DNA of 64,000 bases from Paramacrobiotus metropolitanus (Eukaryota > Tardigrada > Eutardigrada > Parachela > Macrobiotidae): NCBI RefSeq assembly GCF_019649055.1, contig NW_026570281.1, positions 620,001 to 684,000 on the forward strand, read 5' to 3'. Below are positions 1 to 64,000 of the stretch, piece by piece (position 1 is the stretch's first letter; every line of letters begins with the position of its first letter). Position numbers and translations under genes: made by a program. The notes under the pieces are model-generated. The model was given only the letters and a program-made list of their open reading frames with translations. It searched no databases and was not told the DNA's origin.

Positions 1-3000
1 GAAGTCGCCGGTTACTACAGAGTACTAGTATAAGTAACCGATCGATCAACTCGCCTTCATCGATGAATGGTGCTGTGTTGTGTTCTTGGTGTTTCTTATT
101 TTGCCCGAATGGGAGATATTTAAATGTACATGAGTTTGGTAGACAGGAATCAAAGTTAATCATCACTTCCTTCATCCATCTGCACTGCTTGCCTGCATGA
201 GGGGAGATATTTTCCCTAGCGCACGTTCCGGGAGGTGAAAGGATCGAGAATGGGAACGCAGAAATGAGAAAGGGAACAGAAGGGAAGCCAGGGAAGAAAA
301 CCCCCTTATGCAGTAACGTACAAATCCGTTGACGCACTGTATCGCTCTATGATTAATGCACGATCATACGCCGGTAATCTCCCGCACGGATCACTGTACA
401 GCTGGAGAAAAAATGGAAAATCGTTCCCACATTTGCACTGCATAATTTGAAGGCAACAAAATTCTACTAGTTATTCAGTATTCATGATGCACATTGCACT
501 GTATATAATATAACGGTACTATCTGTATGGCTAGCAGCCCAAAAATTCAAGAACTCCTTTCTCCACATGCACAGTGAGCACATTCTCATAATATTAATGA
601 GCGCATCCATGTTCGAGGTAAACCTGCGCACTGTACGTAAGGTAAATTTAATGCAATGATGAACTAGAATTAATGCGTAAATATTCAGCACCGATAAATG
701 ATAATTTCCATGCCATGCAGCGTTTTTGCGAAGATAGCTTCATCTGTAAAAAAAATCAAGCAAGTGCACCTTGCCATCTACATATAATTACGTGAATAGT
801 TAACTTAAAAAGCAGTTATGCATCACGCCATAGACAGAGAAATGATCATGACGAGAAATGTTTGGACTGTTATCGCCAACAGCTAGCAGCCAGATGTTAA
901 CTATTTTTTACAGGAATCATCTATTTGGTATTCCTTTTCACAAATTCAGCTTATATAGTAAATAGTTTTGCATTTGAATAATATGTTACTGATATATAGT
1001 GTTATTTGAAGAGTGTTCTTTGGAATGTGTTCTTCTTGACCGATATTACTAATTAATCTGATGGAAAGTAAGTTTTGACACAATGTCATAGTGGCAACCA
1101 TTAACTGTTTACGCAACCCACGCAAGTATAAATCAACAGTTACTGGACATAATTTGTTCATACAATAATATTATAAGTACTTTATATATAGTACGTGCAG
1201 AAGTGCCAAGAACTCAGGGATGAAAACTGAATCACAGAACACTTTTTATATTTACACGGATACGAATACATATAACTCTTATTACATTCAGATATTTGAT
1301 ATGTTATTGGGGCTGGAAGCCGGGCGTTTATAAGATATGGTAATCTGCCATATGGTGACAGACGACAGTGAACCTCTTCTAGTGGCTTCCGATGGATGCA
1401 GCGATGCCGGTTTTCACGTCTTCAAGGAGGAAACTATCTGATCTGGCAGAGAGAAATGTGGAGCAGAAGCTAAAAGAACTAAGTAAAAGAAATCTGACAT
1501 TTGCGTAATGTGCAATGTACGCGTGTATTTTGAATCTGGTTTTCTGCGATACTGTATACAGAATGCATATATATAGTTTTTAGTATGGGCGAACGCCTGC
1601 GCCTGCCCGGGGCTTCCTTCCTTCTCGATCTGTGCACGCTGCTGTCTGAATTCCCTTCCTAGCCTTCCTTCCCGGCCCTTCAATTCGCCATCTTCCCAAC
1701 TCATGCAGCCGGCGTCACAGCGCTCAATGAAACAGATCATGTGGCAGCGATCTATTTGATATATATTCACTTCGTACGCGCCTTCCGTTCCGTTCTTTCC
1801 AGCTCTCGCGCTATGAATTCAACTCGACAAGTATTTTTCAGCTAGCATCCACGCCACGCACACGTAGTCTACATCTTCTCTTCGATCCGTTTCAACACTT
1901 CTTATTTCACTACTTTCTCTGGCCAGAACATACTGCGATCGAACGTGCTGAAATCCACTTGCCACTCGCAGATGCACGCATGCACAACCGGTTCTCTGAT
2001 CCACAGTAAGCAACATTTTTTCCCGGTACCGTTCCTCTTTCAATCCCAACGTCGATGTAGTCTTCCGTGTTTTACCAGCCCGAGAAGCTTTCAACAACGA
2101 CCCATCGTCTTTTCGGTGAGTATACACGCCATTCTGTGGCATTTTCCCAAGATTCATAGCGTGTGAAACGAGTGTGCTCCGCTCATTTTGTCGTCCATTT
2201 TCTATGTCTTCGTTACACTATTTTTAACCAGAGTCGTTGTCCATTATATTAGTTATATCTTTCTTAAGGTAAATACAGCTACTTAACGTCAGATGCCTGT
2301 TTTGCATCCAGAAATACCCGGCTTTCCCGCTCTTGTGCTAATGTGGCGTGAAACAACGTCGGCACGTGCATAGAACCGATTCTACCGATACAAATACTAC
2401 GGAATAGCAGCACGCGCATGATTTACTTAACAGAGCCGGTCAACAGCAGTGTTGACAGCTATTTTTGTGCAGTAAACCAACGAATCAACAAGTTTCTCCC
2501 GCGCGCTATATTTCTACCATGCACTGTCATTCACATTCTAATTTTATCGTTAAGTGTCCAATTGCTGAGCGACTAATGATGCCGTGTGGCTATTTTTATG
2601 CACATAACAATAATTTCATGTCATTATCTAGAAATTGTCACCTTTCAACAGTTACATGACATAATTATTATGTCGACAAGTAAAACAGATCTGAACATGC
2701 GAATACTAATCAAGGCTGTTTCTCCTTGAATTCGGTTGTGAATTCTGTAAAGTGCAATATCAATGCCGTTTCTGCACAATGTAATGCGTGTAAAAATGGT
2801 TGTAAACTTGTAATCAGTTTCGCATATACGTAGACCACGACAGCTGCAAATCGATTATGCACTGCCGGTTGTTATCGTGTCGTGAGCAGTGGCGAAAATT
2901 GGAAGTTGGGTGGAAGTCGGCATACATCTGCAGTGGTATAAGTATATGATGATGAAAAACTAGTTCCAGAAGGAAGGGAAGAAGCGAGTTGTCTGTCTAT

Positions 3001-5458
3001 GCAGTGTTATTCAGTTCAGCGATGAATAGAAACGCCGTGTGCTGGAAATTATATACAGTATATGCACATTCGAATGAGAACAGAAGAGATCAGGTTCATA
3101 GCCGGCGCGGCATAGAAGAAATGCACTGTATATGCGTCACCCGAACACGGGCCACCCATTCTTCCGTTCCGGCTTCCCTATGATTACATGCAGGCATGTA
3201 CACATCGGGAGGAGCGCAATCCGATCCCGGCGATTCCATGCCAGGATGGCCTACTTAGTCCAAAGGAAGAACGTTCAACTGTGTCATGCATGAGAGTGTA
3301 CGTACGTTAATAATATAATACACTGCTGCAGAATCCTGTACTTCTATGCAATATTCCCGGCGTTCGATGTCAATTCGATTGACGTTCTGTGTATCGAAGC
3401 CCGTGGAAACGCCGATCGATCGGCTGCTGCTGCTTAGCTCACAAGTCAGTGCGCTTAAGCTTCCAGTTCCGATCCGGCTTCGTCATGTTCGACTTTAACA
3501 TTGTGCAGTGCTGTTTTCCAATCTAAGTACGTCTCTGTACCGAGAAGAGATTAGTTGCGGGATTCTTACTTGTACCTTTGGAGAAGTCAAGTGTCGAGTG
3601 CAATCGCCGTATAAACTACACGACACAGCAACACAACACACATCGGCAGTACACCAGTTCGATTCCTGTTCAGCCGCATTATGCCATTACAGAGCAAAAG
3701 TGCAGGGCTTTGGAAAAAGTAGTGTCTGTCTTTCGCTGCTACACGTAGTGCAAGGTAGTTAAACGAGTGACATAGGGAAGCAGAAAAAACGCCAGCCGTT
3801 CTCCATCACAGCGTATCTTATGCTGCAGTTTGGCATTGCTGGAAACCAGTTAATGGTGAAGCGGACGTTTTGAGTGGGAGTTCTTGACTTGATAGCACCG
3901 CACGTACAATCGACCAGCCGAATACCATTGCGGCTTCCCTAGTTGCTCTGTTGCTGTACCATCCACTGACCACTTTGCTGCATTTATTGTAAGTGATCAA
4001 CCAGTATTGTATTATTTCTCTATTGGTATCTAGCTGAATAACGTCGTAATAATAAGCCACTGGATCCTTGAAAACTGTGTTATTTTGTTTTTTCATTTTC
4101 GCTTAAAACATACTTGCTCAAGTTTTTAAGGGTGCAATCACCGCAATTATGAGATAAGGATTAATTATTTCTACGTTAATAACTTACGGCTGTGATTTAA
4201 AGATATGATTCGGGAACTCAAGACTAAAAATATATAAACAGCAGAAACATTTGCACAAAATTTGTTTTCGAATCATGGCCAATAAGGATCATTATTAATA
4301 ATGAAATAATTTGGCTTGATTATGTCGATTAGTAAACTGCATCGTTTAATTTTCCGTCGAACTGTGAAAAGGCTTCAGGAACTTGTCAGCTTTGCCAAGG
4401 AATTACCGCTCACCACTGGCGGCAGCTACTTTAACTTGTATCTCTTAAACGATGCCAAGTGCGTGCCATCGTGCATCGTCTCACAATATAATATTGAAAA
4501 ATTACTATGTTTTGAATATTTAAAAATCAGTAATTTTCGTCCTCGATTATTGAAGTCGATTAAACCAATCAGCTCGGTGTAGAATTTATTAGTGCTAGAA
4601 TGAACGGAAAACGTTTGGTAAAAAGAGCAAACGCCGTGTATATTGGAACTAAAGATGCAGACCGGCGAGTAAAGCGGGGCGTTGATTGTTTGGGGTGATT
4701 CTCGCTCTGCTGTGTAGTGGTCAGTGTTGGGCTCCTTCTAGTTACATCTTGGCGAAAGAGAAAGCGCGCAGGTTTCATAGTTACAATTGTACACTTCTAT
4801 ATGTTGATGCTGTTGGCGCTTGGAGGGCCACTAGCCACTGTATTGCTGCGCAGCATACGTAAGCGGAGAGAGGAGATTTGAGAAGATTCAAAGTAGGTTG
4901 ATCCGACATTGTTGAGATTAATAATTCGGTGTCGTTAGCTGTGAAGGTCGTTCACTGGCTGAACGCTAACTAATGCTGCCGCGGCTGCTGTACAATTTAC
5001 AGTGTACACCGTAGAGAGACCGGTTCAGGCAATGGAAAGTGAAAATTCTCCATTTGTTGAAGGAATTGGCGATCTAGTTTAAAAAGCGAGGCTTAGTACG
5101 CAGTCCAGTTTGCATTATGTTGATCATCATATGTATAATGTGTGCCGGTAGCCGAATCTGCGTCGACGAATGAGCGACGGAGACAAGCGGAGCGAGAGAG
5201 CGAGAGAAGACAATACAAACAAATATGTACCGTTCTTCGAATGTCCTTGGATTTCAGCAGGTAGATACACACACGTACACATTACACACACACGCATCAG
5301 GCCTGTACGATCGAGGCTGGGGTGTTCTTAGGTCTTTTTTGCTAGAATAATACTGGTTCACAAGAGCGTTTGAATGCCGATCGCGGCAAAACGTCCGCTA
5401 GAACAAACTTGCTTCAGTTGACTTGGCTTAGCTTGACCGGCTTTTGCATTTTCTCCAG
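1..5458. other. Gene-poor 5' region
   Basis: I see no convincing coding exon in this stretch. The open frames are short, overlap on both strands, often start at non-ATG codons and carry no motif I recognise. The DNA is AT-rich with scattered CA-rich runs (around 5270-5300) and a GA-rich run near 5190. It may hold distal promoter or 5' leader DNA of the CUX-like gene downstream, but nothing in the sequence proves this. Confidence 0.5.
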
Positions 5459-5459
5459 A

Positions 5460-5610
5460 CCATTGCGCGTTCCGCCTTCTATCTCATACGACTGCCCGCG
5501 CTGCACCGGAGGCAAGGATTTTGTGACAGTTCCCTTCGACGTCCAGGTTGCTGACGTCCCGGTCACCCCGCGCGGCTCAAGTGAGCCCGACAGAAACCTT
5601 TTCCCATACC
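5460..5610 (+). other. Exon-like GC-rich island
   Basis: A GC-rich segment in AT-rich DNA is preceded by a pyrimidine-rich acceptor-like sequence ending in CCAG (about 5450-5459) and followed by a good donor, CAG then GTAGGC (about 5610). One plus-strand frame is open across the whole segment. It would encode about 50 residues containing a CPRC motif and ending in FPYQ. No family is recognised. It could be an internal exon of an unrecognised gene, an alternative or leader exon of the CUX-like gene, or chance. A stop codon at 7861-7863, in frame with the CUX-like ATG, means it is not simply the N-terminus of that protein. Confidence 0.3.
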
Positions 5611-7305
5611 AGGTAGGCGTGGGAACCACTTCCCGCCATTCAGATTTATATGTATTTCTTTTACATAATATTCAGTTTTATTCAAGTTAATGCAGTAAAT
5701 GTATGGAAACGGTGCGTAAACAGAAGGCAGATGTGTTTTGTATACAAACATGAAATGCGCGCATATCTTTGAGCGCTTACATGTAAGATAAGCGTTCAAG
5801 GAAGACCTTGGGCGTTGAAGTATTCGCCATAGCGCAGTGTATTCCGGCAAGTGTTCTAGTTTAACCGCGAGAATATACGATGTACACTCGCACTCAGTAT
5901 TCTCTTTTGCAGGAGGAAGTGCAGCAAACAAGTTCAAGCGTTGTGTGCTTTAATTCCAGGCGGAAGTCGATAACCTGGTCTGCTTAGCGTTCGAATCATT
6001 CGATATACTGCAGCATATACGTGCACTACAGTGCTGCGTCGACGCTTTTCCACTTCTCAGCCAGTGTCTGCACACTGCAGGTAGGTTGCATTTGCGTTAA
6101 GCGTCTAATGCTGCCATAGCGCATAGATTGGAAAGAAGTGGTGCATATATGCATCTGGGTGAAAAAGTTCCAAATCAGGTCAACTACCGGGATAGCGACA
6201 GAACCGAATACGCAGAACACGCCGTAAACCGGTATTTTACACACGATCAATGTTATTTCGCCCAGGCTGACGTGAGATGTTAGCATGAACTAGCGCCAGC
6301 GTTTTTACGCTGCTTTTCAGTCATTTTACTGCTTCCTTTCTCGCTGAGCTATTTTTGGGGCTTATTCGCGCAGAAGAATTTTATGATCCTTTCCGAGTTT
6401 GCCTTCTCTTCTTACTGTATCGATAATCCGGAAAATATTCAAACGGTCATACCTAAGCGCGTAAGTGTTTAGGAAGAAATCTTATACACTTAACTGACAA
6501 CTCTCATTGACTACGCACTGTCATAACATTTTAGCATTAATAATAATTTTGTAGTTGTTTCATAATTTCTGGTTGATTTTTATATCCGAGTTTGAAATTT
6601 TTTCGTAACAGAATTCATGGACAACGTGGAAATTTTGTCAGCAAAAACTATACAGATGGCATCATGCTATGTATTTTGCGCACAAACTTTGCCGGTGCAG
6701 TTCTTTGAAATGCGAATTAATTTCTGGGCGAAATTGGAGAAAGCTACGGCTAGCCTTCTTTGTTTTGGGAAAGTAGGTTACGTGAGTTTATCCAGGTTTG
6801 TGAGTCAGTTATTGCCGGCAGGTGAAAGTGTTACTCAGCGTATAACGTGTCACCATGACGAATTCACGGAGCAAACGTTTTCATTTGACTCGAAGTCAGT
6901 TTCTGAATTATCGGTATAATGCGCCAGTGACTGAGTATAAAAAACACTAGTCCACACTGGGCGACGGAGAAAGCAAAAGGGGCCTTTGTCCAGTTAAGTA
7001 TGTCAAGGTTGGCGGTGGATCGAATGTGGATTGGGGTGAAATTAAGTAGCCGGTCGGAGCAGCGTAGAACAGAGCAGCGATTTGCACTAAGTATTGACAC
7101 TGGCCGCCGCTTTCAAGGACGCCCATTTCCCGCACTAAAGCCAAAGCCGGATTGCGTTCTATTCCATTTGCAAAACTCGTCCACCTTGGATTCTGCGTAA
7201 TGCTGCGCTCTTAGAGATCATTTCGCTGGCAAAAGTTTATTTTGTTACGCACATCTTTTTTGCGCGAATTATAATGGGCAAAATCTTTAGCAATGGTAAC
7301 AGTTT

Positions 7306-7345
7306 TTACAAAGTTTTGCATTTTACAAAGTTTTGCAAAACTTTG
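7306..7345. repeat. Short direct and inverted repeat
   Basis: The 17-base unit TTTTACAAAGTTTTGCA occurs twice in tandem with a short spacer-like edge. It is followed at once by the inverted sequence GCAAAACTTTG, so a small hairpin can form. No protein-coding signal overlaps it. Function unknown. Confidence 0.6.
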
Positions 7346-7409
7346 CGGTAAGAATTTTTCTTATTTTGTTTGGTGAGAAAAAAACACTGAAAAATATGAA
7401 TACATGGAG

Positions 7410-7454
7410 CGAGAAAATGAAAGAGAGAGAAAGCGAGAGAGAGAGAGAGAGCGA
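7410..7454. repeat. GA-rich microsatellite
   Basis: An imperfect (GA)n run with interspersed AAAG and GCGA units. It lies about 440 bases upstream of the CUX-like start codon. Such purine runs are common simple repeats, and GAGA-type runs can also bind GAGA-factor-like proteins, but binding here is only a possibility. Confidence 0.75.
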
Positions 7455-7890
7455 ATGCTAATATTTGAGAGGACAAAACGAGCGACAACGCCCGTTGTAT
7501 TGATCTGTATGCGGCGGCCTTGAGGATGTTGGCCATTGGCTAACATCAGCGCTGATGTAATCGGCTAATTGTGATGCTTGTATATGCGGCACAACACTTG
7601 ACTGCATGTGTATGCTGACTTTCTTGCAGTGCATTCCCAAAGCCATCTCCACCAAATTACACATACCTTCCCCGAGAATGCCAGCGTTTGGCTTTCGATT
7701 CAGGTCAGTACTGCCGCACAGCAGCCTTATATACACATTTTAAATTACCTTAATAAAATATCTGAAATATTGTGGATTTGTTTCGAGTTTCATTTTATGT
7801 TATCGCTTTCACTAACATGCTTAACTGTCGTCTCACCGGAAAAACTTACATAACAGGAAATAACCTTTGAGAGTGGATTGGTTTAAGTGG

Positions 7891-10800
7891 ATGAAAGGGA
7901 GCGGCGCGGGGGAAGCGGTGGCTGTGGCAGGAATGGAGCGGCGACTGTCAGCGGCCGACAGCGAAGAAAGCTCGGCGCTGCAGCTGCAGATGGGCATTCT
8001 GCGCCGCGAGCTGGACCGCGCCAACAGCGGCCACGCCGTCAGCGTCAACGGGCCGCATCCGCGACTGACCAATGGCGTGCAGGCCTTGGACGACGGCAAA
8101 CTGACCCTCCTCGCACAGGATCTCAACCGCGCTAATGAGGTACACTTGTTGAATATGGCTGAGTTTGATTCGGACAAACATTCTTCAGAAAGAAATAAAA
8201 AACAATAACTGCGGTAATTATGTATGCATATTGAAATCCTGATATATTAAAATTTTGATCGTGTGTAATTGTGATGTTGTTTTTGAGTCATCTAGAATTA
8301 CGTAATAATAAACCTAAAAGTTTTGCAAAGTTTTTTCAGTGTCGATGCGGTGCGGCAAACTTTACTTTATTACTGTATTTAAGTGTCTGTGAGTACAAAA
8401 AATGTATGTTACGTAATGCTAAATTTTCTACACCCAAAAATTCTTTAAAATTTAATCAAAATCGGTTGTGCGTCAAGTGCCCGCTGGGCGTGTCATGTCG
8501 CATGATTCATGCGACAATGAATGGCGTAATCGGTAATTCTAATGGTAGTCGTATGCTAATTGGTACTGCTTTATTTAGCGAGCAACCGCTGCAGAGTACA
8601 AGATCGCCGAATTGCAGCAGCAACTGACCTCGCTACAGCGCCAACTCAACAAAACGCAACAGGACGCTGCCGCCGGCGACGGAACCTCCCGAGCACAGGT
8701 GAGAACTTACTTGTCTCCCATAAGTATCAGCCCTAATGTTAAAAAAAGAATTCCAAGCCGAAGATGCGTAAAGCGTCTAGTCATACCCGGTTTGTGAGCG
8801 TCGTTCTTTTGCTCACGATTCCATCTCAAACAAGCCATGAACTTTGGGTAGTTTTTTGCTGGGTCGGCAGTTTTTTGGCCGGCTATGTTGGCAAGCGGAA
8901 GTCAGATGAGGCATTGAGGCTTTTTGGGTCAGACTTCTTGTTTCGCCATTCACCAGCATATTTGCTTAACTTGCCGGTTCAGCCGCACTTTCACTCGTTT
9001 CCGCTTCCCTTTACAAGTTTCATAGCAGCAGTTTCTCGCAGTACATACTAATTTTGATGCGTGCAGTTATTCTGTGCACTGCACAAAATAACTGGATTAA
9101 AAAGGTGAAATACCATTTATTCAGGTCATTCGATTTCGATTTCAGATGTTTCTTACTTAAAGTAATATTTGCACAAATGCTATAGTAATGTTATCAATGT
9201 TATGCTGTTCCTACAATTAAGTATACTACAGTTCTAAAAATATTCTAAATTATTCTAAATTACTGTAATTCTAAAAATATAAAATTATTTAGCTTAATTA
9301 TTATGAATACAAGTACGCGACGCAGAGTTGGCAAAGCGCTCGTACGTCGTACACATAAAATCAAAATAAAGGCTTAAGAAAAACCAAGATAGGCAGGTTA
9401 ATAATTAATATCCGTAACGCCAGATATTTCCTTGGGAAATTAGCCAATACGAAACACAGTTTGAAATTCCGAAAGCCTAGCTTATCATTAGCTTGCGATG
9501 CAGTTACTAGCAATTATTGTAGAATCTGAGAAGAAATAAGCGCATGAAACGCCTGTTTACAAATAAAAGCAAGTAAACAAACGTGCGTCTTTCTCGACAA
9601 TTAAATAATTGGTTTGACGAGAAGGAGCGCGGCCGCAGAGATTTGTTTGTTATTGTGTGTTGATTGTTGTGGATGTTTACAGGCGGACGGTATTGCGCGG
9701 CTCCGTGATGAGCTGGAGCGGCTGAAGAGTTCCTACCAGGCACAGGTGAGCGCGTTGTCGCCGCCGCTTCTTTTGTCTCCTTCTTAATTGTAAAGCCTGC
9801 TTTGTTGACCGGCAGTTCAATCGGCTGGAGGACCAGTTGTCGCGGCTAAGCTCCCAGAATGCACTGCTGCTCAGTAAACTCGATCAGCAGCGCGATTACG
9901 ACACCGTCAAACACCAGCTCAAGTAAGCACGGACGCACTGTGTATCAGCGGTTACCGTTGGTGACCTTTTCACTACATCTTCAGACCCCATCAATTTGGT
10001 CATTTTTATTTTGCAATTGAATATACAAGTGTTTGCGTGCAATTCGAAGCCAAATTTTGTTTGAATATTTTGCGATTACGAAATTGTTTAAGTGCGCATT
10101 GTAACTCGCTTAAATAATATATGAATATGACTTTATTGTAGCTTGCTGAAATCGGGACGGTATCAGGAAGACAACCTGTCCAATGGCCATTACGAATCTG
10201 TTATGTTGGCGCGCAATCGACGCATCCAGGAAGCGGAAAACACGGCAATCCGCGGACGCGAAATGGACTATGCCGGTAGGTTAACTCCTCTTTGCATTGC
10301 GTAGTTCAGGTTGTTAATAATGAGGGATATTTATACAGGCATTCGCCGGCGCATTACCACCAATGGCGGCACCAACGGCATGGGCGGCTACAGCCTCCCG
10401 AGTCCCCGAGGCCTCGACCCCGAGGAGCCGGAAGACCCTGATGAACTCTACTCTGATGACCTTTCCGACCTGGAATCCAACTTGACCCCGGAGATGCTGG
10501 CCAAGATTGCTGACGCCAAGAATGTCCTGCAGGGTCTCTCCAGCCGAGCGAACACCGCTTCCCCCTCGGGCGGGTCTCGCTTCATGAACACCATGCAGGT
10601 GGCCGACCAAGTCAACCGCGTCCTGGAGGAGGAGGGTATCACACGCTGCGCCCTGGCCAAATTTGTCCTCCATGGATCGTACAAGATGGTGTACGATGCC
10701 CTTCACGACCCACGACCTTGGGGCTTCCTCAACTCCGCCGGGCGCGACAAGTACCGGAAGCTGAAACTGTGGGCAGAAGACGCCCGTTGTATCAGTGCGG

Positions 10801-13027
10801 TGAAGCTGCTGCAGGTGTACTGTAAGGACCGCCGGCGCCGCGGCGACGGCAGTACGCCGCCATCCGGCTTCGAGGACGACTCCCCGACCGATCTGTCATT
10901 GCCCAAGCATTCTCCTATTCGCCGCAGGTCGCAGGCGGACCTGCTGAGTATGGGATACGAGAGTCCGGGCCGAATTATGATGCAGCCCGGGGCCATCTTC
11001 CATCCCGGAATGCGACGGCCATCCATGCTGGAGGCTTCCGAGTCACAGGCGCTGCCGGTCGCGCCCAAACGTACCTCCCCACAACATTCCGTGCCGCGGC
11101 GGACAGCTAGCGCGCTGGCGGTACCCCCTGCTCCTATTTCGTCCAGCTCAGGTAGGCTCCGGTCTCGGATTTAACCGCCACCGGCATTAATCATGTTTTC
11201 TCGATAGGTGTCTTCCGACCATCGCAGAGCTTCACGGCCTCGCCCGTCGCCTTGGGCATCTCCTTCCCCGACTATCGCAAGAATGTCCTCCATCAAATCA
11301 CCGACGACATGATCAACCAATACGACCCGCTGGACACCGACACCGTCACCCGGGCGGTGCGCAGTAAACTGAACAAATGCAACGTCAGTCAGCGCCTCTT
11401 TGGTGAGGTGGTCTTGGGCATGAGCCAGGGAGCAGTCAGCGACCTTCTCAAGCGGCCAAAACCCTGGAACAAGCTGACGCGCCCCACCAAGGAGCACTAC
11501 GTGCGCATGCAGCAGTTCCTGGAGGACGAGCAAAGCATCCCGGTGCTTCAGGCGATCCAGAACCGCGAGGATCCCGAGCGGGTGCTGCAGGTGCCGCCCG
11601 AGGAGGACGAGGAACGAGTGGATGTCCGGGACATGTGGAAGAAAGGTCAGAAAGAAGTTTACTGGTTTCTATGCGCACGATGGTCAATTTGCTGTGTCTT
11701 TCAGAAGATTCTCCGCAATCCTCTCCCAGTATGGTCAGTATTCCATCGGGCCCGGCCGCTGGTTTGGCACCGGTGCCGCCCGTCAACGAAACCATGGCTT
11801 CCGACAGTGAGCTTAGTGAACGGGAAGCCTTTCAGGCGGTGAAGGAGCACTTTGCGAAGTTCTATCAGATTCAGGATGTCTCCCGCAGCCCCATGCTGGA
11901 CACCGTCGTCGTGGCCAGTCGCATTAAGGAGGAATTGCGTGCCCGCAATCTCCAACAGAAGCTCATAGGCGAGCTAGTTTTGGATGTCGGCCAAGGTAGA
12001 ACATAGTCGATGTAACAACGGGGATAATTATATTAGCTCGGATATAATACTAATTACATGTGATGACCTTTCGCTACAATTGTCTATATTGACCGTACTG
12101 GTATTGCCCTAAATGACGAGGGTAGATGAGTAAAAAGTACTTCAGTACTTCAGATAAGTGACGTGAAGCTACATAACATTTTTGCACTTTAGGAACTGTT
12201 AGCGAATTGCTGAATAAGCCGAAACCGTACGGAATGCTGTCCATGAAGGGACGGGAAAACTACATGAAGTTGATGAAACTGCTGCAGACTGCTGAAGATT
12301 TCACACTACTGGAAGCGCTCCGCACACAAGGACAGCAAAAAGGTCAGGACAAGCTCCAATTAGCCTGTATGTACTCAGTTTGTCGGTCGTAAGTTGATAA
12401 AGTCTATGGCTGGATGATTCGTCCTTACTGCGTATCAATTATCACAAGTTAATAAGCAGCAACAGCAGTTAAAACCTCGCCAATGTGCGATTAAAATTTC
12501 ATAGCCGCAACAGAAAATCTGAAAACACACAAATCACATTTGTCCATTTAATTATAGCGACGACGAAACGCGGTCGCTCCTTCACGGACGATGAGCCCCG
12601 CGAGGAGAAGCGTTCGCGTGCCTCCCCCAATTTCAGCCCCAGCCACGACGCTGACGACGAGCTGGAGGTTGAACCGGGCGTCGACGAGGAGCCGGAAGGG
12701 GATGCGGGAGAACGAGCAGACGTGGACCGGGAAAACCAGCGCTACTACCGTGCAGCGACCGCTAAATACTCAGACGACGAGTCTACCGGCGACGGCCACG
12801 ACGACGGGCAGATGATCAACGGGGTCATCGTGCCCAAGTCGGCCATGCGGACGCCGCAGCGCAGCCACGACACAGTCATCGTGCAGCCGGCCCTGGGCGG
12901 GAAGATGTACGCCGGAGGCGGCAGCTACGAGGAGGCTCTGGAGCGCAAAGACAGCTGGGGTCTCAACGGCCGAGTGCAGCGCGACAACGACGGTGACGCC
13001 CAAGTGGACGACAAAGACTGGTCGTAG
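7891..13027 (+). CDS. cux: CUX/cut-like protein: coiled coil + three CUT domains, no homeodomain
   Basis: Ten exons: 7891-8139, 8579-8698, 9683-9745, 9816-9922, 10142-10275, 10339-11151, 11208-11645, 11705-11995, 12193-12342, 12558-13027. They join in frame to 944 codons plus stop. The stop at 7861-7863 is in frame upstream, which fixes ATG 7891. Residues about 15-220 are coiled coil and end in a segment resembling the CASP/CUX block (YDTVKHQL, then LARNRRIQEAEN). CUT1 lies at about 307-386, CUT2 at about 537-617 (GEVVLGMSQGAVSDLL, RPKPW) and CUT3 at about 705-787 (GELVLDVGQGTVSELL, KPKPY). CUX proteins are nuclear DNA-binding regulators and normally carry a homeodomain after CUT3. Here CUT3 runs into an acidic, Ser-rich tail ending in DDKDWS, with no WF-N-R helix anywhere. 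A PTDLSLPK motif (about residue 407) resembles a CtBP-binding site. The long N-terminal part of vertebrate CUX coiled coil is also absent. Family call is strong; the loss of the homeodomain is read directly from the exons. Confidence 0.88.
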
Positions 13028-14152
13028 GCGGGGCCACCGGCGTTCCGCGTTCCCCGGTGGACGGAGCTATTTTTATTTCGTGGTCGTATAAAAACGCATT
13101 AATTTATAATTAATGTGGTTATTTATTTCATTTATTTCCTTAATCAATTTTGACGGTGCTGATATATGGCGCGAATCGGTGAAAAGTTCCTTTTTTTGTT
13201 TGTTGCTGGTGTTTGTTTTGCCGGGAATTATTCGTCGTCGGTGAGATTAAGCGTGTACAGCGGTCTGTTCTCCTTTACTTTCTTTCTCATGTTCTGATTC
13301 TCACTTTTTTGGATTTTTTTGTAGTATGTCTGTAAATTTAGGACGATGTTTTCCGTATTTGTGTGGGTCGGTTAATGTTTTATGAATGTGATCTGATCGT
13401 AAGTTCCTTTGTGCATAAAACAACAATTTTGTAATGAGTTGGAACTTGGAAGTAACTTGTCTTTATGCCAAGCTCGCGTCATACCATAATGTCATTATCA
13501 ATTTCTTATATGCACATTTTAATACAGTTGTCAAAATTTTTGGTTTCTGTAAACAAAAATTCCAATCAAAAATTACTACGCGTTCGACAGAAGCTTGTCT
13601 ACAGCCAATCTTCGAAAATTTTGAGAGTATTAGTAAGTGGTGAGAGGAACGCTTCTGCAGAGATCGAGACTTGGGGCGCTGAGTAGCACCTCCAAAGTAG
13701 CGGTAAAACCGCGTTGGTGGCAGGTAAATCGTGATACAAAAATTGTACAAATAGTTACCGGAAGTAGCAGCAGTCGATAAAGTAATTTATATTATATGCT
13801 CGTAATCGTTTAGACGCACTGACAATCCTCCTTGTACGGACTAGTGAGCAAGGAAGATGGTCCCTGGATAAATTCTGCAGCTAATGTCAGCAGGCACATT
13901 TTATTCTTCGAACCACAGAGGCAGGCAGCATAAGTAATATGCCATTTATTTATTTAGAAACGTCTGCCTTCTTTGAATCAAAGCAAGAAAAAACGACAAT
14001 CACAAAAAATATTACGCAAGAAAACATTAAAACCATGGGTGATACAGGGAAGTCGAAGAATAAAGGATTTTGTACAGCGCACTAAATGCAGTGTGTGACA
14101 AATGCAAATAAATTATGTAACCGGCATTGTTCCATCAAATGCGCGTCGCTGC
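13028..14152. other. Convergent intergenic space
   Basis: The space lies between the 3' ends of the CUX-like gene (+) and PDSS1 (-). It is AT-rich with overlapping short frames on both strands and holds no supported gene. It presumably contains both 3' untranslated regions. Confidence 0.6.
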
Positions 14153-17100
14153 TTAATTCGACCGCGTCAAGACCATCTCGGCCACTTTCACCAACGCTTC
14201 CTGTTCGGGCGAACGGCACAGCGCTGTCAGCTGGAGAACCGCTTCTTGACTGTACTTGGCCGCCAGCACTTTGGCCTGCTCTACACCTTTTTCCTGCAAT
14301 GGACATAATCCGCTAGTTTGTTGGATCAAAATGCAGAGACTGCTCTAATTACATCTTACTAGCGGTGGTTGCGAACCACATTATTGCACAAGCGCGAGCG
14401 CCAGTACCACTGGGAAATGGTATTGGGATTGTGGAATTGGAAAAGCGTCACGTACGCTCTTCGTGGCGTCAGACAAATTTTATGCTCTTGACGAAGACTT
14501 ATTGCAGCACCTCGCGCTTCGCGCTCGGTGCAAAAAATGGATAATCTCAATTTTTCAGTTAGAGGTAGCAACTGGGGTATTAAAAAGGGCACAAATTTAT
14601 CACACTGAAAGTGGCGGGAGAACTTTGTGCCACTCACCTGGAAAACGCTTTTTCGCGCAAGTTCAACATCATTATCCTGCCGGAAACGCCTCTCAATGAG
14701 CGCATTCAGCTCTGGGGCCTAGAAAACCATCAAGCAGGTTGTTGTCTGGACTCTGCTCGGTCTGCTAGCATTAAAGGAATCCAGAACTGACACATCAATG
14801 CACTTAAGACAGCAAATTTAATTAAAACTGCTGACGATCAACAACGCTGCACAGTAGCGGGCCGTAAATTTTCTTACGAGTCGCAATCCATACGTAGAAC
14901 TTTCAGCTTACCGTTTGAGCGGCAAGCAGGACTGGGGCCGTAGCCAGGCCCAGTTTCAGATCGACGGAGGTCGGTTTGCCCATCTGCGAGTCAGTGGACA
15001 CGTAGTCCAGGTTGTCGTCCACCAGCTGGAAGGCCATGCCCAGATTCTTCCCAAACTGAAAGGACGCCTCCACAACTTCCGCCGAACAGCCGCCCAGCAT
15101 GGCCACCTACGGGAACAACATAAAGGCGATTTGGTCTATCCCAGAGCAGTACTGCATATACTTCATCATTATGACGGGGCTTAAGTTTCTGAACGGTTAA
15201 AACCCAGGTAAAGTTGAAAAAGTGTAAACTAGTCTCCATATTTGTAGAGCTGCGGCTCGTAACACGACCTAGATATCACTTCGGGAATAAGTCAATAAGG
15301 GGAATGAGAAGTTCGAGTTCATATTATGTATATTTTACATTAACATTTTCATATTTTCTGGACAGTGACACCCACGTCATTAATTTACACTAACGAAGGC
15401 GTCTAACAATTCATTACGTTATCTCATATAATCTTAAAATTATCTTTACGCTGATAGAACAGCAAACGGAATGAATTTCGAGTGATTTTAAAACTAACAT
15501 TTTTCCGGCCTTTTTAATAAAGTTATTACTGCAATAATTGTGCATTATTCGATGAACCATTTCAAATCAGTTAAAGCACTCGCAAATCCGTCAAATGATC
15601 TCGCTGTTGTCAGACGGCGACTCAAGAGCAAGATTATAAGATCAGTTACTTATTTTTCATAAAACGCGATGCAGCAAAAACAGCAACCGACGGTCAATAC
15701 GAATGTCATACCGCTTTGCAGCTGTTGGCTAGGAGACTGGCAGTCTTGTGGTAAGTTTTGCTGAGGTAGGCAGCAAAGCGCGCCGTCGCCGACTGACCGG
15801 CGTCGGTGGAGCCGAGCTGCATCAGTTCACCCTTGACCAAGTCCTCAATGACCTGCGCCAGGCAGATAATCACGTCCGGATGCCGTAGCCGGGCTAATTC
15901 CCGCGATGCCACCGACAGAATGTAGTCGCCGGTCAGTACCGCCTACAAAACAATCTTATAAGTGATAATTCGTCTTATGCATTTCTAGTTCGAATTCCCT
16001 TTCATATTTTACAAATCCTTCCAACTGTCTCAAATTATGTACTAAACACATCGCTATTTTTGCATACCCAGCATACATATTTGCAGTTTTGCACTAAAAC
16101 CGAAAAAAGCCTCTAACAGTGAAAATTCATCAAAGAAAATGGTCGTAACCTTCACGCGTCACGGACAAAACACCTTAACCCGTCAAACGACTTTACTAGG
16201 ATCATCTTCGCAGTATCCCTGCCCGGAAGTATTAATTTTAAGTATCTTTTCACAGTATTTATACAATTAACATTCTTATAAGTTTACAACAGCCTATTAA
16301 AGTCTACTTTATCGTTAATAACAAAAATGCGAGTAAATAAGTAAATATTATGCAAGCTAAAAAATTTCGAATGATTTCTAAATACTGCTAAAATTACTTT
16401 CAAAAGATGTCAAAACCACAGAAGCCACTGGTTTGCAACTGGCGGATGTCGAATTAAATTACGATAATATCAACAAAAAAAGTTGTTTTACTCTGTGCAT
16501 GCATAACGGAACCGCAGAAAAACATTGCAAGTCCCGAACAGCTGACAGAATGACCAACCTTTTTGGAACTGGAGATGTAATGGAGACTAGGCTTGTTGCG
16601 CCGCGTATCGGCCTCGTCGATAACATCATCGTGGATCAAGCTGGCGGTGTGGATCATCTCGGCAATGATGGCCACTTTGCGCTGCTTGTGAGCCACGGCA
16701 TCACTGCAACAGTCCACATTGTTCCATCATATCGCAATGGTCACCTTCCCTCCTCAATACTCCATTCAATAATGAAACACTAGCAGTCGGGGCTCACCAG
16801 TAATCGGCGTTATGTCTGCCGCAGGCCGCCGCCATCAGCAGCACCACCATGGGACGGAAGGCCTTACCCTGCGCCGTGAAGTAATACCGCGCCAAGTCCA
16901 CCAGATCGGGCAGATCGCATTGCAGCTCCTGCCAACAGTGAAACCAAATTTCCTTGTTGTGATTTGGAATGATAATCAAAATAATAAGTTTCAATAATTT
17001 AAATAAAATAGCAGTTCAAATAGTGTCCGCAATGCAGCTTCATACAGACTGCATACGTACCGTGCGAATTTCCTCATATATCGCGGCCAGATCGTCGCCC

Positions 17101-17366
17101 ACCAGCTCATATGGCGAAGGAAAAGAATGCTGGCCGGTTTGGCTGGCGAGGGTAGCAATGTCCGGCGGTACGGGCGGTGTGGGTTCTGGAAATGCCGTCA
17201 GGAACCGGACGGGGGTCTTCCGCAAGGGAAGTGAGGAGGGAGACGATTGAGGATGCACCCCACATAATGCAGGCGCGCACAACCGACTAAATCGTCGGCA
17301 GGGATGGTGGGTAAGCGAGCGGCGCGGATAGCGCAGCAAATTTAGGAGAATTGCGCTCCGAACCAT
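14153..17366 (-). CDS. PDSS1: Decaprenyl (polyprenyl) diphosphate synthase subunit 1
   Basis: Seven exons, in coding order 17366-17061, 16928-16798, 16703-16559, 15942-15712, 15106-14912, 14718-14638, 14293-14153, joining in frame to 409 residues (human is about 415). The enzyme elongates isopentenyl units to make the polyprenyl tail of ubiquinone in mitochondria. The first aspartate-rich motif DDVID sits near residue 172 after HTASLIH. The second, DDNLD, is near 301 and is followed by GKPTSVDLKLGLAT. The second motif reads DDNLD, where many homologues have DDVLD. The basic, Arg-rich N-terminus (RSAILLNLLRYPRRS) looks like a mitochondrial presequence. The start ATG 17366 was chosen because the frame upstream offers only a non-ATG start. 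It is divergently arranged with PUS7. Confidence 0.95.
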
Positions 17367-17732
17367 GGCCCTTCCTCCAAATGATAACAAACTGGAGCAG
17401 GACAACAAAATATTGTGATGGCCCACCTGATCGAGCCTTCCCAATAATTATGGGAAAAACGCGATCGGAGTAAAGCTCAAAGCCGCCGCAGGTGGGTTGC
17501 CAACATTGGTTAGATAACTGCAGTGCATCAGCCTAGAGGCTGCGGCTACGAGTATGTATTTATTTCCGCCTGTATGTAAGAGAAATTTTTCGGCTATTAA
17601 TTTTGACTGTTTGATTTTTCGACTTTTGAGTTCCCGTTTTGGCAGTTTTTCATCGCTTGTCGCCAACGGAGAGGCTGGATTCGGATTATCCAATTGGGTT
17701 TATGATTTTTGTTGTCGAGTGGGCTGGGTATA
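17367..17732. promoter_or_regulatory. Putative bidirectional promoter PDSS1/PUS7
   Basis: Only 366 bases separate the start codons of two divergently transcribed housekeeping genes, so both promoters and both leaders must fit here. I see no TATA box placed convincingly for either direction. Confidence 0.5.
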
Positions 17733-20358
17733 ATGGTCGATAAGGAGACGCTCTTCGGTATCAGCGAGTACTTCGCCAGCGGAATCGGATTTGATGGCAC
17801 TCTGAAGAGCCGGTGGGTCTTCTGACTTTCTGCAAATTTCCAGATTATTTCTTTGATTTGAACCACTGCAACTTAAGCAAAGATCTCCGTACGCTGTAAG
17901 CAAAGGAGCATCGTTTTGTCTCTAGTACAGGATCTCAGATTTTCTGGTCAACGAAATCGACACAGATGGCAACGTTGTGCACCTCACTCGACTCGGTGTC
18001 GACACGCCAGCCGCCTCAGAAGTCGCTCCCGCCTGCGGACGGTTAGATCCTCAACTCGTGGCCAAAATCGAGGCATTTCTGCACAGTAACGATGCCAATC
18101 TTCTTATCGAAGTAAGTTAGAACATATTTCTTGACGTTTCCAACTTGTGACGCGCTGTTTTGGTTCTGCTGAAGGCGTCAGAGGATAAGAACGCCCGCCG
18201 CCTCTTGCACCAGCAGATCGACGCGGCTTTCCCCACTCACAAACTTCTGCGCACGCCTCTTCGGGACGCTAGCACCGGCGTCCACCAGATCGAAATCAGC
18301 CGCGCCTCCAGCCGGACGCCGGCCTTCCGTCGGCAGGAGGCGACGCGCATGAACCGCTCAGCGGACGGAGCCAGCCACTTTCTGCATTTTATCCTGTACA
18401 AGGAAAACACCGACACCATGGAGGCCGTCCACCGGATCGGACAATACCTGCGCCTGCCGCCCAAGTGTCTGCAGTACGCCGGGGTTAAGGATAAACGCGC
18501 CAAGACCGTCCAGAAGGTGTCCGTCCGTTTCCGGGATCCTCAGCGCCTGGCCGGTTTCAACCAAACCGGAGTGCTCATCGGAAACATCGCTTACGCACAG
18601 AAGCAACTGCAACTGGGGGATCTGACCGGCAACCGTTTCCGGTTGGTGATTCGGGAGGTGTCCCTCACGGACAGGACGCGCGTCGAGGAAGCGGCGCGGA
18701 GCTTCGCGGAACAGGGTTTTGTCAATTATTTCGGCCTGCAGCGTTTCGGGACAACAGAGGTAGCCACCTTCGAGGTGGGGCAGGCGCTGTTGCGGGCAGA
18801 ATGGGCGGAAGCTGTGCAGTTGATTCTGAAGCCGCGGGAAAACGATAACGTGGTCACCGCCAAGTGCCGGGCGGTGTGGGTGGAGACGGGTGATGCCGAG
18901 GCGGCACTGCGCGTGTTGGGACGGAAGTCATGCGTGGAGGGATTTGTGCTGAAGGAACTGGCCAGAAAGAAGGACGACTGGTTGGCGGCACTGCAGGCTG
19001 TGCCGCGTAACATGCGGATGATGTATGTTCACAGCTACCAAAGGTATGCGCGTTTTGTGGTGGAATAGCTATTAAAACTGGACAAACAGCGGCGCACAGT
19101 ACCGTTTCGTAACAGTTGTTCTGTTTTAATAATTAGAAGGTGCAGTAATAATATTTTTTGAATTTTTTCTTCTGTGAATGCAGGTAACGAAGAATTTTTT
19201 GAGGATTTTCGCGAATATCCAAAATCGTTTTTTGCTGTTTCTGGCATTAAAGTTTCCAATCTTCATATCTGTATTTTTCTTGATTAATAAGCTGCCGGTT
19301 TTTGTGGTGAAACAGTTATCTATGGAACCTGACGGCATCCTACCGCATTCGCGAGCTGGGCCGGAAACCGGTGGTGGGTGACTTGGTGTACAAAACCGCA
19401 AGCCACGGCGATGCTAAGCGCCTGAAGCGCGGTGCGGACGCCGAAGCGGAGGTGACGATTCTGACGGAAGCGGAACTGGAAGCGTACAGCATTTATGATG
19501 TCCTGCTCCCTCTGCCGGGTTACGATGTGCAGTTTCCTCAAACACCAGGTGGGTGTTACCGTTTTTGCCAAGTTCCAGATCAGCGTACGTTAATCAGTGT
19601 GTTTTTGTAGTTACCGAATTCCTTTTGGATATCACCCGGAAAGACGGCATCGATCTGCGGAGTCGGCATAAAATAAAGTGCTTATGCAGTTTCTAATACG
19701 ATTTACTGCGTTTTCTGTATGAATATATTTTTGTAGAGATTATTCCTTGTCGGGCAGCTATCGCCCGTTGGTTACGAAGCCACGCGATGTCCGATGGGAA
19801 ATTAAATTTTTTGACGATCCGGACCAGATGCTGTTGCTGTCAGATGGGGATGTATTGAATGGTGTTTCGCTGCCGCCCAGTTCGGCAGAATCGGGTCAGT
19901 AAATGCTCTCATACGACTATTAGGCGTAAGGTGCCAAACATCATTTGCGATAACATGTGTGCATCTTGCAGTTATGTGGTATTGTAAGTGGTATTTAAAT
20001 GTATAGGAAGTCGAAACTTTGTATGGCTTCGAACTTAGCGTTTTTTTCCTTTAATTCAGTTTTGAAATGTTGGTTGCTTTACCCTGGCGAATATGTGCTG
20101 TAAAGGCATTCACAGGGAATATCATTTGATGTTCACACAGGAAGTTACATGGCGCTGATCATGGAGTTCAATCTGCTGGCATCGGTCTATGCCACGATGG
20201 CCATACGAGAATTGATGAAGCGCTCATCGAATGTTCTCAGCAAGTTTTCTGCTTCCGAGCCTGCCGAGGAGCCAGAAGGAAACGCGCTGCCGTCGGACTG
20301 TTTTGTGCAGGACGTGGGCGACAGTCTCGACGAAGCGGCGTCGGCGCCATCCACCTAA
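17733..20358 (+). CDS. PUS7: Pseudouridine synthase 7 (TruD family)
   Basis: Seven exons: 17733-17812, 17931-18111, 18175-19043, 19316-19548, 19611-19677, 19737-19894, 20141-20358, joining in frame to 601 residues (human about 661). PUS7 isomerises uridine to pseudouridine in tRNA and mRNA. The catalytic aspartate lies in the GVKDKRAKTVQ motif (Asp about 193). Other TruD family blocks are visible: HFILYKENTDTMEA, NYFGLQRFGTTEVATF, LILKPR, MYVHSYQ, HKIKDYSLSGSYR and the C-terminal YATMAIRELMK. The N-terminus is shorter than in vertebrates. The exon 3 acceptor (GAAG before GCGTCAG) is a little weak but keeps the frame. The first ATG lies 366 bases from the PDSS1 start. Confidence 0.95.
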
Positions 20359-21249
20359 TCTTGTTCTCGTTTCAGTTTGTACAGGTTCTGCAGTCCATCT
20401 GGGAATTTAAATTCGACGTCGTAATTACAGTCTGCAGACTGTGCTTTTTGTGCGTCACAAAAGAACGGATGTGCGGCCCGTTTCTGCGATTGTGCTTTTT
20501 TATGATTAAAAGAAATTATACCGATGGGATATTTACAGTACACACATAACCTGTTGCATTGATCGTACGAGTACAACTTATACTCACAAATCCCTTTCTG
20601 TAACTATTCAGAATTAAAAACGTAGAGGCGAGAATTAAGTACAAAAATGAAAATGGTATAACAACAAATTTGCGCTAGACTACCTAATAATCATGTAGAT
20701 GTCACTAAGCGAACGCCCGGTACTCGTATTGAACTTTAGATCCAAATCGAACAACCTTTTAATACAAGCTTTTGCTTGGTAATTTCATCCACTAAGGTAT
20801 CACAAAAAGCTCTTACTTCAGTCATGCTTCAGTGACCCGCAGTCACAACCTTTAGTTTAAATTGTCAACCAGAAAGCCACTGACTGAGCGGTAAAAACAG
20901 AAAAATTATGAAGCACGACTTACTGTTAGCACGTTGGTTCAGTGTTTACGGTTTTTTCGTTTTACCACTAGTACTATTACCAGTGTGAAGACGAGTACAA
21001 TACATACTCATAGATCATAGGGCATGCTGTTATGGAATCTTTGACCTTGTCGCAATGCTCACCGCTTGACGCTGACAATTACTTACATATCTGCATTAAC
21101 TTTTCCTGTTTAGGCCCGCAGGTACTCGCTCTGCAAACTGCGACAAGTGTTCCTTACAAAAAATCTACCTTGTCAAAAAAGTTTGCGCAGCGAGTTTACT
21201 TTATCGTGCATGAAGCTCTCTTCTCTGCTCAAGCCTGTGTTTCGTGTGA
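20359..21249. other. Intergenic
   Basis: AT-rich sequence with no coding signal I can support. The first part is presumably the PUS7 3' untranslated region, and the last part should contain the promoter of the unrecognised gene at 21250. Confidence 0.55.
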
Positions 21250-22352
21250 ATGGTTTTTCCACCCATGACGACGAGAAGGATGCCGTTTCATCTGCGCTAT
21301 GCCACTCCCAGTTCGGACGACGATGATGATCAGGAGCCTGGAACGTCTCACCGCTCGCGACACAGTTCGCCGTCTAGCCAGGTTGATATCATTCCGTCAT
21401 CTTTGCAGCAGACTTACTCTGCGTCGCCATTGTCGAATGTTTCTTCGGAGTACCTGACATTGCCTTCGCCGAGTCCTCCAGCCAGCCTTGATGTGAACGA
21501 TGCGGACTCTGAAGATTGGAAGTTATATTCGTTGGCGGATGGGCACAACGCCAGCGTTCTGGATGCGGGGTTGTTTGAGGATTTCTTTGGGCGGCTGCAC
21601 GGCGAGAATGGCAAAGAAATGCAGGTGGAGAAAGGAGACCAGGACAGTGTCCGCAGTCGTGCAGGTTCGTAAACGCTTTTTTCGCAGTTATGTTATCAGA
21701 TTCGCTTACGTGGATACTGGGTTTTTTTATTTTTATTTAAAGTTAATACAGATAAACTATTACAAACCTTTAATCGCAGATTATAGCATTATTAATTCTG
21801 CGAAACTGCGAGAACAATTTAATTAAAGGATTACGCTGAATTTTTGGATGCATGGTGCATCTTATCGCTTTTTAGTATCGCTTTTTTTGCTGTTCAATCG
21901 TTGGGCCTTAGGGGTGCTGCTGACATAAAAAAAAGAAAAATTATAAGGTTTACAAAATTGCAGCGTCAGTTATTAATGGATTTAATAGGTAACTAATTTT
22001 ACTATTTTTATAAAACAAATAAGAAATTTATTTTGTGAAAGTGTGACTGTGCTTGCATCTGGGTTGCTGAAAAATCATATATAAAATTCGACTTTTTTGC
22101 GTGGTTTGGGCGGTGAAAAATACAAATGTGTGTGCTTTTGGAGCAGCCTCCTTGACTCCCGAAAACGACACCAGACTGACCACACCGGAAGAAGTCCCCC
22201 CAAAGAAATCTCGTTCAGCGATAGACTGGACCTTTCCTTGGACGCGCATCGATCCGGCCCTGACTAGGAAGACCGGCGTCCGCCTCAAGAAGCGTCGGCC
22301 GCCGCCACCGGCCATCCGCGTTGGTAGACGACGCTGTGTGCTGATGGATTGA
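21250..22352 (+). CDS. Unrecognised 206-residue Ser/acidic protein
   Basis: Two exons, 21250-21664 and 22147-22352, joined at phase 1 by a good donor (GCAG then GTTCGT) and an acceptor (GGAGCAG), giving 206 residues. I do not recognise the family. The N-terminal half is rich in Ser, Pro and Asp, with an acidic SSDDDDDQE run and many SP sites. The middle contains DSEDWKLYSLADG and LFEDFFGRLHG, which looks like a short folded or helical motif. The C-terminus is strongly basic (KKRRPPPPA, then GRRRC) after a conserved-looking WTFPWTRIDPAL. The basic tail suggests a nuclear location signal, which is inference. No signal peptide or membrane segment is seen. A possible AATAAA signal lies at 22624-22629. 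It is convergent with the CoREST gene. Confidence 0.6.
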
Positions 22353-22928
22353 TTGTTGATTAACGTGTGACTGTGGCAAGCGATGGGTGTTAGCTGATGT
22401 TGGATTAGGTGATGGGACGGGTTGTCTTTCTGGGTGTATATTCTGGATTCTCGCGGATGCTTCCTATGTGCGACTCTGGTCTCAGTTGTGGCTTGTTATG
22501 ATTGAATTGGCTATAAGTGAACCTCTATTATTTTTTGAAATGATGCCTTTCGATTCAAACGATCTGTTGTGATATCCCTACTGCCTTCTCTCTTTGTTGA
22601 TTTTTTTATCTCACGCTTTTCCTAATAAAGACGTAATAACCGGCTCTCACCACACCTGGGCAAGCGCGGATGCAGAACATAAATACCGCAAAAATTGCAA
22701 AAACAACTGTATGCGCGCTAAACACTTGGTTTGTAAATTATTATGCGCTTTCTTCGAAAATTTTGTCGGTAATAACGGTAGAATGAACATCAGCGATGCG
22801 TGGCAAATCATAATCATCGGGCCAAAAAAGCAATGATTACACATGAGATCGTTTGTTACGTAAAGCAAGAGCCAAATGCCAACCCGAGAGCCAGTGAGCC
22901 AACGAAATGTGGGCACAGCATTTGAGCA
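22353..22928. other. Convergent 3' space
   Basis: Between the stops of the unrecognised gene (+) and CoREST (-). An AATAAA at 22624-22629 could serve the plus-strand gene. No gene seen. Confidence 0.5.
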
Positions 22929-24489
22929 TCACGCCGATTTCTTGCTGGCAGCCATCGCCTCCTTCTCGTCGTGAAACTGTATAAGTTTTTCCAGGCCGTA
23001 AAAATGTCCCCGATTGTAAAACATATTGCGCACCTGCTGCTCCGTCTTGTTCGGCAACAGCCGACTGGCGCGTCCGAAATCCTTCCCATATTCGACCAGT
23101 GAGCGCATGAACATCTTCAACTCCTCAGCATGCCATAGCAGTGTCGGCTCCTTGGTGACCTCGGTGCGCGCCTGTCCAAGCGTGTCATCCTGCAGCAGTT
23201 CATCCTGGTAGGTCTCGCGCTGCTTCTTCTCTTCCTTCAGACCCTCTTCCTGCTCCAACTGCGCCAGCTGTTCATCCAGCTGGGCCATCTTCTGACGCTC
23301 CTCCTCCAGCTGCTGCTCCAGGCGGCGTTCTTGACCTTCCCATGACTCATCCATCTCGTCGGTCTCATCCAAGCCTGCCATTTCATCATCCATAGCTTCA
23401 CCCTGCAGACACTCGGTAAATACTCAAATCATCTGAATTTACTATTTAGTAGTTAAAGGAAGAATAGAGTTAACAGATTTATTCTGTAAACAAAACACAG
23501 AAATTTCCACTTTGCGCTAACAAAAACCACACTACGATAATAATGCAGTATTTCGTAATCTTACACTTGGTCATGTAAAGATAAAAACAAAATGTCATAC
23601 ATTTTCGCTAAACTAAAATAAAATCGAAATGCCGAATGCGGGAATAATATTCCGTAAAAAAATAACTAATAATAAACAATGTCAAACTATCAGCAAACGG
23701 AGAGAAATTAACTGTCGTTACCTGACGAGCACGCAAAAACAGCATTCCCTCCGTGGATTCCTCGGGTATCTCGGTCGAAACGGCAGCGGAATTGGCCGCA
23801 TCACGAAGGATCCGCGGTCGCCCGACTGCCTTAACCGCCGCGGCCAGCGGCGCTTTGGGATCGGTCATCAACTGAGCATTAGACAATTTCCGCACCTCTG
23901 TCTCAGTGCGCGTCGTCGTCTGCAGTTTATTATTGGCCTTGTTCCGCTTGAATTCAGTGTAGTAGTGATTAATCAGCGTCTGGATGGAGTGGTTGGGCAC
24001 AAGATCCCGGATCCGCTCAAAATTCTTCCCATGGAATCCGTAACCCTGCACGAAGAGCACTTTGTCGTGCAGCGGCATCCCCTCCTGCTTGCCCACGTAG
24101 TCGTGCTGCAGGGCGGCCAGGGTGGCGTCTACCTTGTACTCCTGGAAGAGAAGGAAGGCCAGCACCTGGTCCTCGTCGAAACCCTTGCTCTTCAGCTCCG
24201 CCAGGAGAGCGGTTAGTTTCTCCGGGGTGATGGTGTCGGTGGGTTTCCACAGCGGGATCTCGTGGCGGCGATGGACGTGCTGGTAGTAGTGGTCGGCGGG
24301 GGTGGACTGGAGGGCGGGCAGTTCTGCCTGGTAGTTGGGCCCGATGAAAATCTTCTTGTTGCTGGCGTGCATCAGCGCCTTTTCCTTCGGCGCTGATTTC
24401 ATCGGCAGCGAGGGCAGATAATCCATGCGGAAAAGCTTGCTCGGCTGGGGCTTAGCCCCACGACGGTCAGATAAACTCATGGAATTCAT
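22929..24489 (-). CDS. RCOR: REST corepressor (CoREST)
   Basis: Two exons, 24489-23722 and 23402-22929, joined at phase 0 to 413 residues (vertebrate RCOR1 about 480). CoREST bridges the LSD1/KDM1A histone demethylase and HDAC1/2 on chromatin. An ELM2-type region runs from about residue 47 (IFIGPNYQAELP) to 130. SANT1 is at about 140-185 (HDKVLFVQGYGFHGKNF, then LINHYYTEFKR). An acidic, Glu-rich coiled-coil linker is at about 277-320, the part that contacts LSD1 in known CoRESTs. SANT2 is at about 343-398 (EPTLLWHAEELKMFM, then QVRNMFYNRGHF). It ends shortly after SANT2, without the extended C-terminal tail of vertebrate paralogues. Family identification is firm; which vertebrate paralogue it matches is not meaningful here. 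Confidence 0.93.
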
Positions 24490-25374
24490 CTATAAAATTC
24501 ACATAATAATTATAAATTATAATTTAATTATTGATAACTTATACAGTTTTCGCATAATTTACTTTTCGAAAAATCCAGACTGTGTTACGGGGTTACCTAT
24601 GCAATTATTTAAATTCAGTATTACGCACTTAAGTTAATTACGCTGCTGAATGCAGTACGCTGTCTTTTAAGGAGGACAGGAATTTCGGGGTATTTTTATG
24701 CATGAAATTTGAAGCATAAAGTACTCAGTACTGTAGTGCCATGGGCGCACCACAGGAGCATTAGTTCTAATAATCCCGTGACAGCTACCGTGTACTATTA
24801 AAAACAAACTGCTTATTAACCGCTAACGATTTATCAGCAATGCAGGGCAAATTATTCAACGTTAAAGGATCATCTCGTGGACAATCACCATAAAAACAGG
24901 CGAAATCCTTATTTACTTTCCAACAAAACTACTATAATTCCCTTGGGAAGAGCTTCTGAGAGCAAATAAACCACATATTTTTCAGTAATGTTCGAAATAC
25001 TCGCATCCCAATCCCCAAGTTAGAAGCGCACGCAATGAAAGAGCAACCACTAAAGAAAACTAAAGCTTTTGAAACCTACGAGCTTCCGAAACCTAAAGTC
25101 AGCGTATGGGCTTACCTTGGCCAACGGGAAGCAATTGCACCGAAGGAGTGAGTGAGTTCGGTAGTCGTATCGGAGATGTCACGCTGCGACGTCGTAATCA
25201 CGGATTCAAAGAATACTCTGCTCAGCCGCAGTGATACAGTCTACTCATAGTCACTAGTTTATTTGTTTTTTGAACCGTTCACGAAATAAAACCAGACAAA
25301 AGACACGTAACTCGTACGAATGCAATCAAAAATTAAAAATTAAATGAATCAATCAGTCAACTAAAGTGATACCG
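24490..25374. other. Intergenic upstream of CoREST
   Basis: AT-rich, with no supported gene. It should contain the CoREST promoter and leader. No clear TATA box was found at a usual distance. Confidence 0.5.
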
Positions 25375-25930
25375 ATGCGACTCTGGAAGAGATATAGAAG
25401 ACAGTCAAGACACAGCAGTGGCTTGTTGGCTGACAGCATAGTGCAGCGGCTTGCAAGCGACACCAAAGTCGATCTCCCTGAGGCGGCGCTTCCGATCATA
25501 TTCGCCACAAGTAAGTTCTTACAGTACGTACTAGTACGTTTGTTATGACAATGTCTGATCGCTGATTGTGAGGTTCGGAAATATTAACATGGAGTTTGGC
25601 TTTTAACATAGCGTTTTGCTTTTAATTGTTGTTTTACGACTCTATAACTACGCCTATATACTCAAAGAGAACGACACCGGTACGGACAGTGGTCCTGGAT
25701 GGTGGTGGTGGTTCACCAGCATACAGTAGTAACCGTTCCGGCTCATCCAAGACCGCCGAGGCGTCGCGCCGGGACGTGCAAGATCAAGGGACATCGAGTC
25801 GAGCGCCGCAGCGGTGTCAACCCAACTGCCGGACGATGCCGATCCATGCCGCCGGGTAATGTGGGAGCTGACTGAATGCATCCGAATTCCGACTGAATGA
25901 CACCAACGTCGTCGACTCGTCGACATTTGC
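25375..25930 (+). other. Possible short gene or exon remnant
   Basis: An ATG at about 25375 opens a frame of about 45 residues containing LPEAALPIIFAT and ending at a good donor (ACAA then GTAAGTTC, about 25511). A GC-rich block at about 25677-25930 follows and could be a second exon. Joining at the only nearby acceptor (CAAAG, about 25670) gives a frame that stops after about 20 codons, near a run of Trp codons. No family is recognised and the model is incomplete. It may be a degraded gene, a very small secreted-type gene, or chance. Confidence 0.2.
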
Positions 25931-27286
25931 TACGGCGTCCAACAGGTTCTGATCACGAAGCACTGCCGGATGTCTTCAGTTTCATACTTATAGAAGATCG
26001 CCCTTACCGTAGCAAAAGCGAAAGAGTCTATGTCCGCGTGTGGTGCGCTTTATACAGCATATTAAATTGAATAGTAATATTTCTTTTTTTTCGAGTTTTA
26101 CTGTATTTATTTCGGTTTACACCACATTAACCTTTAACAAGTATCATGATACGAGTACAAACTATGTACCAAAACGAAACTCAATAATATTTCATATTTG
26201 TACAACTGTTAAGCGAATGGCGTAATTCGTAATGCCGATCATGAGAGGGCTTTGTATATTGCTCTTGATAGTTTTCTTCTGTGGTTTTATCGTGAACATT
26301 ACCGGTTCACTTTTGTGAGTGAACCTCAGTTTTATCATCCTTTATTTTCCGATTATGCGCTATTTAAAACGACACATCGTCGAACTGGAGTTTATAGTTA
26401 CAGACAGTCCATAAGAATTTTGTCACTTTTGCCCTTAAAGATATAATAATTACAATTCGTTTCGTTTGTGTCGATACATTCTTTGTTTCAGCCACTGCCG
26501 TGACTACATACATGTACCCTACAGATGACTGAGACATGTGTCAGTCGACTCGGCATTATTCGTTATTAGTGAAACGTTGTGAACGGAATCCGACTATTTA
26601 CTGTACATGTACCTCAAAAAGAGTTACTTAGTTGATATGTTCCAAAATTCGCAGTTTCTGAACAGAGCAGGATGAAAATACTGTACACTGTAGAGACGGA
26701 ATTAAACAACTGAACGGGAATAGAGAACGAACAAACAAAAATATCCTTTCCGATTGGCTCGTCGGCTTTGAAATTTGAACCCGGATGTTATTCCACCGCT
26801 TCTTTGTCGCCAGGCGCACTGTCACGCAGCGGTTCGGATTATAATATATCCGTTGCGCTTATTGGTGGGGCAACATAACGCGTGACGCACTGACAAACGC
26901 AACGAAAATAGCGCATTTCTATTAACGAAGAAAAATAGGCACTTGCGAGAACAAGAAGAAGAAAAAACACCGTTAATCGGCTGGGCGACACTTGGAGCGC
27001 GGCCTAATGATAATGGTTGACATTAAGCCGGGTTTGGCGCCCGACTGATAGTGCAGTGTGCGCGCATCCACAGCTGCAACGCAACGCTCATCAGGCGGGT
27101 GACAGTGACACTGGCGTCTCTTCACTTGGCAGGTCGTTATCAGCCGGGGTTTCCCTTGTCTCTCCCTGCTGAACGCTGACCGCTCATTATCCGCCGTTAA
27201 CCCACTACTTAGCGCCGCTTATTAGGCCTCTCCAATCTCCATCCCGAGTGCGCACTTCGCGCGGCTAGTTAACGGGACGCCGCAGC
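25931..27286. other. Intergenic / upstream region of VWC gene 1
   Basis: No coding signal seen. The last 300 bases before the TATA box are noticeably more GC-rich than the rest and probably form the proximal promoter of the secreted VWC gene. Confidence 0.45.
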
Positions 27287-27294
27287 TATAAAAG
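27287..27294 (+). promoter_or_regulatory. TATA box of VWC gene 1
   Basis: A consensus TATAAAAG in GC-rich flanks, about 480 bases upstream of the ATG at 27775. A start site near 27318 would leave a leader of about 450 bases, perhaps with a short leader intron. Confidence 0.55.
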
Positions 27295-27774
27295 GACGCA
27301 CGACACACACGTGCATCTTCCTTTCGCGTTGTTCTTCCCTCCTGATTCCACTAGTACTGTCTTCACGGCACGTCCGTTTTCCTGTGCACTCCGGTATTTG
27401 TGCCAAGTTTATCAACACCAGCGTCCTTAGATCCGTTTCCGTTTGCGCGTCAGCGTTCAGAATTAATATTAGCGTAAGTGGCTGGAATGTGGTAGCGTGA
27501 TTGTGTACAATGGCCCTATAGCGGCGCTCGGGCCGGCCAAATTGCCGGGGCAAATTACGTTACTGTGTCATTTCCGGCGGCGCTAGCGCGGTAGTTAACG
27601 ATGGCGCCACAAAAGCGCTAATCGTTGGGCGACTTAAGCGCTACCGATGCCTTTGTTCGTTTTCCATATAAAATAGCTCCTTATTCCTTGCAGTCTGATC
27701 TTTGCTTTAGTGAAAGTGTTGCTGAAATCTTTATCGAGTTTTATTTCTTATATAGCGTTTTAAGTGAAGCCGAA

Positions 27775-29041
27775 ATGGATTTTTCATCGATGACCTCGTG
27801 CATCTTCCTGCTTGCCACTTTCGCCCGTGTTTTCTCCTATCCTATGGCAGCGCATGACACTTCCGCCGGCCCATCCCGACTGGAAAACGGCACACGTAGG
27901 TCTTTAACATTGTTTTACTCGTATACGTAAAGCTATACAACTAACATTTCTGTATTCGCTTCGTTCTTTAATTATCGTCATTTATACCAGCTTGCGACAT
28001 CGTAAGCACCCCAAAGGTCACCGGCTTAAGAGCAAACGTGACAAGTAAATGTATAAGTACGGTTGGGCTACATTGGGTTGGTTTTGTAATTTTGACGTAC
28101 CCATATAAAAAGCGCGGCAAAATGGGCATCTAAGTGCTAGACTAAAAGTAAGTAACAATATTTTTACGTTTTTTATTTGGTTCGCATTTTGCGTAAGTAT
28201 TACGTAATTTGCAAGTAACGAAAAAAAAGTTAAAAAATGACTCAGTGAGTCTGCTGAGTTGCCGACGTAGTTTGTTAGATGAAGAAGGTCAACCGGTGTT
28301 CATTTAAGTAGTTAATTAAGGTCGTAACCATAAATGATTCCCACGAGTCTCCGGCCTGGATGGGTGTCGTGTATCACGTGTAGTTCTGGGTGCTATCGCC
28401 GTCTCATTTTTCAATGTAAATCGTTTATAATTGCAGCTTGCAACGACGTCGGGGAGATTTTCAGCGATGACCCATGCCGACCCTGGTGCATCTGCAAGGA
28501 CGGCGCGGTCATGTGCGCCGAAATATTCTGCAACAACGATGTACCAAAAACCTGCGGAAAAATTGCCGTTAATGGGCGCTGCTGTCCGACTTATGTCTGT
28601 GGTACGTACGAAACTGAAAATTTTGATAGTATGTTATGATAATTAATTTTGTTCATTACGTCATTTGCACCCAAATTCAGTGCTCGCACTGGTTGCGCTA
28701 TTTTTTACCACAAAAATATGTATTGAATGATTTTTTTGATTTTACGGGTTTCATGTTTTTTAAAAGAGTAATAACTGAACGATTCCTGTAGTCCACTGTA
28801 TAGAAGAAATTAACAATTTAAACCACGGTGCGCATATTTACGAGTACATATACTGTTTATTTGATATTTATATAATTATGTAGTGCACACCAATGGAACG
28901 GCGACGATGCACTATCCGTTGCCGTTGACGGTGGTGCCGCCAAGTATGTACGAAGAGGAGAACGGAATGTTCAAGGACACTAAGCGAAGCCTGCTGCATG
29001 CCGGACACCGGTCACGCGGCGGCCTGGTCAACTTGGCGTGA
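27775..29041 (+). CDS. Secreted single von Willebrand C-domain protein
   Basis: Three exons, 27775-27895, 28437-28601, 28884-29041, both introns phase 1, giving 147 residues. Exon 1 encodes a signal peptide (SSMTSCIFLLATFARVFS, about residues 4-21). Exon 2 is one whole VWC domain with ten cysteines: the CxxxC-x-C centre at DPCRPWCIC and the CCPTYVC end are typical. Exon 3 encodes a low-complexity tail with no cysteines and several basic sites (KRS, HRSR). VWC domains commonly bind TGF-beta/BMP ligands or act in extracellular signalling, and single-VWC secreted proteins occur in arthropods. The specific role here is unknown. A second gene of the same plan lies at 51064-52501 (-). Confidence 0.8.
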
Positions 29042-29990
29042 GACAATTCAGTTAAACCTTTGATATCTCGGATATACGGAAGTACCTCCCAGCGTATTTA
29101 TTACTGTATAAAGTATTCGTCTGCGGCAGCGGCTGCCCCGGGGTGGCTGAGTGGACCAGGGATGTTCAGTTGGTTGGTATTGAGGCGGGATGACCTTTTC
29201 GGCATCCGAGCCGATTAGTGGGAGCGGATGGGTGCAGCTGTAGCGGCCTGCCGGGCTGTCGCTGGTATTATGTCCATGATAATTCCATTGTTTGTTCCTC
29301 TCGGCTTTCCTTAGATGAGCCCTGTTTTCGCATTAATGATAAATTACATTCGCTCGCCGTTTCAGTGTCACGCTAACCATGATTAATCTTTCTTGGTATT
29401 TCATGTCCATTTCTAACGGCTGTTTATCAAAGGCGGCATTAAAGAAGTCGATTTATTAATCTTTTATGTAAGCATGTATGGTTTCCTTACATGTCCGGTT
29501 TGTATCGGTTTGCAACAAATGCAGTATTGGTTATGACAAGAGGCAGCGACGCTAGACATGTTGTCATTGAGAAAAGCAATAAAGATGCTTCTAACTAACA
29601 ATTTTTTCAAGATAATTTCTTTGCTGTGTGATCTAATTAAGGTTATATATGTTCAACTCACGTTTTGCATTGTGAGCTGTATCTGTACAACAGCTGGCTA
29701 GAGCGCTCACGCAACGGTTACAATAAATAATGTGAGCGCCAAATTAATGTTATGTTTGTATTGTCTATCGTCCGTGCAATACGCAAGCGTGTTGTAGCAG
29801 TATAGAATATGAGTAAATCCCACAAGCATTGCTGAGGTACCGCAGGTACCGAAGCTGTACTCGTAGAGTTCGGCTTCGTTAAAGCTACCAGATCTAGAGA
29901 AAATTATGAACTCCATACACCATTCATCACAATAACCCAGTAGTATCAAATACAAGAGCGGCACAAATATTGTCAAACTACGTATACGGT
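29042..29990. other. Convergent 3' space
   Basis: Between the stops of VWC gene 1 (+) and the Ig/CCP gene (-). A minus-strand frame continues past 29991 with a hydrophobic stretch (about 29920-29990) in another frame. I see no splice signals that would make it coding. No other gene seen. Confidence 0.45.
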
Positions 29991-32900
29991 TTAGGTTGAC
30001 CTGGCCGGCGTCCGACCGCCCACCACATCCAACACGCACTCCGGCGCCGGGAAGGACCACTTAGGCGTTCCACTACTGTTGACGTTGCAGTAGGAGATCC
30101 TGGCACCCACCAGCCGGTATCCGCCATGGCACTCGTACATGACATGTGACTTCACTCGATAGGCGCTCTTCACCGGCGTCACACGGCCGTTGGCCGGTGC
30201 TCGCGGGGCCTCACAGGCCGGTTCACAGCGCGGCGGCGGATTACTCCAGCGCCCATCCTCCCCGCAGGTGGCCACCACCGGCCCGCTGGCCATAAAGCCC
30301 TTCTGGCAAGCAAACTGCACCATCTTTCCCACCAGATAGCGCTCCGTCGGAGTCTCCAATGCCTGCCCGTTAGTCGGCACCGCTAACCCCGGACAGTACA
30401 CCGATTCACAGACCGGCACCGGCGCCGACCAGTTTCCAGTGTGGGTGCAGTGTGCGCTGTGGTTGCCGACAATGCGGTAGCCGGGAGCGCAGGTGAAGGT
30501 CACGCTGGCCTGGTAAAAGGTGCCGTTGCTGTCCAGAAAAAGGTTGGGGTCGGAGCTATTGAGGGGGGCGCACTGCACCGCGACACAGGTGGGTAGTGAT
30601 TGTGCCCATTCGCCGTTCAGCTTGCAGTAGACAGCGGCTGGTCCGACGAGACGGTAGCCGGCGATACAGCCGAAGGTCACTGTGCTGTTGAAGTGGAAGT
30701 TGCCGGTGTGTAGCAGTTGCTCGTCGTCCCATGGGCGGGGACAGTCGACGGCTACAGCCAACAAATTGTTTAATTTGTTTGGCCCCACATGTAAATAACC
30801 ATAATTCGAAATTACAAATGATAGGATCAATTTGACAAAAAAAAAGTAAATGTTGTTATCGTTGGTAATTCTGGCACTATCGATTTTAGCTCGACCCTGT
30901 CATTGTCAGTTGTTAATTGGTTAATCAATAACTTTCTTCTCGGTGCTGCGCTAAAAGCCGATTGTCAGCTGCTGATGTAATATACGGAGAAACTGTAAAG
31001 GCGCCCTGACGTCAATGGCACGCTATAAGGTTATCGATTGTGCCGTTAATGAAAATGGGAAAAGACTTCCTGCCTGTGACTTCGACGATAAAGCTGTGGC
31101 TGGTCTTGACAGGCGTTGTGCAAGTGAACTTGCCACTCTGCTCCGGCTGGATGTTTCGGATGGTTAGACGCCATTCCATCTTGTTCCGGTAGAGATTGCG
31201 CGTCCACTGCATTAGAGCGTCGCTGATGCTGATGGATTTCGACCAGGTCCATTTGGGCGGGCCCAACCGCCGCGGTTCATATATACAGCCTAAAAATCGT
31301 GCGTGCACGTTAGCCGCTTATACTCGTACATACGCGTACATAGAACAAAAACAGCCCAGTTAACTCCCGGTCCCTGCGTTAATTCTCATTACACTATCGA
31401 AAGGGCCATAATGCAATAACTACACGCGCATAACAAAGCCAATAAGCACTGGAAAACTTTGAGTTGGCTTTGTTGGACGTTGGCGCTGCGTCGATGACGT
31501 TATAGGTGTTTAAGGGGAAAAGACCGTCACGCGATGGCTTGATGCAGCAATCATCGTTAGCGAACCACAGGAATAACATGTTTACAAGTTATGCACTGCT
31601 GCGCCATTAAGCCGTCGACACCGGCTCGTTCAACGGGGTCAAATGTCGGATGATGATGATGGCAAACCGATTCTTATTTAATGTCATAAGCCATTTACAT
31701 GCAGGATACATAACGCTACTTATCCATCTAAATGTCATCGCGACTTGCGATTACCAGTCCATATACACCGGGCCATTTTATGGCATTATAGTAGAATATA
31801 AAAACAAAAAAATGTAAGCAAAGGGCATCTGTTAATAAACGTTACAACCTGAAAATGTCAATCAGCTAAAAATAATGCATATCTTCAAATATATAATTAC
31901 AAACAGTAAAATATATCTACAACGTAAGGTTTAAAAATCACATACTTCAAGTATATATGTAAAATTTAGCTGGAGGGATAAGTTAGCATACAAAGCACTT
32001 ACTGTGACCTTTACTCACCTAAATGCAGGTCAGAACCCGGGTAGACGAACAGTCTCCCATCATAATTAGGTGCCACGATGCCCTTGTAGGAGATATAGGT
32101 CAGCAGCGGCGGATACAGCCGCCCCTCCTGGACGTTGCTCTCCATAGAATCGGACAGCGGCTGACAGCTGGGCTGAGTAATCCCGGCACCACTACCAATG
32201 CCGGCGACATTAGCAGCATCCCGAAAGGTCAAGGGCTCCCACTGGCCGTTGGCGCACTGTAGCACGGCTGGGCCCTGAAAAATGTACTCGCCAACATGCT
32301 CGCAGCGGAACATGAGTCGGCCGCCGTGTGGGAAAACGGTTAGTCGGGGCGCCTGCTCCGTAGGCTCGCTGATGTTCAGGCCGTTGTAGAAAATGGACAG
32401 GTTGGTGTAGGCCGGTTGACCGGCGTCGAAGTAGCAAGATTGCCACACCGGCTGGTAACTGGGGTCGGCGCGCTGCAGCATATCCATGCGCCGGCACAGC
32501 GGTCCCTGCAAGCTCTAGGTTAGTACTATTAACAGCAGTTACTATTGTACGGGTAGTATACCGTGGTAAATATTACGGAAAATTTAAAAGTTACGTACAA
32601 GTCTAAAACAAATTGCCCGTGATCGTAATAGCAAATATGCCAAGCTACCTAAACGTATTAGTGACTGCGATTTTTTTCCCCAGATTTTGACAATTCCTTT
32701 ATGCATTAAAAGGAACCGAACTGTATGGAAATGCAATTTAAAGAACCTTATTAGGAATGCGCCATTTATATTGCCTGCGCAGTTTTATTTGGAGCACATC
32801 CGTATATTTTCCAGTTATATGCTCTATGACTGCTTTATTATCCATAAAACACAATAATTATTATAAATTTACAACAGTAGATAGAACACAACCATTATTC

Positions 32901-34695
32901 CAACAACATTATTTCAGCAATAGTGTATCGTATTTTGATGACAAACAGATATATACAAATATATACAAATATTTAAAATTTTTGTCGGTGTGTACCCTTG
33001 TTAATACTCATTGCATACTCAAGGCTTATGTATTGTACTGCGGAGTTACTAACTAATTCAAGCAGTTGATAAGGAAGCATATCCACATTTAAATTGGTTC
33101 GTATCCGTTTCCCACTGTCTAATCCTGTAATATAACGCTAAGCGAAAACCGTTTATACAGTTTGAAGTTACATGACATACAGGTCAATGCTCGATGCCGG
33201 GTATATCTGTATGTACATATATACGGTAGGGTTCGCTACTCTAACAATTACCGCAATTTAACAGTACTAGCAATCGCGATCGCTGCTACCAAAACGACAA
33301 AACTGATTCATTTCAAAAATCTTGTTTTTCGTTTCCGTAAATCCATAATATCATAAAGTGATTCACAAATTTGGGTCGGTAAACTTGTGAACTACAAATG
33401 TTGCACTAAAAGGTAAGTCAAAATATTAAAATATTTTGGCTTTATTATCCTTTTACATTCATAGAAGCAAAATGGAAGTGCATGAGTGTTCGCCCGTAGT
33501 TCATACATGCGCTAGCGATTTCTAGTATTCTTTTAACTCCCAGTCATGACCAGTCATCTGGAAGCAAAACGGGTCGGGCCTTGTTGTGGTGAATAGTGCC
33601 GGTAGCAACCGGAAGTCTACGTCGAGCGCGAACCTGTTGTACCAGTTTAGACCTAAACCGGATCACCTCAAAAGAAATACAATTATTGCCCAGCCCAGCT
33701 TCTTAGAGAAATTAAAGAAGATCGTCATTGACAGGTGGCGTTAACAGTGTAATGAGAAGTTTATTGTATGCGAACCTGCTGGCCCATGCTGGCGGTGCCA
33801 AAGTATTTTTAAGCTTCATTCACGCATAATTACGCATACACTACAGATATGCGGGTGCATGTGGATGTATTGTATTAATATTTTCCCCATTAGACCGTGA
33901 AAATTTAATTTTCGAGAACAACATCTTAACGATAATATCGTGTTTTTATTCATCTAGAGTTGCTTGTTATGTGAGCTATAGCTAGTACATATGAAAGTGC
34001 TTTATAAGAGACTCGAATTTATCGTACATACTACCGTAATATATATCTATATACAGAAAGATGAACATTATGAAACATTTAATGTTTACCGAAATGCGCT
34101 CTTCCCGGGCCCTGTGTTATATTCTGTTTGAGAAGGGCACAGTTACTGCCACTCTCCATTACTAATTACAGTAGACCGAATTGTATATCAGTATAACGAT
34201 CATAAGTAAATTTCATTTTTACATGGTTTTAAGGCACAGTGCTACAGTACTTAATGACAATGCAAACCCGCAATCACGTACCGTCCACTGTCCGTATAAG
34301 CAGACAAACTGGCACTCGCGGCGGCTGCCATCGGCACTGCTGACATTGGACACCAACAGCGCATCCAAGTGTTCGTAGCGCGGCAGCGGCGCCAACACTG
34401 GCATTGCCGCGTCCAGCTTGTCCTTGGCGGCAGGTGCACCCACAGTGGTTGCCGTCACCGCACCGGGGAAGTACAGTTTCAGCGGCGCACAGTGCAGGGG
34501 AATGCTGGCGTTGGTGAGGGGCGTGTCCGCCGTGGGAATGCAGTCTAAACAATCACACATGCACTGTTGTTATTATAAATATAATGTAGCACCACTCTGC
34601 GCATTGTCTTATATCGACGTACTTATCAGCAGGTTGGGAATGACAACCATCGACGTCACCACGCCAAAGAAGAGCGGGAAACCCACTTGCTCCAT
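29991..34695 (-). CDS. hig: Secreted Ig + CCP/Sushi protein, Hikaru-genki-like
   Basis: Five exons in coding order: 34695-34623, 34544-34282, 32514-32019, 31289-31074, 30751-29991, joining in frame to 602 residues. Exon 1 is a signal peptide (FPLFFGVVTSMVVIPNLL). Exons 2-3 encode a Cys-rich region with a CCP-like module (LMFRCEHVGEY, then VLQCANGQW). Exons 3-4 encode one Ig domain (LHLGCIYEP, then SGKFTCTTP). Exon 5 encodes four tandem CCP/Sushi modules, recognised by FGCIAGYRL, FTCAPGYRI, FACQKGFMA and YECHGGYRL, each closing with W...C. An Ig followed by CCP modules is the layout of Drosophila Hikaru genki, a synaptic-cleft protein. That assignment is by architecture and not by full alignment. 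The intron between exons 4 and 5 fits only as GC-AG. The 1.8-kb intron 2 holds no other gene. Confidence 0.78.
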
Positions 34696-35967
34696 AATTC
34701 AACAAAAAATCCCCCGATTTATTAGCCGTAATTTTTCCATAACCATCCGCCGCACGCACTGCAGCGCATGGATCATTGCTGTCCAAATCTCGTCCGAATT
34801 ATTGTCGGCGAACGGAGAAAAATAAGTCAAGTGTCTTCAATGGAATGCAGTTAAGTGAGTCGGGAAGATGTCCCATGCATTTTAAATTCCACCACGCTGA
34901 AACGCTTAACCCGGCCCGGCTCATTTTCCAATTCCGCGTGGACTGTTTAAGCGTAAGCCCTCTAATCCGCCGCCGTTTGACAAGAAAGACAAGTTACAGC
35001 AAAAACTGCTAAATCTTTCATCAGTGCTCCTTTCAGAATCTTAATACACACTTAACTTTACTCGCTCTAGCTTATCTGATGAACAACACCAACTGCAATC
35101 AAGCGAAATGATTTTTTCTTCCGTGACATATATATACTTCTTCACGAGAATGCGAATGCGTGATTTGCATTTTTTGTCTTTTGTACTTACATTCATATTA
35201 ATATACACGGTATATAATTTTATTCCCTTATTAACATGTAATTAAGTATTAGTGGCGTTTTGATTTTCCATGATTAATTTTAGCCTGTTTAAGTTTTAAG
35301 TGATTGAATTACCAGAATTTTTATGGGTCACGTTATTTATTACATTATCAGAGGTAAATTCCTATCGCTATTCACGGCACTAATTATACAGAAGTTTAAT
35401 ATGAAACATGCGATAGCTTATGAATACGTTTCCACTGGTTTTCTTTTAATTTGGCCAGAGTACTGCATAATATGACACGATGACCTTTCGTAGAGCCGCG
35501 CACGCTAACAAATTAGCAGCATATTAATCATGAGCGACGCTTGGCAAGCCGTCCAAGCCGACACGACAAGAGCAAAATAAATCGGAAGAAGAAAAAATAA
35601 AACGGTCTCTGTATATAATCGATGGTTTGAACGGCGTTTAGTTGGCGATACTTATATATCGATGGGCGACGTGCATCCATCAACGGCGGCGGAGAACGTC
35701 GGAATGTTGGGGAAGGAGGCGATGCGTGGCATGCCGGTCAGCCGGCATCTGGATAATGGATGTTGATGGCGCTTACACGTTGGTGGCAAGAGAGTGGAGG
35801 CGGGCGTTGGAGCTGGCAGCTAGGGCGGTTGCCGAACGTTGCATAAAATCCGGAATGAGTGGTTTATGGAAAACCAGTGGTGCGCGGCGTGTAGACTGCC
35901 GTCCGTCCACCGCTGTATGTGGCACTGCTGCGATCGAGAGTGGGAGTTCGACACGTCGAGACATCCA
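34696..35967. other. Intergenic
   Basis: AT-rich DNA upstream of the Ig/CCP gene and downstream of eclosion hormone gene 2. A GC-rich stretch at about 35660-35960 contains overlapping open frames on both strands, with no splice signals or family I recognise. It borders the last exon of the hormone gene and may be its 3' untranslated region. Confidence 0.45.
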
Positions 35968-36944
35968 TCACCGGTCGGTGTTGAGCACCGCCAATTTCTT
36001 CAGCATTAGGTAGTCGCGTATCGATGAGGGATTGGTGCAGTCCGGCAAGAATGTCCCACGCTTCTGGATACAGTCGCGACTGGAATGCACAACAATCGGC
36101 GTTGATTTATGGCGACTTTACCACGACGCTTAATTTTATCTATGCATTTGCAAAATAAAATGCTAATTATACTGCTAGCTAAAGCAAGCACACGCATTTT
36201 GCGTTCTAAACAATGGAACTATTTTGGACTATTCTATTCTGAACTATGGAAATAAGCGTTATAAACAAGAGAATCTCAATTTTAATATACACCTGTTATA
36301 ATAAAGTATAGGTAATTTATGTGAACGCAAGGCGTAGCCTTTTACTTAAACATTCTGAATAAAATTATCTTTCACGTTATAAAGGGCGTTGGAGAAAGTT
36401 AAAGTGTGCAGAATTGCGTCGAATTAATAACTTCAAACCGTGCATGGTGAAGATGAAAAACCAGTAACTAGTAAAATATAATGTTACCAAAAATGAATAA
36501 TTTTATTAGGCCATGGGTTGCTAAAGTTTGAAGTACGAAACAATGGTCCAATAAACCCGGCCTTAAACTTGTTTTTAGCTCAATATTATTGTATATTTGT
36601 AATGTTCAGAATATAGTGTAATGCATATAATACAATTAAATTTTTGGTCTGATTTACCTGCATTTTCTGTGGTCGAATATATCTCCAACCAAATCATGGC
36701 ACTGTGCACAGTTAGCTGCAAACAGAAACCGCGCGATCACAGCCTTAACTCCAAAGGTCATTCGAATGCATGTCGATTACTCACTTATGCAAATGGAAAG
36801 GAGGTTGCCGGTCAGCGCCGTGGCGGCGGCGTTCTTGGTGGTGGCGGGAAGGGGCGCGGGGGCCGCCAAGCGCATAAGGAGTATCGCGGTGAGGAAAGCC
36901 ATGGTCAGCGAGGAGAATGAGAACGAGGGAGCTTGCATCAACAT
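35968..36944 (-). CDS. Eh: Eclosion hormone, copy 2
   Basis: Three exons in coding order: 36944-36785 (160 nt), 36715-36658 (58 nt), 36079-35968 (112 nt), giving 109 residues. Eclosion hormone is a six-cysteine neuropeptide that triggers ecdysis behaviour in arthropods. Exon 1 gives a signal peptide (SLTMAFLTAILLMRLAA) and a linker ending at the first cysteine (LLSICI). Exon 2 encodes TNCAQCHDLVGDIFDHRKC. Exon 3 encodes SRDCIQKRGTFLPDC and PSSIRDYL. These are the family landmarks: NCxQC, a Gly-x-x-Phe spacing, CxxxC, and PDC followed by an SI..(F/Y)L helix. All six cysteines are present. None of these exons is long enough to stand out as an open frame. It is head-to-head with copy 1 and has identical sizes for exons 1 and 2. 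Confidence 0.9.
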
Positions 36945-39822
36945 GACGCCGGCCGTCCAACGGGCAAATCAAGTTATAGTCGCGGCAAAGGTCAGCACGG
37001 AAATTGTCTGTCAAAAGTGCAAATACAGCCCATAAATAAGGACCGACATAATATTATGTACTGTACGCGCATACGTTGGCTGGCGAGTGCGCGCGCGTCA
37101 AGTCAAGCGTTAGTCCCGATAAAAAAAGCTCCGTCTGATCCCGAGCGGACAGGCAACTCATGCAGTGGGTTAATGTAGCCTGCGGCTGCCGGCTGATCGC
37201 CGATTAAGCGGGAAGAAATTAAAAGGGAGCGGGCATTTAAGGCCGTTGTGTGCGCGCGCCGGTATTAACCATTTCCGAGCACTTCGCACCGGCCATTAAA
37301 AAGCCGTGCACAACCGGTCTTCAGACTGCAACGATGCAATTGCTATGCGCGTCAACGGTAATTGACCAATCACAGGGGAACAATCAGCCTGATATCACTC
37401 TCTATCACTGCATACACATTGCAAAAGCGCTGCGCCCTTACCTGTATGTAGACGTCAAGTGAAAGGTCATCGAGCGATGTACTAAACTCAGAGGTCACGG
37501 ATTGGTACTTGTTAATGCTCACAGCCGAGAGATGCGAGGAAATCAAAAGTGATTAAGCGGTAAATGTTGGTGCAATTGACAGCGCTAATGCGGTTTTTAT
37601 AGGCGTGACAAATTGGCGAAATGTAGTATGTGTGTACGATACATGTGTGGATGATGATTTGACACAGAAATGTATTTTCGCATCGGCGCGCGCGTGAGTC
37701 AGAATTATGGCGGCAAACCATAAATGACGATGCCGGTAGAACTGTGCACCGAAATATCCCGATTGTGGCTAATTCGGGGACAGTGGGCGACACGTGGGGA
37801 CGCACGGCCAGGGCCAGGCCGAAGTACCGGCCACGGCGGCGGCGGTTGCGGTGGCGGACAGCACGCATCCGCCGCCGACAATTATAATTAGCCGGCCCAG
37901 GCATCGCCTGCTCCATTTCGCTGAAATGGTCCGGAAAAAATTAGCAAAAAATGTGTGTGTGCTTAACATTGCATTTCGTCCAACTCAGCCACATGTATGT
38001 AGTTCAGATTTCGGCAGAAAAATGATGCAAGAACGGGTTGGAATGGTGTGGCTTTTCATTCTTCCCATCCTCCGCCGGCAGTTATGTGGACTTGTTTCTG
38101 CAGTCAACAAATTACGCATCGTTTTCGATGGGGTTTCAGGTTTACGTGTACGGTGACTAGTAATTTTTTCAAGATGAGATATAAGGTCGATAGATTGTTT
38201 TCACATTTTCTACATTAATTATAATTCATGATGGTAACAAACTAAGGTTTTGGGCGGCCCAAGTGCGAGGGCGAGGCCTTGCATGTGAGCCGTGACGGCA
38301 CATGGCCATGCAGGGCCCGCAGCAGGGAGCACCTCGCTTTTACTCGAGATAAGTGGGGTGCATTTGATATTCCCGCCCTCGTACACAACACATAATTGGT
38401 ATTGCTGTTTGGGCATGTATTGGAATACTATGCAACATTAAATTTGTAATACATAATTTTGATTAATTGGCCTGACGGCTTTAGTTGAACGCAAACTTTG
38501 CGGTGTACGTTATTATTATCGTCAGTTCCTTTATAAACCACTAATTATTATAATGTATAATTATCATCCTTGTATTCTCGTATCTGTCTATCGAGTGTTT
38601 TTTTTAAGTTTGCTCACAGCATAATAATTATATGGTAGGGACCGAAAAATAAAATACGAAAAATTCTGATAATTTCTATCCTCAAGTAATTTTGATTTAG
38701 ATGCTTGGCCGGCATGGTCAGAGGCATTACGTGTAACCCTTATATAATAATTGCCAAATTCCATGCCCAAAATAAAATCTGCTCGGCGTCTCCACAGGAA
38801 TCCAATTTGTATCATACCATTGGGACATAATTGAAACATTCTAAATTAAGGGTTTGAATTGAGAATAAATCTTCTATTTTTACTAGCAATTTGTTCCTTG
38901 CGCAATACAACGTTTGTGCACGATTATGGATGGTCAGGATGGATGCAGGCCGCACGTGATGGATCGCCGAAATTAAATCGTAAATCGACTAAAAATACCG
39001 CCATCCGTTGTACGAGTATATTTTTAGCCACTTTAACGAGCGAGGCTGTACTGAGTATTTGCGAGACGATGTGGATGGGATGGATGTAAAAAATAATTTA
39101 TTATGCGGTGTACTGTCCAGGGCATTTTAGTCACGATATATGCGCACTGTAATTTGTAAACATACCATCAATTCATCGATTTCATCCTAACTGATTGTGA
39201 AAGCTCATGTCAAATTGTTTTTACGATCGACAGCGTCCAACATTGCACTTAATTGTCACACTGTGCTTAACGAGCTGTTATGTGGACGTTTGGTGATATT
39301 TCATGCGCAGAGCAGCAATAACTTAAATCAATCGATGAGCGATAATAAAATAAATAGTCAACCTAAAAACATTAACAGATACAAAAATCAATTTCTGGTT
39401 AAGGGAAGCATAGTTCTGATTCTTTTAACAAAGTTTTGATAGTGGTGAAAAATTGCAAACAAGTAATAATTAATGCCGGAGATAACTCCCGCGGGAAGAA
39501 CAATCCGCCGCGCAACAGCCACATTTACAGCAACGTGGGCATCACGCAACAGTATTATTACAGACATAAAACGCTGTGCGGAGTCGCCGGAGTGCGCATG
39601 TCTTTGTCTGGTGAACAGTATCACTGACGTCATGACGGTCACGTTTGACAGGAATCCCTGTGGTTTGATCGGCCATAAAATACAGTCATACATATTGCCG
39701 TTGGTGTATCCGCGGGAATGTTGTTGCGATGCAAATCCAGCCAAATATTGCCGGGAAATACGTTAATGTGGTCAAGTTGTCAAATTAATTACGACAGATT
39801 TTCACGAGCTGCCTGGGCTGAA
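36945..39822. promoter_or_regulatory. Shared upstream region of two eclosion hormone genes
   Basis: About 3.1 kb separates the divergent start codons of the two hormone genes. No coding exon is supported inside. Patches of GC-rich DNA (37050-37110, 37790-37900) alternate with AT-rich DNA. It must contain both promoters. Whether they share enhancers cannot be told from one sequence. Confidence 0.4.
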
Positions 39823-39830
39823 TATAAATA
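39823..39830 (+). promoter_or_regulatory. Possible TATA box of eclosion hormone copy 1
   Basis: TATAAATA lies about 260 bases upstream of ATG 40090. Its position would allow a leader of about 230 bases. Similar AT-rich words are common nearby, so confidence is limited. Confidence 0.3.
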
Positions 39831-40089
39831 AAACCACAAGCCGATGGGCTTCCAACAAGTTTCTTATTTTAACGATTCATTGGCAATTTGGAATAGCGCA
39901 GTGCATGACCTTTAGTTTCCGCAATTCATGCACATGGCTTAACGGACGCCTTTGTAAAAAACACTCATCTTAGTGAACATTTGCTGCATAATTGTCTTAC
40001 CGCTGTACCTATCAGCGGTGCTACGAATATAAGTGCTTGCTACACTCATTTTTTCTTGTGAAAGTTAATCCGATCCTGTTAAATTAGCC

Positions 40090-40972
40090 ATGCTGCTGAT
40101 GCTGAGTTACAAAGGCACGGCAACTGGCTGGATGATCCGACGGTTGATCATTCTGCAGCTTATGCATTACGTACTATTTATGGTGTGCGATGCAACATCC
40201 GCAACCGACGCAACAGGAATCCCCATCAACAGTATTGCCGTCTGCATTAGTAAGCAGTACTGTACTATAATCATTTGCTTTGGATTCTAATTACGAATAT
40301 ATACTGTACGGATTGCTGGTAGTTTATATTGCAATAGGTACACGCTAATAAAGGTAAAATTTATTAAAGCTAATAAAAGTTAAGTAGCTAAGTTAGTTTA
40401 TTTTGTTCTGACTACCGTGAAAAATTTTTGGCTACATGGTTGACCTTTAACTCGCTTAATGTTCAGTCGTCAATTTGTCAGATGACCGCACTTATGATAA
40501 CATGCTAGGTATTTGGAATTTGCACAGGCTTTATGGTTAATCCTATCAATTTTTGTCTGCAGCTAATTGTGCACAGTGTCATGATCTAATTGGCAACATC
40601 TTCGACCATCGCACTTGCAGGTATGCAATGCTGTACAAATTCTATTGAGTTATTATATCTACGTATAATAATTATATATATGGAGAATTTCAAATATAGA
40701 TACCTATATGCAGTACCTGTAACTATCAAATAATATTATGCTACACAGCGGATAGCCCAAGCTCATAGCGAATGCAAGATAAAAAAAAGGTGACCGTTGA
40801 CTGTGCACGCAGTAGTACGCTATGTAAGTATGAATTGTACGTTTACAGCAAGGACTGTGTCCGGCGTCGGGCGTCCTTTCTGCCGGACTGCACGGACCCC
40901 AACAGTATTCGCGATTATCTGTCACTCGGCTCCAGTCAGCCCAAGATCAATCCGCGTTTCCGCACACGCTAA
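40090..40972 (+). CDS. Eh: Eclosion hormone, copy 1
   Basis: Three exons, 40090-40249 (160 nt), 40563-40620 (58 nt), 40849-40972 (124 nt), giving 113 residues. Exon 1 carries a hydrophobic signal segment (RLIILQLMHYVLFMV, after an N-terminal extension that could be bypassed by starting at the Met of MIRRL) and ends with SIAVCI. Exon 2 encodes TNCAQCHDLIGNIFDHRTC. Exon 3 encodes SKDCVRRRASFLPDC and PNSIRDYL plus a short basic tail. The six-cysteine pattern and the PDC...SI..YL ending match arthropod eclosion hormones, secreted neuropeptides that act through a receptor guanylyl cyclase to drive moulting behaviour. The C-terminal tail after RDYL differs in sequence and length from copy 2 and is the most divergent part. 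Confidence 0.92.
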
Positions 40973-41981
40973 TTCCATTGACGGTCAGTGTGCTGGCTGT
41001 TACGTACGTTTTGTACTTTGCCACTTGCCAGCAACCATCTTGCCAATGTGATGTCGTCATGTGCGCTTTCTGGGCACTTGCAGCAAATGTGCGTGTATAG
41101 ACGAAATGAGAAACTGCGTAGGCTTGCGGCGATTTTGTTCCCGGGAACGGTTACGTACTCTTACGTTCTTTTGCTTTTCCACTAAGATTGTTCCAATATT
41201 TAAATTCAATTTATTATGCGGGAATTACAGCCGACTGCTGGTTAACTGCATTGACGTTTTTTATGCTTTCTTTTCTGACATAAATATGTTGCTTTTTTAC
41301 TCATTGTGAGGTTTAACTATGTACGTCTTTGCAAGTGCAGTCATGTGGCATGCGAGTGTTCTAGTGACAGTTGCAATCTGCTTCAGACGAAATAAAATAA
41401 TCTTTAAAATTATTAACATACAATAATGGCGGCGTAAATGACTGTAGCCAACATCGCAATACATTATATTTATGTACGGTGCATGCAGCTTGAACCACGA
41501 CCCTTAATACCAAAAGCGGGGACAAAACCAAAATAGTTGGAGGGTGCATTATAAAAAAAACGCGGGATATTGGCACATTGCGTAGTTTCGGTTTTGATTT
41601 TTTTCGGTTTGTATGTGTCACGAAGGTACATCGGACATCACTTAGTCCTCTGTCTACACAGTTAGTATTCAGTCACAAAACATCGACATTACTTCAAAGC
41701 ATCAGTTGTTCCTTTTTCAGTGTATCATTACTTTCTACTTGTAATGGACGTAAGTCACGTGATGCAATTTGCGCAATGTTACAATTTGCAGTCAACAAAG
41801 CAGGAGTTCACAGGATGCGCTACGCAAACGCACAGTTTGATACGCTGCAAGGTTGGTGTCCTAACTGCGACAATACACAACAGTGTATCTGTAGTAGATT
41901 CTGTACATATATACGCTGCAGGTGCAGACAAAATCTGATCCTTGTTGGGGCTAATAACAAAACTTAACAATGCCGATCATA
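40973..41981. other. Convergent 3' space
   Basis: Between the stop of eclosion hormone copy 1 (+) and that of BBS5 (-). Several short open frames exist but start at non-ATG codons, have no splice context and match nothing I know. Confidence 0.5.
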
Positions 41982-44900
41982 TCATAGGGGATTCCACAGA
42001 TCAGCCAGTGTCATTCCGTTGGGTGGCTCCTCGATGGCCAGACCGATCTCGCGGGAGAAGATGATGCGGCGCTGACCTTTCCCATTATCCAGGTAGTACA
42101 ACTGCAAGTACATGAGTACAATACATATGCAGAGTACCACCACGTACAGGATCATAGCTTTGTCAATATAAACAGACGCACTATCAACTTCGGTTGACGA
42201 CAGTTTTTCTTACCGCTAGTGCGTCGTTCTTGGGCGTATTGTCCGGTTCGAGATGTTCGCTGGGAGCTTTCAGGACGTCGTTCAGACTCTGCGCATTGAG
42301 CTGTCATACGAATTACGATTGATCCAACAGTCGCGTTAGAGTACCTTACTTTACTTTTTTTAGTAGGATTAATATTGTACATACGAGCATTGGTCTGGTA
42401 CTAATTAGTTATTGATATGATTATACCTGGTCGGTTTTGAGCTCCTTCAGGCCGAAGATGGGCGATTTGGCGAAGAGCCGGTGAAGATTCTGAATCTTTA
42501 ACATGGTCGCTTGCAACTTCTCCGGCGGATCAATCTGTCAAAACATTCCATTATGCCACTGTTCCTTTAAGTCCAACTAACGCAGCATCATCAGCCAACA
42601 AGAGTAGGGTAGATTACTGAAGGCTAACCCACCCGGAATCCCAGATTGCAGGTGGCGCCGTCAGCGTAAGTCTCCAGGACAACGGCCGGCCCGTACTTGG
42701 TCTGATTTGGTCGAATCAACTTCTGTATAACATGCGTAAATAAAAGTAAGTTCTAATTTATATTAAAGTAAGTTCTAATTTATATTAACAGAAATCGCAG
42801 CCAATATTCATCTGTAGTCGGCTTAATGTTTTTATCCAGATGACTCACTTTAACAGTGTTATTAACTACAGGGTATGATTACGCATTAAAATGAGTATGT
42901 CTTAGGTGGAAATGCCGGCAAGAAACGTGGTCCTTATTCAGACCATCGTCCAGCAGCACTGAGCCCTGTGGTAATCTTCCGAAATTACGCTGCCACCGGA
43001 AGGAATGGAATATGGCTCTTGATTCGTGACAATATTAATAAGAAACGGCACGGATGGCAACAAATTTCGAAGCAGTGCGCTAATTGGCACAATGGTGGCA
43101 TCTGTAATGAGGTCGGGTCCAACTGAAACATGCAAAAACGAAAACCTACCCTGCTGGTAACTCACTCATTGGAATCTCTAGTCGCAGAAATGACTTAACC
43201 CATGTTAGAGGATGTTTTACCGGGGGTTAATCCAAACAAAAAGTCCAAAAAATGCCCCGTGACAGGATCGAACTGTCGACCTCAGGATTATGAGACCTGC
43301 GCTCTACCGACTGAGCCAACGGGGCTTGAAATCTTGGCGGATGTAAATCGTATATCGAAAAGTACGAGCAAATAGCATAAGTTGCATAAGAAATACTGTA
43401 CGTAGCGTGCATGAAGCACTCGCAGATTAAAAAAAGGCAGATACATGTACATGTGGTAGCGGGTGATGAGATAAACAGTTTACATTGCAGTGGGAAATCA
43501 GACCGCTTAAATGGAAGATCGAGGACGAAGATCGAGGGATAGCTAAAACAGGGATCCCCATGCACACTCAGTGGCACTCACATACTAATTACGTTGTTAG
43601 GGAAGCCCTACCACGTGGCCCGCGTTTCTCGTGCCTCGTTTCTCAACGTTTTAGCTAAACCACTGTGTCATTACGTACAGATATTTAGACAATTGCAACT
43701 CGCGTTTGGTCTTGGTCCATATACAGATATAGTCCATACGTTAATATAGTTTAAGGAACATAAACTGGATGCCGGTCTAACTAATGGCCTTTGTTTGTGC
43801 AGTTTGATAAGTTATCTATATAATTACTGACCACGGCGAGGAAGGGAATGCTTATGTTGTAATTATCGTTGATGGCGGAGTACCAGACCAAGCGGACGTT
43901 AGTGATGTGCATGCCGCCCAGGACGCCGGTGTCGCTGGTCAGATTGAAGACGCCCTCGATACTGTCGAAGAGCTGCTCATCCGGCAGCAGCTTCAGCGAG
44001 CTGCCTTCGATCACTGCGCCGCGTAGTTTCACCTCGCGGTACAGCCGCGATGAATCATATGACCTGATCAACAACATGCATTGGCTCTTATTATTTGAAC
44101 TGGTCTCTCAAAAGGTCAAGTGGATGCGCTGCACCTGAACACGGAGTTGACCACCGCGTACAGTTTGGCACTGCCGGGGATCTGCAAATTGAACTGCATG
44201 CCAACAAAACAAACAACCGTGAATAACGCAGAAACGGGGTTGGGGCAAGCAGAACACGGGCTTGTGTAATCAAGCGAGAACGCTGTACCAACGAGGAGAA
44301 GATGAACTCGAAGCGAGCTGTGCTGCATTTGGCGTAAATATATAGAGACTCCACCGATCCGCGCATTTTCTACAAAGAAAATACAAACGCATCCTTTGTT
44401 AATGTACTTTATAATTTTGCTGCGCCACTGCTGCGGTATTCGAGCCGGTAAATTACATAGAAAGGGTCGAAATGCTACGGCTTACTGATATTGTCGTCCG
44501 GACGGAAACATTGCTGATGCAGTTATATCCCAGGGCTGCATCGATCGCACAAGAACAATGTAATTTTTATACGATACATACTTCGTACACATGCATCTGT
44601 AGCAAATTATCATAATTCATTTATATACAAATTTTATGAGAAATGAAAAGCATAGTGTATTTAAAGCATAGCCTTTGCAAAAGCATAGTTTATTTCGATT
44701 TTGTAAACTAAAAGTGTGATGATTTAAGCGTAAGCGCAGCAACCTGCAGGCAAATGCGATATACCGTATGACTGCTCAATAAAGAAACATACAAATATTA
44801 ACACGGGTCAATTGCAGGGATATCCAGATCAGCCGGAGATTAGTCACGTACAGTGTACCTACAAAGAAACAACGGGATAAACATATTTGAATATATTCCA

Positions 44901-45481
44901 CGCTGCTGTATCAGAGATGCGATACTCTTTAACGCCACACCGTGCCTCGTTCTCCTGTGTTGGCCTTGGTGTCCTCGATTGAGTCCAGCTTCTCCAGGAG
45001 GATTTCTCCATTTCGCAGTCGCAGCTGTCTACAAATAATCCGTTTTAATCCGCGCAAGACAATGGTGGTGATTTTCACTCACTCTTTGCTGCAGTCCAGA
45101 CGGACGTCCTTATCCTGCCATAGCATGTCGCGTAGTCCGTTGCCTGACAAAACAACCCAACTGCCAGTTTACAGTACTATATAAGAGCCACTAAATAATA
45201 CGTAAACAATAATTTTTTATAATAATTTTACATGGTGTCAGTTTTTACTTGTCATATCAAAGTTGTAGCTGGGACCTGAAAGGACACATTGCGCGCATAA
45301 ATCCAAGAACTTGTCTGGTTAAGCCAGGTAATTCTGGATGTGTGCCCTGTACAGTGCATATACTTACTTGTAGCTTCTGTTGGGGTAATAATGGATAATT
45401 CAATCGATTGAACTCATGCTTACCAGGTAAAGCCGGTTTGCCCGAATACAGTGCCCCCAAATCGATCTGGCGAAGCGTCAT
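41982..45481 (-). CDS. BBS5: Bardet-Biedl syndrome 5 protein (BBSome subunit)
   Basis: Twelve exons in coding order: 45481-45424, 45143-45083, 45028-44946, 44858-44793, 44535-44486, 44369-44289, 44181-44135, 44063-43832, 42722-42633, 42534-42427, 42300-42214, 42101-41982, joining in frame to 360 residues (human 341). BBS5 is a BBSome subunit that traffics membrane proteins into cilia. It contains two PH-like repeats that bind phosphoinositides. Family blocks: LRDMLWQDKDVRLD, LDSIEDTKANTGERG, LYVTNLRLIW, LGYNCISNVSVRT, then LYREVKLRGA, LLPDEQLFD, ITNVRLVWYS and the C-terminal LGLAIEE-like segment ending in LADLWNPL. The exon 3 to 4 junction fits the human spacing only if a GC donor is used (GAG then GCACGG). 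A tRNA-Met gene lies in the long intron between 43831 and 42723. The gene implies ciliated cells, probably sensory neurons. Confidence 0.93.
42746..42791. repeat. 22-bp tandem duplication
   Basis: The unit AAGTAAGTTCTAATTTATAT plus TA occurs twice in succession inside a BBS5 intron, just upstream (in transcript order) of the exon at 42722. The copies are near-identical. Confidence 0.6.
43253..43325 (-). tRNA. tRNA-Met (CAT, elongator type)
   Basis: A 73-base cloverleaf on the minus strand. The 7-bp acceptor stem GCCCCGT/ACGGGGC is fully paired, with discriminator A (43253). The anticodon loop reads CTCATAA, the D-arm contains the A box (TGGCTCAGTCGG) and the T-arm contains the B box GTTCGATCC. 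A run of six T follows at once on the coding strand, as a RNA polymerase III terminator. The closing anticodon pair is T-T, as in animal elongator tRNA-Met. It sits in an intron of BBS5 on the same strand. Confidence 0.96.
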
Positions 45482-46796
45482 CACACGCAGCCGTTACAAC
45501 TACGTGCGACACTCGGGCCTTAGCTGCATTTATCCATCCCATTATCGTTCATCGGTGTGTACAGTTGAATAGCCAGTATATGATCACTGTCGTCCTTTGC
45601 CGGTGTGGTCTTCTGCTAGATACATGAGGAACTCACAGCATAAAGGTCAACCAGATCCAGCACGTATCGTATTTTATCAATTAGTGACTCGTCGTGATTT
45701 GGAAGCCCGTCCCAAAATAAAGTCCCCAGGTCGTGTCCTTGACTCATGCCTAAATATGAACCCAGGGCCAGTGGCACAGGTGATAAGTTGTTGTACTCGC
45801 ATTAATCATCATACCTGTTCTTACTTTACTTAATCCAACGAAGCGCAACTATTCTCCCGAGCATTAGATTCTAGATCGATCAAAGTCCAACTTCTGCAAA
45901 ATGCTCGTCCATTAAGCATGCGTAATTGATCTGAAACCCTTACGAAAAATAGTGACCCGGATTCATTAAAATACGGTATGTCGCTGTTACCGAGTTTGGA
46001 CACCCATACTGTACTCGCAGCCCAATTTAAGCACGAAAACAAAGACTCCAGCCGCTCCACCAGGCTAAAAAATTTTAACATTAACTTAAAGAGTTTTATC
46101 CAACAGATCCTTCGACCGTTTAAAACCTTCTCGAATGTCGTTACATTCGTCTGACGTTCGTATTGTTGGAGTACTAGGGGTTGATCGATAAATCCTCTTG
46201 TTCCGTCGCCATCCCAGAACTTAAAACACACTACAAAACTTCACAGTTGCGTCATACCGGTACCTAAGTAACCTAACGCCTCCCACTTCAGATCTTGCGC
46301 GTTAGATTCCGTAGCCGGAGCACCATGCTGGACAAAAGGTCAATATTTTTGCACTACGCCACGTACGGACTACGGACACATTAAATACTACTCGGTACTC
46401 TAGTTCCCAATGACATGAACACTACGTACAGGATATCTTGGCTAAAAACACCTTTCCCGACACAGCTTAGCTTGTCAGACTGAGTTGTAAAGTAGGAAGA
46501 AATCTGAACGATAGGCATGGATTTCTGTGGAAATTTTCTTGCTCCCGGTTGTTCCCAGCCGTTTGTTAAGTGGCGTATGTAAACAACAGCCTCTACAATG
46601 CAACAATGCCGGGGCGGCATTATCGACCGTCTACCGCGTCGATTAAGAGTTTGCAACTGCTTTCGAGGAGTATTGATTTATAATGCACTGCAAAGTTTTT
46701 TCGAGAATTAAGAACTGGTATTTCACCGTATGCCCCGTTTTATGCGATTAGCTGACACTACAACAGAGCAATTCATCAAAATATTAAAATATTAAA
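45482..46796. other. Intergenic upstream of BBS5
   Basis: No supported gene. A minus-strand open frame of about 130 codons (45830-46231) has no ATG near its beginning and no recognised motif. It could be a decayed mobile-element fragment. Confidence 0.4.
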
Positions 46797-46831
46797 GGTT
46801 ATCAAGGAAGATATCTACTTCCTTGATAACC
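46797..46831. repeat. Perfect 14-bp inverted repeat (hairpin)
   Basis: Arms GGTTATCAAGGAAG (46797-46810) and CTTCCTTGATAACC (46818-46831) are perfect complements around a 7-base loop. A further GATAACCTTT copy at 46832-46841 can pair instead with AAAGGTTATC at 46794-46803. It lies in repeat-like DNA outside any gene. Confidence 0.85.
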
Positions 46832-46841
46832 GATAACCTTT

Positions 46842-47559
46842 GATGGATCAGTCGGATGGAATTAAAAGAATAATCTATAATAATAAAAGGATAAGCCTTA
46901 ACGAAATTCCGTGTGTGTCATCGATGCATTAACATTGCGCTGAACCAAACCCCGATATCTATAGGTCATTCGATAGCCCTTAACGTAAAGATTTGCCAGC
47001 AAAAGTGAATTTTCAAAGAAAAACAAACATTTGAATGAAAACTCGAGAAAACGTTAACATACAAAGTCTATGGGAAAAATCAAGAATCCACCACTGCAAA
47101 CCGACCATCCCACCACTGTCTCGGCAGCCAGAACACGTTGGCCAACTTTGCTGGCTGGGACAGGGGAAAGCTGTAATGTTCTTGAATCATGATCACGTAT
47201 TATTCCATTTATAAATTTTTCATCAGTAACTGGGTTCGAGAAAAAAAGATTTGAGAAAGAAGGCCTAACAAGGTCTTCGAACACGGAACTGCTCAAAACT
47301 ATTTCTAAGGGAGCTGTCTTTCCCAGTGGTTTGACCCGTTTAAAGTTGCAACGCTTCCATAGGCGGTTGCCATATGCCATTTGAGGTCAAAATTTTTTTA
47401 CTATTTTTTTTCCCGAGAAAGGCGGCAGTGCATGTTCGGGGTTGATTTAAAGCAGCAAGCTGGCAGCTGCACATCCTACATCAGCTTGGATTGTTAACCC
47501 TACACTTGCAGTTGATGTGTATTACCATAACAGCAGAGCTATAGTTAAAATTTGTTTTA
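46842..47559. other. Intergenic, one orphan open frame
   Basis: A minus-strand frame of 108 codons runs from a true ATG at 47380 to a stop at 47054. It has no family, splice context or coding-like surroundings that I can support. The stretch lies in the mobile-element-like part of the window. Confidence 0.3.
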
Positions 47560-48308
47560 TTTGAGCAACTGCTTGACAGTCATTAGTAGAGAAAAGTTTT
47601 GGGAAACTTGGAATAGCTCCGTTAGTTTGTCGCAGAAGGCGGAGCCGCAGGCAACGCCGAGCTGCGGTGCGAGCGGAGCTCGCGGAGCAGCAAGCATGCA
47701 AGAAATTTCGCGTACACGTTCTCGGTTTTAGAATCAGCTAGCAGCGGAGAAGGAAACACAGCGAACGGCTTCTGTCATTATTTAATTAAAGTAGTTTAAC
47801 TTTGCTCTGTGGTCAAAGTAACAGCGAAAAAGGTGACTATTACTGTATTAGGCTCTTACTGTACTGATTGTTGATGGGCAGCGTGGTGCATTAGTGGTCA
47901 AACTAGGATATGAAGTACTTAACGTAAGTAAGCAAACTGTTATCAGATAGCTTGAAAAAGCTCAGTATGGTAAAAAAAAGGGAAGAACAAGTTTTAATAA
48001 GTGACAAGGTCTATATTTAGTAGCTGCACGAAATGCTGATGGTGACTGCTCTGGAAATAAATAGATCGGAAACTAAAGAATATTCCCCCGCTTTTGTGAA
48101 AAAATAACTTCAAAAATTTCGCAATTCAAGTTTAAGGCAGTTCTGCAGTCAATTAAATTTTGCGGTAGATATTATTGTGTGTATAAGTGTATTATAGAAT
48201 TCTACGCTTCGTTCGTAAAATCTGCAGTTATGAGGTTTAATTTTTGCGCTGAGTTATGATTTGTCCATCGCATTATTTACTCCGCGCAATTTGCGCGGGG
48301 TCTGCTAG
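47560..48308 (+). mobile_element. Candidate non-autonomous Helitron (3' end clear, 5' end not)
   Basis: The right end has the Helitron hallmark: an 8-bp GC-rich palindrome (CCGCGCAA, one base, TTGCGCGG at 48282-48298), then ten bases, then CTAG ending at 48308, with host T at 48309. Helitrons end in a hairpin followed by CTRR and insert between A and T. A GC-rich block at about 47632-47710, in AT-rich DNA, resembles the internal sequence of such elements. No Rep/helicase frame is seen, so the element would be non-autonomous. The left border (TC) was not located; the start given is approximate. Confidence 0.45.
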
Positions 48309-48751
48309 TACATAATAATATCGCCAGTGACTTAGTGTAGTCCCGTGCCGTCAGCTCATCTAAACACTAAACATTTGACAGGAAATTGTTCTGTTATCCA
48401 ATGGTCCTAATCCTAATCGTCTTCTGCAAGTCCTAAAATTTATTTGCCATTCTGAAGACGTGAATTTAAATCTAATTGATAATCTTTGACCAGTAAGTAG
48501 TAATGTTCGGACAAAAAAGCATCAGAAACATTCGTTTCTCCACTAACGACGACAGTTAAAAGCGCAACTGCGGAATAACAGTTCAATGACTTAACAAATC
48601 TGAAAACGTGCATCGCACTCAGGATACGGCGGAGTCGTTGTGAACTTGGTGATGGAGAATATCGTCACATTACAGAGTATCTGGTTTGTCTAAAAACCGT
48701 CAAATGGAAGATTTATACACAAACACAAGCGTAAGGATCAAAACTGCGCGA
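48309..48751. other. Downstream of cyclase gene
   Basis: No gene seen. It probably contains the 3' untranslated region of the minus-strand cyclase gene. Confidence 0.45.
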
Positions 48752-49918
48752 TCAGGGCAGAAAGGCGTAGAGCCGAACAGGTGCGCCACTGCCCTTTTCG
48801 ATCTTCAGCGGAGCCGCCAGGAGGAGGGCGCCACTGGCCGGCACCCGTTCCAGGTTGGCCACGTTCTCCAGACCGATCCGATTATGCGTCGACAGGATGA
48901 CATGAGTAGGGAAGTCCTTGGATTGGCCGTAGTCTGTCGAGGGCGTGTCCACTCCTGCCAAGCGCCACACACATTTTTGTAAGCAAATGAAAAGCACAAC
49001 TGCACAAGCAACAATGTACAGTATCAGTTTTACAATTTTTTTTCTTGGTCTAATTTTATCAGTTTCATTACGAACGTCAACAAATAAGTACAGTAATAAA
49101 ATAATGTCTACTTGAATGTGTACACAACTACACATGGCCGTGCATATTTTGAACATAGTGACAAGTTATACGAATAATGTGATCATATTATTCGGACTCC
49201 TCTGTACGTACCGATGCCTCGAATGTTGCGCTTCACCAAGAAGCGAGTTGCATCCGGATGAAAGCCAGGAAAATGCAGCGTGGATACATCGCTGTAGTTC
49301 TCACTGCCGAACACCTTGGCTTTCTGAGGGTAGCGCGCCGAATCCCAGTTGGAGTACATCAGTACGAACGCCCCATCCGGCACCGCGCCGTACTGCGCCT
49401 CCCATTGGCGGATGTCTTGCAGACTGACCTGGTAGTCGGGATTATCGCGCACCTGTGCCGAGACATTGACCACCACCGCCGGTCCAAACAGCTGGCTCAC
49501 TTCCAGCTGCGAAACGTCTTTCCTGTATGAGCGATTGGTTTTACCGCATGAGTATGTTTCTCGACCAGAACTACGATGCAAGACGTGTTATGCCTCACCC
49601 TTCTTTGGCAAAGTGCGCCGGCGCGTCCAGATGGGTGCCGCCGTGTTCGGCGGATCGGAACAGTTTGGAGCGATAGTAATACCCCTTCTCCTGCTGGTCC
49701 CACAGCGCTGTTAGGGAGAAAGTGGCATTGAGGGGCTCCAGATTGGGCCAGTAGATGGTGGCGTCGTTGTACGCGTAAGACAGATCCACGATCTTCGATG
49801 CGTCCAGTAATGCCTGCAGATTGCGGCCACTGGGAGCGGCCAGCACGGTTGACCACAAGGCCACGACACCGAGGAGATTTGTCACAAACATTGCAAGGAC
49901 ATCCATCATAATTTGCAT
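48752..49918 (-). CDS. Secreted cyclase / kynurenine-formamidase-family hydrolase
   Basis: Three exons in coding order: 49918-49599, 49522-49212, 48954-48752, giving 277 residues. The family (putative cyclase, which includes bacterial KynB and isatin hydrolase) hydrolyses amide or lactam bonds using a divalent metal. The signature HGGTHLDAPAHF is intact at residues 92-103 and supplies metal ligands. Further family blocks are LFGPAVVVNVS, GAFVLMYSNWD, FPGFHPDATRFLV, IGVDTPSTDYG and the C-terminal ASGALLLAAPLK. The N-terminus (MFVTNLLGVVALWSTVLAA) is a signal peptide, so the enzyme should be secreted or luminal. ATG 49918 was chosen because the frame upstream has only a TTG. The substrate cannot be told from sequence. 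A TATA-like TATAAGA lies at 50014-50020 on the same strand. Confidence 0.87.
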
Positions 49919-50013
49919 GTTACTATCCAAGCGAACAAGTTCGAAACAACCAGTATTGTGGTTTGTGATCAATCTTCACAGTTCTTCGCCGGCAGTTCAA
50001 CAACAGACTTAAA

Positions 50014-50020
50014 TCTTATA
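50014..50020 (-). promoter_or_regulatory. Possible TATA box of cyclase gene
   Basis: TATAAGA on the minus strand, 96 bases upstream of the start codon at 49918, leaving room for a short leader of about 65 bases. Confidence 0.4.
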
Positions 50021-51063
50021 ATAAAGTACTCTGTCGTAAAATGAACGAAGACGACAACACGGGAACTTCCCACTGGGAGTTGAGACAGCGCAAACGATTC
50101 TGAAACGAACGCAGTGTTCAGAGGGGAGAAAAACTTGTGTTGATCGGAATTTTATGATCTGGTTAGGCTAGTGTCATTATACCGCTGATGACAGCTTGTT
50201 TTTCTGGGTTTTCGACGAAGTCGGATTCTGTGACGCAGCTGTATTGTACATATTCATGCAAGACAGTTTAAAAGCGTCCATGCAGTTTACGTACAACAGT
50301 ACATACTCTGAATCACTCATGCGGCCGATGTCCAAGAAGCGGCTTGTATTTATTACAAACTGCACGTTACAGGAAATTGAGTGAAGTGCGTTATACTTTG
50401 TAGCTCCTACTTATAGGAACTCGTAAGATGCGAAATAATAACTGCAGTTTTTTATTTGCATATTTATTGCCTAAAAACAACGATGCGGCTAGTTTTCTCC
50501 AACGCAAACTTAGCGCATTTTCATAAGTAAATAAATAATGTGATAATCGTACTTAGTAGAGTGAATCACCGTCGATATGCGGGAATACAACTGATTTGTT
50601 CGTGCAATGCGGAAAGGGCTGTATAATTACGTATCACAAATATTCCTCGTTGTTTGATTTAACGATACTTATACAGTGAGTACTGGACACGTTTGTCGCA
50701 GCAAGGATTTCAAAAATAATTGTTAAGGAGACTGGCAATTTTGTGTTGCACAATGGCTTCCATCAGTTGAACGAGTCAAACGAGTGCGTAGAGATTATCG
50801 GGAGTGTTGACTGTCGGTGTCGGGTAGATGATCGTTGCCGATCCATTGCTAAAACCTGCAATTACCAACCACAGCGGCTTACCATCACCGTTACACACAA
50901 AAAACCGACAATGACCGTTTGAATCCTTAAAAATAATGAGAAAACAAGAAACTGTCGGCTGGAAAATGGTTTATATACAGTGCAACTATAAATGGTAAAC
51001 AGGCAGGCATTAATATCGATATGAATAACCATTTTCTGTTCCTTGTAATTGTTAATTACATAT
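50021..51063. other. Intergenic
   Basis: AT-rich, with no supported gene. Short open frames overlap on both strands near 50180-50380. Confidence 0.5.
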
Positions 51064-52501
51064 TTATATAACACTACCGTACATAATCATACTTCCTGCA
51101 GATTGCTGGGGATTGGTAGGGTAATGTTGCAGCACTGCCACACATATACCGTACATCCGTTTAAAATTTTCGTAAGTTTTCATGAAAGAAAATGCATAAT
51201 TATAGAAGAGAATATCATGCCGTAATTACCAACAATTTTGACACGAAATCAGATTTCAATAGCTTAAAAACTTAACAAACCTCAACTAATTAAGTACTGT
51301 ATGCACCGGCTTCTACCAGTAGAACATATGTATGGGAACTATCGTTGCCAAACTGCCCAAACATAAACTGCTAATGTGGTGTTATTATATTAGTGCAATT
51401 AGTAGCCACTTACGACAGACATAATCCGGACAACAGCGCTGGGGGTTCTTCAGTTTCCAGCATTCCGACACGTTTTCCACATCCTCGGTGGGGTCGGGTG
51501 CGGCGCAGGCGATCTGGGCACAGACGATCTTCTGGCCGACACACACGCAGTACGGCTGGCAAGGGTCAAGACTCTCCACCGCTTGACCCACCTCACACTG
51601 TTGCCGGCCCTCCTCAGTTCCTAAGAAGGAAAAGCAGCATTATAAAAAACATCGTGCAAACCAGTTGCAAGCTACTTACTCCAATACTGTGGTGCACCGA
51701 ATTATATTACGAGTACTTGCAAAACAGCCGCAAAATCGATAACAAATTGCGATTAAACAAATTTCTGGTCATGTGATATTTTATTATTGGGAATCCTGTA
51801 CGTATGCACTAAAATTGTACGTATCCTGCATATTGATTCACTTCTCAATTGTTTTACATATGTATTTCCAACCATTTTAGTTGTTTATTCAATGTAATAT
51901 TTATCACCAAAAGTCATAGCAGGCACATAGGGAGGAAAACTGTGTAATGGTGAATATTGATTAGCATTGGTGTAACCAATACTCTCACAACTATTTTGGC
52001 TACAAACATACGATTATGGCCAATAGCCAAGACTGTCCAATACCGGCCAAATATTTAGAATTTCCGAAAAACAAAAATATCGAAGCGACTATTTTGCTGC
52101 AAATTTACGACAAATCAGACTATTAGCCACCAGCCGTAATGCTGCGTATCGCTGCGACTACGGCAAAGCACTGCAACTTATTAGCAATAATGAAAGGTCA
52201 CCAAATGTACAGAATCTGTATGTATTAAATTTCAGAATCTGTATGTATTAAATTTCAGAATCTGTATGTATTAAATTTCAGTTTCCCGTCCTACGAATGT
52301 AAAACAAGGTACTTAATTGTCCAAAAAAAGATATTCGATTGCGGACCAAGGCAAAGTTTCAGAAACTGTACGTAATAAAGTCAGTAATCAATTACCGTCC
52401 GATCTTCGTGACCATTGCAGCACATCGAAGGGAAATCCTTGCACCGTTCCGTAAATTCCCAGCACAAACATCCACGCACAGCATAATCCCATTGTCTCCA
52501 T
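51064..52501 (-). CDS. Secreted single von Willebrand C-domain protein, second copy
   Basis: Three exons in coding order: 52501-52396, 51620-51414, 51134-51064, both introns phase 1, giving 127 residues. Exon 1 encodes a signal peptide (GLCCAWMFVLGIYGTVQG). Exon 2 holds a ten-cysteine VWC domain (DPCQPYCVC centre, RCCPDYVC end). Exon 3 is a short cysteine-free tail and is the least certain part; its acceptor (GGCAG at 51135) keeps the frame. The plan (signal exon, VWC exon, tail exon, both introns phase 1) is the same as in the gene at 27775-29041, so the two are probably paralogues or members of one family. The ligand is unknown; a role in extracellular signalling is inferred from the domain only. 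Confidence 0.72.
52211..52279. repeat. 23-bp tandem repeat, three perfect copies
   Basis: The unit begins AGAATCTGTATGTATTAAAT and is 23 bases long. Three identical copies lie at 52211-52233, 52234-52256 and 52257-52279, inside intron 1 of the second VWC gene. Confidence 0.9.
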
Positions 52502-52601
52502 ACTACAGCGATAATCTTCACCCAATACTTTCACACGCTAGTAATCCGAGGTTGACCGTAAAAACAGGAGTAATGCGCGCTTTCTCTGCTCACTTCGCTG
52601 C

Positions 52602-52608
52602 TTATATA
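52602..52608 (-). promoter_or_regulatory. TATA box of second VWC gene
   Basis: TATATAA followed by GCAGCG on the minus strand, about 100 bases upstream of ATG 52501. This predicts a start site near 52575 and a leader of about 75 bases. Confidence 0.6.
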
Positions 52609-53027
52609 CTAATCGGCGCCTTTTGAAAGCAACCCATTATCCGTAACTCGGAGTAATCTTATTTTAGCCTCAACTTGCCTCGCAGCGCCGGTAGTTTACG
52701 GACAAGAAAACGCAACCTTGCCGTTGTCAGCAGTCCCCGTGAGACCGGCGTATTCCGCTCCCGAAGCGCGAAAGGAACAATGCATATGTGCGCAGTAAGG
52801 ATGCCGGGTATAAAAAGCCGAGTTTAACGGCATATGTGCAGTACATGGATCACGTTACCCGCGCTCACACGGTCATATAAACCAAATTACGTTTAATTCA
52901 CCTAAGTGCGCCAACAATTCCTCGATTCAACCAAGCAAAAACCGCCAATCTCACCGGAGAAGTGAAGAAAGGAATCCACTAATTAAATATAAAAAATCAA
53001 TAATGCCTTTAACCGAACAAATTCAAT
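52609..53027. other. Intergenic
   Basis: Between the promoter of the second VWC gene and the stop of serine racemase. It is moderately GC-rich near 52680-52800. No gene seen. Confidence 0.5.
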
Positions 53028-56000
53028 TCACGCCCATAACAGCGTGTCCACCGTGCAATTACCGCCGCTCAACACTACGGCCACCTTATGACCCGGCACA
53101 CTGCGAAAGCTCTCCGACAGCACAACGGCCACACCGGCCGCCGCGCTGACCTCAATGACCAGCTTCAGATTCTGCCAGGCCCACTTCATGCCGGCCACCA
53201 TCTCGGCGTCTGTCACAGTGAAAACAGTGTGGGCCGTGTACTGGCACATCAACGGGAAGGTAATGTCGCCCGGCTGCTGCATGCGAATGCCTTCTGCCAG
53301 AGTGGGCAGGAACTGTGGGGGATTGGGCCACAGGCGTTGTCCGGAAGATAGGCAGCGCTGCAGGTCCTTGCCCACGGGTTCTACTGGACACACTGTGAAA
53401 AAAGAAATTCCTCTTATACTTCAGCGCTCCAGTTACAATGCCTTCATTTTTACCACTTTCAAATTACATACATTGATTCTAGGGCTTATTTTCCAAATTA
53501 ACCCACAAACAAGATGCAACTGTTTTTCATTATTCAGTTTCATAAAAATTATCCGTGGGCGCTTGGTTTCGTTTCACCTTATTGTTAGTTTACAGTCCAC
53601 TCTTCCGAGCGATTAAAAGCGTTGCCATATTATTGAGGGTTTTCTCATTACTACTAATTATTGCGGGAAGCCCAGTTCTTATAAAAAGACGTAGCTATTT
53701 AGCATTTTGTGATTTTTACTGTACCCTGCGTGGTAGGATGCATTTTTGCGAAAGCAATGGATACACCGGACGTCATGCCACCACCGGAAATGGGCATTAT
53801 CACCATATCCACATCCGGCACCTGCTCCAGCAGCTCCAACCCGATCTGTCCTTTAAATAACGCAAATGTTGACGAGAATATATACCGCCACGAAAGCTAA
53901 ATAACTCCACGGAAACAATGAAAACATAAATAGCTGCCTCACTGATATGGGAGAAACATCTAACAAGATGGATTACGTGACGCACTATGAAAATGTGATT
54001 CCACAATTTTATGCTGTTAATTATACGATCATATATCATTTGCACATATGTTATTATTTGATCATGTATCCACGGAATTATCGTACAGATATGAATAAGA
54101 AATGTTACTCTCGTATTAGCTTTTAGAATTCAACTGAATTTCAGCATGACTCGAACAGAGGCTTAGTTCTAAACTTCAGTACATGCATTTCGGAAGTACC
54201 GGTACATCCATTGTTAGCATGTTCGTTCACAGTTCTAACGATAGGTTCGTTCGAGATACCAGTACAATACATCATTTTAGCAATCTTCATCCAGTTTTTT
54301 TACGTAGTGCACCGAGGTCACTCCTATTTCACAAGTTCCCCAGAAAAGGATTCTATCTGCTTTTTCAAAGGAGCCCCTTTTGAAAATACGTTTATGAAAA
54401 ATGAGTGGACTCTATTTGCGGGGAATACTAATTGATAGAAAACGAATACGAGTATAGTATATCGATATTATACTAACAAAGATACTAAGTAATGAAATTA
54501 ATTCAGAACAGCAATCCCCGAAATTTCAGGTGCGTGGTTGCGTTATCTTCTGGAAAGTTACCTCCAGTGGAAAAGCCTCTGATAGGACAACTAAATAAAC
54601 ATCTCAGTAGCCGTTGCAATGAGCCGATAGAGATACAGTAGATAATGCTCCAATTAAATGTCTAATCGGGCCTAACCTGACCAGTTAAGTCGCACATCAG
54701 CGAAACACGAGATATTCACACCATGAAAATACTACCGTAATAACCTCTATGTACCAAAACAGCGGCAGTGAAAACGCATAATCGTTTACGCACCGTTCCC
54801 TGGCCGGCGATAACCAACAGATCGTCGTAGGGCGGCACTTCCACTTTGTTCTCCTCCTTGGCAATGCGAGCGCAGGTTTCTTTCCTGGGGAACACAATGA
54901 ACCAAATGATTGAACCAAATGATTTAGAAAAAACTACTAGCACACTGAGTAATAACGAGCTCTTATTATATGGCACGGGAAATAACACGTAAGTGAATAC
55001 TCTACCTGGCCGTCGGTGTGGGAGGACAGACCACGCACTCAGCGCCGTACTTCTTAATCAGCCCGATCTTAGCGGACGGTGTTCCTTCCGGCACCACCAC
55101 CGTGCAGGCGATCCCACATCGTTTCGCCGCCCTGTAGCAATATAGGAACTCATGATCCAAGCAATCCCGTCGCAGTCTGGTTCACCAAAGATAGACTTAA
55201 GAAAATAACTGGCATATGGCATAATTTCTGAACGGATTTGCAATTTATTTAAAAACAACAAAATATCGATCGAAATGTCGAGAAATACTGGACACTGGAC
55301 AGAGTCACAGACCAGTCATTAGTCACTCATTACCCTGTTACTCAATAAAATGCTCATTACGGCAAGAGTAAACAGTTTCAAACTTGCAGTGTACTGTACT
55401 GCCAGTGTTATTATTAGAATATTATTCCTAAAACATCTCAATAATTAAATTTTTAAACTGATACTTTTATTCATAATCATTCACGTATGTATGACGTATC
55501 CAACGAGGCCGAAGAATAATACTTACATACTGCGTGATATTTCTTATAAAGGCGAAAGACAACAGCCGAGTCAGACGTACCATGCCAGAGCTTGTCCGTG
55601 ATTTCCACTGCTGTGGGTAACCTATCCAATGTTTAGAAACAAAATTAATACCTGGCCGTTTACGATCATAACGAATAAAAAAAATTCAATTCCGTAGTCG
55701 TACGTTAATGGACACTACTGTAAGTAATCATTATTCATTAGTAATGCCTTCGATCCAACTTACAACTCCGCTCAATTTCGGATCTTTTTCCAGATGAGCC
55801 AGGATCTACACGCGTCAAACAAATCCACAATGATCAACAACCAAAACACGCAAATTACAGCATGTTCTGCTTACAGCATTTAATGCTCCTCGAGCCTTAA
55901 ATGCTCCTAAAATAGCGACACAAAACTTGTAAGAGAGGTGGGAAATCGCAACGAGCTGCCAGACTTATGACAAAAACAGAAGGCAAAATCCAGCAATCAC

Positions 56001-56194
56001 GGTGCAATGGTTGCGTGCGTACCCGTTTTCTGCAGGTTCTCGCACTTGAAGTATATTTGCTTTCCGGAAATGGCATCGGCATCTTCATTCGTAATCACCG
56101 GTGTCTTATTTGGAAAATGCGGACGGATACGCTTCTCGGCGCGGAGCACTTCGTTGAACAAATCATCCAGACTCAGGTTTTCGGACGAACCCAT
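53028..56194 (-). CDS. SRR: Serine racemase / threonine-dehydratase-type PLP enzyme
   Basis: Eight exons in coding order: 56194-56023, 55906-55875, 55805-55764, 55623-55583, 55131-55006, 54884-54794, 53845-53725, 53392-53028, joining in frame to 329 residues (human SRR 340). Several exons are only 32-42 bases. The enzyme is a fold-type II PLP enzyme that interconverts L- and D-serine and eliminates water from serine. The PLP lysine is Lys61 in GAFKARGALNA. The substrate loop THSSGNHGQALAW follows. SAKIGLIKKYGA, PYDDLLVIAGQGT and the phosphate-binding SGGGM loop (about 188-192) match the family. VLSGGNCTVDTLLW ends the protein. Whether it mainly racemises serine or deaminates threonine/serine cannot be settled from sequence. 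It is divergent from HAGH. Confidence 0.92.
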
Positions 56195-56705
56195 TTTTAG
56201 AATTTCTAGAAATGCAGCGGCCAACAGCGAACTACACAAACACATAAACACGGACACCGATCTGCAGAAAGAAAAACAATTTGAATTACCTCTCGAAAGT
56301 CGAAAGTCAAATAACTTTTTTAAATTTCGCAAGCACAACTTGCAACAGCAAAGCATGTACGGAGCATATTCAGAAAATTAAGGCCCTCTAATTTATACCC
56401 CGGCATGTGTATGGGTAAGAAAACTAGCAAAAGTGAAAAGTGCAAACCAAAAAGTTCAAAAACAGCTGATTTTCAACGTGGCCTCGTCTCGCTCCGAATC
56501 TTCGAGCAAGGCGTAACATCTCGAGCAGTTTCTTCAGCCTTGACACCAACCAATAATATCAACTCACACTACTAACTCTCTCAACTAAGTCCCGTGCACC
56601 ACTACCACTACAATCAGCGTCCTCAGTTTAATACACAGTCTGGATTTCCCCCAAACTTTATCCCGCAGCGTTTGTTGTGGATTTTGATTCGTTTAGTCAC
56701 TGAGC
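56195..56705. promoter_or_regulatory. Putative bidirectional promoter SRR/HAGH
   Basis: The 511 bases between divergent start codons contain a minus-strand TATAAAT at 56397-56391 that could serve SRR, leaving a leader of about 165 bases. No TATA box is evident for HAGH. Confidence 0.5.
56391..56397 (-). promoter_or_regulatory. TATA box of SRR
   Basis: TATAAAT preceded by GGGG on the minus strand, about 200 bases upstream of ATG 56194. Confidence 0.5.
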
Positions 56706-58447
56706 ATGCTATCCAGCGCATTATCCAAGATACCTGATTATTACAACGGCGCAGTATTCCTAACTAAAGTATTCTTCCGTTATAAAGTCTTCAGAATGGC
56801 CAGCACGCATTCCAAGCCAACCGTAGAGAAACACGGCGACTCCTTCACCGTCACAATTCTCCCGGCCCTGGAGGATAATTTCATGTACTCAATACCAGAC
56901 CTTGTATGAGCCCTTTGCTTTTGTATTATTTGCAGCGCATGGTATGTTTTTATTAGGTATCTGATCACCGATACCGCGACCAAGGAAGCAGCGTGAGTGT
57001 GCATGAGCTTTAACCAGCTTAAATCAGCTGCGCAAACGTGGTGTTACGATGTTTTTGCATGCGGAGCAGCGTGGTGGATCCCGCTGACGCCGACGGTGTG
57101 CGTCAAGCCGTGGAGCAGAATAAAGTGCAGCTTCGTACTGTCCTCACCACCCATCATCACTGGGACCATGCAGGTGGGAATAAGAAGATGGCGGAGCTGT
57201 TTCCTGACATCAAGATCGTGTCGGGGGATAAACGCGCGGAAGCGACCAACCATTTGGTGGAGGACGGCTCGGCTCTGCACGTATGTCGAAGGGAAATGTT
57301 CCTTGACTACTTTGTAATGATTTAACTGGTTGCAGATAGGGAACACCACGGTCAAATGTCTTTTCACTCCATGTCACACTTCCGGACATATTTGTAAGTT
57401 GCAGACATTTTCGTCGCTCACCCAACAGTGTTGATTGCACTTCCTTGTTTTGTGTTCGAGCAATACGTGCAAGTACTTAATTATTTAGACGGTGTGATTA
57501 AAAATTATATCTTTATTACAATTTTGGAAGCGGTATAGCCGCATAGGTATTCTCGTTTGAATAGCAAGTTTTTCCACAGTAATTTTGGGATTAATGTTTT
57601 TGTGTTTGTTATTTTATTAATCATTGAAATGGCTGTATCACAATGAAAGTTTTCCTTAATAAATCTACTTTTTCTTGTTGCTGGTGCTCAGTGAATGGTG
57701 CACTGAGTGTGACTTGTAACTTGTAAGTACAGACAGACTTGTAGTTAATTCCTTCTGTCTTACTCTTTTTCTTCTTCTTAATTTTACTTTAATTTTTGTA
57801 CTCTCTAGGCTACTATGTGACTCCATCGGGCAGCGGGGAACCGGCCGTTTTCACCGGCGACACACTTTTCCTGGCTGGTTGTGGAAAATTTTTTGAAGGT
57901 GCTCTCATATGTTTACCTGGCTTTGCATGAGATTTACTAGTGGGTGATAACGAACGGGATCTAAGAAATAATGCAGGACCTTACTGCAAAGCATAGACGT
58001 CGCTAATCATTCGTCTGACGCTGATCACAGGCACCGGCGACGAAATGTACGACAATTTAGTGCACAAACTGGGCCGTCTACCGGCGGAAACGGTACGTTA
58101 TACTTCGTGGATTTTTTTTCTAACTCCATGAAAGTATTCCGGTGATTACAGAAAGTCTACTGCGGTCATGAGTACAGCATCCAGAACCTGAAGTTCGCCG
58201 CTTCCGTTGATTCAAATAACACCCATGTCCAGGACAAGTTGGCTTACGCACAGGTAAGCAGATGCAGCGCTTCCTTAGCGGTGTATGCGCTGATGTAGAT
58301 GATAATTGTGTGTAGGAACGCCGCAATGAGGGCTTGCCGGTGCCGCCGTCGACCATTGCCGAGGAGAAGCAGTACAATCCTTTTATGCGCGTCAACGACG
58401 CCAAGGCCATGGCTGTTATGCGCGAACGCAAGAACAATTTCAAGTAA
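56706..58447 (+). CDS. HAGH: Hydroxyacylglutathione hydrolase (glyoxalase II)
   Basis: Eight exons: 56706-56884, 56957-56992, 57070-57280, 57336-57393, 57809-57898, 58031-58092, 58152-58253, 58316-58447, joining in frame to 289 residues. The enzyme hydrolyses S-D-lactoylglutathione to lactate and glutathione, the second step of methylglyoxal detoxification. The metallo-beta-lactamase motif [10 protein letters not shown] lies near residue 100. Further metal ligands sit in CHTSGHI, FTGDTLF and YCGHEY. The C-terminal [15 protein letters not shown] is the glutathione-binding end. Exon 1 ends at AT then GTACTC, which restores DNFMYLITD across the junction. Two in-frame ATGs, at 56706 and 56796 (Met31), would give a basic, hydrophobic N-terminal extension or a cytosolic form, as in other animals with dual-targeted HAGH. 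Confidence 0.95.
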
Positions 58448-59254
58448 AATTTCTGTAACTGACGTTTGCCATAACACGTTCCTTTTTATCATTTCTTTCG
58501 ATTGGGGGTTGGTGGGTAGATTTCATTTGGCATGTTTTTCGTTGTTTAATTTAATTGATTTTTTGGTCAGTTGATGGTAACCGGCTGGTTTCTCCTTTGC
58601 TTGATTTTTATTAATTTATGCAATTTGGCAGCATAGTAGTATGAGAGATTTTTGTTCTCACCATTGTTAGTTTAACTCCGCAGTTGTAGTTCTGCTTTTG
58701 TAGTACAGGGATTCTGTTATAAATGTTTGGCGCTGCTGGTTGGGTTATCTGGCGGCAATATCATACAGCAAATACTTTAGAATTTTACTTACCGTTTACT
58801 GTGATTTTTAGAATAATGTTATTCTGAAGTATTACTTAATCATAACCCCTACTGGGAGTACCCTACGAGTACTCGTATTTGCACAGCAGATCAGACGATC
58901 ATTCTAGTTCTACTGTTGAGGTGCGACATAGCAACGTACGGTATCAGTTCTCTGCGAGTTCCATACATGGAAGTGATGTTAAAGTCCTGTACTGTAATGC
59001 CGTCGATTCAAGAAGCTCAATTAAAAAAATGAAAAATAATGTCTTGGGAAAATGCTTGTTGATGATCATTTCGTAGGCCATTACCAATATACTTGTATAC
59101 ATTACATAGATTATCCAAGCATGCAGCCATTAAATACATAATCTGCGACAGCCCGTGTGCAGATAAGGGGATCTCTCCCGTGTAAAATCCGAATGTAACC
59201 CTGCTGGAGTAGGGACGAAGCGTCATACCGCCCGCAGTCCGTTATGCCTGATTG
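58448..59254. other. Intergenic
   Basis: AT-rich, T-rich at first (HAGH 3' untranslated region), with no supported gene before the 5-phosphatase start. Confidence 0.55.
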
Positions 59255-60388
59255 ATGCCCGCTTTTGTGGGCGCGAACGGCCAAGCAGGACCTTCCCCAC
59301 AGTCATCCCGACTCAGCCATGACGACGCCTATTCCGCACTTCCTCTACAGGTATTTATTTTAACATGGAATACCAACAAGAACCTTGATCACCACGAGGA
59401 ACTCCAGGAAATCTTCACGGAATCCGGCGCCCCCCACGCTGACCTTATCGCCGTCGGCCTGCAGGAAGTCCCGCTTAACCACTCCCAGTTGATCAAATCC
59501 CTGCAGATCGTCGCCGGCCGGGGCCACATTCTCTACGCCGCAGAGTCTTTAGGTACTATTCTCCTAGTGATCCTCGTTAAACGCCATCTCCTGGCTTTCT
59601 GCAGCAGTGTTGTCCCGTCAGCCGTGCATCTACGTTCCTGCAATTGCATCCGCACCAAAGGATCACTGGCCATCTACCTGAAGGTTTTTGATTCGTCCTT
59701 TCTCTTCCTGACTGCCCACTTGGCGGCCGGACACTCGTGGAAGCGGCTGTTCAAGCGCACTCTGGAACTGCGGAAGATCCACGCTGGGACGACAATCCCG
59801 GGGGCGCCGCGCTGCACCCCGGGGCGGTGTCGGTTTGACAGTGTCGATTTTGTATTTTGGGCGGGGGATTTCAATTTCCGGCTGTCAGAGGAGCGCAAAT
59901 CCGTGGAGAAGATCGTGCAGAAAGTGATCCATGCCGAGCATGTCCGGCAGGATGAGATCCGCAATTTGATGGCCTGGGACCAGTTGTCGCGGTACAAGAT
60001 GGCGACAACACTGCGAGATTTTCACGAGGCCCCCATCGACTTTCTTCCGACGTACAAATACGATCCCCGTTCGCATGCGTACGATACGTCGCGCAAGCAG
60101 CGCATCCCGTCGTACACGGACCGCATCCTGAGCCGCAGCGGTCCCGGCGGGATGCTGGTGTGCCGGATGTACGGGTCGACGCGCAACGTGGTGACCTCCG
60201 ACCATAAGCCGGTGTTTGGACTGTTTGAGGCGCGGCTGGTGGTGCGGCGGGAGCAACTGCTGGAGGATATGCCGCTGGCCACCACCGCTTCCATGCTCGC
60301 GCGCTTGTACAAGCGGGAGCGCCGGAAAGCGGTCAGGAAACGACCGGTGCACGGGCACATTTCTGCCTGCGGATGCGGACTCATGTAA
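59255..60388 (+). CDS. Inositol polyphosphate 5-phosphatase, intronless, CaaX-like end
   Basis: A single uninterrupted frame of 377 residues starting at ATG 59255. These enzymes remove the 5-phosphate from phosphoinositides or inositol phosphates in a Mg-dependent DNase I-like fold. Family motifs in order: FILTWNTN, DLIAVGLQEVPL, FWAGDFNFRL (catalytic block), RIPSYTDRIL and TSDHKPVFGLF. The protein is essentially a bare catalytic domain with a short N-terminal tail. It ends in a basic stretch (RKAVRKRP) and the last four residues CGLM, which fits a CaaX prenylation box; INPP5E and INPP5A also end in CaaX boxes. The WF.GDFN block and size favour an INPP5E-like or SKIP-like enzyme, but the subfamily is not settled. 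It is the only intron-free gene in the window and is more GC-rich than its flanks, which might reflect retroposition. Confidence 0.88.
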   Translation: MPAFVGANGQAGPSPQSSRLSHDDAYSALPLQVFILTWNTNKNLDHHEELQEIFTESGAPHADLIAVGLQEVPLNHSQLIKSLQIVAGRGHILYAAESLGTILLVILVKRHLLAFCSSVVPSAVHLRSCNCIRTKGSLAIYLKVFDSSFLFLTAHLAAGHSWKRLFKRTLELRKIHAGTTIPGAPRCTPGRCRFDSVDFVFWAGDFNFRLSEERKSVEKIVQKVIHAEHVRQDEIRNLMAWDQLSRYKMATTLRDFHEAPIDFLPTYKYDPRSHAYDTSRKQRIPSYTDRILSRSGPGGMLVCRMYGSTRNVVTSDHKPVFGLFEARLVVRREQLLEDMPLATTASMLARLYKRERRKAVRKRPVHGHISACGCGLM

Positions 60389-61148
60389 ATAACTGTGGAA
60401 AATTGTATTTTTGTGTACTAAAATATGTATGTTATCTTTTATTTTAATTAATAATAGCTTTTGTTGGTATTTTTATTTGCTTGATTTTCGTCTTGGTTTG
60501 GCCATGGCCCGTGCGAGATTCAGATTAAAGTCTGTTTTTAATTTTAAGCACATTTATCTTAAGCGTCGTCATTTTGTTTGAGAATATTCGAATGACAATG
60601 GCTCAGCGATAAGACATGTTTAATAACGATTAAATTTTTGATAAAGCTCTCGCACACGAATGCAGTAATGAATGTGCCCTTCATAGAATGTGCGTAAATA
60701 TAAACGTGAGATGACTGTGACTTTATCAAATGCAGGGTGATCACGTTCTCAATAAACACAGCTGATATAATAAAGGCATATTATCCAGGGCACGTTTATT
60801 AAATTGCCAGGGAATTATGGCACGTTTATCAAATTGCGAAATTGTCATTTGAATCACCGAATAAATCTCAGCATTATCTTCATCAGAGTAACCAATACTT
60901 AATTCCGCTGCTCAGTGCATGAACCCGCCAAAATAAGGAAATGCTTCTCTTTTGAAGAGACGCACGGAAGCCGCTGTTTTATCGAAAAATGTAAATGTAG
61001 CTGTATCATATTTATTCTTATCGCGGATATGGCCAGCGGAAGCGCCGCGTCATTGTCTCGGGCACAAACTTATCGTCCGGCGTTTATCGTCGTAGTGAAG
61101 AAATTAAAGTTGCTCTTAATTATGGTTCTCACTGTACCTTGACTGCTT
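60389..61148. other. Intergenic
   Basis: AT-rich, with no supported gene. A short direct repeat of GGCACGTTTAT with TCAAATTG-like flanks occurs near 60788-60835. Confidence 0.5.
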
Positions 61149-61154
61149 TATAAA
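61149..61154 (+). promoter_or_regulatory. TATA box of Kazal gene
   Basis: TATAAA, 90 bases upstream of ATG 61239. A start site near 61180 leaves a leader of about 60 bases. Confidence 0.6.
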
Positions 61155-61238
61155 CCAGTTACTGCCTCTCGTTAGTTACATCAACTGATTTAGTTCTAAC
61201 TTCCGGGCGCATACTCAAAATTCCTAACTCACAAAAAA

Positions 61239-62975
61239 ATGGCAGGCGCTCTGATTATTCTGGCACTTTCTCTTGTGGTGGCGGTGGTCGGTAAGTACTG
61301 CAGCTGTATTTACAACATAAGCTGAGATGCAGCAGCGTGACTGTGCGCGCGCGCCCGTTTTACTTGTACAGAGTAGTTTTGATCACATTTAAATCAGTTA
61401 GCATTAAAAATTAATATTATTTCGATTTGGACACTACAGAGTAACTGTATGTATTGTTGCAGAAGTGCAGGCCAAGCCGATGTGTCTGTGTCCGGCGCTG
61501 TGGCGACCAGTCTGCGGTGAGGACGGGACCACATACAGCAACGACTGCCAGGCCAGATGCCAAGGTCAGTCCACTTAACGGGATTGGTCGGTACAAGGTA
61601 CAAACTATCGGACTTTCATAAATCCAGCATAATTTACTTCCGCGCAATCCCAAATCATTTCTGGCGTTGCGATACGACATTGCGTCGCACCGTTTTTTCA
61701 TATATATTGCTGTATAACTGCCTGTACATGTAAAAACTATAATATTATCACTCATCACATCCGAATACTAAAATACGGATGTACGTATCTGTATGCTGAA
61801 CCTTCTACGCATTGGTTAGGAGTAAGCGTAGCGCACGAGGGTCACTGCGGCAACGTACAGCCCAGGAGCACTTTCTGCACCCTGCAGTACGATCCGGTGT
61901 GCGGCAGCGATGGCAAGACCTACAGCAACGACTGCTTCGCCCGGGCTGCCGGTATGCCGGCATCGCTTCACATTTCTTTGACACACAATAAATTAAGACG
62001 TTCTAATGATTCAGGAGCCCATGTGGCGCACAAAGGCGAATGCGCTACTGCCAGGGCCAACGATATCATGTGCACCATGGAATACGCGCCAGTCTGCGGC
62101 ACCAACGGTGTGACCTATAGCAACCGCTGCTTCGCCCACGCGTCCGGTGCCAACATCCTACACAGTGGCGCTTGCCGAGGCGAGACCAAGGGTGTCTTCT
62201 GCACGCTGGAATGGGCTCCCGTCTGCGGAAGCGATGGAAACACCTACAGCAACCGTTGCCACGCCGGTGCCGCTGGTAAGATAAACAGAGCGGGAATATT
62301 CCTGAGGCAGGAATATGGCCTTACCAGTCGCGTATTTGTAGGCGTGCCGGTGGCCCATACTGGAGAGTGCCGGGAGGCGGTTATTTGCACCATGGAGTAT
62401 GCACCCGTTTGCGGTAGCGATGGAAACACTTATGGCAATCGATGCACTGCTAATGCTGCCGGTACAGTAACCATTGGCAAATTCAATAAGTATACATAAT
62501 CTGTTGATTATAAGACAATTTCATGTAGGAGCAACAATTGTTCATGATGGTGAATGCCGGGAAGCTGTTATCTGCACCATGGAATACGCGCCCGTGTGCG
62601 GCAGCAATGGGGAGACCTACAGCAACCGCTGCCTGGCTGGTGCCGCCGGTACGGAGATCCTTCAAAAGGTCACTGGATGTTGTGTCTAATGATCGAGTTA
62701 ATGTGGTTCTAGGCGTAGCAGTGGCACACAACGGCCCGTGCCGCGAACCCGTGATCTGCACTATGGAATGGGCACCCGTGTGCGGCAACGATGGGAACAC
62801 CTATGGCAATCGATGCGCAGCCAATGCCGCCGGTATGCCCTTTGCAGGAACTATTCATATCTGATTAAATAGCAATTATGCCGAGTATGATCAGCAGTGT
62901 GCGAATATGTGGCAGATTATGTCAAGTAGTTGTTCGGCTGCAGGTGTTGAAGTGGCTCACTCCGGAGAATGCTGA
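61239..62975 (+). CDS. Secreted seven-domain Kazal-type protease inhibitor
   Basis: Eight exons, all introns phase 1: 61239-61290, 61463-61564, 61820-61951, 62015-62275, 62342-62461, 62529-62648, 62713-62832, 62944-62975, giving 312 residues. Exon 1 is a signal peptide (AGALIILALSLVVAVV). Seven Kazal domains follow, each with PVCGxDGxTYxNxC (or G-N variants). Kazal domains insert a loop into serine proteases and block them. The likely P1 residue, second after Cys2, is Ala in domain 1, Leu in domains 2 and 4, and Met in domains 3, 5, 6 and 7, which suggests chymotrypsin- or elastase-like targets. Domain 1 has six cysteines; domains 2-7 have only four. Introns fall at the same place inside each domain, after AAG. 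Three exons are exactly 120 bases. The last exon carries only the end of domain 7 and stops right after its final cysteine. Confidence 0.92.
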
Positions 62976-64000
62976 AGTAATGCCGCGCGGAATGCGATTA
63001 ACGTATAAATCATCTTTATTTCCTTAACCAGAGTGTCCAGATTATCCTCCTCATGTATTTTGGCTGCACTGCTCCATTCAGTGTCAACGAAATTTATAAA
63101 ATATATCAACAGTTTTGGCTGAGGAATTTTTGTTGGCCTAAGAAAAATACTAATTAAAAAATGCGAAAAGTGTTTTTGAAGTAATACAAATATTTTTGGA
63201 TTAATATGAAATGCACGGTTACGGAAAGCCGGGAAAGGCGACGGATAAATTCCTAATCACGTAAATAAGTTTCACACGGCTAGAAAAAATCATTGTTGAC
63301 AATTACACGTATTTTGCTTTACTGTGGCAGACAAGTAAACCCACCAGTTAATCCAGATGGAGCTGGTAAACGCATTTTCCTGTGAACCGACACCATTCGC
63401 GATATTGCCGCTTATGTAACGTATACCCAGAATGGGGCCGGGTGCTCTGTCTGGGACATGTGAATATCAAAGAGAGTAATAAGGTTGAACGGAAGCGTGC
63501 AACTAATCCCCGGCTTCGATCGAGGACCGCTGGGAAATGCGCACAAGAGTACATTAATTAGCGTTGATATTTAAAAACTACCGGCTTCGGCTCAACTTTC
63601 CCGAGTAAATTATTTTTTTTAACTGCTTAGCATATATCTACCGAATATCATTACATATTTTGTGCACTGTTGATATCGACCTAACTCTAAGCGATTTAGA
63701 TTTATATCGCGGTTATTTAATAAAAAGGTGCGCCAACTGGAAACCTCTTTACGACCAAAACCATTTCCGCTGAAATAATTACATTTAAATCAAAGCCAAG
63801 CTATTGCGTCAGAGTTATACTACACAGTTCTACAGAAGCTGTATGACAGCTAACAACCAACCACGTGTACAAGCATAGCAATTAGCCAGTATTTCATACT
63901 GGTGCTACAAATAAAAAGCCGCGCGAGAGAAAGAGAAGAAAGCCATTTCAAAAGAATTTAAATAAATAGTCTAATTCCGTTATGACGAGATCGTTGAACA
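62976..64000. other. 3' flank, no gene seen
   Basis: AT-rich DNA downstream of the Kazal gene to the window end. Short open frames on the minus strand (63348-63554) have no recognised motif. Confidence 0.5.

Follow-up and report, generated by a model that had tools for sequence, protein, structure and literature searches.

The 64,000-nucleotide window analyzed here (the whole stretch of DNA under study) contains a head-to-head pair of complete eclosion hormone (EH) genes, denoted EH-A and EH-B, each with three exons. The spliced models comprise the following features, given in window positions:

35968-36944, minus strand: EH-A locus
36785..36944, minus strand: EH-A exon 1, 160 nt (spliced model, GT-AG)
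36658..36715, minus strand: EH-A exon 2, 58 nt, the TNCAQCHDLVGDIFDHRKC region (protein search, spliced model, Pfam Eclosion match over the spliced protein)
35968..36079, minus strand: EH-A exon 3, 112 nt including the stop codon (protein search, spliced model)
36945..40089, no strand: spacer between the EH-A and EH-B start codons, 3,145 bp, presumed to hold both promoters
40090-40972, plus strand: EH-B locus
40090..40249, plus strand: EH-B exon 1, 160 nt (spliced model)
40563..40620, plus strand: EH-B exon 2, 58 nt, the TNCAQCHDLIGNIFDHRTC region (protein search, spliced model)
40849..40972, plus strand: EH-B exon 3, 124 nt including the stop codon (protein search, spliced model)

In both genes, exon 1 encodes the start codon, a hydrophobic N-terminus and the first cysteine of the hormone core; hydrophobicity peaks at residues 13-24 in EH-A and at residues 19-30 in EH-B (hydropathy). 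The introns of EH-A (69 and 578 nt, both GT-AG) and EH-B (313 and 228 nt, both GT-AG) have identical phases, with intron 1 located after the first base of a codon and intron 2 after the second, and the products consist of 109 and 113 amino acids, respectively. A distance of 3,146 bases separates the two start codons, leaving 3,145 bp between them. These GT-AG models bear out the preliminary description of two six-cysteine hormones on opposite strands with identical intron phases and exon sizes (160 and 58 nt for the first two exons of each gene), with the qualification that the equality of exon 1 hinges on the chosen start codon, because both proteins carry a methionine at residues 1 and 15. 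Exon 2 is nearly identical between the copies, as had been claimed, with three residues differing, and the tails after the RDYL motif indeed differ, given that their alignment is no better than those of shuffled sequences (387/500 reach the score).

A comparison of the spliced products with the Pfam Eclosion profile (PF04736, curated cut-off of 25 bits) places all five EH proteins found in this genome above the cut-off, with 63.3 bits for EH-A, 60.8 for EH-B, 42.9 for EH-C, 61.4 for EH-D and 46.5 for EH-E. All five share the cysteine spacing 3-2-12-3-10 and a hydrophobic N-terminal stretch (the signal peptide is judged from hydropathy only). EH-A and EH-B are genuine eclosion hormone genes. 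Sequence searches for a solved EH structure identify none: a single EH protein as the query has no match at E up to 1, and an EH profile used as the query yields seven matches, all with E of 0.56 or worse, which are taken as chance. The individual exons are short and, as the preliminary description rightly anticipated, hardly visible as open frames: a six-frame Pfam search of the genome (E <= 0.001) listed EH-C but neither EH-A nor EH-B. Together with the presence of some other contigs that resemble duplicate haplotypes, this could suggest that the exons resemble EH by chance or that a single locus was duplicated in the assembly. However, the Pfam E-values of the spliced products are 1.7e-17 for EH-A and 1e-16 for EH-B, 43 of the 138 core nucleotides differ between the two genes, and each locus turned up once in two protein searches; these observations in practice refute such an explanation, which is extremely improbable.

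Protein searches combined with spliced models identify five EH genes in the genome. EH-A and EH-B lie together with EH-C and EH-D inside about 64 kb of one contig, and EH-E is found on another contig:

C61:701509-702665: EH-C
C61:718289-719728: EH-D
C49:586942-586099: EH-E

A sixth candidate, C159:231109-231282 (E of 0.035), was rejected, the EH motif being absent from its translation. Exon 2 is 58 nt long in four of the five genes, EH-C being devoid of intron 2, and therefore this exon length does not mark EH-A and EH-B as sisters. Five EH paralogs, matching the count found here, have already been reported for another tardigrade, Hypsibius exemplaris (PMC10924213, citing Koziol 2018 and Zieger et al. 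2021), which makes the present finding tidy rather than surprising.

Analysis of substitution patterns reveals amino acid constraint on the core of the EH family. The Nei-Gojobori dS is undefined (saturated) in all ten pairs of genes, and YN00 gives a value for the A-B pair alone (dN 0.237, dS 1.321), so conservation was judged by neutral simulation. None of 2,000 neutral simulations reaches the conservation of the 46-residue core, and this holds for each of the ten pairs; the test is pairwise and blind to a recent loss of one copy. At four-fold degenerate sites whose codons agree in their first two bases, EH-A and EH-B differ at four of nine sites, and the other nine pairs differ at a larger share, each comparison being based on just 7 to 10 sites. 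These results bear on the alternative that one of the two genes was recently disabled or is untranscribed. Decay of EH genes is known elsewhere, the second EH sequence of a Hycleus beetle being described as probably no longer functional (PMC6585902), but in both EH-A and EH-B the frames, splice sites and six cysteines are intact, and the core is conserved beyond neutral expectation, which makes a disabled copy very unlikely.

The relationship between EH-A and EH-B is less simple than their arrangement suggests. The preliminary description interpreted the pair as an inverted duplication, and the parts of this proposal that stand are that both are EH genes, that they are oriented head to head, and that they share intron positions and phases. 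A simple A-B pair does not emerge: there are five EH genes, among which EH-A, EH-B and EH-D are nearly equidistant, with 35 identical residues of the 46 in the core for A-B, 34 for B-D and 33 for A-D. The AU, KH and SH tests, whether on protein or on DNA, reject none of the three possible arrangements of these genes, and bp-RELL on DNA is the sole measure that excludes the grouping of EH-B with EH-D. The matches found by blastn, which include one A-B match at E <= 0.01, cover 74 nt with 78% identity for A-B, 68 nt with 82% for A-D, and 67 nt with 84% for B-D. Within positions 35500-41500, a search for inverted repeats identifies one pair of 74-nt arms that spans exon 2 and its splice sites, along with nine other pairs of 16-23 nt; neither this search nor blastn detects substantial inverted similarity past the coding core, beyond this 74-nt stretch. 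The alignment of the EH-A and EH-B N-termini is not above those of shuffled sequences (437/500 reach the score), and when the N-termini and the tails are aligned in every one of the ten pairs (twenty tests), no result stands out, the lowest shuffle counts being 33/500 for the N-termini of EH-A and EH-C and 38/500 for the tails of EH-C and EH-D.

It is conceivable that EH-A and EH-B are true sisters that originated by inverted duplication and have been kept head to head by shared enhancers or by a divided expression pattern. The divergent orientation across the spacer, the equal lengths of exon 1, the top core identity (albeit by one residue), and the slight preference for A+B in the protein tree test are all compatible with this possibility, as is the number of 7-base words common to the 1-kb upstream regions of the two genes, which is somewhat above the shuffle mean (136 vs 121.6, with 15 of 100 shuffles as high). 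Against it, the DNA tree test prefers A+D, the DNA matches of EH-D to EH-A and to EH-B are as good as the A-B match, no substantial inverted similarity is seen beyond exon 2 and the adjoining splice sites, and the upstream regions share 38 common 8-base words vs 36.5 expected and 6 common 9-base words vs 10.0 expected. On balance, a sister relationship maintained in this manner appears doubtful.

The two halves of the spacer, aligned with lenient gap costs, show no inverted similarity clearly above that of shuffled sequences (score 989, shuffle mean 935, 9/100 reach it). The suggestion that the two copies share enhancers finds no clear sign in the sequence, nor is there a clear excess of short words between the upstream regions, although this is a weak test. 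In the 400 bp preceding the start codon, a TATA-like word is present in EH-B and EH-E, and none was found in EH-A, EH-C and EH-D. Bidirectional promoter pairs are defined in PMC2670823 by a distance of under 1,000 bp between their transcription starts; the transcription starts of EH-A and EH-B may be closer to each other than the start codons are. The differing N-termini, tails and upstream regions suggest that each EH copy might be regulated separately rather than by one common switch.

EH-A and EH-B are very probably working members of a five-gene EH family that would have evolved through local duplications of old date, including one or more accompanied by an inversion. EH is a key signal of ecdysis, which is a defining trait of Ecdysozoa. 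By analogy with the rest of the EH family, the precursors are predicted to lose a signal peptide, yielding mature six-cysteine hormones with three disulfides that would be released from neurosecretory cells around the moult or hatching and would activate a receptor guanylyl cyclase and so increase cGMP in the targets of the ecdysis cascade. In tardigrades, EH and a guanylyl cyclase receptor are on record, and bursicon, another part of the ecdysis cascade, is reportedly missing (PMC6660194); according to PMC10924213, which cites Zieger et al. 2021, hatching is accompanied by upregulation of both EH and CCAP. RNA-seq data from adult males and females are available for P. metropolitanus (PMC11191345). 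The genome contains many exons of guanylyl cyclases and ANF receptors. A more elaborate scenario, which we consider improbable, is that the clustered ligands, with a constrained core and free ends, have been adapted to distinct receptors within an expanded repertoire of receptor guanylyl cyclases, the head-to-head pair having common cis-regulation and being co-released at the moult or hatching.

Multiple EH genes are known in several arthropods. The shrimp Litopenaeus vannamei possesses two EH cDNAs, compared with the five genes here, and LvEH I and LvEH II, whose cysteine spacing worked out from the printed positions is identical to that of the five proteins described here, differ in tissue and in moult-stage peaks, providing a precedent for divided EH roles (PMC11641175). 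Duplicated EH is also found in the centipede Strigamia maritima, for which two genes for EH guanylyl cyclase receptors are reported as well (PMC4244043), and in most beetles (PMC6585902); like the tardigrade, these animals have more than one gene, but with two copies rather than five. The EH passages of PMC4244043 describe no head-to-head EH pair, although the literature search was limited and such a pair might have been published elsewhere. The finding of EH-A and EH-B alone alters no general idea; with exact models for five family members, of which four are linked, one can ask whether hatching, moulting and other tasks are split among the copies. A search with the Pfam model for CCAP, the partner peptide of EH, yields two matches, neither over the cut-off, although short peptides split between exons are easily missed. 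The Lipocalin_7 and Lipocalin searches for a tardigrade-type heat-soluble protein identify an ordinary fatty-acid-binding protein and one more match (27.7 bits vs the cut-off of 23 bits).

Both members of the head-to-head pair of eclosion hormone (EH) genes, EH-A on the minus strand and EH-B on the plus strand, are real genes, and the preliminary description gave their outer coordinates, exon sizes and spacing correctly. In the models rebuilt from window 35000-42000, all four introns have GT-AG borders, and in each gene intron 1 follows the first base and intron 2 the second base of a codon. The assignment to the EH family holds as well. The Pfam Eclosion model matches the spliced proteins with 60.8 bits (EH-B) and 63.3 bits (EH-A), the cut-off being 25; an N-terminal hydrophobic stretch is present in both; and their six cysteines are spaced 3-2-12-3-10, the same spacing that can be computed from the cysteine positions printed for two shrimp EHs (PMC11641175). 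A sequence search of solved structures detected no relative.

Searching all 169.8 Mb of the genome (533 contigs) at the protein level yields nine exon matches at five loci, which represent EH-A, EH-B and three further genes, EH-C, EH-D and EH-E. All five proteins pass the Pfam Eclosion cut-off and have identical cysteine spacing. A second protein search, with the most distant EH copy as the query, identifies one new place, on contig C159, which was rejected as an EH on inspection. Since scoring in these searches is confined to the top candidates, a gene may go unmatched and still be present, and five is a minimum. The genes, together with a neighboring tRNA gene, are as follows (C61 is the contig holding the window, with window 35968 at C61:655968, and C49 is another contig):

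EH-A: window exons 36944-36785, 36715-36658 and 36079-35968, minus strand, 109 residues encoded
EH-B: window exons 40090-40249, 40563-40620 and 40849-40972, plus strand, 113 residues encoded
tRNA-Met gene: window 43253-43325, minus strand, about 2.3 kb past EH-B
EH-C: C61:701509-702665, plus strand
EH-D: C61:718289-719728, plus strand
EH-E: C49:586942-586099, minus strand

Thus, EH-A to EH-D span C61:655968-719728, about 64 kb. In a partial survey, the recognised features between EH-B and EH-C are all unrelated to EH, namely the tRNA-Met gene, a putative cyclase, an Exo_endo_phos2 protein and a Kazal protein within the window, and a cadherin-like ORF, with a score under its cut-off, past it; for the stretches fetched outside the window, 33 ORFs of at least 110 residues were listed and 8 scanned, two of these past EH-D. 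A single open frame at window 61633-62499 (plus strand) contains four Kazal-type inhibitor domains.

Given the three further genes, the earlier interpretation of the pair shrinks. The equal exon sizes of EH-A and EH-B (160 and 58 nt) are confirmed; exon 2, however, is 58 nt in four of the five genes and, with intron positions preserved and one cysteine spacing common to all five, could hardly be otherwise, so that on the sequences compared it gives the pair no special tie. The fifth gene, EH-C, whose C-terminal tail is longer than that of any other copy, is devoid of intron 2, with the exon 2 stretch fused in frame to exon 3, a loss that looks like passage through a cDNA copy. Exon 1 measures 160 nt in EH-A and EH-B, 154 nt in EH-D, 145 nt in EH-C and 130 nt in EH-E. 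The N-termini of EH-A and EH-B align no better than shuffled sequences (437 of 500 reached the score), and therefore the equal exon 1 supports a sister relationship weakly at most.

In the 46-residue core used for paralog comparison, EH-A and EH-B have 35 identical residues, EH-B and EH-D 34, and EH-A and EH-D 33; EH-C has 27-29 residues in common with these three, and EH-E 25-27 with each of its four paralogs. With C and E placed together on the far side, the three possible groupings of A, B and D were compared, and none was rejected by the AU, KH or SH tests on protein or DNA (p-AU 0.36-0.65 and 0.058-0.69, respectively, from 1,000 replicates, a low number for AU according to a program warning). 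Protein slightly favours A+B and DNA favours A+D; only bp-RELL on DNA excludes B+D. The rooting assumption rests on DNA, where the unconstrained tree sets C and E apart from the other three genes with a support of 88, because the unconstrained protein tree does not separate them and instead joins C to D (support 45; other support 39). At the level of genomic DNA, EH-A and EH-B match over only 74 nt (78%), that is, exon 2 and its splice sites, comparable pairs being A-D (68 nt at 82%) and B-D (67 nt at 84%); weak matches are found for B-E (47 nt) and D-E (55 nt), and none in the remaining five of the ten pairs. From the tree tests and the DNA matches we conclude that an inversion, as judged from sequence, occurred somewhere in the history of the family. 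Of the inverted duplication originally proposed, the divergent pair and some inversion stand; a single inversion event as its origin and the sister status of the two genes are not established.

The suggestion that the two copies share enhancers is not borne out by their 1-kb upstream regions, in which no clear common element was found and none of twelve word tests (100 shuffles each) is convincing, a kind of test that degenerate sites or a distal enhancer could escape. EH-A and EH-B have in common 136 7-base words (121.6 expected; a count reached in 15 of 100 shuffles), 38 8-base words (36.5 expected) and 6 9-base words (10.0 expected), and one 8-base word is common to A, B and D (2.0 expected). 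The largest deviations are for 7-base words in A, B, C and D (7 vs 3.7 expected; reached in 8 of 100 shuffles) and in all five genes (3 vs 1.0; 11 of 100).

Neutral simulations, with 2,000 runs per pair and as many random nucleotide changes as in the real pair, indicate that core identity exceeds every simulated value in all ten EH pairs (for A-B, 35 identical residues vs a highest simulated value of 28). Among the few comparable four-fold sites, EH-A and EH-B differ at 4 of 9, and the other nine pairs at more than half. These results suggest that constraint acted on both genes through most of their past; present-day function is beyond the reach of this test.

Multiple EHs per species are not rare. 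According to extracts of the respective reports, two are present in the shrimp Litopenaeus vannamei (PMC11641175), in most beetles (PMC6585902) and in the centipede Strigamia maritima, whose authors give one for most other arthropods (PMC4244043); for Aedes aegypti and for the pea aphid, PMC11641175 cites a count of three. Five paralogs are in print for another tardigrade, Hypsibius exemplaris (Koziol 2018; Zieger et al. 2021, as cited in PMC10924213), and therefore the count of five is not new. The four-copy linkage, the head-to-head pair and the EH-C intron loss were not met in the literature searched, partly as extracts, which does not show them to be unpublished.

By analogy with other animals, the precursors would be secreted, the hormone would fold with three disulfides, and its release near the moult or hatching would activate a receptor guanylyl cyclase. 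According to an extract of PMC6660194, tardigrades have EH and the guanylyl cyclase receptor for it and lack bursicon. The genome contains at least 200 guanylyl cyclase matches, a count obtained by scoring 150 of 849 first-look candidates, and 86 ANF-receptor matches; among the best 97 of 200 and the best 67 of 86 of these, respectively, at least 12 cyclase places lie no more than 12 kb downstream of an ANF match with the same orientation. Receptor guanylyl cyclases thus appear to be expanded. In H. exemplaris, the 3-day egg is the only stage with significant expression of 20 hormone-receptor orthologs, the majority of them atrial natriuretic peptide receptors, according to an extract of PMC6925440. 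Two places on other contigs, C65:179706-182294 and C474:6557-9141, resemble each other in the scores of their cyclase and ANF-receptor matches, which are identical or almost so; this likeness suggests either a haplotype that was not collapsed or a duplication of very recent date.

Elsewhere in the window, two adjoining open frames at 10305-11842 (plus strand) each contain one CUT DNA-binding domain, and a single open frame at 29991-30899 (minus strand) contains four Sushi repeats. At 22929-24489 (minus strand), an ORF with an ELM2 domain is followed by an ORF with Myb-like matches below the cut-offs, an order known from CoREST-type corepressors.
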